Shown in pieces: positions 1-64,000 of a stretch of 64,000 nucleotides of DNA; position 1 is the stretch's first letter, and each line of letters begins with the position of its first letter. The notes beneath the pieces are model-generated. The model was given only the letters and a program-made list of their open reading frames with translations. It had not been told where the DNA came from and did not search any database. Location: contig NZ_CP050440.1 of NCBI RefSeq assembly GCF_011769525.1, forward strand, positions 6,945,501-7,009,500, given 5' to 3'. A program made the position numbers and the translations under genes. This stretch comes from Tolypothrix sp. PCC 7910. GTDB lineage: Bacteria > Cyanobacteriota > Cyanobacteriia > Cyanobacteriales > Nostocaceae.

Positions 1-1163
1 CGTGAGATTTCTTCGCGATTATCAGAATCATGTCTTCGCTTCCCTTCACCGAGAGAACCGACCAAATTTAAATAAGTTGTGTAACCTACCAAATCAGTAG
101 CCGATTTGAGGATTTCTTTCACCTGTGGAGACATCCACTCTGGACTTCCCGGCCCCGTACCAATTACAGCTAATCGCCCACGTGGTTGACCGATAGTGCT
201 GGGGTCGATGGGTTGAGGGGAAATAGCGATCGCAATTTCTGCTGCTGTGGCCTCAATTAGTTGTGCTGACGTACTTGTAGCGGCTATGGCTGCGGCTTGT
301 ACCGGGCTATAACCATGTGATAACAGATTTTCTAATTGATTTGGGGTAAAAAAACGTGTAGGTATTCCCAAGGCGTTAGCAACAGCATGAATTGCCGGAT
401 GGGCGGCCGTGGCGATGGGTGCAAATACACCAGCTATTGATGCAGGTGCAAGTTCTGCATCAGCAAGTAGTTGCCATACTGAAGCTATTACCTGATCGTG
501 AGTTTGAGAAGTTTCACAGATAGCGATCGCAATTGTGGGTGGATGGTAGACAAGACAATCGGGTGTAGGATTGACCAAGCGATCGCTAATTTTTATAGTT
601 AATTCTCCGTTGGGATCAATGGGTAATTGACTCTCACTCAACCAAGGCGCTGTTCCTTCTAACTTCACTTTTGCCCCAGCTAGCAAATCCGAAATAAATT
701 TCTTCGCATCATCAGGGTTAGCCAAATGATAACCAGCCGGAGGAGACAACAGCGCTGTGCGAAAACGGATGTCGCCAGTAGTCGTAATTGCAGCTTTGAC
801 AGCAAAAACCTCAGCAATGCGCCGTGCTAAATCATTTACCCCACTCAACCCACCCAAAAGCGGCACAACAGCACTACCATCCTCAGCCACAGCTATTACT
901 GGCGGTTCCTGGCGCTTATCGGAAATCATCGGCGCTAGAGTTCTAATCAAAATTCCCGCAGCACAAATTCCAATTACCGGGCTTCCTTGGGCAAATAACT
1001 CTCGTACCGTCTCACCAAAATTACTAAAACTAACATCCACCTCACTAGTGCGCCCCGCCAAACCGTATAGCGTCGCCCCTGGCAAAACACTGATGATTTT
1101 CCTTCCTACTGCCACACTATTTTGACCCAACACCACAACAGCAGGTGCAACCTTCGACATCAT
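1..1163 (-). CDS. cobJ: CbiG-CobJ fusion of cobalamin synthesis, cut by the left window edge
   Basis: The reading frame runs without a stop from ATG 1163 (a second ATG lies at 1160) to the window edge. The first ~320 residues (starting MMSKVAPAVVVLGQNSV) look like CbiG, cobalt-precorrin-5A hydrolase. From about residue 325 a CobJ/CbiH tetrapyrrole methylase begins with the GTGPG SAM-binding loop, followed by EWMSPQV; only about 60 residues of it are inside the window. Fusion of these two corrin-ring steps (C17 methylation and lactone opening) is usual in cyanobacteria. cbiD, another step of the pathway, lies 59 kb away. The upstream side (1164-1408) ends at the left end of the transposon remnant. 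Confidence 0.9.
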   Translation of the reverse strand, partial: MMSKVAPAVVVLGQNSVAVGRKIISVLPGATLYGLAGRTSEVDVSFSNFGETVRELFAQGSPVIGICAAGILIRTLAPMISDKRQEPPVIAVAEDGSAVVPLLGGLSGVNDLARRIAEVFAVKAAITTTGDIRFRTALLSPPAGYHLANPDDAKKFISDLLAGAKVKLEGTAPWLSESQLPIDPNGELTIKISDRLVNPTPDCLVYHPPTIAIAICETSQTHDQVIASVWQLLADAELAPASIAGVFAPIATAAHPAIHAVANALGIPTRFFTPNQLENLLSHGYSPVQAAAIAATSTSAQLIEATAAEIAIAISPQPIDPSTIGQPRGRLAVIGTGPGSPEWMSPQVKEILKSATDLVGYTTYLNLVGSLGEGKRRHDSDNREEIS

Positions 1164-1408
1164 AAAAGTTAGGGAACGTAATTTTTGATATGTTTCAAAT
1201 CAAACCATAAATTGGGGATTGGGTAATTGGTAATTGGGGCTTGCTGAAAAAAAGAAAAGGTCACAGTCTCTAGATTCTCAGAGCAAAAAAGTAGATTCCG
1301 GTGCAAGATAAGAAGGTAAAATAGCTGAAAATCCTTGCATCACTGTGGTCAGCCCCAACCCAGTGTATCCAATGTAACCATGTACCGAAAAGAAGAATCA
1401 ACTCCAAT

Positions 1409-1680
1409 TGTCGGGTAACAAATTAAATGTCGTCTTAACAAATTAATGTCACCGAAATATTTAAGGCTATAATCCTCACTGCACAAAGATTATAGCCTTT
1501 TTGACTTCTATTTAATTTAGAAAATTATTTAACAAATTAAATGTCGTGGTTTAAATATTTAACATTTTAGTTGTCGTTTTGTTAAAATCATTCATTCCCA
1601 AATTTTGATTAATTCATAACAAAATAATTGTCTTTTTCTAGAGGCTGTGCGCTAAATAAAAAATTAAATGTCGTTCTTTA
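1409..1680. repeat. CAST left end with six TnsB-site-like repeats
   Basis: The end begins TGTCGGGTAACAAATT and carries repeats of the form ACAAATTAA(A)TGTC at 1418-1434, 1438-1453 and 1532-1548, with weaker copies at 1561-1581, 1618-1636 and 1658-1676. From memory the ShCAST left end has the same arrangement (TGT terminus, then ACAAATT..TGTCGTC and ACAGATTAATGTC). The bases just outside are CCAAT (1404-1408), which would be the expected place for a 5-bp target duplication; the partner copy was not found. Confidence 0.85.
1463..1505 (+). terminator. Terminator-like hairpin inside the transposon end
   Basis: AAGGCTATAATC (1463-1474) pairs perfectly with GATTATAGCCTT (1488-1499) around a 13-nt loop and is followed by a short T-run. 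It lies between the second and third TnsB-like sites and could stop transcription entering the element from outside. Confidence 0.55.
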
Positions 1681-1732
1681 GAACAAAGTAGTATGATATT
1701 GATTAAGCAATAATACACAGATACTAATTATG

Positions 1733-1867
1733 TCATTCTCCTGCTAAAGCTTTATTCTTTATAGTTGCAATAACAGCACTTGGAGACAAGTTTTTCCGCA
1801 GGAGCTTTGCGGCAGCTAAGTTTCGCATCTCAAGATCGAAATTGAGGGTGTGTATGCTTTGAATCAT
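1733..1867 (-). CDS. Possible 44-residue protein upstream of tnsB
   Basis: A short reading frame from ATG 1867 to TGA 1733 encodes 44 residues with a natural-looking composition: it starts MIQSIHTLNFDLEMRN, continues LAAAKLLRKNLSPS and ends IKNKALAGE. It points away from tnsB, and its start codon overlaps the first copy of a repeated TTGAATCATAA motif. The position is where a small DNA-binding regulator could sit. I do not recognise a family, and the length alone does not prove coding. Confidence 0.35.
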   Translation of the reverse strand: MIQSIHTLNFDLEMRNLAAAKLLRKNLSPSAVIATIKNKALAGE

Positions 1868-2114
1868 AATGTAAGAAAAATTTTGATCCATAAATTAGAA
1901 AAGAGTTAACGAAAATTCAGGCTTTCGCGCTAATCACAAATTAAAACTTTGCATTCATACATTAGTGAGAGTTGAAATTTTGAATCATAACTAGAGAATG
2001 AGTTTAAAAAACACAAAGAGACAAAACTTGCACAAAAAATCCCTGACAAAATTGTTCTAATTTAAACTTTCAATTCAAAATATGGTTCAAATACCCATGT
2101 TATGGTTCAAAACT
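1858..2114. promoter_or_regulatory. Five copies of a TTTTGAAYCATAA motif, operator-like
   Basis: Copies on the plus strand: 1858-1871, 1880-1894 (TTTTGATCCATAA, variant) and 1977-1990. Copies on the minus strand: 2080-2095 (ATGGTTCAAATAC) and 2099-2114 (TTATGGTTCAAAAC). They fill the AT-rich gap between the short minus-strand ORF and the tnsB remnant, where a repressor site would be expected. The binding role is inferred from repetition and position only. Confidence 0.4.
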
Positions 2115-2177
2115 TTTGTTTTAGTAGATATCTGAGTAAAAATAAAATATTTCATTGAACAAGCGATCGCTCTGTTT

Positions 2178-2978
2178 TTGGGCGATCGCCCCAGTGAAGG
2201 TGGCATTGAAGAACGCAGTTTCGGTACTATCAACACAGATTTTTTATCTGGGTTTTATGGCTATTTAGGTTCCAATATTCAGCAACGTCCAGAGAATGCC
2301 GAAGAAGAAGCTTGTATTACGCTGCGAGACTTACAACTACGAATTGTTCGCTACATCGTTGATAACTACAATCAGCGACTTGATGCTCGTAGCGGACAAA
2401 CAAGGTTTCAACGCTGGGAAGCGGGTTTACCTGCACTACCAAGTTTAATTGACGAGCGACAATTAGATATTTGTTTGATGAAAAAGACACGCCGCAGTAT
2501 CTACAAAGGTGGGTATGTGAGTTTTGAAAACATTACCTATCGAGGGGAATACTTAGCAGCTTATGCGGGTGAGGGTGTAATACTGCGATTTGATCCTAGA
2601 GATATATCAACAGTTTTTGTATATCGTCAAGATTTGGGTAAAGAAGTGTTGTTGTCTCAGGCACATGCGATTGACTTAGAAACCGAGCAAATTTCCTTGG
2701 AAGAAGCGAAAGCAGCAAGTCGAAAAATTCGTGATGCTGGTAAGCAAATAAGTAATAAATCTATTTTGGCAGAGGTGCGGGATAGGGACACTTTTATCAA
2801 GCAGAAGAAAAAGAGTCAAAAAGAGCGTAAAAAGCAAGAACAAGCTCAAGTGCATTCTGTATACAAGCCTCCTCAAATTCACGAACCAGTTGAACAGACA
2901 CAAGAAACACCTCAGCTACAAAAACGACGACCTAGAGTATATGACTATGAACAACTTCGTCGAGATTATGACGATTAG
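2178..2978 (+). pseudogene. tnsB: TnsB transposase, C-terminal fragment
   Basis: The frame from about 2181 encodes the end of a type V-K TnsB (DDE transposase with a Mu-type C-terminal domain). It starts at DRPSEGGIEERSFGT, which contains the third catalytic acidic residue (Glu), but the N-terminal DNA-binding domains and both catalytic Asp residues are missing. About 266 residues remain of roughly 580. The C-terminal tail is lysine-rich and ends DYEQLRRDYDD, the usual TnsC-contacting tail. The only start is a TTG inside a GCGATCGC-rich stretch, so this is a 5' deletion rather than a short gene. tnsC follows 54 bp later. Confidence 0.85.
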
Positions 2979-3032
2979 TTTGATATAAATCGGTCGTAAT
3001 TAAGCAAATAAAATATTCGAGATTCATAGATT

Positions 3033-3869
3033 ATGACAGACGAATCTTTGCGTAAATGGGTGCAGAATTTATGGGGAGATGACCCAATTCCAGAAGAATT
3101 GATGCCGCAAATTGAACGGTTAATTACTCCCAGCGTCGTAGAGCTTGACCATATCCAAAGAATTCATGATTGGTTGGATAGTTTGCGCCTTTCCAAACAA
3201 TGCGGTCGAATTGTTGCACCACCACGAGCGGGGAAGTCAGTTACTTGTGATGTTTATAAGCTCTTGAATAAGCCGCAAAAAAGAACAGGTAAGCGGGATA
3301 TTGTACCTGTTTTGTACATGCAAGTTCCGGGAGATTGCTCGGCTGGAGAACTGCTAACGTTAATTTTAGAAAGTTTGAAATATGATGCGACTTCAGGTAA
3401 ATTGACTGATTTGCGGAGACGAGTACTTCGGCTAATTAAAGAGTCAAAAATCGAAATGTTAATTATTGACGAAGCAAATTTTTTGAAATTAAATACCTTT
3501 AGCGAAATTGCTAGAATTTACGATTTATTGAAGATTGCAATTGTGCTGGTAGGAACTGATGGTCTGGACAATCTCATCAAAAAAGAGCCTTATATTCATG
3601 ACCGTTTCATCGAATGTTATCGTTTGCAATTAGTGTCTGAGAAAAAATTTGCTGAGTTATTACAAATTTGGGAAGATGAAGTTTTGTGTTTACCAGTACC
3701 ATCAAATTTAACTAGAAAAGAAACTTTAATGCCGTTGTACCAAAAAACAGGTGGCAAGATTGGTTTGGTAGATAGGGTTTTAAGACGAACAGCAATTTTA
3801 TCTTTGAGAAAAGGATTAAGTAATATTGATAAAGCAACTTTAGATGAGGTTTTGGAGTGGTTTGAGTGA
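3033..3869 (+). CDS. tnsC: TnsC, AAA+ regulator of CAST transposition
   Basis: This 278-residue AAA+ ATPase forms filaments on target DNA and links target selection (TniQ/Cas12k) to TnsB. The Walker A motif is APPRAGKS near residue 63 and the Walker B motif is MLIIDEAN near residue 143. The length matches the small TnsC of type V-K elements rather than the ~550-aa TnsC of Tn7. ATG 3033 is the natural start. The stop overlaps the tniQ start in a TGATG arrangement, indicating coupled translation. The gene appears intact although its partner tnsB is broken. Confidence 0.92.
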   Translation: MTDESLRKWVQNLWGDDPIPEELMPQIERLITPSVVELDHIQRIHDWLDSLRLSKQCGRIVAPPRAGKSVTCDVYKLLNKPQKRTGKRDIVPVLYMQVPGDCSAGELLTLILESLKYDATSGKLTDLRRRVLRLIKESKIEMLIIDEANFLKLNTFSEIARIYDLLKIAIVLVGTDGLDNLIKKEPYIHDRFIECYRLQLVSEKKFAELLQIWEDEVLCLPVPSNLTRKETLMPLYQKTGGKIGLVDRVLRRTAILSLRKGLSNIDKATLDEVLEWFE

Positions 3870-4372
3870 TGGAGAGTACCACGACTGAAAATAAATTTTT
3901 CGATATTGAACTTTTGGAAGGTGAAAGTTTAAGCCATTTTTTAGGGCGGTTTCGTCGGCAAAATTATTTAACTGCAACTCAACTCGGTAAGATAACTGGT
4001 TTGGGTGCGGTTATTGGTAGATGGGAGAAGTTTTACTTCAATCCTTTCCCAACACCGCAGGAGTTAGAAAAGTTAGCGGATGTAGTTGGTGTCGAAGTTG
4101 AAAGACTTAGGGAAATGCTACCACCAAAGGGTGTGACGATCAAGCCCCGACCAATTCGGCTGTGTGCTGCTTGTTACGCAGAATCTCACCATCATCGCAT
4201 TGGATGGCAGTTTAAGGATGTGATGGTGTGCGATCGCCATAATTTGGGTTTGCTAACAAAATGTATTAACTGTCAGACTCCCTTTCCAATTCCCTCTGAT
4301 TGGATACAAGGGGAATGCCATCACTGTTTTCTGCCTTTTGCAAACATGGCAAAGCGTCAGAAGCGTTATTGA
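3869..4372 (+). CDS. tniQ: TniQ, short type V-K form
   Basis: TniQ bridges the Cas12k-guide complex and TnsC. The 167-residue protein has an N-terminal segment resembling GESLSHFLGRFRRQN and two zinc-binding Cys/His clusters: CAACYAESHHH with CDRH, then CINC with CHHC. The length matches the short TniQ of ShCAST-type elements. I chose ATG 3869, which overlaps the tnsC stop by one base; GTG 3866 is the alternative. No frameshift is visible. Confidence 0.9.
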   Translation: MESTTTENKFFDIELLEGESLSHFLGRFRRQNYLTATQLGKITGLGAVIGRWEKFYFNPFPTPQELEKLADVVGVEVERLREMLPPKGVTIKPRPIRLCAACYAESHHHRIGWQFKDVMVCDRHNLGLLTKCINCQTPFPIPSDWIQGECHHCFLPFANMAKRQKRY

Positions 4373-4516
4373 CATTACCAAACAGCTAAATTCTCTACCT
4401 AGAATAACTTTAAACAAGAAAGAGAGGTGGTTTGATTCAGGTCTCTAGGTGATGGCAAAAGAATTTATGCCAGTGCTGACGCTACATCCCCCACTAGTAG
4501 GAAGTTAAATCAAGTG

Positions 4517-4729
4517 ATGGCGCGTAAGGGAGTTAGGAATAAGGACTTGGCAGAACTGCTAGGGATAACGGAAAACTAAGGTTATAGGCTTCGTAAGGTT
4601 GATGAAATGCCTCGATTAACCCCAGAAAGGTTAAACGGTATTTGCAAGGCATTGAATTGTCAACCAGGTGAGCTTTTGGAATATGAACCGGATGACAGCG
4701 ATCGCAACGAAGTTTCTCTTGTTGATTGA
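4517..4729 (+). pseudogene. Xre/Cro-like small regulator with a nonsense codon
   Basis: From ATG 4517 the frame reads MARKGVRNKDLAELLG, then ITEN, a TAA, then GYRLRKVDEMPRLTPERL and a C-terminal CQPGELLEYEP. This is a classic Cro/C1-type HTH of about 70 residues (helices around DLAELLGITEN and YRLRK). A single in-frame TAA splits the recognition region. Small regulators of this kind occur in CRISPR-associated transposons, so it is probably part of the remnant. Confidence 0.75.
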
Positions 4730-4733
4730 GCAT

Positions 4734-4814
4734 GAGTGCGATCGCCAAGATTTAGGCTTGTTAACAAAATGTACTAACTGTGAAACTCCTTTCCCCATCC
4801 CCGCAGATTGGGTT
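4734..4814 (+). pseudogene. Fragment of a second tniQ
   Basis: Residues ECDRQDLGLLTKCTNCETPF and then PIPADW closely match the CDRHNLGLLTKCINCQTPF stretch of the intact tniQ 480 bp upstream. The match stops after the tryptophan; a frame change would be needed to reach ALAEMMRRF, which resembles the usual tail. It may be a relic of a second element or of a tandem duplication. It is too short to function. Confidence 0.7.
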
Positions 4815-4956
4815 TCAAGCGATGGCGTTGGCAGAGATGATGCGGCGGTTTCCGGTGCAGGGGTAGGGTTCTGCATCTGCCCAAAACCCTGAAATAGTTG
4901 AGTCAAGATTACTGCTAATTCTTATACTACTGGTATTGTACTTTCCTATACTTACA

Positions 4957-5163
4957 ATGCCTCGCCCAAAACGTAACTTGAAAGCTGGATTTTGCTACCA
5001 CATCACTGTCCGGTGTAACAATCGGGAATTTCGCTTAACACGCTTGGAATGCCGTGAAGTCTTTCTCTACGCCATTAAGAAGGCACAGGAAAAGTACGGG
5101 TTTAAGCTCTATGCTTTGTGCATCATGAGCAATCACAGCCCCTTCGGGGAAATCAAAAGTTAA
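4957..5163 (+). pseudogene. REP-associated tyrosine transposase (Y1/HUH), truncated
   Basis: ATG 4957 begins MPRPKRNLKAGFCYHITVRC and continues to LYALCIMSNH, the N-terminal third of a RAYT/IS200-like Y1 transposase. The HUH histidines would follow next (normally SNHVHYLL), but the frame runs instead into CCCCTTCGGGG, the left inverted repeat of the neighbouring unit, and stops at 5163. The catalytic tyrosine is absent, and no continuation was found beyond 5762. Confidence 0.8.
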
Positions 5164-5762
5164 AAGACAGAAGTAAAAAATAATACAGGAATTACGCAGA
5201 GATAACGGAAAAACGAACCGCGTAGCGGCTTCCCGCAGGGTAGCACGCAAAGGACACGTAGACACGAAGTGGCTTCCCGAAGGGTAGGAATAAGAGTTTC
5301 AGAGAGTTCTTGCGTAAGTCCTATAATATTTGAGTTTTGATAGACTTGTTAGTATGAGTAATTATATCCCCATTCCTGATAGGGCATTTGAATTTGCTGT
5401 TAGGATAACAAAGCTTTGTTCTTATTTGGATAAACAACCGGGAACGCCAAGATTATTAGCTGCTCAGTTATTTAGAGCAGGTACATCAATTGGCGCAAAT
5501 ATCGAAGAATCTCAGTCTGCTGAAAGTAATAGAGATTTTATCAGCAAGCAATCAGTAGCTCTAAAAGAAGCAAAAGAAACAAAATACTGGTTGAGGCTGT
5601 TAATTAAATCAGAAATGATGACTGAGGCACAGGTAACAAGCCTTTTAGATGAGTGTGAACAGTTAATAAAAATTATTGCTAAATCAATCGTAACGACTAA
5701 AGGAAAGCTAGAAAAATAAACTTTTAACTTTTGACTTTTGACTTTTGACTTCCCCGGAGGGG
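5139..5762. mobile_element. Inverted-repeat-bounded unit carrying a four-helix-bundle gene
   Basis: The left repeat (5139-5166) reads CCCCTTCGGGGAAATCAAAAG then TTAAAAG. The right repeat (5721-5762), reverse-complemented, reads CCCCTCCGGGGAAGTCAAAAG, two extra TCAAAAG heptamers, then TTAAAAG. The 624-bp unit holds the gene at 5354-5719 and a dispersed repeat (about 5195-5290) rich in GAACCGCG and TTCCCG. Its left edge falls exactly where the RAYT reading frame stops matching its family. Confidence 0.65.
5354..5719 (+). CDS. Four-helix-bundle protein (23S rRNA intervening-sequence family)
   Basis: The 121-residue protein starts at ATG 5354 (MSNYIPIPDRAFEFAVRI) and contains the family signatures RAGTSIGANIEESQSAES, KEAKETKYWLRLL and a C-terminal LIKIIAKSI. 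These match the S23/IVP four-helix-bundle family (related in fold to Avd of diversity-generating retroelements). Such genes are often found in small elements with inverted repeats, including insertions in 23S rRNA genes. The biochemical role is unknown; RNA or nucleic-acid binding is likely. It fills the repeat-bounded unit described above. Confidence 0.85.
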   Translation: MSNYIPIPDRAFEFAVRITKLCSYLDKQPGTPRLLAAQLFRAGTSIGANIEESQSAESNRDFISKQSVALKEAKETKYWLRLLIKSEMMTEAQVTSLLDECEQLIKIIAKSIVTTKGKLEK

Positions 5763-5836
5763 TGTCGAATTCCTGAAATGTTGATTCATTCGTGGAAAAA
5801 GAGCTATAAATAAATGTTTAAAAAATTCCGAAAGCC

Positions 5837-8755
5837 TTAGATGTTACACTTTACAAGTCGCAACGACGCGCGCGAGACCCCCCACTCCCCATACATCCAT
5901 AAAACCTTGTTATAACTCAAAATACCTAACGCTTTACGTGGTAGTCCTCCCCTACCGTACAGAGAGTCTTCTTTTATACGCTTTATTAGCAAGTCATCGC
6001 TCACGAAACCACTTCTGGAGCGACTTGTAGTGCCCTCTAGTTTGTCATCATACCATCCAACTGCCCTGGCAAATTGTAAATAATTATCATAATCTTTGTC
6101 AGTCCAGTCTCCTGGTTTTATACCTAGTCTATTCCCAGTCTTAATCCATATTTCCTTCTGCACACTAAAGCCAAAACGTTTGTCTGCATTGACCCAAAGC
6201 TTATCTATGTTTTGCAGGTCTAGACAAGAGAAACTATTAATCTGCTCATAATCTAAATATCCTACTTTTTCCCTTTTTGCAAGATTGAGCATGAGTTGGT
6301 ATGTTTTAATATCAGCAGTTTGCCAATTTTTTATTTGAGGATTTAAATAGTATTCAAGTTGAGCATATAAATGTTTTGTCAATTGTGTTTCAACTTCTTT
6401 ATCTTGAGGGTTTAACTCCCTTAAACTCCGGTAAACTGATTCAATATTCTCGCCTGTGAGCAACTGATTGTCTTTGGTAAAATCAGTGTCATTAGGATGA
6501 TTTTTTAAGATGTTAAAAGCTTTACTATAAGATTCTATAGCTTCCTGAGTTTTTTTATTCTGGGCTAGTAAATTACCTTGAGTTTTCTGGACTAATACTT
6601 GAACTTGTAAGCCTTGACGTGAATATAAAAACTTCTTGTCTGTCTTAGATAAATTTGACTGGCTTCCTTGAATATCATTGTTAGCATTATTCCCGTCTTT
6701 GAGTTGTTGGTAGACTTGTGATTTAACAGCTAGTAATAGTGATTGTTTGAGTTCATGGTTATCAATATTAAATGATAGTGCTGCCAGCCTTAAAGCTTCA
6801 TCTGAATCTGATGAACTTTGGTTACGCAATTGTCCAGCTAGAGCTACAAGTTGGCGAACGTTTGCAATTTCTGCTTTTGTTTCTTCATTTTTTGTGCTTG
6901 TTTGTTGAAGTTCGTTTTCTTTAACTGTAAGCTTTGCTAAAATTTCTTTTTCTCTACTCTCAGTCTCTTTAACATTTTTCTTAGCGTCTTCTACCTCTTT
7001 TCTTGCTTGTTGTTCTTGCTTTATTGCTCGTGCAGCATTATTATTGGCTTCTTGTTCTTTTGTTTGTGCTTCTCTAATTTTTATCTGAGCTTGTTTTAAA
7101 CTTTTATTCGCATTACCAACCTGAGCATCAGCCGTTTGAACTCGTTTATTAGCTGCGTCAACCTGAGAGTTAGCAGTCTTAACTCGCTCATTAGCTGCAT
7201 TAGCCTGAGAATTAGCCGTTTGAACTCGTTTATTAGCTGCATCAACCTGAAAGTTAGCAGCCTTAACTTGTTCATTAGCATTATCAACCTTTTGTTTAGC
7301 TAATCCACCTACAGTTGCCGCTCCCACAACTGCAACAACCAAAACAACAACCCCAATGCTAATTCGCCGTTGAGCTTTCTTATTAGCGTCACTGAGCAAT
7401 TGATTTCTCTCTTCGGCTGCTTCCCTGTCTTTTATTTCTCTTTGTAGCTGTGCTTCTTTGCCTGCTGCTGCATTTTTCTCTTGAATTTCCTTCCCTTCAC
7501 TGGCAGCTAAAAACTGCTGATCTTGATAGGTCAAATTCTGATTTAAACTCCATTGTTTTGCATCCTGCAAAGCCTGACCACGCAACAGCCGTGATTCATC
7601 CTTGCCTCCAGAAGCAACCCAAGCCCGAAAGTTTTCTGCATAAGGACGTAATTTGCCTAATTCAGTATCAATCCACTGCTCGTTAAAAACTTGTTCGTAG
7701 ATGGGATTGTAAACGGTTAAGTGGCCATCTCGTTTGACTACTAACCCGGATAGTTGCAAGTCCCTTTCTTCGGTAGTATTCTGGAACTTAAGTTTTCCAG
7801 ATTGATGAATTTGCCGATACAACTCCAGCAAGTATGCAGCCTTTTGTTCGTTACTCAACAGGCGATTTCTAATGGTCTTCAAATGCTCCTGTTCGTCCTG
7901 AGATTCCCAGTTGTCAATCAAGCAATTATGCGCCAACTTGCCAATAGACTCAGCTTCCTTTCCTGCCGAGATGAACTCTGTGTTATCTACAACCAACTGA
8001 CATAACCTTTGAGAGAGAAAAGGCTGCCCTCCTGTCCACTTGAGGATTTCTGCTAAGACTGCCTGGGGATTGTCGGCTTTTGTTTCCAACCCCTTTAGCA
8101 AAGGTTGCGCTTCCTCAAACCCAAAGCCTTTAAGGTCGATCGCCTGACCGATATTAAATGGAGTTCGTTTCTTGTCGCTAATCAACTCAGCAGGAGCCGC
8201 CACGCCTAACAGCGCAAACGTCAGCCGTTTGTAATCTGGATTGTCGGCTCGTTTATTGTAACAAGCACGAATCAAAGCAAAAAAGTCGTCGGTAAAAGGC
8301 AGGTTAAGAGTACTGTCGATTTCATCAATAAAAATAACAATACGCTCATTCATTCCCGGCAGCAGCACCGTTTCGATAAACTCTTCTAAGCGTTCCACTG
8401 GCGAGAGAAAATCCCTTTCCTTGAGCCAACTACGGGTATTACCGAGTAAACCAAAATCACGGCTGAGTTGATTAATGATACCGTTGTACCAGCGTTCTGC
8501 CTGCTCAACTTGACTGTCTTTCGCGGAAAAATCCAAGACGATTCCTGCCCAGCCTTCTGACTTGAGCCGAGCCAAAGTACGCACCATCAAGCTAGATTTT
8601 CCCATTTGGCGGGAGTTGAGAACATAACAGAATTCTTGCGCTTGCAGAGCTTCATAGAACTGCCGATCTGCTACCCTTGTGACGTAAGAGGGAACGTCTT
8701 GACCCAAGGCTCCTCCCACTTGATAGCGATAGCTGCCGTTGGCTGAGCCCTTCAT
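5837..8755 (-). CDS. Conflict-type NTPase with TM, coiled coil and C-terminal GUN4 domain
   Basis: Residues 1-330 are an AAA_35-type NTPase with a Walker A variant NSRQMGKSSL (~48) and Walker B IVIFIDEID (~140). A transmembrane helix (ISIGVVVLVVAVVGAATVGG) lies near 462-484. A long coiled coil follows, built from tandem seven-residue units such as VDAANKRVQTANSQ. Around residues 800-920 the sequence LDLQNIDKLWVNADKRFGFS matches the GUN4 core (DL..ID.LW....RFGFSVQ), a tetrapyrrole-binding domain. The last ~30 residues after GRGGLPRKAL look like read-through into unrelated DNA. The ATG overlaps the stop of the upstream CHAT-TIR gene (ATGA), so the two are co-translated. Confidence 0.85.
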   Translation of the reverse strand: MKGSANGSYRYQVGGALGQDVPSYVTRVADRQFYEALQAQEFCYVLNSRQMGKSSLMVRTLARLKSEGWAGIVLDFSAKDSQVEQAERWYNGIINQLSRDFGLLGNTRSWLKERDFLSPVERLEEFIETVLLPGMNERIVIFIDEIDSTLNLPFTDDFFALIRACYNKRADNPDYKRLTFALLGVAAPAELISDKKRTPFNIGQAIDLKGFGFEEAQPLLKGLETKADNPQAVLAEILKWTGGQPFLSQRLCQLVVDNTEFISAGKEAESIGKLAHNCLIDNWESQDEQEHLKTIRNRLLSNEQKAAYLLELYRQIHQSGKLKFQNTTEERDLQLSGLVVKRDGHLTVYNPIYEQVFNEQWIDTELGKLRPYAENFRAWVASGGKDESRLLRGQALQDAKQWSLNQNLTYQDQQFLAASEGKEIQEKNAAAGKEAQLQREIKDREAAEERNQLLSDANKKAQRRISIGVVVLVVAVVGAATVGGLAKQKVDNANEQVKAANFQVDAANKRVQTANSQANAANERVKTANSQVDAANKRVQTADAQVGNANKSLKQAQIKIREAQTKEQEANNNAARAIKQEQQARKEVEDAKKNVKETESREKEILAKLTVKENELQQTSTKNEETKAEIANVRQLVALAGQLRNQSSSDSDEALRLAALSFNIDNHELKQSLLLAVKSQVYQQLKDGNNANNDIQGSQSNLSKTDKKFLYSRQGLQVQVLVQKTQGNLLAQNKKTQEAIESYSKAFNILKNHPNDTDFTKDNQLLTGENIESVYRSLRELNPQDKEVETQLTKHLYAQLEYYLNPQIKNWQTADIKTYQLMLNLAKREKVGYLDYEQINSFSCLDLQNIDKLWVNADKRFGFSVQKEIWIKTGNRLGIKPGDWTDKDYDNYLQFARAVGWYDDKLEGTTSRSRSGFVSDDLLIKRIKEDSLYGRGGLPRKALGILSYNKVLWMYGEWGVSRASLRLVKCNI

Positions 8756-10932
8756 TCCCTGATCCTCAAGCGCGATTGGAAATAAGGACGGTACAGGTAC
8801 TCATGCCGAAGAACTACTTCATTCCCCTGCAAGCTGACTAAACCCATCCCATTTAATTTAAAAGCCGCCATTGAGGGCAAACACACGGGTTTATTTGTTC
8901 CCACCACTTGTTGAAAGGCTGCTGCTAACTCTGGGTTTTGCTGTAAATTCCACAAATGCCGCCGCAGGTGTTCGCCATAAATCCCCGCATCAGTCGCAGC
9001 TGTGGCTAGAAGTTGGGTTAACGTCAAATCCCTTTGAGCAACGTAATAAAGGGCGAGGCGCACCAAGTAAGGGTGTCCTCCCACCATCTCCATCAGTTGT
9101 CTGGTTTCCTCCGTTCGCCAACTCAGTCCGTGCCGCGCTACTAAATCTAACACTTGCTCCTGGTTAAACTCTGGTAACTCTACTGCCAGCCCCACATTAA
9201 AGGGAGATGAATTAGTGTCCATCACCACATAGGATTCTGTGGAATGAGCGATCGCCATCCGCAATTTCGCCCAAGTTTCATTTACTTTCGCCTTTTCATT
9301 CCAGGAGCGTAACAGAGTTAAAAATTCTTTGGCTACTGCATTATAGCGAAAGAGCCGATCTAGTTCGTCTAATCCCAAAAATAAGGGAACTGTCAAATCT
9401 GTCAATATGCACTGCTCAAAATAATCATTGCAGTTTTCCTTGGGGCCGAATAATTCCTCATCCCAAAATTCGGACACTTTTCGGGGGGATATTCCCAGCT
9501 TGCGACTGATTAACGCACAAAACCGTTTCAAGAAAACCGTTAAATCTTCAAAAATTGTCTCATCAGTTTCTAAGAAGTCTAAGGTAGCCGTGCGATAGCC
9601 TAGCTCTGTCGCATGGTGGCAAATCCGGGCTAAAAGGGAAGTTTTTCCCATCTGTCGAGGGGCTTTAATCCGAATCAGTCCGGCGTTTTTTTCCATCTGC
9701 TCATAGCAGCGCGATTCCCAAGGCTCTCGCTGGACGTAAAACCGAGAAGCTAGTTGTATCGTCCCGCCTGGGAGTTCCAGTTCTGCTACGGGCAACGGTG
9801 GGCGTTCTCGGTTTCCAACCATTGGCGTAGGAGTAATTTCTTCGGCAACAGGTTCAGGTTTTGACCCAGTTGATAGAAGTGAGAGGATTTCCGATAAAAT
9901 AACAGGTGTATCTGCCTCAGATTGCCATTGCCGTTGTTGAATGGTTTGCAATAAACTTCGCAGTTCGTAATTTAGCGGGTCATCGAAAGGTAAATTTATC
10001 CTCACTGGCAAGATGATCGGCTTGCCTAGTTTATCCTGCAACTTCCTTGCCGTCCTGACTTCTCCTGCCACCATATCACTGCTTGCTGATTGCTCCGACA
10101 GCAGCAGCAGGAAATAATCACAGCGTTTCAATTCCTCGTCAATGCGTTCTACCCAATTTTGCCCCCAGCTAATGCTGGCGGCAGCCATAAAGGCTTCGTG
10201 TCCGGCAGCTACCAGTTGGTTGTAAAATTCTTGTGCTAGTCCGGCATCTGGCTGTTGAGAGCGATAGCTGATGAAAACTCGCTGACTAGTTATTGCCTTT
10301 GTTGAGACGGGGGACGAAGCACTTTGAGGTAGTTGAGACTTAGCAGAAATCGACTCAATCTGAGCAGTTTTTAAGAGAGTAGGAATATCCTGTTCTGATA
10401 TTCCTGCCATTCTAATCGCATTACAGCCGAGATTGTAGGCAAATTCATAGGATTTTTTCGCCCCTAACGCATCATAAAACCCCACTGCAAACTCAATTGC
10501 TGCCCGATCTCCAATTGCTTTCTTCATCCCAATAACGCAAGGAATATGTTGCGCGATCGCTTCTGCTTGCACTTTTGAGTAACACGCATTGAGAACTACA
10601 CATTCCACTTGCGCTGAAAACAGTTGAAACAATCCGGCTAACGCTTCTGCATCTACTAATTTCGCTGCTCCCGTTTCATCTTCAAAAACCAAACCTTCTT
10701 TTCCCGCCCCATGTCCTGAAAAATGAATGATTTGCGGTTCGTGTTCCAATATCGCCCTGCGGATATCCCGGTAGCGTACTGCGTGGGCTGTGGCGATGGA
10801 ATACCGTTCTCGGTTCTTTGACCTTTTCAAACCCTCCTCAATTTCCCGCATTTCTTCACCCAGACGCAGACTGCTAGTGCCGATGGGGTTGGCAGCTAAC
10901 AGTAGAATTTTCTTTGTTGCTTCAGTATTCAT
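8752..10932 (-). CDS. CHAT-TIR-NTPase conflict protein
   Basis: The 726-residue protein combines three modules. Residues ~1-200 form a CHAT (caspase-like) protease with the catalytic dyad His in HFSGHG and Cys in VLNACYS. Residues ~220-360 form a TIR-type domain starting RVFISYRSQQ with the conserved acidic site in SSDMVAGEVRTA. Residues ~390-720 form an AAA_35-type NTPase with APRQMGKTSLL and LFLGLDELDRLF. The start is ATG 10932; the TTG just upstream is less likely. It is followed by the GUN4-NTPase gene with a 4-bp overlap. Such architectures are known from nucleotide-dependent cell-suicide systems of multicellular bacteria. The trigger and target are unknown. Confidence 0.88.
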   Translation of the reverse strand: MNTEATKKILLLAANPIGTSSLRLGEEMREIEEGLKRSKNRERYSIATAHAVRYRDIRRAILEHEPQIIHFSGHGAGKEGLVFEDETGAAKLVDAEALAGLFQLFSAQVECVVLNACYSKVQAEAIAQHIPCVIGMKKAIGDRAAIEFAVGFYDALGAKKSYEFAYNLGCNAIRMAGISEQDIPTLLKTAQIESISAKSQLPQSASSPVSTKAITSQRVFISYRSQQPDAGLAQEFYNQLVAAGHEAFMAAASISWGQNWVERIDEELKRCDYFLLLLSEQSASSDMVAGEVRTARKLQDKLGKPIILPVRINLPFDDPLNYELRSLLQTIQQRQWQSEADTPVILSEILSLLSTGSKPEPVAEEITPTPMVGNRERPPLPVAELELPGGTIQLASRFYVQREPWESRCYEQMEKNAGLIRIKAPRQMGKTSLLARICHHATELGYRTATLDFLETDETIFEDLTVFLKRFCALISRKLGISPRKVSEFWDEELFGPKENCNDYFEQCILTDLTVPLFLGLDELDRLFRYNAVAKEFLTLLRSWNEKAKVNETWAKLRMAIAHSTESYVVMDTNSSPFNVGLAVELPEFNQEQVLDLVARHGLSWRTEETRQLMEMVGGHPYLVRLALYYVAQRDLTLTQLLATAATDAGIYGEHLRRHLWNLQQNPELAAAFQQVVGTNKPVCLPSMAAFKLNGMGLVSLQGNEVVLRHEYLYRPYFQSRLRIRE

Positions 10933-11317
10933 CAAATTAGTCTGGGATTACTCAAAGCACGGGTTTATATAGGAGATACATTGTGAGTATCCGCTTTTAC
11001 GGAGTTTAGCGCAATATTTATATTGTGAAAGATAAACAAACGGAAGTTATTTCATGTCCGGCAAATCAGTTATAGTTATGATGTCTTATTACTCCCAGTT
11101 CGCCCATTTGAAGTAAAAAATACCATTGATGAATTAAAAATACATCTTTTGGGACGATGAGGTTTTAGACTGGATAAGGGTTTCAGGTCAAAATCTGTGT
11201 AATTAATTTGCTCTTAGTACTGATAGTTTGAGAGCGATCGCGCAAAATATCAAATCCCAGGAATAGGACGCAGGATTTTGTGAGACACCAAACTGTTAAA
11301 CTGCGATCGCACTCTAA
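10933..11317. other. Intergenic region upstream of the CHAT-TIR gene
   Basis: This gap between the helicase stop and the CHAT-TIR start contains two GCGATCGC-type sites. A short plus-strand stretch near 11095-11160 reads like coding remnant (PVRPFEVKNTIDELK) before a stop. I see no complete gene, and no clear promoter elements could be assigned. Confidence 0.5.
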
Positions 11318-14300
11318 CTACACTCGCAAACTCCCCAAGATTTCTAACTTTGCGCGCCAATCCTCATCATGCCGTAGTGTTAGGACAGTGTAACCTGTTT
11401 CGTACCTGAGATTATCTCGCTCAATTTGGTCTTGTCTGCGTTTATCAGCACTATCATGAACTGAACCGTCACAGAAAAGTGCGATCGCTTCCTGCTCATA
11501 AATAAAATCTGGCTTACAGTTGGCTTCTGGAATCAACTTTTGGGCAGCATCAAGTAATTTATACCCGCGTTGATAAATCTCCTGTAACACAACGCGCTCA
11601 AAATCAGAATTGGGGTCTGTTTGTTGCAGCAGTTTTTGATATTGCTCATCACGAGAAAGTCCTTTGGCTTGAGCAATAACGCTGCTTTCAAGTAGTAAGT
11701 CAAGCCAGGGTTTGATGAGGTGGCGATTGATCAGCGCATGGTCGAATTGGTTGCGGTAGGAGAGCAAGCATTCATAGCAAGCTTGAATGCAACTGTCTTT
11801 TAGTTGCGTGAAATGGCAGATATCTAAAGCCGCATCAGCAATTTTTTGAAATGCTTCTGGTTTTTCTAATAATTGAGATAATACCCCTGCACCACCTTCA
11901 GCAGCTTCCCAGAAAAGCAGATATTTACCTTCACCTAGCCGTTCTGAATCGAGTTCATCAGCTTCTAATTTGTAGACGGCTTGAATTGCCGTTTCTAAAA
12001 CATATTGCAGGGTAGTAATAAAAGCTTCTCTGTTGTCAGCAGGAAAATTTAACGGTTCAACAACTAAGATATTACAAGTATCATCGACCATTAAATTAAC
12101 TTCAGTGTGTAGGCTATCAGGGGTTTGTTGAGTTTGTGGGTTTTTATTGTCACCCCATACACCCGTTGTTGGATTAAGCTTAAATCCTCGTTCTTCTCTA
12201 TTCTTCTTGAGTCCGCAATTAATTCGCCAGATGGTAGCTGTGGCTCCATAGGTTAACTTGAACAGTGGCGTAGCATCAGCAGCTTGGACGATCGCGGATT
12301 CCTTTTTTTGATTGGCGTAGCGGAAATGGGTGGTGATGTTGTAGCCGTACTTGAGCCTTTCTTCTTCGTCACAGGTGATGCGTTCTCGACGGCGAGCGAT
12401 CGCAGTTTCCATTGGTAGCACACGAGTCAATTTAGCTACATTGCCATGAACATCAGGTTTAATTTCTACGCCGCAGTTTTCGCAGGTATCACGAAAATCA
12501 CCGTCATGATAATAACCACAATTAGCGCAGACGCTCACCCGCTTATAATCGCCTTCAATACCGCCGACAGGGACTTTAGTTTTCGCTACCATGAATTTAC
12601 TACCTTCATAGTAAAGAATATTACTAGGAGCAAATTCTCGTAATGCCATTGAGCGAGGGCGGGAGATGAATTCACCACCTTCACCAGCAGGGATAAATGC
12701 CCGGACTGGCAGACGGGGGAAGTTGAATCCTGGTAAAAATCCCTCGGCGGCAAAGTAGCGATAGGGATAAAATTCAAACTGGGAATTACTTTTGCCTTGG
12801 GTGTGTCCTACAAGTAAGTCAATTTGTCGTTGTGCTTCTCTTGCTTGGGCTTCGGCGTTGCTGCGTTCTTCCTGGGTGACATCACCTCTAGCAGAACGGT
12901 CGATGGTGCGGCGGGCAGATTCTAATTGCTTTACTGATTCTGTGTACAACTCTCGCCAACGCTTACAGGCGCGGTCAAAAGCATTCAAGGCGTTGTCAAT
13001 AGTTAACTGTAACCAATTAACAGAATACCAGGAAGCTTTTTGCAAATCTTCTTGGCAGAAAAAGTCTGAAAAAATCGACTGGGTAGCTTGCAGACATTGG
13101 GCTAATTTAGCAGGGCTGAGGGTAAGTTGTTGGCGAATGCTGTCTTTGAGGGGATAGCCTTCTAGTTCCAAATCTAAGAGTTTATTCATGGAGTCTTCTA
13201 AGTAAACTCCAGTGTGCGCTAGCCAAATTGAATACACATGAGATTTAATTAAATCCTGGTTGGCTAGTTCTAGTTTTGGCGGTGCAACTACCCCAGCTAC
13301 CATTTGATTTTGGCGTTTGAAAAAGTATTGGTCGTGACCGCTACCAATGGAAGCATAAGTAATTACTAAGGCTTCCTGTCCACTTCTCCCAGCGCGACCG
13401 CTACGTTGGGCATAATTGGCGGGACTAGGGGGAACGTTTCGTAGATGGACAACGCTGAGGTCGGAAATATCGATGCCTAATTCCATTGTCGGGGAACAGA
13501 ACAAGGCGGCTAATTGTCCTTGGCGGAATTTTTCTTCTCGTTCTTGACGGTCTTTATTGCTTACTTGTCCTGTATGTTCTCGCCCTTCCATTGTTTGAAT
13601 TTGTAGGGCGTTGGTTTGGTAGAATTCTTGGAAGAATTGGTTAACAGATATACTCGCTTGATCGTTACCTTGCAAGCGACGCGATGTTAAGGGGTCGGCG
13701 GGAATTTCCTTGAGGTTGGTTGCTTTCCACAGTAGAGAACTAATTTGTAGCTGTACTTCAGATTTTTGTTGCAGTAGATAGCCAGCGTCGCATAAAGCAC
13801 TAACTAAAGTGGTGATTAAGCTGTTAAATTCCGTATCTGTTAAAGGTTGGCTGCGGAGTGACCAAGTGTTGGGCGATCGCAAAAATCGTCCGATTTTACT
13901 TCTAGTGGTAAGCTTGACTTTGGCTCTCTCGCTACCACTGCTAATAGTTGCCCAAGTTGCTAAATGCAGATATTCGTTTTCGTCAAATACCCAAGGTTCT
14001 TTAATTGTTTGAATAACTTCGCTTTTAAGTGAGTCTTTTTGGTCTGGTTGCAACAGTTTGGCATCAATGGCTAATTCTCGCCGCAGATGGTTGAGTAATG
14101 CTTGCGTAATTAGGAAACGTTGTTGGGGAGTGGCTTGCAGTAGAAGAGGATGGCGGTGTTTTTGCCAAAGGTTATTGTCAGCACAGTCTTCTTGCAATCC
14201 GTCATACTCAATTACCAATAGTCCGCACTGTTCGAGATTGGGTTGGACGATGCGCCATCCCCGACGCAAGTCTTCGTAAAGGCGGTATTCAATCAGTTTG

Positions 14301-15337
14301 CGAAAGGCTTCTTCATTGCGTCGCTTACCACCGCTAAATTCTGCTGGTTGCTTGGCATAGTCGTTTTGAGTAATTCCCATGTACTGGATGACTACACTGG
14401 CTAATTCGCTGTGGGTGAGTTGTTGTTTAGCTTGAATTGCGCCTAAAAGTGCAGCCCGTAAAAAACTGGTTTGCACAAAATCATTGAAATGTCCGGCTTG
14501 TAAAGATGCATCTTGACGGTTATCCGTAAAGCTGAGAATTTTGGCAGCTTTGGCTTTTTCTCTAGTGAAGACTTGCTTGAGGCGGCTGGTGGTAGAAAGA
14601 CAAAGCAGGGTGGTGGCGGTACTGCGTCCTTCACTGCTGAGGCGAGAGAGTTTGGTAAATTCGTTACGCTTTTTGTCATGGAGTACGCCGCAGTTGAGAC
14701 AGGTAAGAAAGGGTTTGGGAATAAACCAACAAGTGGTTCCTTGTAACAGGGAGGATGTAACTTTACCATTGGCTAGGACTTGGAGTTTGCGAGGAATAAA
14801 CGGCGCAAAGTCTTTTTTGGCAACCCGTCCTTTCTTTTTGGTTTCAGTGAACCAAGAGTCAGGAAGTCTATCTTCATCGTCTGTATCCCATAGTCCTGGT
14901 TCATCTAGGGTGAGATAACCTGCGGTGATATCTACATCGTCAGGACTGATATCCAATGCTGTGGGCAACTGGGGTAGGATGATTTGTTTATCGGCATCGT
15001 AACGCACGACATAGTAATCCTGTCCGCATTCTCGGCAGAAAACTAGGGGATAAAGCAGACGGTTGTCGGTGGTTGTATATTGTCCTTCGAGGGTGAAATG
15101 GCGTTTGTCTCGATTTTCAATGGTGGCGTAAACACTTCCCCCTTGGGAAATGAACTGATGCAGGCGAAATGCCAGTCCTTTGGTTTTGCTTCCCCAAAGG
15201 AACATCTGTTTAAGAACTGTTAAACAAGTTTCCTCTAAAAGCTGGGTTTGTTCGGCAAGTTTGGTTGCACCTGTTTCTAAACTAATGGGTTGACGGCGGA
15301 CGAGATGCCCTTCTCTGGCTTCTAAACCGAAGTTCAT
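11318..15337 (-). pseudogene. DUF1998-type helicase lacking its N-terminal ATPase half
   Basis: The 1339 residues carry the second RecA lobe of an SF2 helicase (SFTDNRQDASLQAGHF, motif V region CSPTMELGIDISDLS, motif VI QRSGRAGRSG), a zinc ribbon (CANCGYY...CENCG), a DUF1998-like part (EAAEGGAGVLSQLL, CYECLLSYRNQFDHAL) and a C-terminal nuclease-like segment (CKPDFIYEQEAIALFCDGS). Walker A and DEAH motifs are missing. Family-like sequence (DPLSYWIEMNFGLE) extends upstream of the ATG to about 15361, directly abutting an Rpn remnant, so the 5' part was deleted. Intact relatives act in phage-defence loci, often next to an adenine methylase such as the one at 17697-21560. Confidence 0.8.
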
Positions 15338-15361
15338 CTCTATCCAGTAGCTGAGGGGATC

Positions 15362-15474
15362 ATTTTCAATTTTGTTTCTAGTTTTCCTTCTTCCTTACCT
15401 TCTGCTTTCGCTTCTTGATAAACTCTAGTTTCTTTCAGCAATTTTAGGTTTAACATGGTTTCTATTTCCTCCAG
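15362..15474 (-). pseudogene. C-terminal scrap of an Rpn-family gene
   Basis: The minus-strand translation contains LKETRVYQEAKAEGKEEGKL, nearly the same as LKKTRVYQEAKAEGEEEGEL in the neighbouring Rpn C-terminal fragment. About 85 bp (15388-15474 versus 15622-15706) are close direct repeats. The scrap ends in-frame just before helicase-like sequence starts, marking the deletion junction. Confidence 0.7.
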
Positions 15475-15495
15475 AGTAAATCATGTAATTTAATG

Positions 15496-15892
15496 CTAAT
15501 CTTCCAAAGCTTTTCTAATAGTTTCATCATCCAAGTCTAATAAATCTGATATTTCTTGAATACTTAGTCCCCGTTGCACCAACTTGGGCAAAATTTTTAA
15601 CTTAGCTTTTAATTCACCTTCTTCCTCACCTTCTGCTTTCGCTTCTTGATAAACTCTAGTTTTTTTCAACAAGTTTAGGTTTAGCATGGTTTCTATTTCC
15701 TCGCGGCTCAAATTAGGAAACTTATAGACTACGATTGTCTCTATAAATTCTAAAACTTTTCTTTGAATGAGAGCATCTGTTAATTCTGCCTTAGCTTTGT
15801 TAATTAAGTTTTTGGCTAATTCTCCGGCTTTATTTTCACTTTCTCCAACTAAGCGGACAATTCCCATTCCCAGAGAATCGTCTGGTACCTCA
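15496..15892 (-). pseudogene. Rpn-family protein, C-terminal part severed by an IS
   Basis: From the IS edge the frame reads EVPDDSLGMGIVRLVGESEN, continues through FIETIVVYKFPNLSREEIET and ends ISDLLDLDDETIRKALED. This is the C-terminal half of the Rpn/PD-(D/E)XK 'recombination-promoting nuclease' family common in cyanobacteria. The matching N-terminal half is at 17251-17679 on the other side of the IS, in the same orientation. An ATG at 15927 exists only because of IS sequence. Confidence 0.8.
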
Positions 15893-17011
15893 GATCTTGC
15901 ACCTGTAAACTTGGATGTCAATTCCATGACTAAGTGCCAAGTTTCTCAGACGTTCAATATCTTGTAAAAGAAATAACAGCACTAATTGTGGAAATATAGC
16001 TTGGAATGCAATTTCTGCGGCTTGCCCCCAATTGGGTAAATTTGTTGATGCGACTGTTGTAGATAAGTAAGCCCAATGGGCCAAGATATAGGAGATGAGG
16101 GAAAGTATCAACCAACGGTAAACACCTAAAAGTGTTCCTTGCCCAAAGCGGTGTAGTCCGAAACGATGCTTGGCCGTCTTAAACCAGCCCTCTATCTGCC
16201 ATCGTCGTTTACCCCACCAAGAAATAGTGCTGGGTTTGAGAGCTTTGGTGGACACCACAAATCGTTTTTCGTACTTGCCATCATCACGTTTAAAATAATA
16301 CCAAGATACATAAACAGGAAACTTTAAACCTAAAAGGTGCAGGTGTTGTCCGCGTTTATGTAATTGAGAAACGCTGTATCCCGAAGTTAATGTCCGTTTC
16401 CTTGCGATACCAGCAATTACGTGATACTTGAGCTTTCGGACACCATGTAGAAATTCCACACTGCCGAAGGCCGTATCTACGAGGATCATAACTTGGAAGC
16501 GCTGGGTTAATTCTGGAGGTAAGCATTTGACCAACTTTAAAGCCAACTGTGCTGGAGAGGAAGTGCCTTTCCCCCTCCAGACACGGAAACTCCAAGGGAC
16601 TCGCCACTGACCGACAACTAAATACACGACAACTAAATGCAAGCCTCTTTTTCCGTTGTAGACACGGATTAAATCTTTAAATTGCGGAAATTTGCCACAT
16701 TTCTCTAAAGTTGTCAGGTCAATAATTACTTGTAGACAAGGTTTGCGTCCTTTTGGACAGTGAGACAAAATCTCCTCAATGATACGAGTGCGAGCAGTGC
16801 GAATTACACTACGGGTTGACCAATCATAAATATTGAGAAATCGGCTTAAGGCACTGGCAGACTTACTTTTAGAATGTTCTGGTAATGGATGTCCTTGTGC
16901 CTGTAGGAACAATCCCAACATTGCTTCTAAGTTTTGTTGCTGGTATTTTGAGGGCATCAATGACAGTAGAGTGTAAACTAGCCCTTGGGCGTGGGCAAGA
17001 ATTGAAATCAT
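15890..17011 (-). CDS. IS4-family DDE transposase
   Basis: This 373-residue transposase has the three acidic residues in VIIDLTTLEKCG, MILVDTAFGS and RRWQIEGWFKTAKHRFGL, with the spacing and the R..E signature of IS4-type enzymes. The N-terminal ATG is at 17011. The last codons run through the terminal repeat, and the stop codon TGA is supplied by the flanking DNA. No frameshift is visible, so the element may still be active. Confidence 0.88.
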   Translation of the reverse strand: MISILAHAQGLVYTLLSLMPSKYQQQNLEAMLGLFLQAQGHPLPEHSKSKSASALSRFLNIYDWSTRSVIRTARTRIIEEILSHCPKGRKPCLQVIIDLTTLEKCGKFPQFKDLIRVYNGKRGLHLVVVYLVVGQWRVPWSFRVWRGKGTSSPAQLALKLVKCLPPELTQRFQVMILVDTAFGSVEFLHGVRKLKYHVIAGIARKRTLTSGYSVSQLHKRGQHLHLLGLKFPVYVSWYYFKRDDGKYEKRFVVSTKALKPSTISWWGKRRWQIEGWFKTAKHRFGLHRFGQGTLLGVYRWLILSLISYILAHWAYLSTTVASTNLPNWGQAAEIAFQAIFPQLVLLFLLQDIERLRNLALSHGIDIQVYRCKI

Positions 17012-17271
17012 GTTTCTTGCTGTTAATTATGCTTTTCACGCCCTTTTTTCTCATATTTCGGCTGATAAATGCAAATCCACTGACTCTTTGACGTTAGCGT
17101 TCGTCAAAGACCTTGGCGCAGCCATCGCCTGCTCTTGGGTAATTTAAGTAATCTCAATCCTTATTTAGTGATTTAAGTTTCCTTAGTCTACTTAAAGTAC
17201 TTGTCACTGCTAGAGTCACTTTTTTACGCTTCTATTTGCATATTAGTGGTTTATACCGTGAGGTGCAAGAT
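15893..17271 (-). mobile_element. IS4-like insertion sequence
   Basis: The element is bounded by an inverted repeat ATCTTGCACCT (15893-15903) and AGGTGCAAGAT (17261-17271) and encodes one DDE transposase. It splits an Rpn-family gene. GTACC occurs a few bases outside each end, but the flanks do not align as a clean target duplication. Bases 17012-17250 are the non-coding part upstream of the transposase. Confidence 0.75.
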
Positions 17272-17679
17272 ATAAGGTACGTCGTCAAGTTCATCTAGGT
17301 AAAAGCGACGTAGATGTGGTTCTAATAAAGAACGATAACGTTGGGGATAGGTACGTTCATTGCTGCGCTTGTCATAGATAACTATTGCGAACCAATCAGG
17401 GTTAGGTGGCTGATATTGAGTGAAGTAAAGGAATATACTGGTGAATAGTCGGTCATAAAATTCTTCATCTTTGTAAAACTGAACTTCGATAAAGTACAGT
17501 GCTTCATTAGTGAATTCTTCCAGGGGAGAAAATACCCCATCTAGTCGGAAGCTTTTTTGTTTAATCTCTGGTGCAATAAACTCATAGATATTGGTGTTAG
17601 TATCTGGTTTACCAATGATTTCAAAAAAGATGTTGGGAAATTCTTTAAATATTTCATAGAAAATCGCATCTGTTTTCAT
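17251..17679 (-). pseudogene. Rpn-family nuclease, N-terminal part severed by an IS
   Basis: Starts MKTDAIFYEIFKEFPN and keeps the PD-(D/E)XK core: Asp in SFRLDGVFSP and Glu-x-Gln in YFIEVQFYKDEEFYDRLF. It is intact to LDELDDVP and then reads YILHLTV through the IS terminal repeat before stopping. The gene lies 17 bp downstream of the methylase stop, inside the same minus-strand cluster. Confidence 0.82.
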
Positions 17680-17696
17680 AAAGTCCTAATTACGAA

Positions 17697-20600
17697 TTAT
17701 TTAAACATTCTATCCCAAGCCTCTAAAACTAATCTTTGTGTACGGTATTCACCAAATTGCTTAATTTCGTTATTCTTTAAAACGCGGAATGTTTCGCTGG
17801 GGAAGTCTTCGCCGTAGACATCAGCAGGTTCGAGAATATATCACAGTTCATCACGGGTGAGTCCGTAGAGTTTGGCGTAATATGCGTCTAATTCTGCTCT
17901 TAATAATGCGCGTCTGTTAGGATTCCAAATGAAGGGTTTACCTCCGTATCCCATGTCTTTTGCGAAGGGTTGCATATCACAGGCGGTGTAGACTAATTCA
18001 AGTACGCGGGTTTTGATAAATTCAATATCTTCTTCGGTATAGGATTTGGGAGGAATGACGGGAAGTTGTTTGAGGATAAAATTACTAAAATTTGTACCCC
18101 CCATTTTCTGCCTAGTTACAAAATCAAAAACTATACTACTGAAATTAGCTAGTAAACATGAAATTAAAAAGACTTTATCTTGTGGAATAGTTAATACTGT
18201 AGAACTATGCGCTAAAGCGACTTTAGGTAGAATAGTGAAAACAGCAGTTCTTTCATTAGTAGCATTGCTAATATTTCTAAAAGCTATCAACCAAGCATTT
18301 TTCCAACTATGTCCTAATCTATTTTCTACTTCAGCCTGGTGAACCCAGTAACGAGGTGTTATGAAGTAATTTGGATTTTGAAGACGTTCTTCTGATATAT
18401 CCGGTAGATGAGAAGTTAAAGCACCATCTGGATAATCAGCATAATCACCAAACCGATGATTATAATGCCAGAACATTTTAGCTTCGTAAAGTGGAATTAA
18501 ATTATTCTCAAATTCTCGTTTAAATATCCCGCTATCATTAGCCATGTCAAACATTCGCAGAAATGAAATACCCCAATCGTTCTTATTGACAACTTCATTT
18601 TCCAAAACAGGTACATACCCATAAATTTTTTTAGTTATTTCAGCATCAGCACGAGTACGTAAAATAGGACAGGTAAGAGTATTTGGGTTAAGTAGGCTGA
18701 TATCTTGAGGAGAAAGCTGGAAAATACGTGTCTGATTATCTATCTGTCTGGGCTGAGTCAGAAAGAAAGAAAAATTAGCTTTTTCAATTTTTTGCCCACT
18801 TATAGACAGTAGAGAGAATTTAAATCTACCGTGGCCTACTCCATCAAAAATATTTTCTCTATTTTCAAAATCATATAAACTTGCTAAAGCCTGCTTTTGT
18901 ATCAAATCTCCAAAAAACTTTTTACAAGTGTCATCAGTTGCTATTCCAGTAGGAACAATAACCCCTACTCTCCCATCACATGAAATTAACTTTCTCGTAG
19001 TCTCAGCAAACACAGCATAAGTATTTATGTCTCCCACAGCTGTTAAAGGAAATCTACCAGACTCGCGGATAAACTTACTCTGCGCCTCAGCATCATGTTT
19101 CGCCTCTTGCCAAGCTTGCGCTAACTCAGGATTTTTCTTAGGTAATTCCTTAATCAACTTATCTCGCGCAGCTTTATTTATAGCGTTAGCAATTTCGGCA
19201 CTTTGAGAAGCAAAAAATTCCTTTTCTTGTAATTTAATTCTTTCCCAAGGTGGATTTCATAAAACGCAATTAAATCCACCTTGCTCAAACACTTCAGGAA
19301 ACTCTAAACACCAGTGAAAAAAGTGTTTATCTTCAGCTAATTTATTTGCTGCATCTATAATCTTTTGAGTTGACAAATTACCACGTAAAAGCCGAGTTAA
19401 CGCTTCTGTTGTTGGTAGCAACTGCAAATTCTCTTCCGTTAACGGCATAAAAAATGCCGCAGTCCATAAATTACAAGCAGAATAATCCCGCCACCATCCC
19501 GACTCTTTACGAGTTTGCTGATATCGTGCTTGCTTTTCTCTCACTTGTTGCGGTGTGACTTCAGCAATATGTCCCAACTTCCGCACACTTTCTGCATAGT
19601 GTGTTCGTTCAGGTTCTAAATTCTCATCTATTGATAATTGTCCTTTGTTTTCCTGCTCTTTCTTATTACGCTTTTTAAGCTGTGTCGCTAACTTCTTATC
19701 ATCCCCAGTTACAGCCTTATACGCTTCATCGGGTATTCCTTCATCTAGACAATTAATATCCAAAACTCCCACCAGGGAATTACCACATTTAATTCTGTGA
19801 TCTAAAAATGTCAGTGGTAACTTACCAGGAAAACCTTCAATCCATAATGCTACCTTGCATAAATCCACCGCTAATGGATTTAAATCCACCCCATAAATGC
19901 AATTTTGAATAACATCTCGAATCGCTAATTTTAAGGGTTCACTTCCCGGTTCTGCTTCCCCAGTACGAACTTTAGCTAATTCTTTTCCAATGCGTCTTGC
20001 TGCTGCTAAAAGAAAATGTCCTGAACCGCAAGCTGGATCACAAACTTTTAAATCTAGAAGTGCTTTTTCTAATTCTTGATTATTTTCTGAGTTGCGAAGC
20101 TTCTCTTTTGTACTGCGAAGTTTTTCTTCAATTACTGGTACAAGTGCTGTTTTGATAAGTTGTTGTACAAGCTGCGGCGGCGTATAGTAAGAGCCAGTCG
20201 TTTTCCTTTCACTACCAAAGACCAAAGCAAATTCATATCTCCCCTGACTTTGTGTTACCTGGGGATGAAAATCTAATAAACTCTCATAAACACTTCCTAA
20301 TTCTTCGACATCCAAGTATTCATAATTCACCCGCCGCAGTTGTACTTTATCTTGATACAGCGACAACTGGCGAATTGCTAAGAGTAAATCATAATTATCA
20401 ATTGCACAATCATCTAAAGCTGACAGAGTATTAGAACCAAATAAATCTCCATTCAGGGGAGACAAACCCAGTACTTCCCCTCGCCAGTTTTCATCAAATA
20501 GTAAGAAAGTTACCCGCAAACCCTGCCATAAATCCTGAAAGCCTTCCCGCCGCCAATGAGGGCGTTCAGCTAACTCTCGCAGTCGCTCAATGCTGTAATA

Positions 20601-21560
20601 TTCTCGGTAGATTCGTGCTTTTTCTACATCATCCCCAATTAATAATAAATTGCGGGATTCTGCCACCATTAAAAACAGCAGCCGATAAATTAGCCGCAAC
20701 AATTGGCGATAGAATTCATAACTTGTAATTTCTGTTTCGTAGTGGGGGATTATTCCTAATTTTTGGCGCAGGTGTTCGTTTTGCGGATGTTGAATAAAAC
20801 CGTTACCTAGCAGAACTAAAGCTTGTTCAACCCCATCTCGAAGTTTGTCGCGTACCCGTCCACCTTGTTGCAGTGCTTCTTGGTGGTAATATTCCAGCAG
20901 ACCTTTATCCGCATCATCCACACCTTCAGGTAAGCGAGAACGGTGGAACAGCCGATAAAATAAGCCAAACTCAGCAAAATTTTCACCGTTGAGAATTTGT
21001 TCTAAGTCAAATTCGATATAAGTAAGACGAGTCATCAAGGAAGAATCACGTAGCAACCGCCAACGAAAACCATTAGTTGCGATCGCCCACAAATGCTCTG
21101 TCTTGTTAAGATACTCCTGCACCAGTGCGTGTGCTGATAGCCTGGGTGTGCCACTGGGCGGACGTTTATCAACTTCTAGCCGACAACCAATAATGTGGAT
21201 AGGTGGTTTATTTTCTCCCTCTTCCGCACGATGGGAAATTGCATAAGTTTGTCCCTCCACCACTTCGGCTGTTGCAGTATATACAGGGTCATAGCCTAAA
21301 CTCTTTAGTAATTGCACAGCCCAAATTTCACGGGTAATATTTGTAGCGGTGTTATTCTCATCTAACCTAGCCAATGCCCGTTGAAATGCTGCCCAGTATG
21401 CTTTAGCATCGCCCCAAGCAGTAGCAATTTCATCTGCTAATTTATCAGTTTTATTAAAACCAAAATCCTCTGACGATTGTCCTTTGATACTGCCTTCTAG
21501 CATTTGGGCAGTCATATCTGGAGCCAGTAAATTTCCTTCAATTTGAAGCGCAGTCATCAT
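17697..21560 (-). pseudogene. Large adenine-specific DNA methylase with two in-frame TGA codons
   Basis: One continuous 1287-codon frame runs from ATG 21560 to TAA 17697 and is broken only by TGA at 19257-19259 and 17841-17843. SAM-binding motif I (VCDPACGSGHFLL) lies near residue 508. The first TGA replaces the Gly before the catalytic NPPW motif (NCVL, stop, NPPWERI). The second falls in RDEL, stop, YILEPADVYGEDFP. The family is the Eco57I/N6_Mtase type with an N-terminal specificity/helical region, used in type II-G, BREX-like and DISARM-like systems. Without read-through the first product lacks the catalytic motif. A helicase of a matching type lies downstream. Confidence 0.85.
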
Positions 21561-21991
21561 AATTCGTAGTTCGTAATTCGTAATTCGTAATTATTTGTCT
21601 TTAATGTACATCGACAACAAAATATATGAAAGAGGCTTGGCTTAGCCAAGCCTCTGTATATACCAAGCATTTACTACACCATGCTTAATTTAGACTTAGT
21701 CTGACTCTAGTTCATCATCCTAGAGGATGTGTGCAAAAAGCCTGAAGACAGATTAAAAAGGTTCTTCCGTACCTGTTATGCCAAATTATTAGTTAAACAT
21801 CAAAACTGGCTTGAAAAATATAGGTAAAGAACCCCAAACCACGCAAAACGCCTAACAGGTTATTAAATAATGCCTATTTTTATTGTGTGGCAAGGATTTC
21901 ATGCTTATTGGATATACTACAAGACTGTGCATGTTCCATACAAAGAATTTATTTGTCTCATCCCCCTCATCTCCCTCATCCCTTGTCTATC
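21561..21991. other. Intergenic region with a near-perfect palindrome
   Basis: The methylase start is preceded by repeats of AATTCGTA. A 25-bp palindrome sits at 21631-21655: AGAGGCTTGGCT, one base, then its exact complement. It could act as a terminator or a mobile repeat. No gene is visible in the rest. Confidence 0.6.
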
Positions 21992-22549
21992 CTAAGAAGC
22001 CTTTGACTGCAACTCCTCCAGCCGCGCTAGTACTTCTGCGCTGTGAATATTGGGATTAACTTTAACGAAAGTCTCACGCAGAATCCCATCTGGATCGATG
22101 ATAAAACTGTGGCGCATAGAAACGTAACCAATCCAAGAACCATAGGCTCTACTAACTGCGCCAGTCGTATCTGCCAAAAGGGGGAATTTTAAACCTTCTG
22201 AATCACAAAATTCCGTATGAGAATCTACATCATCAGCGCTGACTCCAATAATTTGAGTATTTTGGGCTAAATATTTGGGTAAGTCTTGCTGAAAACGCCG
22301 CGCTTCTATAGTGCAGCCAGAGGTGAAGTCTTTGGGATAAAAATAAAGAACTACCCACTTACCACGCAAGTCCGAGAGAGAAATGTTACCTTTGCCTGTG
22401 TTAGTAGGCAAGGTAAACTCTGGTGCAGGTTGATTAATGGCAGGTAGTTTTCCACCAAGTGCATCAGCAGTTGGAGTAAAGTTCAGCCAGCTAATGACAG
22501 CAACACAGCTGGCAAATATTATGCTTAAAAAATTGCGACGAGAAATCAT
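21992..22549 (-). CDS. prxQ: Peroxiredoxin Q/BCP with export signal
   Basis: A thiol peroxidase that reduces H2O2 and organic peroxides using thioredoxin. The peroxidatic Cys is in DFTSGCTIEARRF and the second Cys lies about 50 residues later in TEFCDSEG. The N-terminus SRRNFLSIIFASCVAVISW looks like a Tat-type signal or lipid/thylakoid anchor, so the enzyme acts outside the cytoplasm or in the thylakoid lumen. The 185-residue length fits the family. Confidence 0.92.
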   Translation of the reverse strand: MISRRNFLSIIFASCVAVISWLNFTPTADALGGKLPAINQPAPEFTLPTNTGKGNISLSDLRGKWVVLYFYPKDFTSGCTIEARRFQQDLPKYLAQNTQIIGVSADDVDSHTEFCDSEGLKFPLLADTTGAVSRAYGSWIGYVSMRHSFIIDPDGILRETFVKVNPNIHSAEVLARLEELQSKAS

Positions 22550-22594
22550 GGTACAGATAAGAATGATAACTTAACATAAGTTTACAATTCTTGT

Positions 22595-22849
22595 TCACTG
22601 TTCTTGTGATTTTGGCTGAGATTCATCTGGGACATCTGTACTTTCTATGTATTGGCTATCGAGGAGAAAAGCCCCTTTAGCAAAGCGGATACCCCAATAT
22701 CCCCCAGGATGATGATCCATCACTATACCTTCTTCTCCAAGCTGAATCACATCCGGGGGGCGAAGCATAGGCATAGGTTCCGCAGTTTTGACGTAAGGCG
22801 GTAGTGCTACAACACGTACTTTACTACCAATAATGAATTCTTTAGACAT
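22595..22849 (-). CDS. sipA: SipA (DUF3148), partner of histidine kinase NblS
   Basis: A short SH3-like protein that binds and stimulates the NblS (DspA) sensor kinase. The signatures VRVVALPPYVKTAEPMPMLR and GGYWGIRFAKGAFLLDSQYI are strongly conserved in cyanobacteria. ATG 22849 (MSKEFIIGSK) was chosen; an upstream start would add residues not seen in the family. It has its own terminator-separated position between coq4-like and prxQ genes. Confidence 0.9.
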   Translation of the reverse strand: MSKEFIIGSKVRVVALPPYVKTAEPMPMLRPPDVIQLGEEGIVMDHHPGGYWGIRFAKGAFLLDSQYIESTDVPDESQPKSQEQ

Positions 22850-22886
22850 TTTGATCCAACAAAGAGTTTTGAATAACTCATAACTC

Positions 22887-22910
22887 AAAACCCCCAGCAA
22901 AAGCTAGGGG
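22887..22910 (-). terminator. Rho-independent terminator after the coq4-like gene
   Basis: On the minus strand CCCCTAGC, TTTT, GCTGGGGG forms an 8-bp stem with one G-T pair, followed by TTTTG. It separates the coq4-like gene from sipA. Confidence 0.6.
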
Positions 22911-22968
22911 TCGATGCAACAAGTAAAATCAACAGACGGGATTAATCACGTCTCTACGGCTATTTTAA

Positions 22969-23493
22969 TTATTTATTCTGGGCTATACCAAATAAAAATT
23001 GCACCTCGGTTAAAGGTAGATGCCAAAATAATTCTGGTTGCCAAGTATCTGGATCTAAATGGGAATGATAACCGCGTTGGTATGCTTGCCAAAGTCTGTC
23101 CCAACTAAACTGTTGTCGATGATTTTGGTGTTTGTAGATGGCGCGTAATAGTCCCAACCCCAACATAAAATTAATGGAGCTAAACTTGGTTCCTAAGAGA
23201 AAAGCCTGTACTTCTGCTTCCCCAATCAAGTTTGTACCATAGCCTGTAATCGCATGAATACCATCGTGGAGTTGTTTGCGACGAGGGCCTGTAGTGAAGG
23301 GTTTTAAGTTATTTTGCTCCAATAAATCTGCCCAAGCTCTGCCAAAAGTACTTTTAGGAAGTAATTGCAATTTCTCGATGTATACTATTTGCGGTACAGC
23401 TAACCCTTTTGCTTCAGCTTTACGGTCAAGTAAATCTAAGAGTTGTTGCAGGCGAGGAATGGTATTTGCGGAAGCAGTGTCAGGTTGCATCAT
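22969..23493 (-). CDS. Coq4-like protein
   Basis: The 174-residue protein has the Coq4 zinc motif in the form HDGIHAITGYG followed by Glu about ten residues later (GEAEVQAFLLG). Coq4 family proteins help ubiquinone assembly in mitochondria and proteobacteria; cyanobacteria make plastoquinone, so the exact substrate is unclear. Two ATG codons (23493, 23490) are possible starts. Confidence 0.82.
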   Translation of the reverse strand: MMQPDTASANTIPRLQQLLDLLDRKAEAKGLAVPQIVYIEKLQLLPKSTFGRAWADLLEQNNLKPFTTGPRRKQLHDGIHAITGYGTNLIGEAEVQAFLLGTKFSSINFMLGLGLLRAIYKHQNHRQQFSWDRLWQAYQRGYHSHLDPDTWQPELFWHLPLTEVQFLFGIAQNK

Positions 23494-23519
23494 CTTCTAT
23501 TTGTAGATTGTGATATGCA

Positions 23520-23551
23520 AATTCCCAACTTCTTTGCTAAAGTTGGGAATT
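23520..23551. terminator. 12-bp hairpin between Spy-like and coq4-like genes
   Basis: AATTCCCAACTT pairs exactly with AAGTTGGGAATT across an 8-nt loop. It follows the Spy-like gene stop by about 110 bp. The poly-T stretch is on the plus side only, so use as a terminator for the minus-strand gene is uncertain. Confidence 0.4.
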
Positions 23552-23661
23552 TAGTTTTTAACAATGGTTTAGAACAAACAAACAACCAAGATAATCTTAG
23601 GAATTAACACTTATTTTTGATGCGGTAGAAAGTGGTAGTAAGCCTTTATTTAAGATTTTAC

Positions 23662-24216
23662 TTATGGTTGTTGTGTGCCTTGGTTAGAATTACGTTGTTG
23701 CCAGCGTGCACGTGCATTCTCGCGCATTTGCTGTAATTTTGTGCGTTGTTCGGGAGTCAATAGTGCTTGAATTTTTTGTTGAGAAGTCTGCATAATTTGT
23801 TTGATTTGAGTTTTTTGGTCTTCTGTTAAATTCAGAGACTCAAAACCTCTCTTGCCAAACTCACCAGGCTGTTGACCTTGGGGACGTTGTGCACCTTGGG
23901 CGCGACGCTGACCTCTTTGCGCCTGACGTTGCTCAAATTGCGCTTTTAACTGGTCTTTTTGTTCTTGGGTAAGAATTCCTTCAATTTGGGTGCGGGTATC
24001 GCGGCGAATTTGCTGAATTTGGGTTTTTTGTGCATCAGTTAACCCTAATTGTTGCCAAGCACCTTTATTTGAGCGTTCTCCACGTTGTCCATTGGTGTTT
24101 TGTGCAACTACTTGCTTATGTCCAGAAAAACCTCGTTGTGCTTGAGCGGCAAAGGGAGTTGCTGTTAAAGTTAAAGCGATCGCACCAGCTACTAAAGATA
24201 ATGTTTTAACTTTCAT
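23662..24216 (-). CDS. Spy/CpxP-like periplasmic protein
   Basis: It starts with a clear signal peptide (MKVKTLSLVAGAIALTLTAT then AQA cleavage site). The mature part has two LTxxQ pairs (LTDAQKTQIQQI, LTQEQ; LTEDQKTQIKQI, LTPEQ), the signature of Spy/CpxP chaperones, and a Gln/Arg-rich linker. Such proteins bind unfolded proteins in the periplasm and respond to envelope or metal stress. It is divergent from a sensor kinase gene, a common layout for CpxP-like genes and their regulators. Confidence 0.85.
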   Translation of the reverse strand: MKVKTLSLVAGAIALTLTATPFAAQAQRGFSGHKQVVAQNTNGQRGERSNKGAWQQLGLTDAQKTQIQQIRRDTRTQIEGILTQEQKDQLKAQFEQRQAQRGQRRAQGAQRPQGQQPGEFGKRGFESLNLTEDQKTQIKQIMQTSQQKIQALLTPEQRTKLQQMRENARARWQQRNSNQGTQQP

Positions 24217-24579
24217 GATTGACCTCGTGTGTTGTTTCCTTTTCTGATGTCATCATCATACGAACTCATCTTCAGTCAATACATGAGGAAAAAGTCACGG
24301 ATATACCCATGACTTTAGTCATTATTCCTTCATGAGCAATCATACTAGTCATTTCAGGTAAATTAAACTAAGGTGAGAAAACTGCTGATTTAGCCGTTTA
24401 TTTTTGTATTTCTATTTAAAAGGCTTGCAGTTCAATCGGTGTATGCACGTAAATAAAAATCATGTTTTGAGAAATTGCCAATAAATAAAATATTAGAAAA
24501 AACTTGCAAGGTTTAAATATATTCGCTCATAGCTTAAGTCAATATTTTTATAAACTAAATCTAATTAACTGTTACTTTT
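24217..24579. other. Divergent promoter region of the Spy-like gene and the sensor kinase
   Basis: This 363-bp AT-rich gap lies between two divergently transcribed genes and must hold both promoters. I see no convincing repeat or regulator site in it. Confidence 0.4.
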
Positions 24580-25812
24580 ATGAAACCACCAATACAAATC
24601 AACAATCATCCATTCCGATTTCTACTTTATTTAGAGTGGATACTGTTAGCAATTGCTATGCTAACTGCTATCATGCCTTCTCCACCACCGCCACGTTTTG
24701 CTGGTAGGTTTCACGAACCCAGTCCCGAGAATTTAATAGTTGCAACTGGCTGTTTAATTATTTTTGGTTTGATGGGGTTGAGATTACCCACCGGAAACCA
24801 AATAAGTAAAATACTTTTTACAGCTATTGAAGTTTTTTTGATTTTTACCACTGGTTTTGTAGGTGGTAGAATTTCTCGGCTCTTTCCTTTTATCTATATG
24901 ATTTTAGTAACTCGTAGTTGCTTAATCTTTCAGTTACCAGGGCGTTTAATAGTTACATCCATATCATTTCTTTTATTTTGGCTGACACTACAACGTAAGT
25001 GGCAGAATTTTTCTCCTATTCCCCAAGTCCAAGAACGATTTCAATTTTTAACTCTGAGTTTATCTTTATTGTTTGGCTTAAGTTTGATTTTTGTATTAAT
25101 GTTAATGAATACAGTATTATCTGAACGCCAAAGTCGGGAAGAATTAGCTGTTGCTAACGAAAAATTACGTCAATATGCTCTCAGAATTGAGAATCAAGCA
25201 ACTTTAGAAGAACGTAATCGCATTGCGCGAGAAATTCATGATTCTTTAGGACATTCTTTAACAGCATTAAACTTACAATTAGAAACAGCCTTAAAGCTTT
25301 CGCAATCTAATCCTAATAAAGCTCATGATTTTTTAAAAAGAGCAAAAGAATTAGGTTCTAAAGCGTTGCAAGATGTTAGACAATCTATTTCTACGATGCG
25401 TTCTCATCCCTTGCAAGAGCAATCCTTAGAACAAGCAATTAATCAACTATTAGAGGATTTTCATCATGCAAATGGCTTTTCACCAATTTGCCTCATTAAC
25501 TTAGATAATCCTTTACCCAGCGAAATTAAGATTGCCATCTATCGCATTATTCAAGAATCATTGACAAATATTTCTAAATATGCAAAAGCTACAGAAGTTA
25601 GAATAGAAATAGATAGAAATCCTAAAGGTTTACGTTTAACGATTCATGACAACGGTCAAGGTTTTGACTTTAAGCAAAATACTACTGGGTTTGGTTTGCA
25701 AAGTATGCGCGATCGCACTTTAGCAATTGGTGGTGTATTTAACATTATCAGTACACCTGGAGAGGGTTGTAAAATTGTAGTTGATATTCCCCCAATGAGA
25801 CTGAATAGATGA
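24580..25812 (+). CDS. NarL-type sensor histidine kinase (HisKA_3)
   Basis: The N-terminal ~185 residues contain about five membrane helices without a clear periplasmic sensor domain. The phospho-acceptor region is [18 protein letters not shown] (His near residue 220), typical of HisKA_3. The ATPase part has N-box [13 protein letters not shown] and G-box DNGQGF and [10 protein letters not shown]. The stop overlaps the response regulator start by 4 bp. Its divergent neighbour is a Spy-like envelope protein, so an envelope-stress input is plausible but not shown. Confidence 0.9.
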
Positions 25813-26471
25813 TTAAAGTATTACTAGTAGATGACCAAAATTTAATTCGTCAAGGATTAAGAGCCTTATTAGAGTTAGAAACAGATTTAGAAATTGTAGG
25901 CGAAGCAGAAAATGGAGCAATCGCACTGAACTTAATTGCCGAATTGCAACCAAATGTAGTATTAATGGATATCAGAATGCCCATCATGGATGGAGTTGCA
26001 GCTACAAGAGAAATTCAACAGCGATTTAGCGGTATTAAAGTTTTAGTATTAACAACTTTTGATGATGATGAATATGTAAAAGCTGCACTCCAGAATGGTG
26101 CAATGGGTTATTTACTCAAGGATACACCTTCGGAAGAATTAGCGTTTGCAATCCGTGCTGTTCATAAAGGTTACACTCAATTAGGGCCAGGAATAGTCAA
26201 AAAATTATTGATGCAGTTTCCAACTTTAGAACCAACCCCACCGCCAGAAATTCCGCCTAGTTTAGCAGAACTGACTCCCAGAGAGAAAGAGGTTTTACGC
26301 CTCATTGCTCAAGGCGCTAGTAATCGAGAAATAGCTCAACAACTCTATATTTCTGAGGGGACAGTCAAAAACCATGTGACCAATATGTTAAATCGTCTCA
26401 ATTTACGCGATCGCACTCAAGCTGCAATTTTTGCTAATACATTTTTAGCATATTTAAATGACAGCGATTAA
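25809..26471 (+). CDS. NarL/FixJ-type response regulator
   Basis: The receiver domain begins [17 protein letters not shown] with phospho-acceptor Asp in VLMDIRMP (~54) and Lys in LLKDT. The C-terminal LuxR-type HTH reads [20 protein letters not shown], then [11 protein letters not shown]. It forms an operon with the kinase at 24580 and is its obvious partner. Confidence 0.93.
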
Positions 26472-26531
26472 TTATCAATTAAAATTATTACTAATAAACT
26501 AAACTTTATTTATTTTATTCAATATCTAGAT

Positions 26532-26882
26532 ATGGAAAAAACAGTAACTTTATATCGTCCTACTGGCCCCAAAGAATTAGAACTAGTTAAACAAAGCGGC
26601 TATACTAAATGGCCTCCCAGACTACCCGAACAGCCAATTTTTTATCCAGTGACAAACGAGCAATATGCTCAGGAAATTGCAACTAAATGGAATGTTAGAG
26701 ACAGCGGAGTGGGTTATGTAACACGCTTTGAAGTTAAAAAAGCATTTATGGATAAATATGAAATTCACCAGGTAGGCGCTTCATATCATACAGAATGGTG
26801 GATTCCTGCGGAGGAGTTGGAAGAGTTGAACAACAACATTGTGGGTAAAATTGAAGTTATTGGAGAATTCCGTAATTCATAA
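26532..26882 (+). CDS. Conserved protein, sometimes annotated ADP-ribosylation/crystallin J1-like
   Basis: The 116-residue protein begins MEKTVTLYRPTGPKELELVK and contains PIFYPVTNEQYAQEIA and YHTEWWIPAEELEELN. I recognise it as a conserved cyanobacterial family, but no catalytic residues can be named. It lies 60 bp after the response regulator, in the same direction, and faces the deaminase gene. Confidence 0.7.
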   Translation: MEKTVTLYRPTGPKELELVKQSGYTKWPPRLPEQPIFYPVTNEQYAQEIATKWNVRDSGVGYVTRFEVKKAFMDKYEIHQVGASYHTEWWIPAEELEELNNNIVGKIEVIGEFRNS

Positions 26883-26899
26883 TTTAGATAAAATGGGTA

Positions 26900-26939
26900 G
26901 CTTGGCGTTTAATTAAATAATGCCAAGCATTCTGTTTTT
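26900..26939 (+). terminator. Terminator between convergent genes
   Basis: GCTTGGC (26900-26906) pairs with GCCAAGC (26922-26928), followed by TTTTT at 26935. It overlaps the last codons of the convergent deaminase gene. Confidence 0.5.
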
Positions 26940-27334
26940 AAAACCCCTTTAATCACATTGATATTTCTAAATGATTTAACAATCACCTCTTCACAAGAAA
27001 TCTCAATTTGTGATTGATTGATGGAAATTAAATCTTGAATCGAAGCGCCATAGATAATTTCGGAGATACCCGTCCAAACACAAGCCGTTGCACACATAGG
27101 ACAAGGTTCACCAGTTGTATATATGCTATACCCTGACAAAGCAGGATTTTGAATTTTAGCTGTTAAACTACGAATAACATTGATTTCTGCATGAGCAGAT
27201 GGATCGTTATCTCGTCTTACAGTATTATGACCTACGGCAACAACTTCGTTATCTTTCACAATCACTGCGCCATAAGGTGCATCACCTTTTTTTGCTTCTG
27301 CGATCGCTAGACGCATAAAATATTCATGATCCAT
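26909..27334 (-). CDS. Nucleoside/guanine-type deaminase
   Basis: A CMP/dCMP-like zinc deaminase: the zinc site is His-Ala-Glu in SAHAEINVI and Cys pair in EPCPMCATACVWTG. The 141-residue length and PYGAVIVKDNEVVAVGHN region resemble guanine deaminase or the generic nucleoside deaminase group more than tRNA adenosine deaminase. It would help recycle purine or pyrimidine bases. Confidence 0.85.
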   Translation of the reverse strand: MDHEYFMRLAIAEAKKGDAPYGAVIVKDNEVVAVGHNTVRRDNDPSAHAEINVIRSLTAKIQNPALSGYSIYTTGEPCPMCATACVWTGISEIIYGASIQDLISINQSQIEISCEEVIVKSFRNINVIKGVLKTECLALFN

Positions 27335-27425
27335 ATTCCTGAAGGAGTTGAAAAATATACTTGTTAAGAATATCGCATTTTAAATGTTGTTTCTACGAAA
27401 TACTGAAAAATAGTTAGGGTTAAAT

Positions 27426-28217
27426 ATGTTACTTAGCAGAGAAAAAGCCGAATTCTATTTAACAGACATAGAAACACCACTAGGACAAATAATTAACTTA
27501 ACTATTGCTGGATTGGTTCTTTTGTCCTCAGGAATTTTCGTAGCAGAAACTTATAATATTCCTGATTCTCTCCGTTTTCAATTACAAATTATTGATACTG
27601 TTATATTCATAGTTTTTGCAGTTGAATATGTAATCCGTCTATGGAGCGCAGAAAATAAGCTTAAGTATTTTTTCAGCTTATATTCCATTATCGACTTAAT
27701 TGCTATCTTGCCATTTTTTCTAGGAGCCGTAGATTTAAGTTTTATTCGTTTATTACGATGGTTTCGGATTTTAAGATTAATCAGGTTTATCGATAAAAGA
27801 TTTTTCTTTGGTAGTGTGAGTACTGAAGATGGTGTAATATTTGCAAGAATATTATTTACCTTATTTGCGATTATATTTGTTTACTCTGGCTTAATTTATC
27901 AAGTTGAACATCCTGTTAATCCCCAAGGTTTTGCCACTTTTTTAGATGCATTGTATTTTTCGATTGTCACCATGACAACGGTGGGTTTTGGAGATGTAAC
28001 ACCCGCTTCTGAATTAGGACGCTGGTTAACAGTATTGATGATTTTGACAGGTATTGCTCTAATTCCTTGGCAAGTTGGTGATTTAATCAAGCGATTGGTA
28101 AAAACTGCGAACCAAATAGAAGCGAATTGTTCTGGATGCGGTTTGGCTTACCACGATGCTGATGCTGGGTTTTGCAAAAGATGCGGAACCAAATTACCTG
28201 TGATAAGTGCTGATTAA
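27426..28217 (+). CDS. Voltage-gated K+ channel with a C-terminal zinc ribbon
   Basis: Six membrane helices are visible. S4 carries regularly spaced arginines (FIRLLRWFRILRLIRFIDKR), and the pore loop contains TMTTVGFGDVTP, a K+ selectivity filter of the TVGFGD form. The C-terminus has a rubredoxin-like zinc ribbon, CSGCGLAYHDADAGFCKRCG. It probably conducts K+ across the cytoplasmic membrane; the zinc ribbon may sense metal or redox state or aid assembly. Confidence 0.9.
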   Translation: MLLSREKAEFYLTDIETPLGQIINLTIAGLVLLSSGIFVAETYNIPDSLRFQLQIIDTVIFIVFAVEYVIRLWSAENKLKYFFSLYSIIDLIAILPFFLGAVDLSFIRLLRWFRILRLIRFIDKRFFFGSVSTEDGVIFARILFTLFAIIFVYSGLIYQVEHPVNPQGFATFLDALYFSIVTMTTVGFGDVTPASELGRWLTVLMILTGIALIPWQVGDLIKRLVKTANQIEANCSGCGLAYHDADAGFCKRCGTKLPVISAD

Positions 28218-28257
28218 TTTGTGTTTGGGAATTCGGGTTTTTAATGAATGAAGAATT

Positions 28258-28339
28258 GCAGAGACGCGATTAATCGCGTATGTACAAAAGTCAAAGTAGC
28301 TGCCGTAGGGTGCGTTATGGCGGAAAAATTTACGCACCG
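28258..28339. repeat. Two dispersed repeats: GACGCGATTAATCGCGT and GTAGGGTGCGTTA types
   Basis: 28258-28290 contains the palindromic GACGCGATTAATCGCGT core, also present at 63511-63540 and in part at 22937-22959. 28305-28339 begins GTAGGGTGCGTTA, a family also seen at 42873-42957 and 45369-45394. An AT-rich palindrome TTGATATTAATATCAA follows. Confidence 0.65.
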
Positions 28340-28498
28340 TTGATATTAATATCAACGTTTTCCGTAAATACGATAACTAGTGTTGTTTATATTATAGAGC
28401 GAATATATATATTTCGCTTCTGTTTTATAAATTCATGAGTATTCAAAATTATGAATACTCATACAGACTAGTGGTGTGACAATCTGGAGTAAAACCTT

Positions 28499-29434
28499 AT
28501 GGAAGCCTTGCTACATAACCCAATTGCAGATATGTACGGGCCTAACTTCTTACTGTTGTATGGTATTGTCATTAGCTTGACACTTTTAGGTTGCTGGAAA
28601 CTTGTACAAGATCCAACAACAAATCAACCCTTACCTTTAATCCCTAGCGAACCAGATCCTTATGAAGTTGCTTACTTCCGTGAAGGAGCTTTAGAAGTAG
28701 TAAAAGTAGCACTTTTGAGTTTAATTCAAAATAATTATTTACAGATTACTGGACAGCAAATTAGCCAAACATCAGCTCATGGAGATGTATTTCAACTACA
28801 TCCTATAGAGAGGGACGTGTTTTTTAGTTATTCAACAACTCCAGAAGTAAAATCTCTCTGGTTAATAGCCTCCAAAGTACAATCACATTGCGATACTTTT
28901 GAAGAAAAACTACGCAATGAGAAACTATTATATGCTCAAGAATGGCAAAGATGGAATTATAAAGTTGGCTTTATTGCGGCCACAATTATTTGCAGTTTAG
29001 GTGGTTATAAGCTCCTGATTGCCTTAGAAAATAACTATCATAATGTCAACCTGCTCATATATATGGCTGTCATATCGATAATGTATATTTTATGGTTGAG
29101 CCGGATGCGATCGCGCCTTAGCTATCGAGGACAAACTTACCTTCAACAACTCCAAAATACATTTGCTCAATTGAAGACTAAGGCGAAGAATTATAGCTTC
29201 CTTTCAGTATTTAATTACAACTTGCTAGTAGCACTCTTTGGCGTAGAAGCACTCGCTGGTACTGAATACGATTCATACTACAAAGTGTTCTATCCTGCTA
29301 CATCTAGAACAAGTAGCCAAAGAAGTAATTCCTCTGATAGTGGTTGCAGTAGTGGAAGTTCCTGCAGTGGTGGAAGTTCCTGCGGTGGCGGTTGCGGCGG
29401 TGGCTGCGGTGGCTGCGGCGGGGGTGGCGACTAA
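28499..29434 (+). CDS. TIGR04222-type membrane protein with Cys/Gly tail
   Basis: Membrane helices lie near residues 17-35 and in a pair near 160-200, with a soluble part between them. The C-terminus ends in a low-complexity tail with six cysteines in glycine: GCSSGSSCSGGSSCGGGC, then GGGCGGCGGGGD. This layout is that of the TIGR04222 group. One base after its stop begins a DUF692/MNIO gene, whose enzymes modify cysteines in peptides. I infer that the tail is the substrate, displayed on a membrane-anchored carrier. No direct evidence of modification is available from sequence. Confidence 0.85.
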   Translation: MEALLHNPIADMYGPNFLLLYGIVISLTLLGCWKLVQDPTTNQPLPLIPSEPDPYEVAYFREGALEVVKVALLSLIQNNYLQITGQQISQTSAHGDVFQLHPIERDVFFSYSTTPEVKSLWLIASKVQSHCDTFEEKLRNEKLLYAQEWQRWNYKVGFIAATIICSLGGYKLLIALENNYHNVNLLIYMAVISIMYILWLSRMRSRLSYRGQTYLQQLQNTFAQLKTKAKNYSFLSVFNYNLLVALFGVEALAGTEYDSYYKVFYPATSRTSSQRSNSSDSGCSSGSSCSGGSSCGGGCGGGCGGCGGGGD

Positions 29435-29435
29435 G

Positions 29436-30269
29436 ATGTTATCTCATCTCCCTAATTTAGGTGTGGGATTAGGTTTTAGAGAATTATTTAAAAGCGAGTT
29501 GTTTCTCAATCGCCAGCCAGTAGACTTTCTGGAAATTGTTGCTGAACATTATTTAGATGCACCAGCAGCAAAACAGCAGGAATTAGAATTGCTGGCGGCG
29601 CATTTCCCCCTAATTCCCCATGCAATTAATCTGTCTTTAGGTAGCGCTGAAGGTTTAGATAGAGATTATTTAGCTAAACTAGCAGCACTAATTAAGCAGC
29701 TTAACCCGCCTTGGTGGAGTGAGCATCTTTGTTTTACCAAAGTAGGGGGAATTGATATTGGACATTTATCACCGCTACCCTATACGCAGGAAGCTGTCGA
29801 AGTAGTTTGTCGCAACATCGCTGAAGTGCGTCGCTGGATTGATGTGCCATTAATACTCGAAAATATTACTTATATGGTGGCACTTCCTGGTGCGGAGATG
29901 ACAGAAGCCCAATTTTTAGCGGAAGTAGCAGAACATGCTGATTGTGGGTTGCTTTTAGATGTGACAAATCTCTACACTAATGCTGTCAACCACGGCTATG
30001 ATATGCAGCAGTTTCTCCAACAATTACCGCTAGAACGTATTGTACAGTTGCATTTCGTTGGCGGACATTGGCATGATGGTGTTTTGATTGATAGCCATTC
30101 CCACTCGACACCAGTAGAAATCTGGCAATTGATGGATGATGTTGTCGCCAACTTTCCAGTCAAAGGAATAGTTCTCGAACGAGATGAAAACTTACCAGCC
30201 TTTACAGAATTAGTAGCAGAACTGCAACAAGCACGACATATCGCCAGGAGTCATGGTAAATGGGGTTAG
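29436..30269 (+). CDS. DUF692 / MNIO multinuclear iron oxygenase
   Basis: The 277-residue TIM-barrel enzyme starts at ATG 29436 (MLSHLPNLGVGLGFRELF), one base after the upstream stop; an in-frame GTG inside the tail gene is a shadow start. Family features visible: IPHAINLSLGS, WWSEHLCF, LENITYMV, LLDVTNLYTNAVNHG, LHFVGGHW and DSHSH, the His/Asp/Glu ligands of the iron cluster, and LERDENLP. MNIOs convert peptide cysteines to products such as oxazolone/thioamide or thiazole groups. The neighbouring Cys-rich tail is the likely target and the following gene the likely partner. Confidence 0.9.
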   Translation: MLSHLPNLGVGLGFRELFKSELFLNRQPVDFLEIVAEHYLDAPAAKQQELELLAAHFPLIPHAINLSLGSAEGLDRDYLAKLAALIKQLNPPWWSEHLCFTKVGGIDIGHLSPLPYTQEAVEVVCRNIAEVRRWIDVPLILENITYMVALPGAEMTEAQFLAEVAEHADCGLLLDVTNLYTNAVNHGYDMQQFLQQLPLERIVQLHFVGGHWHDGVLIDSHSHSTPVEIWQLMDDVVANFPVKGIVLERDENLPAFTELVAELQQARHIARSHGKWG

Positions 30270-30841
30270 CACAAACGCAGCAGGTTTTAGCCAAACTGTA
30301 TACTAATACTGAATTCAGGAACGGTTTCTTTGCTAACCCAAAAGTCCTTGGTGCAGAATTGGGATTAAGCGATGCTGAAATAGAGAATTTATCTCAACTT
30401 GCTGCGCCACAAGTCAACCTGTTTGCCAGTTCTCTTAAGTGGAAGCGATTAAATTTATTGTCAAAAGTACTACCTAGTACTGCGGTCGCCCTCGGTAAAA
30501 ACTTCAAAACTTTATTTTGGCGGTATGCAGAAACTTATATACCCCAGGGTATCAAGAAACATCGACAAGATGCGATCGCCTTTGCTGACTTTATCGTCAA
30601 AACCTCACAGCTAGAAGGATTAGAACCAATTTGGCTGAGTGATTTAGTACGCTACGAACAAGCCTGGCTATTAGCCGAGGAACTAAATCGCGGCTTGAAA
30701 GTATGTTGGTTTCGTTATCCCATTGACAAACTAGGGAATAGTGAAGAGAAAATTCGTCCGCAACTCACAATCGCTGTATGGTGGCGTTTCCAGGCGCGAT
30801 CGCCTCTACATCATATTGTGCAATCACTATTTATAAAGTAA
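30260..30841 (+). CDS. Likely partner protein of the MNIO enzyme
   Basis: This 193-residue protein overlaps the MNIO gene by 10 bp. Its N-terminal part, LAQTQQVLAKLYTNTEFR, FFANPKVLGAELGLSDAEIE, looks like the helical segment seen in proteins encoded beside MNIO genes (compare DUF2063- or SCO6045-type partners). The rest has W-rich segments (KVCWFRYPIDKL, AVWWRFQA). I infer a substrate-recognition role like MbnC, but the exact family was not identified with certainty. Confidence 0.65.
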   Translation: MGLAQTQQVLAKLYTNTEFRNGFFANPKVLGAELGLSDAEIENLSQLAAPQVNLFASSLKWKRLNLLSKVLPSTAVALGKNFKTLFWRYAETYIPQGIKKHRQDAIAFADFIVKTSQLEGLEPIWLSDLVRYEQAWLLAEELNRGLKVCWFRYPIDKLGNSEEKIRPQLTIAVWWRFQARSPLHHIVQSLFIK

Positions 30842-31417
30842 AAATACTGGAATTGGACATTTACTTTAATAAGTAGATTTTAAAGTCTTTATCAAAAATC
30901 AGTAAAACTTCTCTGATTTACACTGATTTTATCAGCCGAAATATTTCGACTGCTAATTTTTTAGCATTACTTTTACGCCGAAATATCATCTATCTAAAGC
31001 AGTAATTATTCTGATGCTTTCCATTGATGATTGGTTTTTAATCTAAAGAGAATTGGTTAATTTATCACCGGATTTCCGAAAAACTTTGTTAGTTTAAGGA
31101 GCAAACAAGAGTCTGAGAATTTGCTAAACCATCCATTCTTTAAAATCTACGCGCATCGTTGATTTACTAAATATGGTTACAAGTAAAAGATTGTGTTTGT
31201 TAGCTATTTGGTATTTATGGCGGCAAAACTAGAGATAAAAAATAATTAATCGTTAGGCTTCATTCCCTGTAAATAGCAGGAATCATGAAATTTATCATTT
31301 GGGTTACGTCATAAAAGAACCCAACTAAAAATACAGGAACAAGGTGCAACTGCTGCAATAAATATTGTTAGCAATCAAATTTTATTTTTTTAAACCGCTG
31401 CTCATGAGGATAAAATA
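30842..31417. other. Intergenic region before the RTX gene
   Basis: 576 bp, AT-rich, with no reading frame or repeat that I could support. It separates the MNIO operon from the large RTX-glucanase gene. Confidence 0.4.
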
Positions 31418-34400
31418 ATGGTGAAGAAAACAGTTTTTTTAACAAGCAATGCTGATGTTTGGGGAGGCTGGGAAAACGGTATTGAATATGAGGTTTCCGC
31501 CTTCGAGGGTAACGATAAACTGTATGGCTATATTGGCAATGACACTCTAGATGGTGGCGATGGCGACGACCAAATCTATGGCGGTGCTGGAGATGATATT
31601 TTATCTGGTGGATCAGGCAACGATTTATTAGATGGTGGCGATGGCAATGACATTTTAGATGGTGGATTAGGCGACGATACACTGATTGGTGGAAACGGGG
31701 ATGATATCGTTTTTGGTGGTGACGGCTATGACCAGATTAGCGGTGGTGCTGGGAATGATATCCTCAACGGAGACAACGGTAATGATGTAATTAACGGTGG
31801 TGCAGGATACGACATCATTACTGGCGGTATCGGCAATGACGTGATTGATGGTGGCGATGGCAATGATGTAATTACTGCTGGTGATGGCGATGATGGTTGG
31901 TTATTCGGTGGTTTAGGGAATGACAGCATTGATGGTGGTACAGGAAATGACACCATAGATGGTGGTGAAGGTGATGATAGCCTCACCGGCGCTGATGGTA
32001 TTGACCTACTCATGGGTAATAATGGCAATGATTCCATCTCTGGTGGTTTAGGAAATGACAACATTGATGGTGGCGCTGGTAATGATTCCATCTCTGGTGG
32101 TGATGGCGACGATAGAATTAATGGCGGCGCTGACAATGACACCATCTGGGGTGATATAGGCAATGATTACATTATTGGGGGTCTAGGCTTTGACACCATT
32201 GCTGGTGGTATGGGTAATGACACCATAGATGGTGGTGATGGTAATGATGTCATTGCTGGTGGCGATGGTGATGACAGCTGGTTATTTGGTGGTTTAGGGA
32301 ATGACAGCATTGATGGTGGTACAGGGTATGACACCCTAGATGGTGGCGATGGTGATGACACCTTGAAAGGCGGTGATGGTATTGATGTCCTCACAGGTAA
32401 TAATGGCAATGATGTCATCTGTGCTGGAGAAGGCGACGATAAAGTCTATGGCGGTGCAGATAATGACATCATCTGGGGTGATGCTGGCAATGATTACCTC
32501 AGTGGTGGTTTAGGCTTTGATACTATTTATGGCGGTATCGGCAATGACGTGATTGATGGTGGCGATGGCAATGATGTGATTGCTGCTGGTGATGGCGATG
32601 ATGGTTGGTTATTCGGTGGTTTAGGGAATGACAACATTGATGGTGGTACAGGTAATGACACCCTAGATGGCGGTGAAGGCGATGATACCCTGACAGGTGG
32701 TGATGGTATTGATTTGATCAGCGGTAATAATGGCAATGATTCCATCTCCGGTGGTTTAGGGAATGACAACATTGATGGTGGCGCTGGTAATGATTCCCTT
32801 GCAGGTGGCGACGGCGACGATAAAATCAATGGTGGTGCAGATAATGATATTGTTTGGGGTGATGCTGGCAATGATTACCTCAGCGGTGGTTTAGGCTTTG
32901 ATACTATTTATGGCGGTATCGGCAATGATGTGATTGATGGTGGCGATGGCAATGATGTGATTGCTGGTGGCGATGGTGATGACAACTGGTTATTTGGTGG
33001 TTTAGGGAATGACAACATTGATGGCGGTTTAGGCGCAGATACTTTAGATGGTGGTGATGGCGATGATACCCTCACAGGTGGTGACGGTATTGATGTCCTC
33101 ACAGGTAATAATGGTAATGATTCCATCTCTGGTGGCGAAGGCGACGATAAAATTTATGGCGGCGCAGATAATGACACCATCTGGGGTGATGCTGGCAATG
33201 ATTATATTAGCGGCGGCATCGGTAATGACACTATGGGTGGTGGCATCGGTAATGACGTAATTGATGGTGGTGATGGGAATGATGTCATTGCTGGTGGCGA
33301 TGGTGATGATAGCTGGTTGTTCGGTGGATTAGGCGCAGATAACCTCGATGGGGGATTAGGCGCAGATACCCTCGATGGCGGTGAAGGCGATGATACCCTA
33401 ACAGGCGGAGATGGTAACGATCTGCTAATGGGTAATAATGGCAACGATCTCCTTTCTGGTGGTGCTGGCAATGATGTCATCTATGGTGGTGATGGTAATG
33501 ACACTATTTGGTCTGATGCTGGCAATGATGTGATTAGTGCTGGTGCTGGAAGCGACACCATTGGCGGCGGCTTGGGAAGTGACAACATTGATGGTGGCGA
33601 TGGCAATGATGTCATCTATGGTGGAGAGAACGATGATGTTTGGTTATTTGGTGGATTGGGTGCAGACAAAATCGATGGTGGATTAGGTGCAGACACTCTA
33701 GATGGTGGTGATGGTGATGATACCCTCACAGGTGGTGACGATAGTGATGTTCTTAGGGGTAGCAACGGCAATGATGCCCTTTATGGTGAAGCTGGCAACG
33801 ATAACATCGATGGCGGTGCTGGTAATGACTCCATTGGTGGTGGAGATGGCGATGACAAAATCAATGGTGGTGGTGACAATGACACCATCTGGGGCGATGC
33901 TGGCAATGATGTAATTAGTGGTGGTTTAGGAATTGACAACATTTCTGGTGGTGCTGGTAGTGACACCATAAATGGCGGAGACGGCGATGATAAAATCAAT
34001 GGCGGCACAGAAGATGACACTATCTGGGGCGATGCTGGTAATGATTACCTGAATGGCGGTACTGGTAATGACATTCTTGGCGGTGGTGCTGGTAATGACA
34101 TCATCGATGGTGGTGATGGCAATGATGTAATTAACGGCGGCGAGGGTGATGATAGTTGGTTATTCGGTGGTTTAGGTAATGACAAGATAGAAGGCGACTT
34201 GGGGAATGACACCATTGAGGGTGGTGAAGGTGATGATACCCTTCTCGGTGGTGATGGTAATGATATCCTCACTGGTGGCAATGGTAATGATTCCCTCATC
34301 GGTGGTGCTGGAATTAACGTCCTTGATGGCGGTGAAGGTGATGATACCATCATCGGTGGTGACAGTACCGATGTCATCAAAGGTGGGAATGGTAATGACA

Positions 34401-36190
34401 TCATTGATAGTGGCGCTGGTAATGACATCATTAATGGTGGTGCTGGTAATGATTACCTCAAGGGTAGTAATGGTAGTGATACCCTTGATGGATCTGGATC
34501 AGCTATCTTGAGCATTAACTCAGTAGATACTCTAGTAGGTGGGTTAAATGCTGATATCTTTATCTTGGGTGACAACTTCAAGAGTTACTACGATGATGAA
34601 GACGCTACCACTAATGGCGTAAAAGATTACGCTATCATCGACGATTTTAATCGTTTTGAAGATATAATTCGCCTGCATGGTTCACTCGGTGAATATGTTG
34701 TTGGTGGCATTTCTGATCAATTGACAACTGTATTTAATACTAGTAATGCATCGGGTATTTATGTAGATACCGACAAAAACGGCAGATGGAATGATACAGA
34801 CGAATTAGTTGCAGTGGTGAAGAATTTAACTCCTGGTAAATTAGTGCTGAGTGGAGATTATTTTCAATACACCGACACACCAAATGCAACTGCTTGGCAT
34901 CCCAGTAAAGATGCTGGCTGGGAACTAGTATTTAGCGATGAATTTAACGGTACCAGCCTATCTTTAGATAAGTGGAATACACGTTATACTCTGCAAAATT
35001 TATATGGAGGTAGAAACAATCCCTGGAATCAGGAATTGCAATACTACGTTGGTGATAATGAAGTCATTAATGGCACAGTTTATGACGGTTTTGAATTTAA
35101 GAATGGCACCGTCAGTATTGTTGGGAAAAAAGTTGACACCCCCATTTCATCTGCAATTGGTGAATTTGCCCTTGGTTTTGATGAGGTAAAAACATTCAAT
35201 TACACCTCAGGAATGCTCAACACTGAAAATAAAGAAGCATTCACCTATGGCTATATGGAAATTCGCGCTAAAGCACCTAGTGGACAAGGACTTTGGCCCG
35301 CCTTCTGGATGTTACCTTCTTCAGGAAAATGGCCCCCAGAAATTGATGTGATGGAGACAGTGGGACAAAAAACAGACACTGTAATTAACTCATTCCATTC
35401 TTTGGGTACTGACGGTTTAAATAACGATACCGCATATCAAAATTTCACTGGAGTTGATTTCTCTCAAGATTTCCATACCTATGGAGTGAAATGGGAAACC
35501 GATAAATTAACTTGGTACATCGATCAACACGCAGTATTTGAAACTAAAAATAATATTCCTGATGTACCAATGTACTTGTTAGCTAATCTGGCAATTGGTG
35601 GTAAATTCCCTGGTTCTCCAGATGCAAGTACTCCCGCAATCAACAATTTTGATATCGATTACGTTCGTGTTTACCAAGATGCATCGGGTAGCCTTTACGG
35701 TGGCTCTAACGATGATGTATTGGAAAAACAATTGGGCAGCATTTTTGGGTTATCAGGGAATGATGTGATTAAAGGTGGAATTGGCAATAACACCCTAGAT
35801 GGTGGCGATGGCAATGATATCTTAATTGGCGTAAATACTACAGTTGCTCAACCTGGTGCTGGTGAAGTAGATACCTTAATAGGCGGTACAGGCCAAGATA
35901 AATTCGTCTTAGGCGATAGTACCAAGTTCTATTATGACGATCGCAGTAATTTGATAACTGGTTTAGGCGGCTATGCTGTGATTAAAGATTTCAATTCTGC
36001 CCAAGATGTCATCCAGTTAAATGGTAAAGCCAGTGATTATGTACTTGGCGCAGTATCTTCCCTCAATGGTACGGGAATTTATCGGGATATTAACGGCGAT
36101 CGCACTCTCGGTTCCACAGATGAGTTAATTGCAGTCGTCCAAGGCGATACAGGATTGAACTTGACGCAGAATTCCTTCCTATACGTTTAG
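31418..36190 (+). CDS. Giant RTX protein with embedded GH16 glucanase
   Basis: Residues ~30-1020 are RTX nonapeptides (GGxGxDxUx), which bind calcium and signal type I secretion; no N-terminal signal peptide is present. A module at ~1030-1155 ([16 protein letters not shown]... [16 protein letters not shown]) follows. GH16 lies at ~1168-1422: [12 protein letters not shown], catalytic EIDVMET at 1308-1314 (Glu1308, Asp1310, Glu1313), and the family fold ending YVRVYQD. A few more RTX units and a second copy of the module ([16 protein letters not shown]... [16 protein letters not shown]) close the protein. GH16 enzymes cut beta-1,3/1,4-glucans or related polymers; extracellular matrix remodelling is likely. 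Confidence 0.92.
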
Positions 36191-36290
36191 GTTGGGATTG
36201 GGGACTGGGGATTGGAGATTGGGGATGAGGGAGAAATCTCTATTACCAATTACCAATTACCAATTACCAATTACCCATTACCCATTCCCA
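36191..36290. repeat. Heptamer short tandem repeats
   Basis: GGGGATTGGGGACT-type units are followed by several tandem copies of TTACCAA/TTACCCA. The same heptamer families recur at 41688-41725, 46323-46440, 49566-49610, 50912-51036 and 56736-56825, the pattern known as STRR in Nostocales genomes. Confidence 0.8.
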
Positions 36291-36372
36291 AACTTTGTAT
36301 AAATCGTGAACATCTGGCTGATAAAGAGCGACAATTATCTTGCTTTTGTTAATGTCACATAAACAAATAACA

Positions 36373-37404
36373 ATGAAGTTCAGCGAAATTGTCAGCCGAT
36401 TTGATGATATTATTACTGACCACAGCCTCAAAACCAACCCCAACAGCGATCCAGAAATTACAGCCTTAGCAGCCATTGATGAAGCTAATGGTAGTAATCT
36501 CAGCTATATAGAAGGGCCGAAATTTTTCTCTTGGGTGGGTAAAACTAATGCTGGTGCGTTAATCCTTCCAGAGGAAAAAACATTACAGGCGCAAGCACAA
36601 GAACGGAATATTGTTTGGGTAGCTACCAAAGAACCACGCTTGTTATTTGCTAAAGCGATCGCACTTTATTATCAACCATACCGCCCCAGTCCCGAAATTC
36701 ATCCCACGGCGGTGATTGACTCCACCGCAGAAATTGGTAGTGATGTTTACATTGGGCCCCATGTAGTAATTCAGCAGCGAGTAAAAATTGGTAATGGAGC
36801 GATTATTCATCCCAATGTTGTCATTTATCCCGATGTCACCATTGGCGATCGCACTACTTTACACGCTAACTGTACGATCCATGAACGCAGCCAAATTGGT
36901 GCAGATTGTTTTATTCATAGTGGCGTTGTCATCGGTGCGGAAGGTTTCGGCTATGTACCTACCCGTACTGGGTGGGTAAAAATGCAGCAATCCGGCTACA
37001 CTGTTTTAGAAGACCGAGTAGAAATTGGCTCTAACAGCGCAGTTGACCGCCCCGCCGTCGGAGAAACGCGGATCGGTCATGATACAATTATTGATAACTT
37101 AGTGCAAATTGGTCACGGTTGCAAAATTGGCTATGGTTGTGCGATCGCCGGACAAGCTGGAATGGCTGGTGGCGTACAAATTGGTAATCGCGTTATCCTA
37201 GCTGGACAAACCGGAATAGCCAATCAAGTCAAAATTGGAGACGGTGCGATCGCATCTGCTCAAGCAGGAGTTCATAATGATGTTGCACCAGGAGAAATTG
37301 TCTCTGGTACTCCCGCCATTCCCCACAAACTATATCTCAAGGTATGTGCGATTTATAATCGGCTACCAGAAATGTATAAAGCACTGAAGCAATTTCAACG
37401 TTAA
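36373..37404 (+). CDS. lpxD: UDP-3-O-acylglucosamine N-acyltransferase
   Basis: LpxD adds the second acyl chain in lipid A synthesis using acyl-ACP. The N-terminal domain (MKFSEIVSRFDDIITDHS) is followed by a left-handed beta helix of hexapeptide repeats (IGSDVYIGPHVVI, IGNGAIIHPNVVI). The catalytic His lies in the QIGHGCKIG turn. ATG 36373 matches the family start; ATG 36352 would add seven residues. The gene is isolated from other lpx genes here. Confidence 0.92.
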   Translation: MKFSEIVSRFDDIITDHSLKTNPNSDPEITALAAIDEANGSNLSYIEGPKFFSWVGKTNAGALILPEEKTLQAQAQERNIVWVATKEPRLLFAKAIALYYQPYRPSPEIHPTAVIDSTAEIGSDVYIGPHVVIQQRVKIGNGAIIHPNVVIYPDVTIGDRTTLHANCTIHERSQIGADCFIHSGVVIGAEGFGYVPTRTGWVKMQQSGYTVLEDRVEIGSNSAVDRPAVGETRIGHDTIIDNLVQIGHGCKIGYGCAIAGQAGMAGGVQIGNRVILAGQTGIANQVKIGDGAIASAQAGVHNDVAPGEIVSGTPAIPHKLYLKVCAIYNRLPEMYKALKQFQR

Positions 37405-37450
37405 GAACAAAAATAATACCAATTTTGAAATACTATTATGACAAATTGGT

Positions 37451-37690
37451 AGGGGCACAGCAAGCAGTGCTCACCTGTTTCAACTTAACGCGAAACCCAG
37501 TTACCGCAAGGAACTGAAGTTCCTTGCTAATAGTCAAAGTCATCTCAAGATGACTAAATATTCTCAGAATCTTGAGTCTACTTCAGTAGACTTTGGCTAT
37601 TAGCCTGAGAATGAATTCTCAGGCGGACAGCAAAGCTAAGACAGAGGCTATTTTTAGCTTAAGTTGACACCAATGAGCACTGCTGTGCCT
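37451..37690. repeat. Foldback element with nested hairpins (MITE-like)
   Basis: The ends AGGGGCACAGCAAGCAGTGC...CAACTTAA (37451-37488) and TTAAGTTG...GAGCACTGCTGTGCCT (37659-37690) are imperfect inverted repeats. Inside, GCTAATAGTCAAAGTC pairs with GACTTTGGCTATTAGC (15 of 16), and smaller hairpins occur (AGGAACTGAAGTTCCT, AGTCTACTTCAGTAGACT, CCTGAGAATGAATTCTCAGG). No reading frame is present, so it is a non-autonomous repeat or a structured RNA. Bases 37691-38326 beyond it hold no gene I can support. Confidence 0.65.
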
Positions 37691-38326
37691 TTATTTGTCG
37701 CTTTTCCGAGGCTTTTTGCTTTATTTACGAATATCCAATGTTGACTCTCGATACAAACTAGTCATTGCAAGTGATGCGATCACAACGGCTGTAAATATAC
37801 ACCTGTGCACGGCTCACAGTAGGAAAATCTTCTAAGCTAATGCGCGTCTCAATTGCATAACTACTAATATGGCTGTTAACTATTGGCTGTTAACGGTCAA
37901 CAGCCCTCACGATGGATTGTGCAACTTAAAAGCAGAATAGCTTAAAAATCATCGAGGCGATCGCATCTTCCTTATCTCATCGCATTTTCTCTCTAAATAA
38001 CCAAACAAAAATCATCCTGTGCAAAAATAGCTTGAAAATCACTGCCAATCACTTTTTAAATAACCTATTAAGCTTTTGTCTACAAATCATTTCTTAGATA
38101 CAACTTGCTACAATTTGCTTAAGCGAAGCGATGCAATAGTAAAACGTTTACTTATGGACTTTAAGTAATATTATTTATTCCCAAAGATAGAGCAAAAAAA
38201 GATGATATGAAAACAGTTTAATATACCTTAGGTATTATATAAGTCATGCTTAAAGCATGAAGTTATTCCTAACTAATCTATAGACAATAGAGAGACATCA
38301 TCAATGAATAAGTGGTAGTTACGGCT

Positions 38327-38524
38327 ATGTTTAACATTGGGGACTATGTGTTAAATCAAAAAACTGGACATCTAGGCAAAGTTATTGGTTATGGGCATCA
38401 AATCATGAATAATGTCTATACCACAACTTTAAAAGTCCTGGTAGATGGAGCGAAGAACTCACAGACTAAAGAATTGGTAGTAGAAGATATAATTTCTGAA
38501 TGGACTGATTATTCACCAGCCTGA
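38327..38524 (+). CDS. Small conserved cyanobacterial protein
   Basis: 65 residues from ATG 38327 (MFNIGDYVLNQKTGHLGKVI), ending IISEWTDYSPA. The VLNQKTGHLGKVIGYGHQI segment looks like a KOW/SH3-like barrel found in short cyanobacterial proteins. Function unknown. An upstream start at 38312 (MVVTA) is possible but less like the family. Confidence 0.6.
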   Translation: MFNIGDYVLNQKTGHLGKVIGYGHQIMNNVYTTTLKVLVDGAKNSQTKELVVEDIISEWTDYSPA

Positions 38525-38755
38525 AGTTTCAATCTTTACATTAACCAGATGTGTCAAACAAAAATATGGCTTGCTTGTAGATAGAATACCGAAATTATGA
38601 CAACAAAGTAGATGGCGAAGGTAAAGAAAATATCGGATGAGATTTAGGATAGATGAGGGGTGCGAGTTCCTATCAGCATAATTGCCTTCTGCCTCTACTT
38701 TTATTAATTTAATACATCCTTTCAGTCAGCAATAGGAAAGCCCAGGTAACTATTT

Positions 38756-38959
38756 ATGGTGCGAGATTTAATGCTTTGTTTACAAGAGGCTGCTTTAGAG
38801 TTTGTAGGTAAAAAATATCGCATCACCCAACAGGTTGATGAATGTTTTGTGAATCCTCCATGTGGATGTGTTAACCCAGGTAAGGAACTTCAATGTGAGG
38901 AATGTTCGCATTTAGAGTCTTGTTTGTCTAATTTAAAATCGCAGGGATATTATAAGTAA
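38756..38959 (+). CDS. Small Cys-rich protein, possible metal binder
   Basis: 67 residues from ATG 38756. The second half has seven cysteines in CFVNPPCGCVNPG and LQCEECSHLESCL, a spacing that suggests one or two zinc or iron-sulfur sites. I do not recognise a family. The spacing to neighbours suggests its own transcript. Confidence 0.6.
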   Translation: MVRDLMLCLQEAALEFVGKKYRITQQVDECFVNPPCGCVNPGKELQCEECSHLESCLSNLKSQGYYK

Positions 38960-39041
38960 TATTTTGTATAGCTTTAAATAATATTAAATAATTACGCAGA
39001 GAGTGTGTCTCTCATTTATAGAGACGTTATTCAGTGCTATT

Positions 39042-39815
39042 TTAAGTCAATAAACTGGCAGAGTTACTATCTAAAAATAGTGTAGCTTGGGTTTGTTGGC
39101 GCAGAATCGAGGCAGGACATTTTGTATTTATCGGCCCGTGCAAGATATCCTTGACAATATTTGCTTTACGCTTATCTGGCGCAAGGCAGATGATTTTTTT
39201 AGCGGCACAAATCAATGGTAGTGTGACAGTAAATGCATATTGCGGTACATTTTCCAAACTAGGAAACTGACCTGTATTTACTTGTTGTTGCCGATTGATA
39301 GCGTCTAGTTTAACTAGTTTCACCTTGTAAGTATCTTGAAAATCTGCTACATAGGGATCATTGAAAGCCAAATGTCCATTTTCGCCAACACCAAGACAGC
39401 ATAAGTCAATTGGCTGTGCTTGCAGTAATTTACTATAGCGATCGCACTCTGTTAAGGGTTGTAATGTATCACCTTCAATATAGTGAAATTGCTTAGGGTG
39501 AACTCGCTGTTCCACACGTTCTCGCAAATAGCGGCGAAAACTAGCAGCATGATCGCTAGAAATTCCTAAATACTCATCTAAATGAAATAGGATAATTCGC
39601 GACCAATCTACACCACCCAAAGCAATTAATGCATCGAGAAATTTCAGTTGAGAATTTCCGGTTGCTAACAATACAGCAGCGGTATCTTTGTGCTGAAGCG
39701 CATTTTGTAGATATTGTTGTGCAATTGCTGCAACATCTTGTGCCATTTCAGCTTCACTGTTATAAATTTGCACCGTCAACTCATCAATACGAAAACATTT
39801 TGTAGCAGCTAGCAT
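39042..39815 (-). CDS. nagB: Glucosamine-6-phosphate deaminase
   Basis: NagB/SuyB-type isomerase: converts glucosamine-6-phosphate to fructose-6-phosphate and ammonia. Family signatures: VLLATGNSQLKFLDAL (phosphate loop, with TGNS in place of TG.TP), LFHLDEYLGI with the catalytic Asp, and GVGENGHLAFNDP. The 257-residue length fits. It links amino-sugar recycling to central metabolism and releases ammonium. Confidence 0.9.
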   Translation of the reverse strand: MLAATKCFRIDELTVQIYNSEAEMAQDVAAIAQQYLQNALQHKDTAAVLLATGNSQLKFLDALIALGGVDWSRIILFHLDEYLGISSDHAASFRRYLRERVEQRVHPKQFHYIEGDTLQPLTECDRYSKLLQAQPIDLCCLGVGENGHLAFNDPYVADFQDTYKVKLVKLDAINRQQQVNTGQFPSLENVPQYAFTVTLPLICAAKKIICLAPDKRKANIVKDILHGPINTKCPASILRQQTQATLFLDSNSASLLT

Positions 39816-39921
39816 TTGGTTATACAGATAGCGATTAATATAGATATAACCTATTCACTCTAGTAAGTATCTTAGGTTTTAACAACCCCTAAATAACTGA
39901 GGCAATTAACACACTTATTAG

Positions 39922-40233
39922 CTAGCCAAAGGTACTCACATTTTTTAATAAACTAGCAGCAATTTCTTCCCATTCCTGGTTTAAATCACCAGTAAAATCT
40001 GGCTGATTGCTGCGCCGATACCAGTAACGTGCATTGCTCAAATCACCTTCTTTACGGTGTAAATAAGCATGAACCCAGGCACTATCATTATCGCTGGCAT
40101 TTTGCACTATTTCATGAGCTTTGTCCCAATCACCTTTTTTGTCATAAAACAGTGCTTGTAACGCTTTTGGCAGCGTATTTGAGCATAAGCGCTGTTGTGC
40201 AATTAACTGTTGAAAGTCAGTTAGAGTCACCAT
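39922..40233 (-). CDS. Small TPR-like hypothetical protein
   Basis: 103 residues beginning MVTLTDFQQLIAQQRL. The segment LFYDKKGDWDKAHEIVQ and WVHAYLHRKEGDLSNARYWY resembles paired TPR helices and is a conserved short family with unknown role. It ends 106 bp before nagB. Confidence 0.65.
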   Translation of the reverse strand: MVTLTDFQQLIAQQRLCSNTLPKALQALFYDKKGDWDKAHEIVQNASDNDSAWVHAYLHRKEGDLSNARYWYRRSNQPDFTGDLNQEWEEIAASLLKNVSTFG

Positions 40234-40304
40234 CGCTAGTCAAACAATATTAACTCTCTATTTTAAGAATAGAGGTAAATCAGTTTTTAGCCAGTTAAAC
40301 TCAA

Positions 40305-40337
40305 GGTGGGCAATTGTAAAATTTCGTAGTGCCCACC
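40305..40337. repeat. Hairpin repeat of the GGTGGGCA type
   Basis: GGTGGGCA pairs with TGCCCACC, followed by CTAC; it is part of the short repeat families that recur between genes here. It lies between two minus-strand genes. Confidence 0.45.
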
Positions 40338-40364
40338 CTACAATAATTACTAACTTTTTCGCTG

Positions 40365-40916
40365 CTAAATGCGGCTGTCTGACTTCGGCTTCTTCAAAGG
40401 AACAAGTTCAAACTCAAAAGATGCAATTAAGCGATCCTCAATATAAACCTGTATCTTATGTTTACCATCTGGATCTCCAGGTGCGATCGTCCAAAAGTTT
40501 TTAATCATACCATCGGTAGTAGTTTGGGTGCGCTTTGTCACTGCTTCTTTGCCATCGGGAGAGATTGCTAGGTCTTGTCCAGTATCTACACCCCAGGTTT
40601 CTGGACGTTTTGGCAATCGTAGGATTTCTCGCCATGTCACTGCACCCTTGTAGTCTTTGAGTTGAATTTGCCAGCCATATTTGCTCCCCTCTTGCAGTGG
40701 CACTCTAAAGGTGGGGATAAAAGTAACTTTACCCTTGGAGCCAACGCGTTGTACCCCAAAATCAGCCTTATTCACAATAATTGGTTGACTATCTTTTTTT
40801 TGAGCTTCCCTTTGTGAAGCAGCCGCTACAGCTTTAATTGATTCAGCAGCTATAACCCCAGTTGTTAACCAAGAAGAAGTTAGTACAACAGTAACAGCCC
40901 AAATTCTCATCAACAT
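40365..40916 (-). CDS. Exported hypothetical protein
   Basis: 183 residues with an N-terminal signal (MLMRIWAVTVVLTSSWLTTG, AAES). The rest looks beta-rich: NKADFGVQRVGSKGKVTFIP, WREILRLPKRPETWGVDTG and IQVYIEDRLIASFEFELVP. It may be an immunoglobulin-like periplasmic protein. No family was recognised. ATG 40916 or ATG 40910 could be the start. Confidence 0.6.
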   Translation of the reverse strand: MLMRIWAVTVVLTSSWLTTGVIAAESIKAVAAASQREAQKKDSQPIIVNKADFGVQRVGSKGKVTFIPTFRVPLQEGSKYGWQIQLKDYKGAVTWREILRLPKRPETWGVDTGQDLAISPDGKEAVTKRTQTTTDGMIKNFWTIAPGDPDGKHKIQVYIEDRLIASFEFELVPLKKPKSDSRI

Positions 40917-41036
40917 AATTTTTCGGTCGGATCTTTTGGTACTTATTCAAGTCTTCTAGTCTATCTTCCGGTTGAGGTTGCTAATAATTAAACTGATTTA
41001 TTTTTATTTTAAAATCTCTAAAAATCAAGTAAAAAG

Positions 41037-41657
41037 TTAAATTTTAAACACTAAGTAGACAAGGTAAAAATAAGTTTCTCGTATAAGAAACTGCATCTGA
41101 CTAGAAAAACTGCGGTAGCGAGTTGTTGGTGTAGGTGATGAATAAGCATCAATGCCTAAATTATGTGCCATAAGTACTGCACGTTTCATGTGCAATGGAT
41201 CGCTGACGATGAGAAATTTATTTAATTGATAAATAGATGCTACTAACTGAGCATTTTTGAGATTTTGGAAAGTAGTTCTAGATTCAGTTTCAGTGAGAAT
41301 ATCAGTTAGTTTTACTTTGTTTGCCAAAGCATAATTTTTGCCAACTATAGCTTCAGCAGGTTCATTAATTTCACCCACTCCACCAGTAAAAATTAACTTA
41401 GTAACATTCTGATTTTTATACAAATTAATTGCATGATTAATTCGTTCTCTAAAAACTGGCGATGGTTTTTCTCCCCATACTGCTGCTCCTAAAACAATGG
41501 CTGCTTCTGCTTTTGTATCAGTAATTTTATTACCGTACAAATAAATACTTGTAGCTGTAGATGTTATTGCTAGTAGTAGGGCAGATAAAAAACTGAGTAA
41601 AATTAGCTTCACTCGCCGAGTTTTAACTTTTGGCATTTGATGTTTGCTATTTGTCAT
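41037..41657 (-). CDS. YdcF/SanA-type DUF218 membrane protein
   Basis: A single N-terminal membrane helix is followed by the DUF218 fold: AAIVLGAAVWGEKPSPVFRE, FTGGVGEINEPAEA, ETESRTTFQNLKNA and FLIVSDPLHMKRAVLMAHN. The relatives ElyC/SanA/YdcF affect envelope and peptidoglycan steps. The ATG at 41657 lies in a TGACAAA heptamer; ATG 41636 (MPKVKTRRVKLILL) may be the original start. Confidence 0.85.
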   Translation of the reverse strand: MTNSKHQMPKVKTRRVKLILLSFLSALLLAITSTATSIYLYGNKITDTKAEAAIVLGAAVWGEKPSPVFRERINHAINLYKNQNVTKLIFTGGVGEINEPAEAIVGKNYALANKVKLTDILTETESRTTFQNLKNAQLVASIYQLNKFLIVSDPLHMKRAVLMAHNLGIDAYSSPTPTTRYRSFSSQMQFLIRETYFYLVYLVFKI

Positions 41658-41687
41658 TTGTGATTTGGTGTTTGGCTTTACCTCCCA

Positions 41688-41725
41688 TTACCAATTACCC
41701 ATTACCCATTACCCATTACCTATTC
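41688..41725. repeat. TTACCCA/TTACCAA heptamer tract
   Basis: Five tandem units of CATTACC type lie just downstream of the VOC gene stop and upstream of the YdcF start. Confidence 0.75.
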
Positions 41726-41729
41726 CTAA

Positions 41730-42758
41730 TCAAATTTCTAACAAATTCCAGAAGTAGCCATCAGGTGCGGTAAACGAGAAACTCATCTCGCCAAATTCAT
41801 TGCTGACGATGTTAGTGATATTTTGGGCTAAACTTTCGCGAATGCGATCGCAATATGCCTGTATTCCCCGCACTCGATAGGTATATAATGACATTCCTAA
41901 GCTACCTGGTTGTGCTGCCTCAAACCGCGATGCTAAATTCATGGAATCTGGGAATCGAATAATGTAAAGCCTACCGCTGCGTGCAGCGAGGAAGTCAGAT
42001 ACTGAGGAACGTGGATCATCAAAGGCGGTAACAATAAACTTTTCCCCAGGGTTAAGGTCAAATAAATCTCGACCAGCTGGTGAAGATTCGTAGCTGGTCT
42101 CGACATCATCACGCACTCGCAGCAATCCTAAAACCTCTTCGTAAAATTTCAGAATTTCCTTGCTATCATCCTGCACAATTAACCCCATGTGGGTAAATTG
42201 GCTAGTCTTAAATGGGGCCTTTTGGTTAATTTGTCCGTAATTGGGCACTGTATAGCCAAACCTTTGAAATAAAACTTGTCGAGTTAAGGGTTGCAATAAC
42301 AGCATTTCTCGTACCCCAACAGCCGGATCAATAAAAGGGGAACTTTTTCTATCTTTGTTGTAAATAATTTCCCAGTAAGGGTTACTGTATCTGATATCCC
42401 AACCTGCGGCTTTTGCTTGCTCTGCATGATTTAAGATAGTTAGGGCATCAACAGTTAAGGTTGTAGCCCAACGATTTCCCTTAACTTTCATCGAACTTGT
42501 TCCCAAACCCTGATTTGTTGGATTTTGCCAAACCATCAACCGAATTAATCCATGATCCGCGTCTTGATGATATAGACGAATTGATTTTAAGCCTGAATTT
42601 ACACCATATAATTGTTGGGCAATATCTGCGGATAATTCACCTATTTGCCCTATGCGATAACCAAACTGTTCCCAATATTGAATTGCAGAAATTGCTTCGG
42701 GAACTCCAATGCATACTTCATAAATACCCTGAATTGTATTATCTTGAGACTGATTCAT
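41730..42758 (-). CDS. Two-domain VOC (glyoxalase/dioxygenase superfamily) protein
   Basis: Two VOC repeats are visible: residues ~10-150 (IYEVCIGVPEAISAIQYWEQ) and ~185-340 (FTHMGLIVQDDSKEILKFYE, then GEMSFSFTAPDGYFWNLLEI). Metal ligands would be His in TSQFTHMGL and Glu in the final LLEI; a substrate cannot be named. It begins at ATG 42758, and no operon partner is evident. Confidence 0.8.
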   Translation of the reverse strand: MNQSQDNTIQGIYEVCIGVPEAISAIQYWEQFGYRIGQIGELSADIAQQLYGVNSGLKSIRLYHQDADHGLIRLMVWQNPTNQGLGTSSMKVKGNRWATTLTVDALTILNHAEQAKAAGWDIRYSNPYWEIIYNKDRKSSPFIDPAVGVREMLLLQPLTRQVLFQRFGYTVPNYGQINQKAPFKTSQFTHMGLIVQDDSKEILKFYEEVLGLLRVRDDVETSYESSPAGRDLFDLNPGEKFIVTAFDDPRSSVSDFLAARSGRLYIIRFPDSMNLASRFEAAQPGSLGMSLYTYRVRGIQAYCDRIRESLAQNITNIVSNEFGEMSFSFTAPDGYFWNLLEI

Positions 42759-42872
42759 AATAATTGTGAATATTAAATGTTGATTGTTTTATTTACAAAT
42801 TTATGAAGATACTAATGTGGCAATGATTAACTTTACAGAGGCTTCCAGAAAATCCAAATTATCAAATTTCAT

Positions 42873-42957
42873 GTAGGGTGTGTTGTCGCGCAGCGCAACG
42901 CACCAGTGCATAATCGACAATTCAAGGTGCGTTAGCCTACGGCATAACACACCCTAC
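42873..42957. repeat. 85-bp foldback repeat of the GTAGGGTG family
   Basis: GTAGGGTGTGTT at the left pairs with AACACACCCTAC at the right, with GCGCAACGCACC/GGTGCGTTAGCC pairing inside. Related pieces occur at 28305 and 45369. Confidence 0.65.
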
Positions 42958-43051
42958 CTCAAATGTATGTTTTTAATTGATCTCTGCCTGATAACATTTT
43001 CTCCCTCTATTCCCTTACTTACACGACAAAATACTTTTCTAGTTGATTTTA

Positions 43052-44416
43052 TTAACAACTAAGTTTTTCAGTGCTTTGTACAGCAGGAAGCTGTTGATTA
43101 TGAAATTTCGGATATTTGCTATCAACTTGATGAGCTTTTTTCACTATCACGTTAAATAACCAACTTGCTAGCTTTACTTGCCTAAAAATCTGTTGCGGAT
43201 CGGCCAGGTGAGTTGTTGGTAATTGTTGACCCATTTCTTTGAGAACTAAACCAATAGGCACATTTATTTCATCTTGAAGTTTGAGAAAACGCATGAATAG
43301 GGAATTGCTAGCCGAAATTAGCGAACCTACTCCACCTCTTGCTTGCCCCCAACCAATCACATATAGCCCTTTGTAATCTGAGAAAAACGAGCCGCCATAA
43401 CATTGCACTGTTGCACCTTTCACACGCTGAAGTTCTAAGGGTAGAAAGGGGTAAGCAACATAATAGCCAGTAGCACAAATTATTAAATCAAATGCTTCAC
43501 GGCTACCATCAACAAATTCTACTTCCCAACCATCTAAACGCCGCACCGCAGGTTTAGGAGTAATTCTGCCATGTTTGATGTAATAGGGTACTTCGTTATT
43601 TAGAGTTGGATGTTTGGTAAAAATTTGATAGTTGGGTTGGGGTAAACCGTAACTTTTATGTGTGCCAAAAGTGAGGCGGATAACTGCATAAGCCAAAAGC
43701 CGTTGTAACCATTGTGGCATCCACCATTTCATCAGTTCGGCAGTTGGTACTCCCGCAAAAGACTTGGGAATAAACCACACCGATTCACGCATACTCAAAA
43801 CAGATTTAGCACCAACCCGCGCGGCTTCTGCTGCGACATCACAAGCTGAGTTTCCGCCACCAATGACTAGAACGCGTTTACCAGTCAGCTGTTTTGGATG
43901 TTTGTAATCTTTGGAATGAATAATTTCTCCTTTAAATTCGCCTGGAAATTGCGGAAAACGCTTGCACCAGTGATGACCATTACAAATCAACACGCCTTTA
44001 TAGATTCGCTGTTCTCCATTACCAAAAGAAACTTCCCAGAGATTGTTTTCAACTGGTCGTACGTAACTGACTGTAAGATTCAGTTCAATATGCTCGCGTA
44101 AACTAAAATGATCGGCAAAGGAGTTCAAATAATCCCGCATATTTTGAGCGCTAGGAAAATCGGGATAATTATCTGGCATGGGGAAGTGAGTAAATTCGGT
44201 AATCTTGCGCGACGAAATGATATGTGCAGTTTCGTAAACGCCGTGATACCAATTACCGCCGATGTCGTCACTAGCATCGACTTGATCGTAGGGAATATTA
44301 GCCGATTTGAGCATTTCAGCCATACCCAATCCGACAAAACCAGCCCCGATAATTAGATGTTTTTCTTTAGTCTCAACTATCTTTTGATTTGGACTAAAAT
44401 TACTGACGTTGAGCAA
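43052..44416 (-). CDS. Flavin-containing monooxygenase-like protein
   Basis: FAD motif LIIGAGFVGLGMAE near the N-terminus; NADPH motif VLVIGGGNSACDVAAE near 175; DLIICATGYYVAYP resembles the FMO ATG motif. The 454-residue length fits FMO/BVMO-like oxidases that add oxygen to N, S or ketone groups. It begins with TTG at 44416, supported by AGGAGG seven bases upstream and by no ATG before the FAD motif. It overlaps the upstream SDR gene by 17 bp, so both act together. Confidence 0.88.
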   Translation of the reverse strand: MLNVSNFSPNQKIVETKEKHLIIGAGFVGLGMAEMLKSANIPYDQVDASDDIGGNWYHGVYETAHIISSRKITEFTHFPMPDNYPDFPSAQNMRDYLNSFADHFSLREHIELNLTVSYVRPVENNLWEVSFGNGEQRIYKGVLICNGHHWCKRFPQFPGEFKGEIIHSKDYKHPKQLTGKRVLVIGGGNSACDVAAEAARVGAKSVLSMRESVWFIPKSFAGVPTAELMKWWMPQWLQRLLAYAVIRLTFGTHKSYGLPQPNYQIFTKHPTLNNEVPYYIKHGRITPKPAVRRLDGWEVEFVDGSREAFDLIICATGYYVAYPFLPLELQRVKGATVQCYGGSFFSDYKGLYVIGWGQARGGVGSLISASNSLFMRFLKLQDEINVPIGLVLKEMGQQLPTTHLADPQQIFRQVKLASWLFNVIVKKAHQVDSKYPKFHNQQLPAVQSTEKLSC

Positions 44417-45227
44417 TTTTCAACCTCCTGGTAAATGCATGACTAATCAAGTCCAGTAGCAGCGGCGAATATCTTTTGAGAAGATGCACGCTTCTGGCAG
44501 TTGGGTCGGGAAATACGTGCAGTTTATCGTTAACAATTCCTTGAATGGTAGCGCGCATTACGTCTACTGGATCGGTGGCGAGACTTTCTGGAAAGCCTTC
44601 TGCTATCAGCTTACTCAAAGTACCAAAGCTTTGCGATCGCAAAATCGGAGTACGACTAAAGAAAGGATAAACAGCCGTAACTTTTACTTGATGTTCTTTG
44701 ACTTCATTGAATAGCCCTTCGCTAAACCCTCGTAAGCCGAATTTGCTAGCTGAGTAATGAGCCATCCCCGCACTAGCTGACCAGCCTGCTAAGGAAGAAA
44801 TATTCACGATATGACCTTTTTTACGAGCAATCATATCAGCAGCAAACAGGGAACTTAATCGCATGGGTGCTAACAGATTTACCTGCATTAGTTGCTCCCA
44901 TATCTCGCTAGGAACTTCATCCATGCGACCGAAAAGTCCTATCCCAGCGTTATTGATTAATATATCCACTGGGTCATCAAGTTTTTTAACTTGATGATAA
45001 AGGGTTTCACATCCTTCGCGAGTAGCTAAATCCACAGCTAAACAAGCAATAACCTCTCCTGTGGAAATTTCGCTTTGAATTTCCACAACTTTTTGATGCA
45101 GAATAGCCGCATCTAAATCCGTTAAAATCAGTCGGCTACCAGCCTTTAATAATTGTCGGGTTAATTCCTGCCCAAATCCGCCAGATGCACCAGTAATTAG
45201 TACAACAGCCTTATATAACTGCGTCAT
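44400..45227 (-). CDS. Short-chain dehydrogenase/reductase
   Basis: Classical SDR: cofactor loop TGASGGFGQ, NNAGIG, catalytic Ser in NISSLAGWSAS and YSASK. Asp in LILTDLDA suggests NAD(H) preference. It is the first gene of a pair with the FMO-like gene. Together they may oxidise a lipid or alcohol, a pairing also seen in other bacteria, but the substrate is not evident. Confidence 0.88.
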   Translation of the reverse strand: MTQLYKAVVLITGASGGFGQELTRQLLKAGSRLILTDLDAAILHQKVVEIQSEISTGEVIACLAVDLATREGCETLYHQVKKLDDPVDILINNAGIGLFGRMDEVPSEIWEQLMQVNLLAPMRLSSLFAADMIARKKGHIVNISSLAGWSASAGMAHYSASKFGLRGFSEGLFNEVKEHQVKVTAVYPFFSRTPILRSQSFGTLSKLIAEGFPESLATDPVDVMRATIQGIVNDKLHVFPDPTARSVHLLKRYSPLLLDLISHAFTRRLKIAQRQ

Positions 45228-45368
45228 TTCTCTCTTCCAAAATTATTTCGTTTAATCAAGTTAATTAACAATTTAAGGCAAACGCATATAAATTATTTTG
45301 ACAGAGAATGATGCTGATAAACTATAGGAATTAGGTTCAAAAGTGAAAAAAATATAAGTTATGCCAAA

Positions 45369-45394
45369 GATGCGTTATGCTGCGCTAACGCATC
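45369..45394. repeat. Short GATGCGTTA hairpin repeat
   Basis: GATGCGTTA pairs with TAACGCATC around TGCTGCGC, followed by CTAC as in the other members of the family. Confidence 0.55.
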
Positions 45395-45476
45395 CTACTT
45401 GTATTCAAAATCAAATAAATAGTCTTAATATTAAGTTATTCACTAACAAAATATGATTGCAATATTAACCCATTGG

Positions 45477-45926
45477 CTATTTGTCTTCGCTACGATACCA
45501 CCCAGCGGGAATGACTTCAAAATCCCAGATATCTTGAAAAACATATATCCGGTCTAACATTTGTGATGGTGCAATTGCATTCTGATTTCCTTCTTTCCAG
45601 TCTTTTCTATCAACAGTTCCCATCACCATATAATCATTGCCAAGGATTTTAGGGTCTGCTTGGATAAAACTAGCAGTCATTAATGATTCAATTTCCTGCT
45701 TTTTGGCAATAATCAGATCACATCTTTCACAATATTTGCATTGCTTATTTAAGATAAAAAGCTGTTGTGGCTGAATGTGAATGACTAAAGGAAATTTACG
45801 AACTTTAGTTTTATTATCACATTTTGGGCATTTAGTAAATGCAGAATCAGAATAGGGATTAAGAAAAAACTTATGTCGTTCTTTCCACTTCCGATTTGGT
45901 AATTTTTGAGAAGTTTTTTTAGGCAT
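45477..45926 (-). CDS. Zinc-ribbon hypothetical protein
   Basis: 149 residues starting MPKKTSQKLPNRKWKERHKF. A zinc ribbon is formed by CPKC and a later CKYCERC. The rest (IYVFQDIWDFEVIPAGWYRS) is conserved-looking, but I cannot assign a function. Confidence 0.65.
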   Translation of the reverse strand: MPKKTSQKLPNRKWKERHKFFLNPYSDSAFTKCPKCDNKTKVRKFPLVIHIQPQQLFILNKQCKYCERCDLIIAKKQEIESLMTASFIQADPKILGNDYMVMGTVDRKDWKEGNQNAIAPSQMLDRIYVFQDIWDFEVIPAGWYRSEDK

Positions 45927-45940
45927 AGTTGTTTTTTAAC

Positions 45941-46417
45941 TTATTGTTTAAAAAATTTAAGATAATTAATTATCGATAAATCAACATTTTCCTTGGGTTC
46001 TGGGGTGGGAGTCATCCCCACCATCACAAAATCAGCGCGATTGGCTTGGAGTGCAGGGATTAAGCCATTAAAATCGGATTCCATCACCTGGAGTTTAAAC
46101 CCCAGTTTTTGCACCAGACTTTTAGCAATATCGATATCAAAGCCAACAATTTGGCGATCGCCTCCTTGAGTATCATAGAACTCATAAGGGGGATAATGTG
46201 GCAAAGTAATCAATGTCAGCGGATCTTTGCCTAAAGATGAAGCTGCGTTGAGAGAATTGCTTTGACCTGTGACAATACTGATAATGACCATTGCTGCAAA
46301 CAGCAAGGTTAATATTTTTCGTTTAGGGAATCGGTAATTGGTAATGGATAATTGGTAATTGCAATTTCTCTTTTGCTTCCTCATCCCCCTCATCTCCCTC
46401 ATCTTCCCAATCCCCAA
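45941..46417 (-). pseudogene. Truncated amino-acid-type ABC binding protein (SBP_bac_3)
   Basis: After a hydrophobic signal (RKILTLLFAAMVIISIVTG) the sequence reads LPHYPPYEFYDTQGG, GFDIDIAKSLVQKLGFKLQV, MESDFNGLIPALQANRAD and MVGMTPTPEPKENVDLS, the first lobe of an SBP_bac_3 protein. It stops after about 100 residues of a ~230-residue domain. The N-terminal codons (NYQLSITNYRFP) are translated heptamer repeats, so the original start was lost or moved. Permease genes of such a transporter are not adjacent. Confidence 0.75.
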
Positions 46418-46442
46418 TCCCCAATCCCCAATCCCCAGTTCC

Positions 46443-47507
46443 TCACGCTTTGTAATACTCTACACCTTTATTGACAAATCGCAGGGTAAATGATTCTTGA
46501 TACTGAACATTGGACTGAGCAATTCCAGACTGTACCATATTGTCAAATAGCAATTTCCATCTAGCCTCACTCATCGCCCCAATACCGACTTTTTCTGCAA
46601 CATCAGAAATCACGATTCCATATTCTTTCAGTTTGGTAAGGCTATAAGCTAACTGCTCATCTGTCATTTCTGGATTTGCTTTCTTGATTAAATCATTACC
46701 TGGTTGAGGATTTTCTAAGTAACTATACCAGCCCTTAATTGAGGCATCAACAAAGCGTGTCACTAAGTCGGGATTTTTGTCTACTAATTCTTTTTTGGTC
46801 TCAATTGTAGTTGCGTATGTGGGATAACCATAATCTGCTAGTAAAAACACTATCGGCTTAATACCACCTTGCTTTTCAACCGCGAATGGTTCTGAAGTGA
46901 TATACCCTTGTTGCGCTGAGGTTTTGTCAGCCAAAAAGGGAGCAGGATTGAAGTTGTAAGGGCGTTTTTGTGCGTCGGTAAAACCATACTTAGCTTTTAG
47001 CAGTGGCCAATAAGTAACGTTTGCAGCAGCGGATACATAAATCGGTTTGCCTTTGAGGTCGGCAAGAGTTTTAATTGCTGTGTTGGGATGGGTAATGATA
47101 CATTGAGGGTCTTTTTGAAAGATTGCTGCTACGGTAATTTTGGGAATGCTTTGTGCTACTGCATTGATAGCATCAATACCAAAACCCATGAAAAAATCTA
47201 CTGCACCACCCATCAATAACTGGGTACCACTAGGTACTTGCGGGCCACCCATTTTAATGGTGACATCAAGACCGTGATTTTTGTAAATTCCAGTTGCGAT
47301 CGCCTGATAAAATCCGCCGTGTTCTGCTTGTGCTAACCAATTTGTACCAAAGGTTACTTTATCTAACCCAGAAGGTGTAATTTTTTCAGAGTTGCTATTA
47401 GCACAGGCACTCACGATGCTACTACCTATACATAAGGAAGCATACTGAAGAAATTGGCGGCGATTCAGGTTATCAAATGTTGCTGATGAGGATGGCGGCT
47501 GATTCAT
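46443..47507 (-). CDS. NMT1/THI5-like ABC substrate-binding lipoprotein
   Basis: A Tat-type signal (RRQFLQYASLCIGSSIVSAC) with a lipobox-like Cys is followed by an NMT1 domain: VTFGTNWLAQAEHGGFYQAI and GGPQVPSGTQLLMGGAVDFF. Relatives bind pyrimidine or aromatic sulfonate/nitrogen compounds. It lies beside the URC uracil genes, so a nucleobase or pyrimidine ligand is plausible. Matching permease and ATPase genes are not in the immediate neighbourhood. Confidence 0.82.
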   Translation of the reverse strand: MNQPPSSSATFDNLNRRQFLQYASLCIGSSIVSACANSNSEKITPSGLDKVTFGTNWLAQAEHGGFYQAIATGIYKNHGLDVTIKMGGPQVPSGTQLLMGGAVDFFMGFGIDAINAVAQSIPKITVAAIFQKDPQCIITHPNTAIKTLADLKGKPIYVSAAANVTYWPLLKAKYGFTDAQKRPYNFNPAPFLADKTSAQQGYITSEPFAVEKQGGIKPIVFLLADYGYPTYATTIETKKELVDKNPDLVTRFVDASIKGWYSYLENPQPGNDLIKKANPEMTDEQLAYSLTKLKEYGIVISDVAEKVGIGAMSEARWKLLFDNMVQSGIAQSNVQYQESFTLRFVNKGVEYYKA

Positions 47508-47541
47508 GGGATAAAATAAGACCTCTATTTACTGGGGTGTT

Positions 47542-48012
47542 TTAGCTGATTCTGAATGTGCATTCCAGAATTAACTTTTGGTTCACCAGTGAATAGGGTT
47601 GAATTGTTAAAGCACGCTGAAAAGCTTGAATTGCTTCACCATATTTGCCTAAAGCTGCATAACATAATCCCATACCGTGAAGTGCGCCAAAATGTACGGG
47701 ATTGAGATTCACAACCATCTGACAATCTGCTAAGGACTTTTGATAATTACCCATGCTGTAGTAAAGAAAAGCACGACGATTCCAAGCTTCAGCAAAATCG
47801 GGTTGTTCGTTAATTAATCTTGTTAGCACTGTTTCGGCTTCAGTAGTTTCCCCAGCATCCAGTAATTTCTGGCTATGGTCAATTTTCTCCAGCCCATAAA
47901 TGCCTTTTTGCTGAAACCAGATGCGCCAGATTTTCTTAGTCGCTTGTTCCCGGACTGTAGCATCTGAATTTTTCAAATCTTCAAGTAAAGAGCTGATAGA
48001 TAAAGAATCCAT
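47542..48012 (-). CDS. TPR-repeat protein
   Basis: 156 residues with at least three TPR units, for example PDFAEAWNRRAFLYYSMGNY and FGALHGMGLCYAALGKYGEA. An N-terminal helical segment (SLSISSLLEDLKNSDATVRE) precedes them. It probably mediates protein-protein contacts; a partner cannot be named. It is divergent from the URC1-like gene, so the NtcA-type promoter lies between them. Confidence 0.75.
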   Translation of the reverse strand: MDSLSISSLLEDLKNSDATVREQATKKIWRIWFQQKGIYGLEKIDHSQKLLDAGETTEAETVLTRLINEQPDFAEAWNRRAFLYYSMGNYQKSLADCQMVVNLNPVHFGALHGMGLCYAALGKYGEAIQAFQRALTIQPYSLVNQKLILECTFRIS

Positions 48013-48145
48013 AAATTCGGTCTAGGTAAATGTATGTATATATCAACTGTCGCACAAAAATCTCTACTTAAACATATTTAAAGTCATCTTTAAATTCTCT
48101 TAATTAGAGTTACAAATTTAACGTTTTCAGTGTTACATTTTTTAT

Positions 48146-48186
48146 GTATTCAGTAATACTATTGGTACTGGTTTTTAGCGTAAAAT
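48146..48186 (+). promoter_or_regulatory. NtcA-type activated promoter upstream of the URC genes
   Basis: GTATTCAGTAATAC (48146-48159) matches the NtcA consensus GTAN8TAC exactly. TAAAAT at 48181-48186 fits the -10 form TAN3T with a 21-nt gap, the usual class II activated-promoter geometry. The leader to ATG 48306 would be about 110 nt. Confidence 0.6.
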
Positions 48187-48305
48187 TTATAGATAATTAG
48201 TCATTAGGACATCATAAATTTAAAAATAGCAGCTGACTTTTGGTAGTTGACAAAACAAGTTAACTAACAGTTGATAAAAACATCACAAAAAAAACCAAGT
48301 AATCT

Positions 48306-49565
48306 ATGCCAAAGCCAAATAGTGTTTCCAGGCATATTGTTCTCACATCCCATCCCAATAGTTTTGGCCCCAAACCTATCCCCATTCATTGGGGCGCAGC
48401 CGAGCCGATGGAACGTGGCCCAATCATTGCCACTTTGACCAAGCAAGCGCACCGAAATGTGATTGGCACCCATTCCGGTAGTTATGCTATCTATCGTGCT
48501 TTAGCAGTGGCTAGCGGGGCTTTACAGTCAGATCATCGCGCCGATTTAACTAACACCTCACCAGTTACCCATATTGGCCCCCATACCAGTTGGGCCGATC
48601 CTGATAAAATTGTTTCCCTAGACCCCTTTGGGGCAGTAGCTAGTGAGGTATTTGCCTCCTATTACGCCGAAGGTTATGACATTCGCCCGACAATTGCGAT
48701 TACTCAGGCTCATATTAATATGCCGGAACTGCAAGAAGCCGTTGATAAGGGGCGCTTGCAGGTGGATGGCAAAATTATGAAACCAGGCGGTGATTTGGTC
48801 GTTACCAAGGCGGCGATTGAGCCAGTTTGGTATTTACCAGGAATCGCCAAGCGGTTTGGCATTCAAGAAACAGATTTACGCCGCGCTTTATTTGAACAAA
48901 CTGGGGGGATGTTCCCCGAGTTGGTAACACGTTCTGATTTAGAAGTCTTTTTACCCCCAATTGGCGGTGTCACAGTTTACATTGTCGGTGATATGGCTGC
49001 GATCGCAGATCCCAATAAACCGCTAGCTGTGCGGGTACATGATGAGTGTAACGGTTCTGATGTCTTTGGTTCCGATATCTGTACCTGTCGCCCTTATTTA
49101 GTACATGGGATTGAAGTCTGCGTCCAAACCGCACAGGAAGGCGGCGTAGGTGTAATTGTATACTGCCGTAAAGAAGGCAGGGCTTTAGGAGAAGTTACCA
49201 AATTCCTAGTTTACAACGCCAGGAAGCGACAAGAAGGAGGCGATCGCGCTGATGCTTACTTTGCCCGTACAGAATGCGTGGCGGGTGTGCAAGATATGCG
49301 CTTCCAAGAATTGATGCCCGATGTGTTGCATTGGTTGGGTATTACCCGTATCGACCGCATGGTGTCAATGAGTAATATGAAGTACAACGCCATCACCCAA
49401 GCGGGGATTGAAATTGTCGAACGGGTACCGATCCCAGAAGATTTGATTCCCCAAGATGCACGGGTGGAAATTGAGGCGAAGAAGGCTGCTGGCTACTACA
49501 CCACAGGTGATGTGTTAGATGCGGAAAGTTTAGGTGAGGTGAAGGGGCGAGATTTGGAAGGATAA
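48306..49565 (+). CDS. URC1-like protein (GTP cyclohydrolase II family) of uracil catabolism
   Basis: The 419-residue protein has a C-terminal GTP cyclohydrolase II-like domain with zinc cysteines in DECNGSDVFGSDICTC and GVIVYCRKEGRALGEVTKF, plus an N-terminal extension (GPKPIPIHWGAAEPMERGP) not found in RibA. This matches the URC1 group. The next gene is URC4-like (DUF1688) and the one after is upp, the same three functions that form the yeast URC uracil-degradation pathway. A riboflavin role is less likely because no other rib gene is near. Confidence 0.85.
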   Translation: MPKPNSVSRHIVLTSHPNSFGPKPIPIHWGAAEPMERGPIIATLTKQAHRNVIGTHSGSYAIYRALAVASGALQSDHRADLTNTSPVTHIGPHTSWADPDKIVSLDPFGAVASEVFASYYAEGYDIRPTIAITQAHINMPELQEAVDKGRLQVDGKIMKPGGDLVVTKAAIEPVWYLPGIAKRFGIQETDLRRALFEQTGGMFPELVTRSDLEVFLPPIGGVTVYIVGDMAAIADPNKPLAVRVHDECNGSDVFGSDICTCRPYLVHGIEVCVQTAQEGGVGVIVYCRKEGRALGEVTKFLVYNARKRQEGGDRADAYFARTECVAGVQDMRFQELMPDVLHWLGITRIDRMVSMSNMKYNAITQAGIEIVERVPIPEDLIPQDARVEIEAKKAAGYYTTGDVLDAESLGEVKGRDLEG

Positions 49566-49610
49566 AGAGTAAAGGGTAAAGGGTGAAGGGTGAAGGGTGA
49601 AGTTAAATTT
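49566..49610. repeat. AGGGTGA heptamer tract
   Basis: Five or more tandem units of AGGGTAA/AGGGTGA follow the URC1-like stop. A second repeat (CGAACCGCGAAGGCGCGAAG) begins at 49668, inside the annotated 5' end of the next gene. Confidence 0.75.
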
Positions 49611-49657
49611 TTTAGCCTTTAGCCTTGATACTTCATCCTTAATTTAGGAGGTGAAGG

Positions 49658-50911
49658 GTGGAAAGACGAACCGCGAAGGCGCGAAGTGCACAAAGAGAAG
49701 AGGGGAAAGAAGAGATTGTGAGATATCTTCGTTCTCCGGAGGCAATTCGAGAAAGGTGTGGGCAATTGTTTTCTTGGGTGTGTGAGGGGAACTCAAAGAA
49801 TTTTGCTTGCGATTTGACGCATTTGGGAAGGGTTGCGGATTATGTGATTGAGGTAATCCGCGCAGAGTACCCAAATTTAGATATTCCGTTTCACAGCCGT
49901 TGGCGACATTTTGAAGTTGGAGGTATAAAGCGAGTAGCGAATTTAGATCCTCAATTGGTGGGATTATCTCCTGCTGATAAAGCGGCGGCTAAGTTTGATT
50001 TGGCGATTGTGAGTGTATTGTTAGATGCTGGTGCTGGGGATAAGTGGCATTATGATGAACTGGAAACAGGTTTGAGGTTGGGGCGTTCGGAAGGCTTGGC
50101 GGTTGCTAGTTTCCGAATGTTTTGTGAAGGTAATTTTGCACTTAATGGATTACCTCAGGCTGATGCTTATCGCTTACAAAGATTAACTGAGGTAGAACTA
50201 GCAACTGGTTTTCAAGTCAATGCGGAAAATCCCTTAGTGGGAATTACCGGAAGATTGAATTTATTACAAAAATTAGGACAAGTCATAGTTACTTTCCCCC
50301 ATTTGTTTGGATATCACAATCCTCGTCCGGGGAATTTAGTTAATTATCTGTTGGGTAAATCAGAAAATCGACAATTGGCAGCTGCTACTGTGTTAAGTGC
50401 AGTCTTAGAAGGGCTGAGTGATATTTGGCCGGGAAGATTAGAGATAGCTGGGGTAAATTTAGGTGATGTCTGGCAACATCCATCTATTAATGATGATGGG
50501 TTAGTGCCTTTTCATAAGTTGTCTCAGTGGTTGACATATTCTTTATTAGAACCTTTACAAGAACTGGGTATAACAATTACTGGTTTAGATCAACTTACTG
50601 GTTTACCCGAATATCGCAATGGGGGATTATGCGTTGATTTAGGACTTATTACTGTCAAAAACCCTGATATTTTCCGCACTTCTCACTCCGTAGCCTCAGA
50701 AATTATCGTTGAATGGCGCGCTTTGACGGTGATTCTTCTAGATTTGATTGCGGCGACAGTGCGCGACAAGTTGGGTATGAGTACTGAAGAACTGCCATTA
50801 GTCAAAATCCTCCAAGGCGGAACTTGGACAGCCGGACGCAAAATTGCTGCTGAACTCAGAACAGGTGGGATACCCCCCATACAAATAAAAAGTGATGGCA
50901 CGGTATTCTAG
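49658..50911 (+). CDS. URC4/urg3-like protein (DUF1688)
   Basis: The DUF1688 body includes FHSRWRHFEVGGIKRVANLD, SVLLDAGAGDKWHYDE, GNFALNGLPQADAYRL and VEWRALTVILLDLIA. DUF1688 proteins act in URC-type uracil catabolism. The first ~20 residues are encoded by a dispersed repeat, so the true start may be GTG 49718 (before RYLRSPEAIRERCGQ). It follows the URC1-like gene and precedes upp in the same direction. Confidence 0.87.
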   Translation: MERRTAKARSAQREEGKEEIVRYLRSPEAIRERCGQLFSWVCEGNSKNFACDLTHLGRVADYVIEVIRAEYPNLDIPFHSRWRHFEVGGIKRVANLDPQLVGLSPADKAAAKFDLAIVSVLLDAGAGDKWHYDELETGLRLGRSEGLAVASFRMFCEGNFALNGLPQADAYRLQRLTEVELATGFQVNAENPLVGITGRLNLLQKLGQVIVTFPHLFGYHNPRPGNLVNYLLGKSENRQLAAATVLSAVLEGLSDIWPGRLEIAGVNLGDVWQHPSINDDGLVPFHKLSQWLTYSLLEPLQELGITITGLDQLTGLPEYRNGGLCVDLGLITVKNPDIFRTSHSVASEIIVEWRALTVILLDLIAATVRDKLGMSTEELPLVKILQGGTWTAGRKIAAELRTGGIPPIQIKSDGTVF

Positions 50912-51036
50912 GGGACTGGGGACTGGGGACTGAGGACTGGGGACTGGGGACTGGGGACAAGGGACAAGGAGATAAATTCCCATTACCAATTACCCAATGA
51001 CAAATGACAAATGACAAATAACAAATGACAAATCAA
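50912..51036. repeat. Heptamer tracts GGGGACT and TGACAAA ahead of upp
   Basis: Several tandem GGGGACT units are followed by AATTACC units and then by TGACAAA units; the last TGACAAA unit contains the ATG of upp. Confidence 0.8.
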
Positions 51037-51660
51037 GTCACATTAATTGAACATCCATTAATTCAGCACAAACTAACGCTGATGCGTCGTGCGGAGACGA
51101 GTACAACGAAGTTTCGTAACCTCGTTAAAGAAGTTAGTTTGTTCTTGGCTTATGAGGTAACGCGGGATTTACCTGTGAAATATGAAGAGATTCAAACGCC
51201 TCTCGCCGCTATGAATGCGCCTGTGCTTGCGCCAGATAAAAAGCTGGTGTTGGTTTCCATTATGCGGGCGGGACAAGGTATTTTAGATGGGATGTTAGAG
51301 TTAATTCCTTCAGCTAGGGTGGGACACGTGGGTTTATATCGTGACCCGAAAACACTGATTCCTGTAGAGTATTATTTTAAGGTTCCCCATGATGTCGAAC
51401 ACCGAGACATGATTGTTGTCGATCCGATGTTAGCAACGGGTAATTCGGCGGTGGCGGCGGTGGAACGCTTGAAATCTACGAATCCGTTATCGATTAAGTT
51501 TGTCTGCTTATTGGCTGCACCGGAAGGGATAAAGCATTTCTGTGAAGTACATCCAGATGTGCCTTTATATACGGCTGCTATTGATGATTATTTGGATGAA
51601 CATGGCTATATTATCCCCGGTTTAGGAGATGCAGGCGATCGCTTGTTTGGTACAAGATAA
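51025..51660 (+). CDS. upp: Uracil phosphoribosyltransferase
   Basis: Converts uracil and PRPP to UMP. Signatures: [40 protein letters not shown] and the PRPP loop [17 protein letters not shown], with [10 protein letters not shown] at the end. Length 211 fits. In the URC pathway of yeast the phosphoribosyltransferase is one of the pathway genes, so its position after the URC1- and URC4-like genes supports a joint role. The ATG is part of a TGACAAA heptamer run. Confidence 0.93.
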
Positions 51661-51664
51661 TCAA

Positions 51665-52600
51665 TTAGTCTGAATGGCGATTTTCTCCAAAGTAAGCAGT
51701 ACCTAGGGCTTTAGGTGGTGTCGATTTCCCGGCTAATCCTACCAATGCGAATAAAGCGATCGCATAAGGTAGCATGACTAAAAACTGGTAAGGTATATTT
51801 GCCCCTAATGCTTGAATTCGCAATTGCAAAGCTTCGGTAGCACCAAACAGCAAACAAGCTAACGCACTACCTATAGGATGCCATCTGCCAAAAATTAAAG
51901 CTGCGATCGCAATAAATCCTTTACCTGCACTCATCCCCTCGGCAAAAAATCTTACCTGTACCAAGGTTAAATAAGCACCTCCCAAACTAGCAAGACAACC
52001 GCTAATTACTACAGCAATATAACGTACCTTTTGCACCGAAATTCCAGCCGTATCAGCAGCTTGCGGCGATTCACCAACAGCGCGCAATGTAAGCCCAAAG
52101 CCAGTTTGAAATAATATATATGTCGTAAGAACAACTAATATTAATAGTGAATATACTAAAATATCTTGTTGAAATAACAACGGCCCCATCACGGAAATAT
52201 TCACCAAACCAGGCGTAATTATTGCCCCAATTCCCGGTAATTGCTGTGTACTCCCACCAAATACCAGCCTTCCCAAAAATGATGTTAACCCGGCGGCGAC
52301 AAGATTAATCGCTAACCCAGATACTAATTGGTCAACCCGCAAAGTTACACATAAAAAGGCGTGGAGTAACCCTACCAATGCGCCAGCAATAACAGCCGCG
52401 ATGACACCCAGCCAAGGATTTCCACTGTAGAAAGTAGCAATAGCGCTAGTAAAAGCCCCAGTCAATAACATTCCTTCCAAGGCAATATTTAACACCCCTG
52501 AGCGTTCCGAATACAATCCCCCTAAAGCAGCAAATCCCAAAGGTACAGCTAGACGCACAGTCGCAACCAAGTAATCAGAGAAAAAATTGAGATTATTCAT
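51665..52600 (-). CDS. BMP-type nucleoside ABC permease (YufQ/NupQ-like)
   Basis: A hydrophobic BPD_transp_2 permease: LAVPLGFAALGGLYSERSG, NIALEGMLLTGAFTSAI and GFIAIAALIFGRWHPIGS are typical of the nucleoside/BMP-family inner membrane proteins. ATG 52600 (MNNLNFFSDYLVATVRLAVP) was chosen over an upstream TTG/GTG frame. It converges on upp and follows the YufP-like gene in one operon. Confidence 0.85.
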   Translation of the reverse strand: MNNLNFFSDYLVATVRLAVPLGFAALGGLYSERSGVLNIALEGMLLTGAFTSAIATFYSGNPWLGVIAAVIAGALVGLLHAFLCVTLRVDQLVSGLAINLVAAGLTSFLGRLVFGGSTQQLPGIGAIITPGLVNISVMGPLLFQQDILVYSLLILVVLTTYILFQTGFGLTLRAVGESPQAADTAGISVQKVRYIAVVISGCLASLGGAYLTLVQVRFFAEGMSAGKGFIAIAALIFGRWHPIGSALACLLFGATEALQLRIQALGANIPYQFLVMLPYAIALFALVGLAGKSTPPKALGTAYFGENRHSD

Positions 52601-52664
52601 AGAGCTATTGTGAAACGCCAAGGTTCGATAAGGAAAGCGCAAACTATCGCAGAGTTTCTTGGCG

Positions 52665-53702
52665 TTACTCTGCGTGACTCTGCGTTTTTACTCTAATTGC
52701 TCTTTCCACTGCCAAACTAATAGCAATAAACAATACCGCTAAACCCTGAATCGCGTACACCACCGTTACCGGCACACCTGCACTCCGCTGCATGACATTC
52801 GCACCACTACGCAGCGCCGCAAAAAATAGTGAGGTTAACACTACACCGACCACACTACCACGACTGAGAAATGCGATCGCAATGGCATCAAATCCATAAC
52901 CTGGGGAAACTTGTTCAAATAGCCGATATTTCACCCCCATTACCTCGCAACTGCCAGCTAAACCCGCTAAACCTCCTGCTAACGCCATTACCAGCATGAT
53001 GGTACGTTCTATCGACATTTGAGCATAACGGGCGGCGATGGGGTTAAATCCCACGGCGGTGATTTGGTATCCTAAAGGCGATCGCCCTAACAACACCCAC
53101 AATATCCCAGCAGCAAGTAAAGCTAATAAAATCCCCGCATGGGCAAGGCTTTGTGGTAGTATAATCGCTAGGCGGGTATTCTTGGCTATTAATGGCGAGT
53201 AAGGGCTAGGCGCACCTGGTGCCATTAAGGGATTCTGTACGAGGTAACTAACTAAATTCACGGCGATGTAATTTAGCAATAACGTAGTGATTACCTCATT
53301 CACTCCCCGCATGGCTTTGAGATAACCGGGAATCCAACCCCAAACTGCACCAAATAAAAATCCGGCGAACAGTGCTAGGGGAATATGAATTACAGCAGGT
53401 AATCCTTGCACGTATAACCCAATTAAAGTACTTCCCAACGCACCTAAGTAAATTTGTCCTTCACCACCGATATTAAATTGTCCAGCCCGTAATGCCACCA
53501 ATACTCCTAAGCTGGTGAATAATAGGGGTGTCATTTTGGTGAGGGTGTTACCAAAGCCAAAATAGCTGGAAAGGGATTCTTGGAATAAAGCTGTGTATGC
53601 AGTAAGGGGATTTGCCCCAGCGAGTAGGATGAGGATAGCACCGACGAGTAGAGCAGATGTAATAGCAATTAGCGGTGATAGGATTGGGAGCAGAAATTTC
53701 AT
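52665..53702 (-). CDS. BMP-type nucleoside ABC permease (YufP/NupP-like)
   Basis: The first of two paired permeases: FTSLGVLVALRAGQFNIGGE, GVNEVITTLLLNYIAV and FDAIAIAFLSRGSVVGVV are family motifs. It forms an operon with the YufQ-like gene. The ATPase and binding-protein genes of such a transporter are not within the window next to it, so they are elsewhere or the set is incomplete. The likely cargo is a nucleoside or nucleobase, fitting the URC/upp neighbours. Confidence 0.85.
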   Translation of the reverse strand: MKFLLPILSPLIAITSALLVGAILILLAGANPLTAYTALFQESLSSYFGFGNTLTKMTPLLFTSLGVLVALRAGQFNIGGEGQIYLGALGSTLIGLYVQGLPAVIHIPLALFAGFLFGAVWGWIPGYLKAMRGVNEVITTLLLNYIAVNLVSYLVQNPLMAPGAPSPYSPLIAKNTRLAIILPQSLAHAGILLALLAAGILWVLLGRSPLGYQITAVGFNPIAARYAQMSIERTIMLVMALAGGLAGLAGSCEVMGVKYRLFEQVSPGYGFDAIAIAFLSRGSVVGVVLTSLFFAALRSGANVMQRSAGVPVTVVYAIQGLAVLFIAISLAVERAIRVKTQSHAE

Positions 53703-54238
53703 GCGATTATTTGCGATCGTTTTGTCATCTTTGCCAACCCTCAGCCTCAGAAATCAGTATAGAGGAATAGCTCGATGGAAACTATTTAAAAAATTTCGCT
53801 ATAAATACTTCAACAGCAAAGTTTTGCCATGAATAGCGGTACTATTCCTCACAATGATATTGGCTTAAATCTCTACAGAGTATTGTATCCCCATTTGCGT
53901 TGTAGAGGTTATCGATGAATGTTAGGGATGTGAAATTACAAGTTAGCCATTCATAGTAAAAACTAACAACCAAACATGAAAAATCCTCTTCTCTAGCGTC
54001 TCGTTTCTAGTCTCTATATCCTGTTTTTAAGCTAGTATTAAAAATCTATATTAATGCTCTGGTTTGCTAGTTAGCTGTAATGCAAAAGTTTTCAATTCCA
54101 GCCTCGCTATTAAAATTTTTCAAATAATATATGGTAAATAAAAAATATAGTTGTAAGCAACTTTAGGTAAAGGATTCTAGTTTTCATATAATCTAAAATC
54201 CCCCATTCTTTAACGCTGATTTATAGCCGATTATGGTA
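53703..54238. other. Intergenic region between the permease and trmB
   Basis: 536 bp upstream of the YufP-like gene, AT-rich. I found no GTAN8TAC box, repeat or reading frame that I could support here. Confidence 0.4.
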
Positions 54239-54892
54239 TTAGGAACTTGTTGTTACTTCTCTTTTGATAAATAAAGCCCGATAAACAGGTTCACCTTTAT
54301 TTTGAGTAGCTGTTTCTCGTTCTGTAGCTACTGGTAGAGGATTTTCTGTTAACCATTCTTCTGCACTCAATTTCTGAAAAGCGGGATTTTCGGCAAATAG
54401 ATTCCGCATTTCTATTGCTAAAAACTCTATATCTGATTGCAGAAATACAACCCCACCAACGGCTAAATAATGCGCTAACTCTGCCACTAATTCTGGTTGC
54501 ACTATTCGCCGTTTCGCATGGCGAGTTTTAAACCAAGGATCGGGAAATTGAATTGTGACACGTTGTAATATACCTGGTGGTAAGACAGATAAAAGTGGCT
54601 GTAAAGATTTATTTACATTGCAAAATAAATAATGGAGATTTGTTAATCCTAAATCCGTAGATAAATGATTTGCCTCTACCACCAAGGGTTCTCGAATTTC
54701 TAAACCGAGAAAATTCCACTCAGGTTCTATTTTTGCCATATTCAACAAAAACCTTCCCCTCGCACACCCAATATCTAAATGTAATGGTTGGTAAGGCTGG
54801 GTGTATACTTTCTCCCAATCAAGAGTACTGATTGCTTTTTGATACCTTTGGGCAAGGGGATTAACATGTTGACGTACTCGCACAGCGGCCAA
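54239..54892 (-). CDS. trmB: tRNA (guanine-46-N7)-methyltransferase
   Basis: TrmB methylates G46 of tRNA with SAM. Motifs: LHLDIGCARGRFLLNMA (SAM loop), FLGLEIREPLV, TIQFPDPWFKTRHAKRRIVQ (catalytic Asp-Pro-Trp region) and TERETATQNKGEPVYRA. The start is TTG 54892, giving the typical MA.VRVRQHVNPLAQRY. Confidence 0.92.
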   Translation of the reverse strand: MAAVRVRQHVNPLAQRYQKAISTLDWEKVYTQPYQPLHLDIGCARGRFLLNMAKIEPEWNFLGLEIREPLVVEANHLSTDLGLTNLHYLFCNVNKSLQPLLSVLPPGILQRVTIQFPDPWFKTRHAKRRIVQPELVAELAHYLAVGGVVFLQSDIEFLAIEMRNLFAENPAFQKLSAEEWLTENPLPVATERETATQNKGEPVYRALFIKREVTTSS

Positions 54893-55619
54893 AATAGATT
54901 CTCCTTCACACTATGATCTCAAATAACAAGGTTGTAATTGCTTGAGTATAATTAGCAATTAACCAATATTTTATCTTAAACAAGAATACTCCTGAAAAGA
55001 GCAACATCAATTTGTCGAAAAATTTGTTTGCTCTTTATCATCTATATTTGAATAGCTCTAACATTATGAATGGCCGATGCCGGACAATCTACTTTAGATT
55101 TCATTGATACAATTGCCTCATCAGCTAAAAAATCAATAAAGATTGAGCAAAATATCGGGATTGGTGATTAGTAAACATCAAAAAAAACAGCGGACAGCAT
55201 TGGCTGCATCTATAACATAATTAAAAGTATTTCTTCTATCGGAGAATTTTTTACCATAGACTTCACAGCGATAAGAACTACTGGCTGTAGGACTTTCATC
55301 AGTAACACTCATCAACTATATTCACAAAGATTGATGAAAAGTTTGATCCTTGGTGTCTACTTTACGCTCATAACTACCACAAGCGACGTAAAGCCACCTT
55401 GAAGGGTTCCACAACCACCCTAAATCTACAAAAATGGTTCTAGTAAAATCAGTCTGTTGAATAGCATATATGCCTGATTTTTAAGATAAATCTCATGTCG
55501 TTATCGGCAACGATTAATGTGTAGAAATGTTAAGGCTTGACGCTTCAAAGCAGGTTAACAAAGCACAAGTTATACTCTTGGGAAAAGGCTTGTTTTAAAC
55601 CCTAATTTAATAAACTATC
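54893..55619. other. 727-bp region with a short possible gene
   Basis: Apart from the possible small ORF at 55178-55312 nothing clear is visible. The stretch upstream of the metallophosphoesterase gene should hold its promoter. Confidence 0.4.
55178..55312 (-). CDS. Possible 44-residue protein
   Basis: ATG 55312 to TGA 55178 reads MSVTDESPTASSSYRCEVYG, KKFSDRRNTFNYVIDAANAV and RCFF. The amino-acid use looks protein-like, with two Cys. It has no neighbour support, and I do not recognise it. Confidence 0.35.
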   Translation of the reverse strand: MSVTDESPTASSSYRCEVYGKKFSDRRNTFNYVIDAANAVRCFF

Positions 55620-56735
55620 GTGAAATCAATGGCTCTAAATTTTCGGTTTGCCATAGTTAGCGATTTACATATCGCACTTACTCACACAATTTGGGATCAT
55701 CCCAGCCGCTTTCATCTAGTGGAAGTCAGCATCCCTGCTTTTGAAAGCATATTAGAACATTTAACACAGCTCGACTTAGATTTTCTCTTAATCCCAGGAG
55801 ACTTAACGCAACATGGCGAACCAGAAAACCACGCTTGGTTACAACAACGTTTAGCTAAGTTACCTTTTCCTGCTTATGTTGTACCTGGAAATCACGATGT
55901 TCCTGTGTTGATGGCGGATGAACAATCGATAGCGTTTGCTGATTTTCCCTACTACTACCGCAAGTTTGGTTATGACAATCCCCAGCAACCTTATTACACA
56001 ACTGAGTTACTACCTGGAGTCAGGCTAATTGGCTTAAATTCTAATACTTTTAACGAACAAGGTCAGCAAATAGGGCGTTTAGATGATCAACAGTTCCAGT
56101 GGTTAGAAGAAGTACTAGCAAAAGTCAAAGATGAATTAGTTTTGGTGATGGTACATCACAATGTGGTTGAGCATCTACCCGATCAATTACGCCATCCGAT
56201 GGCAAATCGCTATATGTTGGAAAATGCCAGAGAATTAGTGCAATTGCTCAAACGCTACAACGTAAATTTAGTATTTACTGGGCATTTACACGTACAGGAT
56301 GTTGCTTGCTCGGAAGGGGTATATGATATTACCACAGGTTCTTTAGTTAGCTATCCTCACCCATATCGTACATTAGAGTATCACCGTGATAATTACGGTA
56401 GGCAATGGTTACAAATTTTATCTCATAGAGTGGAATCAGTACCAGATTTTCCCAATTTGCAACAATTATCTAAAGAGTGGATGGGCGATCGCTCTTTTCC
56501 CTTCCTCATCAAGTTACTAACTTTACCACCGTTAAACCTGCCCATTGACCAAGCAAAAGAACTAGCGCCTAGTTTACGTGATTTTTGGGCAACTATTGCC
56601 GATGGTGATGCTTTATTAGACTTTCCCCAGTTTCCCCATAAAGTCCGCCACTACATTCAAAAATACGGCGCGATCGCAAATAGTGGTACTCCCACATTGA
56701 TTGATAACAACAGCACAATTCTGTTGCCGAGGTGA
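55620..56735 (+). CDS. Metallophosphoesterase (calcineurin-like)
   Basis: All five metal-binding motifs are present: IVSDLHI, IPGDLTQHG, VPGNHDV, VMVHHN and FTGHLHV. The type is close to cyclic-nucleotide or 3',5'-cAMP phosphodiesterase-like proteins; the substrate is not certain. GTG 55620 is the longest start; ATG 55629 (MALNFRFAIVSDLH) is the better one. Residues 250-370 are an unassigned C-terminal extension. Confidence 0.88.
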   Translation: MKSMALNFRFAIVSDLHIALTHTIWDHPSRFHLVEVSIPAFESILEHLTQLDLDFLLIPGDLTQHGEPENHAWLQQRLAKLPFPAYVVPGNHDVPVLMADEQSIAFADFPYYYRKFGYDNPQQPYYTTELLPGVRLIGLNSNTFNEQGQQIGRLDDQQFQWLEEVLAKVKDELVLVMVHHNVVEHLPDQLRHPMANRYMLENARELVQLLKRYNVNLVFTGHLHVQDVACSEGVYDITTGSLVSYPHPYRTLEYHRDNYGRQWLQILSHRVESVPDFPNLQQLSKEWMGDRSFPFLIKLLTLPPLNLPIDQAKELAPSLRDFWATIADGDALLDFPQFPHKVRHYIQKYGAIANSGTPTLIDNNSTILLPR

Positions 56736-56825
56736 GGGATTGGGGATTGGGGACTGGGGATGAGGGAGACAAGGGGAGAAATTCCCATTACCAATGACCA
56801 ATGACCAATGACCAATTATCCCATG
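56736..56825. repeat. Heptamer tracts after the metallophosphoesterase gene
   Basis: GGGGATT/GGGGACT units are followed by AATGACC units, in the space between two convergent genes. Confidence 0.7.
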
Positions 56826-56840
56826 CCCTATGCCCATATT

Positions 56841-58055
56841 TTAAATATCCAACGCCCGACAAATCCCAAATACTGAGGTGTAACCGTGTAAAAAGGTGCT
56901 ACCACCAATGGGGCCGATTTCGCCGTTACAGAAAAAACCACCTACAGGGATATCTTTGATGTAGCGTCTAAATAGTTCAGAATCAAAATTTGGTTTGCCA
57001 TACAGTCCTTCACCGCGTCCTACGCAAGAAAACATCAAAGCGGCGGTGGCTGAAGCTTCTGGAGAGTGTTGGTTTTGATACTGTTCTAGGAGAAATTCTA
57101 AATCGGCGGCGGAAGTTTCGGCATCACGTAGGTGAAATTGTAGCCTTTGCCCAGGACGAACGCGATCGCCAATTGCGATCGCACCTGCTGAAGGATCTAC
57201 CCCCAAAATCCCGCGAATTAAAAAGTCTCCCTGCTGCAAAGAAGGCTTAAACCCATCCATTGCTACACCTACAAACAGAGAATGTTGTGCTAACATCCGT
57301 TCTGTTTCGGTGAGGTTGGCAATTACTTCGCGCAATACTACTAGCGGCACTTGCTCATCTAGTTCCAAAATAATATTGCGTTCGGCTTTGGTGACTTGCA
57401 GTGGTTCACCAATTGGCCTGCATCCTTGGGCCACAATTGTTTCCAATACAATATTGCCACTCAAAGCCAATCCTACTGTCCCTTCTCGATATAGGCGATC
57501 ATTACAAAACAGTGCTAGGCGACCACTCATACCGCCTGCACTAGCCTGTCCGCCGATTGTTACCGATCCTGGATAAGCAAAATCTAGCCCTTGTAATAAA
57601 TCGTTGATTCCCGATGAAAAGGAACCAGACAGCAAAATGAACTGGGGTTTCGGTGAAGGTGGTACACCGATTAAATCGATCCAAGCATCTGGTGAACTAT
57701 CTAAGTCTGGTAATTCTTCAGCCACAATGTGAAAGACTCTCAGATCCACCCCTGGTAAATGTGCCAAAGTTAAACTTAAAGCAGCTTCTGCTTCTAGTTC
57801 TTGGGTTTGTCCCATGTCTGTAGTGCCAATTACACCACCACCGCTGCAACCAATTAGCACAGGTACAGAAAGTTTCTCAGCAAGCAAAGGCAAAAGTCGG
57901 GAATACTCACTGCCAAAAGCCGACGAAATAAATACCAGCCCAAGATCCGGGGGTGCTGTTAACGACGAGACAGCCCTTTCTACCACCTCTGTGATTGCTG
58001 CTTCCAAGGAAGGACGGGTTGATAGGGCATTCGCCCACTGCATTTGGTCTGCCAT
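56841..58055 (-). CDS. FIST-domain sensory protein
   Basis: FIST N and FIST C domains: VFISSAFGSEYSRLLPLLAE, VPVLIGCSGGGVIGTTDMG, ILLSGSFSSGINDLLQGLD and the C-terminal FFCNGEIGPIGGSTFLHGYT. These domains bind small ligands such as amino acids and act in signalling. ATG 58055 (MADQMQWANALSTR) was chosen; the longer frame would add a Lys-rich leader unlike the family. Confidence 0.85.
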   Translation of the reverse strand: MADQMQWANALSTRPSLEAAITEVVERAVSSLTAPPDLGLVFISSAFGSEYSRLLPLLAEKLSVPVLIGCSGGGVIGTTDMGQTQELEAEAALSLTLAHLPGVDLRVFHIVAEELPDLDSSPDAWIDLIGVPPSPKPQFILLSGSFSSGINDLLQGLDFAYPGSVTIGGQASAGGMSGRLALFCNDRLYREGTVGLALSGNIVLETIVAQGCRPIGEPLQVTKAERNIILELDEQVPLVVLREVIANLTETERMLAQHSLFVGVAMDGFKPSLQQGDFLIRGILGVDPSAGAIAIGDRVRPGQRLQFHLRDAETSAADLEFLLEQYQNQHSPEASATAALMFSCVGRGEGLYGKPNFDSELFRRYIKDIPVGGFFCNGEIGPIGGSTFLHGYTSVFGICRALDI

Positions 58056-58437
58056 GAGTTTTAGGCTTTTTTCTCTCGTTGGGCTGGTTTTTTTCAGTTT
58101 TGTTCCTGGATATAATTTCATCCGACAAGAATTGAAGGCAATTAAATTTATTTCGCTTCAATGACCTGTCTATTCCAGAAAGCTAGGGTTGCTATTCCCT
58201 ATTAGATTTATGCAATCTATTGTATGATTATACTTTTGTAGTACTGGCTATACAAAATCTTAAAAGATAAATATAGGTTTAGTATATCTGCCAGCATTTA
58301 TTGTATTAGTTATAGATCACCAAACTAAAACACTAACTTAACAGCTCAGTGGTTAGAATGGTGAAGTTAGCACAAAAAACTGCCATTTTTGACATTTTTC
58401 TATACTGGTATTAACACCACACAACGAGACTAAAGCT
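58056..58437. other. Divergent promoter region of the FIST and cp12 genes
   Basis: 382 bp between divergent genes. It must hold both promoters. No binding site was recognised. Confidence 0.4.
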
Positions 58438-58659
58438 ATGAGCGACATTCAAGAAAAAATCCAAGAAGAAGTTGAACAAGCCCGTGCTGTCTGTGACGTA
58501 TCAGGGAGCAATTCTGCTGAATGTGCAGCAGCTTGGGATGCAGTCGAAGAATTACAAGCAGAAGCTTCTCACCAACGTCAAACTAAACCAAAAAATTCTT
58601 TAGAACAGTACTGCGACGACAATCCAGAAGCAGCTGAGTGCCGCGTTTATGACGACTAA
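58438..58659 (+). CDS. cp12: CP12, redox switch of the Calvin cycle
   Basis: 73-residue disordered regulator that joins GAPDH and phosphoribulokinase in a dark-inactive complex. The N-terminal cysteines are in RAVCDVSGSNSAECAAAWD, the core AWDAVEELQAEASHQ is present, and the C-terminal GAPDH-binding loop reads YCDDNPEAAECRVYDD. All four Cys are kept, so it is redox-active. Confidence 0.95.
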   Translation: MSDIQEKIQEEVEQARAVCDVSGSNSAECAAAWDAVEELQAEASHQRQTKPKNSLEQYCDDNPEAAECRVYDD

Positions 58660-59094
58660 AATGTGAGTTGCTAAATTTTTTTCCTCTGACAGACAAGCAA
58701 CCAAGACCTATTTACGGTTATCTTGTACCTTTACGCCAACCCCTCTCTAATGTTACTCCACTTTGATATTTAATCAGCCGATCCTGAAATTAAGGATAAT
58801 TAGCGATTGATCGTGAGGTGTGGTAATTAAGAAGTTTTGTTTCCTAAGCAAAAACTTCTACTAAAAATTAGAGATTTGTGTGGTTTTAGCCGACTTTAAT
58901 CTTTAGGTATGTGCTAAAACTCTGCCTAAGATAGCTACAGGCTGGTGCAAGATAAAAGTTAAGGATATTTGAGTTGCTTGTTTTTTTATTAGCTATCATG
59001 TGACAGTTATTAGCCTGTTAATAACTAATTAGATATCCTCAATATGGGTCATGATTATTAGTTATGGTATTGGATTTATATTCTGGTAAAAAAT
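58660..59094. other. Intergenic region after cp12
   Basis: 435 bp. AGTTATTA (59005-59012) pairs with TAATAACT (59018-59025). No gene or strong terminator directly after cp12 was seen. Confidence 0.4.
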
Positions 59095-59691
59095 ATGGGA
59101 AATGATGTTTGGTTTCGCCAGTTTGTTTGGCTAGATTTCAGATTGGCGCTGATTTTTATGGTGATTATTCCCCTAGTTCTGCTAATTTGGGCATTTGTGC
59201 AGAAAGCAGAAGGGATACAACGCCTATTAACGATTTACTGGCGAGTATCAAGTATATTAGCGATCACCATTTACTTAATGATTGGGGGATTTGGAGTCAG
59301 TTTTCTCTCGGGATTGATAGGTCGCATTTTGATCCCCATTTCTTTGTGGTTCTGGGTAGATCTCAATGATGAAGTCGAGTATCAAGCAAGCGGAGCATTA
59401 AAATTAGTGTTTACCTCTTGGCGTTGGGCGATGACAATTTATGGTATTTTAGGCACGATCGCCTTTATACCTTTTTTGGGTTGTGCTTTTTCTGAGGTTA
59501 CCTTCAAAAGTTCATATTGTCGCGTTTGGTTAGAAGCCCCATTACTATTTAAAGAATATTTCCATGCCAATAGCAAACCTGCGTTCCTCGGCTTTTTGGG
59601 GATCATGGGCTTAGTCTTTTACGTCCTTTACTTAAGCTACTTTGTGTTAGTGAAGCTAGGTAAACAAGGACGTTCCGCTACACAACAGTAA
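59095..59691 (+). CDS. DUF3177 membrane protein
   Basis: 198 residues with about four helices (LALIFMVIIPLVLLIWAFV, ILAITIYLMIGGFGVSFLSG, TIYGILGTIAFIPFLGCAF, FLGIMGLVFYVLYLSYFVLV). LRLTIYWRVSS-like and WFWVDLNDEVEY motifs match DUF3177, a cyanobacterial family of unknown role. Confidence 0.85.
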   Translation: MGNDVWFRQFVWLDFRLALIFMVIIPLVLLIWAFVQKAEGIQRLLTIYWRVSSILAITIYLMIGGFGVSFLSGLIGRILIPISLWFWVDLNDEVEYQASGALKLVFTSWRWAMTIYGILGTIAFIPFLGCAFSEVTFKSSYCRVWLEAPLLFKEYFHANSKPAFLGFLGIMGLVFYVLYLSYFVLVKLGKQGRSATQQ

Positions 59692-59901
59692 TTTAAGGCT
59701 GAAGGATGAAGGAAAATATACATATAAACAATCCTAAATAATTTGTGGAATCTTACATGAAGTGTTGTTGACTGTTAACCGTTGACAGTCAACAGTCAAA
59801 ACCGATATTGTTCTCAACTGAAATAGGATGGCTATATAATCCACTTTCATCCTTTATCCTTCAAAATTTTCCTGCAAAGACGCTACGCGAACATCCTTGA
59901 G

Positions 59902-60204
59902 ATGATGAAAAATTCCATTGGCAAGCGACTAGAACAATATACTGTTAAACGTCCTCAAGAAGTCTTACTTGTAACGGTGGAAGTTGACAACGAGGAAGAC
60001 CAAATCGCTATATTTAAAGGTTTTTCTAGTTCATTAATGCGCCCAACCGCTTTTGATCCTGATATACCTGTGCTGCCAGACGAAGCTAGAATTATTAGTA
60101 TTGATCGAGTGGCTAACCCTTACAATCCAGAATCGCCTCGTTATATTCAAAAAGGACTGTCCTGGGAAGATATGCAAGCTGTATTATTACAAGTAGGAAT
60201 TTAA
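59902..60204 (+). CDS. DUF7734-like small protein
   Basis: 100 residues containing VKRPQEVLLVTVEVDNEEDQ, IAIFKGFSSSLMRPTAFDPD and SPRYIQKGLSWEDMQAVLL. The short family is conserved in cyanobacteria and plastid-bearing lineages and has no known function. Two ATG starts (59902, 59905) are equivalent. The leader upstream contains a dispersed repeat. Confidence 0.7.
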   Translation: MMKNSIGKRLEQYTVKRPQEVLLVTVEVDNEEDQIAIFKGFSSSLMRPTAFDPDIPVLPDEARIISIDRVANPYNPESPRYIQKGLSWEDMQAVLLQVGI

Positions 60205-60219
60205 TTTACAATTCACGCC

Positions 60220-60331
60220 TAATGTGAATTAGAAACGCCTCTTATTCCATAAGGGTTTCAAGATTCATTCAAAATCATGGTTTTGTCACTACCTACGAAA
60301 TCTCAAGGGTTTCAAGGCTTAATTCACATTA
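60220..60331. repeat. 112-bp foldback repeat
   Basis: TAATGTGAATTA (60220-60231) pairs with TAATTCACATTA (60320-60331). AGGGTTTCAAG appears as a direct repeat inside. It lies between DUF7734 and cbiD genes. Confidence 0.5.
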
Positions 60332-60363
60332 AACGTAATTCGTAATTATTCATTCGCAATTAG

Positions 60364-60396
60364 GTTACGGATGGGGATTTAGTCCTCACCCGTAAC
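60364..60396. other. Hairpin upstream of cbiD
   Basis: GTTACGG pairs with CCGTAAC with further pairing of GGGGA and TCCTC inside. It lies about 130 bp before cbiD and could be in its leader. It does not look like a cobalamin riboswitch. Confidence 0.35.
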
Positions 60397-60527
60397 TTAC
60401 TATCTCTATTCGGTTGAGGAATTTAACCTAACCTTTCTAGCAGATGTAGCGCTAACTTGAACTCGCTACTGTCATGCTATTGATTTAATTACGAATTACA
60501 AATTCATAACTATTTTTGACTTTCCTC

Positions 60528-61643
60528 ATGATCCGTTCTGGATACACACTCCCCGTCTTTGCTTGTGCTTCTGCCGTTGCAGCTTTACATTGGTTACGTC
60601 ATCATCAACCTGTCAATGTAGTTTCAGTAGATTTGATTGAACCAGCGCAAATCGCTGAAATCCCGATTGAACAGGTAGCGGGATTATCAGAAAACATGGC
60701 TTTGGCAATTACCCGCAGCGATCCGGGTGATAATCTCGATCTGACTAAAAATACTCCGATTTGGGCATTGGTAGAATGGCACCAAGGAGAAGGGGAGACA
60801 GTAATAATTAAAGGGGGAGAAGGAATTGGTAAGCAGTTAAATGCTGATGGTAAAGCGGCGATTTATGGTTACGCACACAAACTCTTGCAAGAGAACTTAA
60901 GCCGACTGTTAGCACCAGGAGAAAAAATTACAGTCACGATAATTTTACCTGCTGGGCGATCGCTTGCTGTTCGCACTTCTAATTCTGCTTTTGGGGTAGT
61001 GGAAGGACTATCGCTATTGGGAACTACAGGAATTTCCCAACCTTTAAGTTCGCCGGAACAACTGACAGCTTTTTTAGCAGATTTACGACACAAAGCCAGC
61101 CAATTTGACAGTTTGGTATTTTGTATTGGCGAGAATGGCTTAGACTTGTCCAGAAAAATCGGTATAAATCCTGAACAGTTAGTAAAAACCGCTAACTGGA
61201 TCGGGCCGATGTTAGTGGAAGCTGATAATTTGGGTGTTAAAGAAATCTTATTGTTTGGGTATCATGGAAAACTTATGAAATTGGCAGGGAGGATTTTTCA
61301 TACCCATCATCATCTTGCTGATGGACGCAGAGAGATTCTTACTACCTACTGTAGTTTAGCTGGATTGCCGCAGCCAGATATACAAACAATTTTTGCTAGC
61401 CCAACTGCGGAAGCTGCACTTACTCACCTGCGTCACTTAGATGCGACGACAGGGAGTGATTGGGTAAATCAAGTTTACAGCGCGATCGCAGAGGCTATAG
61501 ATTCCCGTTCCCAAGAATATATCCGCAGTCACAGCAGTAGAGATACATCAGCTATAGCCTGTGGATCGGTACTTTTTGACCGCGATCGCAAAATTATCGT
61601 AAAGACCAAAACTGCTTGTATGTTATCCGGAAAATTATGTTAA
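60528..61643 (+). CDS. cbiD: Cobalt-precorrin-5B C1-methyltransferase
   Basis: CbiD methylates C1 of the corrin ring in B12 synthesis. It has the start MIRSGYTLPVFACASAVAAL, the long beta-rich core (IIKGGEGIGKQL, TVTIILPAGRSLAVRTSNSA), GYHGKLMKLAGRIFHTH and HHHLADGRREIL. ATG 60528 fits the family start. cbiD immediately upstream of guaA is a common cyanobacterial arrangement. Confidence 0.92.
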   Translation: MIRSGYTLPVFACASAVAALHWLRHHQPVNVVSVDLIEPAQIAEIPIEQVAGLSENMALAITRSDPGDNLDLTKNTPIWALVEWHQGEGETVIIKGGEGIGKQLNADGKAAIYGYAHKLLQENLSRLLAPGEKITVTIILPAGRSLAVRTSNSAFGVVEGLSLLGTTGISQPLSSPEQLTAFLADLRHKASQFDSLVFCIGENGLDLSRKIGINPEQLVKTANWIGPMLVEADNLGVKEILLFGYHGKLMKLAGRIFHTHHHLADGRREILTTYCSLAGLPQPDIQTIFASPTAEAALTHLRHLDATTGSDWVNQVYSAIAEAIDSRSQEYIRSHSSRDTSAIACGSVLFDRDRKIIVKTKTACMLSGKLC

Positions 61644-61873
61644 CTTAATATGAATAATCATTAATAATCCAAATAAATAACTTTTTCGGTAGCAACTCTA
61701 GGGTATTTTTTTCTTTTTAATACCAAGCCAAATTAATCGGCTAAACAGACATGCTAAACCAGCGTGTTTGTGTAGGATTTATTTACCATTACAAGAAACC
61801 TGGAACGGGCAGAAATAATGGTAGTTCTTAGACCACAGAGCGACTTACTCCTTACAGACAAACTCTCGCCATC

Positions 61874-63496
61874 ATGAATACAGCGGTGACTCTACTAACA
61901 GAACAAGCACCCCAATCCACTGAAACCTGGGGACAGCTTAATCGCCAAATAATTGTTATTTTAGACTTCGGCTCACAATATTCGGAGCTAATTGCCCGTC
62001 GAATCCGTGAGACGCAAGTATACTCTGAAGTTCTGTCCTATCGTACTTCAGCTGAGCAGTTACGGCAACTTAATCCTAAAGGAATTATTCTCTCTGGTGG
62101 CCCAAGTTCAGTTTATGGGGATAGAGCACCCCATTGTGACCCAGAAATTTGGAATTTAGGTGTTCCCATTTTGGGTGTCTGCTATGGAATGCAATTGATG
62201 GTAAACCAGCTAGGTGGGTTGGTAGAAAAGGCTGATCGCGGTGAGTATGGCAAGGCATCATTATATATAGATGATCCCACAGATTTACTAACTAACGTCG
62301 AAGATGGCACCACAATGTGGATGAGTCATGGCGACTCAGTCACAAAAATGCCTCCTGGATTTGAATTGCTAGCACATACAGAAAATACTCCTTGTGCTGC
62401 TATTGCTGACCACGAAAGAAAACTTTATGGTGTCCAGTTCCATCCAGAAGTAGTGCATTCTTTAGGTGGGTTGGCATTAATTCGCAACTTTGTTTACCAT
62501 ATCTGCGACTGTGAACCAACCTGGACTACAGCTGCTTTTGTGGAAGAGTCTGTACGCGAAATTCGTGCCAGAGTTGGTGATAAGCGAGTGCTGTTAGCGC
62601 TTTCTGGTGGGGTTGATTCTTCTACCTTGGCTTTCTTATTACATAAAGCAATTGGCGATCAACTCACTTGTGTGTTTATCGATCAAGGCTTTATGCGGAA
62701 GTATGAGCCAGAAAGGTTAGTGAAGCTATTCCAAGAGCAATTTCATATTCCTGTAGAGTATGTTAACGCTCGTGATCGCTTCTTGGAGATGATGGAAGGT
62801 GTCACAGATCCCGAAGAAAAGCGTCGCCGCATTGGTCATGAATTCATTCGCGTATTTGAAGAAACATCCAAACGCCTCGGTCACTTTGATTATTTAGCTC
62901 AAGGTACCCTGTATCCTGATGTAATTGAATCGGCTGATACCAACGTCGATCCCCACACTGGCGAACGAGTAGCCGTCAAAATCAAGAGTCATCACAATGT
63001 GGGCGGATTACCCAAAGATTTACGCTTCAAACTAGTAGAACCATTGCGGAAACTCTTTAAAGATGAAGTCCGCAAAGTTGGACGTTCTATTGGTTTACCA
63101 GAAGAAATCGTCCAACGCCAACCTTTCCCCGGCCCTGGTTTAGCAATTCGGATTCTTGGCGAAGTGACATCTGAAAGATTAAATATCTTGCGCGATGCTG
63201 ATTTGATTGTGCGGCAAGAAATTAATCAACGTGGCTTGTACAATCAAGTTTGGCAAGCATTTGCAGTGTTGCTACCAATTCGTAGCGTCGGCGTAATGGG
63301 CGATAAGCGTACCTACGCTTACCCCATCGTCTTACGGATTGTCACCAGCGAAGATGGAATGACAGCCGATTGGGCGCGCATACCTTACGATGTTTTGGAA
63401 GTAATTTCTAACCGCATTGTCAATGAAGTTAAAGGTGTTAACCGAGTGGTGTATGACATCACCTCCAAGCCACCTGGAACCATCGAATGGGAATAA
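61874..63496 (+). CDS. guaA: GMP synthase (glutamine-hydrolysing)
   Basis: Amination of XMP to GMP. The glutaminase part has the catalytic Cys in GVCYGMQLM and HPEVVHS; the synthetase part has the ATP loop [12 protein letters not shown] and the [12 protein letters not shown] dimer region. Length 540 is normal, and the protein ends [10 protein letters not shown]. Confidence 0.97.
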
Positions 63497-63510
63497 GTCA
63501 GCGCTGAGTT

Positions 63511-63540
63511 GCAGAGACACGATTAATCGCGTCTGTACAA
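63511..63540. repeat. GACACGATTAATCGCGTCTG repeat
   Basis: Same family as 28258-28290, with the AGACxCGATTAATCGCGTCT palindrome. It lies directly after guaA. Confidence 0.65.
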
Positions 63541-63543
63541 GAG

Positions 63544-63588
63544 TGATGAGTTTGTAGCTATTTCAACTACAAACTCATCATTTTGTTT
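63544..63588 (+). terminator. Strong terminator after guaA
   Basis: TGATGAGTTTGTAG (63544-63557) pairs fully with CTACAAACTCATCA (63567-63580), followed by TTTTGTTT. Confidence 0.8.
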
Positions 63589-63641
63589 GGGGAATTAATC
63601 AGCGCTTATCTGCGTGTATCAGCGGTTAATTTTCTCTACAT

Positions 63642-64000
63642 TCATCCCTTCACTTCAGATTCAAATGTAATTGTCTCAGACTGGTAAGCTGGGGGTTCAA
63701 CATGGATGAGAATCCTTACCGGACGGAAACGTTCTTCTAGTCGCTTTTCTACTTCTTCGGTGATGCGGTGGGCGGTTTCTACATCTGTAGCATCGACAAT
63801 TAAATGCATTTCCATAAAGACTTGACGACCGAGAACCCCACGAGAAGCGATGTCATGACAATTAATTACACCCGGAACCGAAAGCGCGATCGCATGGATT
63901 GCTTCTGGTGCGATCGCCATTTCATCCACTAAAGAAGGTAAATTATCTTTTAAAACTGACCAACCACTCCAAAAAACTAACAAAGCAACAGGAAAAGCTA
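63642..64000 (-). CDS. Cation-diffusion-facilitator transporter, C-terminal part at the window edge
   Basis: The frame continues past the right edge (AFPVALLVFWSGWSVLKDNL). The final helix is followed by the cytoplasmic CDF domain: VPGVINCHDIASRGVLGRQV and FMEMHLIVDATDVETAHRIT. Such proteins export zinc, cobalt or iron. The N-terminal membrane helices lie outside the window. Confidence 0.88.
   Translation of the reverse strand, partial: AFPVALLVFWSGWSVLKDNLPSLVDEMAIAPEAIHAIALSVPGVINCHDIASRGVLGRQVFMEMHLIVDATDVETAHRITEEVEKRLEERFRPVRILIHVEPPAYQSETITFESEVKG

Follow-up and report, generated by a model that had tools for sequence, protein, structure and literature searches.

A three-gene cyanobacterial module that may modify the cysteine-rich tail of a TIGR04222 membrane protein

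A module of three genes that modifies a membrane-tethered cysteine tail is, in our assessment, the best and a probable overall explanation for a gene cluster of Tolypothrix sp. PCC 7910. The cluster consists of three open reading frames on the plus strand at positions 28499–30841 of the window, the 64,000-nucleotide stretch of contig NZ_CP050440.1 analysed here. The first gene (28499..29434, 311 aa) encodes a TIGR04222 membrane protein, the putative substrate carrier. The second (29436..30269, 277 aa) encodes an enzyme of the MNIO (DUF692 / MbnB_TglH_ChrH) family, iron enzymes known for the oxidation of cysteines, and the third (30260..30841, 193 aa) encodes the likely partner protein of the enzyme, which is PME-type 2 like. 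The stop codon of the TIGR04222 gene occupies 29432–29434, the ATG of the MNIO gene follows one base later at 29436, and the third gene overlaps the MNIO gene by 10 bp, starting at 30260 before the MNIO gene ends at 30269; the layout given in a preliminary description of this DNA, together with the six-cysteine tail of its first protein, was thus borne out. Although a mechanical list of open reading frames placed the MNIO start at a GTG at 29340, the ATG at 29436 was adopted because it gives 277 aa, which is also the length most often obtained from the first start in relatives. Upstream of the module and outside it lies an ion channel gene (27426..28217, plus strand), the landmark of the usual site of the module. 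The region between the two (28338..28413, plus strand) contains a terminator-like stem (28338–28357) and promoter-like hexamers (28386–28413), the counts of which were no higher than in shuffled sequence, and an Rfam search of 26000–33000 returned zero matches.

The first protein matched the TIGR04222 (near_uncomplex) NCBIfam profile with an E value of 1.4e-21 and 77.2 bits against a cut-off of 43, and is thus a member of the family. Hydrophobic segments lie near residues 14–36, 155–177, and 183–203; a middle domain including a helix-helix-hairpin stretch (54–90) is followed by a C-terminal domain and then by the tail, in which six cysteines are set among glycine and serine within the last 31 residues. 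These cysteines, the putative modification sites, span residues 283–306, with codons at 29345..29416 of the plus strand. The chance of at least six cysteines in 31 residues is 8e-7 (binomial, with the background of 1.06% cysteine in the rest of this protein type), and the tail is unique in the window, where only 1 of 61 mechanical open reading frames of at least 100 aa has at least five cysteines in its last 40 residues. Across the subtype to which the protein belongs, lengths range from about 310 to 390 aa and the number of tail cysteines from 4 to 14, and G305 and C306 are invariant in all 53 aligned proteins. No fold is claimed for the protein, since the AlphaFold model is of moderate confidence (mean pLDDT 72, below 50 in the tail) and its best match in a search of PDB folds had an E value of only 1.3. 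Among 13 sequence-profile matches to PDB chains, most fell on the Gly/Ser tail and were taken as composition, as was a match to a fulvocin-related model on a stretch including the tail (16 bits against a cut-off of 35). The TIGR04222 region is also weakly similar to DUF2207_C (PF20990, E 2.3e-4), but at 21.4 bits it lies under the family cut-off of 33 and the protein was not filed as a member.

Judging from the distribution of charges, the tail probably faces the cytoplasm, contrary to the published inference of a periplasmic location. In the 53 subtype proteins, the 13 N-terminal residues carry a mean of 0.09 Lys/Arg, and the 15 residues past the third hydrophobic segment carry 3.0 Lys/Arg and 0.2 Asp/Glu; by the positive-inside rule, these charges would place the C-terminal domain and the tail in the cytoplasm. 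The longer relatives (11/22 examined) have one more hydrophobic segment after an N-terminal domain, with a mostly positive flank, which fits four spans with a cytoplasmic C-terminus. A modified tail ending in the periplasm and acting there like a bufferin, an arrangement compatible with the tail being a substrate, is rather unlikely but draws on several observations. Antoine et al. (PMC12452194) infer a periplasmic tail for TIGR04222 proteins, and the stretch 234–252 is hydrophobic (19-residue mean 1.61), a possible further span that could place the tail outside. The matching stretch lies above a threshold of 1.4 in 7 of the 11 longer relatives, and at a threshold of 1.6, the number of segments is four or five rather than three in 12 of the 53 subtype proteins. 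Furthermore, segments two and three are joined by a short loop of 7 residues that is positive as well, with a mean of 1.34 Lys/Arg in the 53 subtype proteins. Against a periplasmic tail stand the strong positive charge after the third segment, the near absence of Lys/Arg from the N-terminus, and the AlphaFold model, in which residues 237–252 form just two short helices, of 11 and 4 residues. With a cytoplasmic tail, the enzyme could reach the tail after membrane insertion.

The MNIO protein is a clear member of PF05114 (MbnB_TglH_ChrH; E 1e-91, 307 bits against a cut-off of 25). The iron ligands of TglH are H71, H107, E151, D184, N187, H216, D229, H231, and E258 (PMC10880893), and the alignment showed all nine of them to be kept in the window protein as H62, H97, E142, D175, N178, H206, D219, H221, and E248. 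The best-matching NCBIfam models were BufB (7e-75) and HvfB (9e-66), both below their cut-offs; the score against the BufB equivalog model (NF050167) was 251.7 bits against 310. Five maturase models matched the protein, each with a score below its curated cut-off, so its chemistry may differ from theirs. Enzymes of the BufB/HvfB kind make 5-thiooxazoles, which bind copper (PMC13097082; PMC13419390), and 5-thiooxazole chemistry is predicted for the window enzyme because these are its best-matching characterized relatives.

The co-inheritance of the three genes was surveyed in a broad sample of 386 cyanobacterial genomes and in 217 genomes of the family to which the window belongs. In the broad sample, TIGR04222 was matched in 22 genomes and the MNIO in 28, and the two were adjacent, among the matches listed, in 9 genomes, all of them in the family of the window. 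In the family sample, matches to TIGR04222, the MNIO, and the third gene were found in 63, 48, and 48 genomes, respectively. The third gene is of full or nearly full length in 38 genomes, and in two of them the matching region is interrupted by a stop close to its end. An intact MNIO gene adjoins the third gene in 37 of these 38 genomes. All 38 have a TIGR04222 gene of the matching subtype, at the same locus in 37; in the other (G553), it lies on the same contig away from the third gene. Of 38 loci, 29 (among them the window) show an overlap of exactly 10 bp between the MNIO gene and the third gene and 32 an overlap of any length; the other six have a gap of 2–361 bp. The subtype is discrete, as module members score at least 157 bits against the window TIGR04222 protein and proteins outside it at most 24. 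Its tail, defined as at least four cysteines in the last 70 residues, is kept in 53 of 55 proteins, the exceptions being a second copy at locus L123, which adjoins an intact MNIO gene, and the truncated gene of genome G462. Furthermore, 13 loci carry two or three tandem TIGR04222 genes beside one MNIO gene, and two or three of these are tailed in 12 loci, as would suit substrates. Other MNIO genes of the family (e.g. loci L169–L177) had no TIGR04222 gene within the stretches read. All three genes are present in Nostoc carneum NIES-2107 and Calothrix brevissima NIES-22, and the trio was also encountered by chance in one genome outside the family (G563). The survey of TIGR04222 and DUF692 proposed in the preliminary description thus gave a divided answer, with the trio travelling together in the subtype and the tails of the wider family often occurring without an MNIO.

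The module is found mostly at one chromosomal site, downstream of the channel gene, which directly precedes it in 19 of 25 loci and is itself often preceded by response regulator and deaminase genes. Considered as a possible part of the module, the channel gene was rejected: it was matched in 202 of the 217 family genomes, with or without the module, and merely marks the site because it is present irrespective of the module. In six genomes without an intact module, part of the third gene survives past the end of the channel gene, at a distance of approximately 25–80 bp in five and approximately 630 bp in one; in the 3–6.5 kb stretches read in these genomes, tblastn found nothing of the TIGR04222 and MNIO genes. 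G462 lacks both the tail and the N-terminal 180 residues of the MNIO, apparently through a single deletion. In G507, a fragmented assembly that is 85% complete, the tailed gene is retained and the adjoining MNIO gene is cut after 49 residues. Some genomes, e.g. G398, G340, G024, G042, and G553, have the module at other sites. From the remnants and the joint losses, the module looks like an old resident of its usual site that was lost repeatedly, the enzyme disappearing along with the tail in most cases seen.

Open reading frames of 20–120 aa were sought in the larger gaps and on both flanks of the module, within at most 450 bp before the first TIGR04222 gene and 600 bp after the third gene. 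In all, 86 stretches were searched, drawn from the window and 36 loci; L139, L155, and L156, each lacking a gene, were left out. No widely shared cysteine-rich small open reading frame was found beside the module genes in these stretches, and a separate small precursor peptide adjoining the module was thus rejected. On the strand of the module, a single cluster extended to more than 10 loci; it spanned 24 and corresponded to the final part of the upstream channel gene. Clusters found in 10 and in 9 loci were short, had 0–3 cysteines, and by eye looked like out-of-frame readings of the channel gene end or of the TIGR04222 gene start. The minus strand gave a cluster of 15 loci, and further clusters were limited to 4–8 related loci. 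A precursor, if there is one, may be restricted to close relatives or encoded elsewhere in the genome.

Coupled inheritance (37 of 38 genomes), tail retention (53 of 55 proteins), tandem tailed genes, and joint loss in G462 all suggest that the tail is the MNIO substrate, which on these comparisons we consider probable. The tail retained beside a cut MNIO in G507 and the tail-less second copy beside an intact MNIO at L123 weigh against this reading, and the wider TIGR04222 family bears on it as well. Thirty-three TIGR04222-like proteins without an adjacent MNIO were read, leaving out ten partial matches below the cut-off, one of which shares its open frame with a protein of G461 that was read. 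With "tailed" defined outside the module as at least three cysteines in the last 60 residues, 22 of the 33, from 22 different genomes, are tailed and the other 11 have no such tail. Of these 22 genomes, 21 lack any MNIO match, the exception being G360; when L023 (G118), which lies below the family cut-off, is dropped, the count becomes 20 of 21. Two of the tailed cases come from contaminated assemblies (G053, 9%; G461, 38%). The preliminary description took frequent occurrence of the tail gene without the MNIO gene as counting against its proposal, and such occurrence was observed in the wider family. The presence of a tail does not imply modification, because 21 genomes with a tailed TIGR04222 protein have no MNIO at all, and the tail therefore has some role or value without the enzyme. 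The module adds the enzyme to one TIGR04222 subtype only.

These MNIO-free tails also bring in a second explanation: across TIGR04222 proteins in general, the cysteine-rich tail would do its work without modification, by binding metal, by redox activity, or by self-association, and the target of the MNIO and its partner would lie elsewhere, for example in a different region of the TIGR04222 protein or in an unlinked peptide. An ending of the form C-G(1-4)-C-G(1-4)-C-G occurs in 16 of 21 tails without an adjacent MNIO (L022, excluded from the count, fits too) compared with 44 of 53 module tails, and the neighbourhoods of nine of these tailed genes outside the module revealed no family common to more than three of the nine loci; both results are in keeping with an unmodified tail. 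Of the tailed frames without an adjacent MNIO, 17 of 22 are 460–555 aa long with an extra N-terminal domain. This explanation nevertheless leaves unaccounted for the association of the subtype with the MNIO, its multiplication beside the enzyme, and their joint loss, and the small-frame search yielded no widely shared cysteine-rich target adjoining the module genes. Module tails also differ from those outside (L022 excluded): serine precedes 234 of 421 tail cysteines in the module and 18 of 117 outside it, and 168 of 369 cysteine spacings in the module are of 4–5 residues compared with 9 of 96 outside. These differences may be marks of an enzyme target or may reflect shared ancestry, which alone could produce them. 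Some MNIO-free tails also show Ser-Ser-Cys. Taken together, an unmodified tail with another MNIO target is improbable.

The predicted structure of the third protein makes the third gene a likely MNIO partner of PME-type 2. PME-type 2 partners are encoded directly 3' of the MNIO gene, lack a DUF2063 signature, and are structurally related to NGO1945 (3dee) or TglI (Antoine et al. 2025). The third gene lies directly 3' of the MNIO gene without a DUF2063 signature, a Pfam search of its product returned no match at E ≤ 0.1, and the structural relation was found through TglHI, with 3dee absent among the best 50 matches. An AlphaFold model built from 43 sequences (mean pLDDT 87) had two PDB matches with E ≤ 0.001, both to TglHI structures (8hi7_A and 8hci_A). 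The match to 8hi7_A had an E value of 1.1e-5, a probability of 1.00, a TM score of 0.59 by query length, and an rmsd of 6.0; the chain is TglI, because it has 269 residues and is thus not the 304-residue TglH chain. Chain C of MbnABC ranked 12th (E 0.82, probability 0.63). The model comprises a helical, NHLP-leader-like N-terminal part and a short beta-strand C-terminal part, and the first 60 residues resemble the NHLP (nitrile hydratase leader-like) domain. Among the 43 alignment members, 13 and 4 matched nitrile hydratase alpha and DUF2063, respectively, at E ≤ 1 (best 0.014 and 0.031), and relatives of 264–274 aa with approximately 25% identity adjoin other MNIO genes in five genomes. That the third gene is instead a RiPP precursor with an NHLP-type leader, for which the TIGR04222 protein would be a transporter or anchor, is very improbable: although 40 of the 43 members matched the Os1348 NHLP model (NF038399) at E ≤ 0.1 (best 5.6e-9; window protein 26 bits, below the cut-off of 40), the protein is conserved over most of its length without a cysteine-rich core, is kin to the longer proteins beside other MNIOs, and has a predicted fold like that of the TglHI partner.

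We envisage that a module modifying the tail would work as follows. The TIGR04222 protein would insert in the membrane and present a flexible Cys/Gly/Ser tail. The partner would help the MNIO to recognize the tail, and the MNIO would convert several of its cysteines by oxidation, with 5-thiooxazoles as the most likely outcome. This would leave an array of ligands for a soft metal, probably copper, tethered to the membrane. The steps of this scenario differ in strength. By analogy with the best-matching enzymes, a thiooxazole product has a slightly less than even chance of being correct, and copper binding by the modified tail, which also rests on analogy, is possible but doubtful. A fuller picture, in which an integral-membrane thiooxazole-type ligand array is never released and serves in the cytoplasm as a metal buffer on the opposite side of the membrane from bufferins, while the tails of MNIO-free cousins stay unmodified, is speculative and unlikely to hold in all its parts. 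For the central proposal of the preliminary description, a tail-modification system on a membrane carrier, the coupled trio, the nine ligands, and the partner fold speak in favour, and the commonness of tails without an MNIO in the wider family speaks against.

The idea that such a tail is an MNIO substrate is already in print. Antoine et al. (2025; PMC12452194) reported that among more than 1,000 cysteine-containing proteins that lack a signal peptide and are encoded before MNIO genes, 40% are TIGR04222 proteins, and proposed the cysteine-tailed subsets of these as likely MNIO substrates. According to the same source, the association is loose overall, the MNIO gene being absent from a third of the TIGR04222-bearing genomes, and PME-type 2 partners are encoded in at least 10% of the TIGR04222 clusters. 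These clusters are mostly from Actinomycetota, and its main text contains no words starting with cyanobact, Nostoc, or Cyanobacteriota (PMC12452194). The literature searched, outside which most subscription journals lie, yielded no experimental test of the proposal, and a search for MNIO, membrane protein, and cyanobacteria gave nothing relevant among the matches listed. New in the present study are the partner fold, the nine ligands, the tight coupling in a cyanobacterial subtype, and the usual site with its remnants. If the tail is a substrate, MNIO enzymes would build permanent parts of membrane proteins, beyond small released peptides, and modified and unmodified versions of one tail could be compared. 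The cyanobacterial subtype offers only three genes, named strains, and MNIO-free tails as natural controls, so that the question left from 2025, which TIGR04222 tails are modified, becomes directly testable.

Like the clusters of Antoine et al., the module pairs a Cys/Gly/Ser-tailed membrane protein with an MNIO, and some of those clusters also include PME-type 2 genes. It differs from them in forming a cyanobacterial subtype with tight coupling to MNIO and partner, in its tandem tailed genes, in its one usual chromosomal site, and in the predicted cytoplasmic location of the tail. The bufferin, oxazolin, and captophorin systems (BufABC, HvfABC, and FonABC) share with it a cysteine-containing substrate, the best-matching kind of MNIO, and a partner protein, and their product is a copper-binding 5-thiooxazole (PMC13097082; PMC13419390). 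Their precursors have Sec signal peptides and their partners are DUF2063 proteins (PME-type 1; PMC12452194), whereas the present module has a membrane protein of approximately 310–390 aa and a partner without a Pfam match. The genome of the window has no match to PF09836 (DUF2063), the domain of the bufferin partners, and in place of the bufferin precursor domain (DUF2282), Pfam gives the TIGR04222 protein just the weak similarity to DUF2207_C. The closest structural parallel to the partner is TglHI of 3-thiaglutamate biosynthesis, in which the nine iron ligands of TglH align with those of the window enzyme and a TglI chain is the best PDB match of the partner model. The cysteine on which TglHI acts is appended to the C-terminal end of a scaffold peptide (PMC9016710), whereas the putative targets of the present module are several genetically encoded cysteines in the tail of a protein.

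The module is followed in the window by a gene (31418-36190) for a 1,590-aa protein composed of repeats of the Ca-binding type, one stretch of which is matched by beta-glucanase models, with every score below the cut-off. A related open reading frame was found near the module in three of the 25 loci whose neighbouring genes were compared, the window included. Before the module lies a gene for a channel-like protein (Ion_trans; 27426-28217), the C-terminal end of which is zinc-ribbon-like by a weak match below the cut-off, and which was matched in 202 of the 217 genomes of the family.

In a relative, at locus L119, a gap of 886 bp separates the TIGR04222 gene from the MNIO gene, and two small reading frames within this gap were judged by eye to be a candidate antitoxin-toxin pair of the ParD/ParE type. 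In genome G553, the tailed gene and its MNIO and partner genes (L155 and L156) lie approximately 93 kb apart on a single contig (contig 4), and the tail is intact.

The long TIGR04222 proteins without an adjacent MNIO gene at L211, L212, and L217 carry an N-terminal domain, which in L211 includes a stretch resembling D-x-I-W-H-L-H, judged by eye. The GRDP-like model PF07173 weakly matched one of the three long proteins scanned (L217; E 0.058, below the cut-off). On a separate contig of the window's genome (contig 7, 855-1034; L219), a profile search also detected an NHLP protein of the Os1348 family, which scored 52 bits and so passed the cut-off of 40.

In the likely MNIO partner protein, residues 1-60 (30260-30440) form a helical part resembling NHLP, or nitrile hydratase leader-type, domains, as indicated by profile matches in relatives; NF038399 was matched by 40 of 43 partner-protein relatives (profile search, E <= 0.1). 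This resemblance may point to a link in origin between NHLP leader peptides and the partner proteins of MNIOs.
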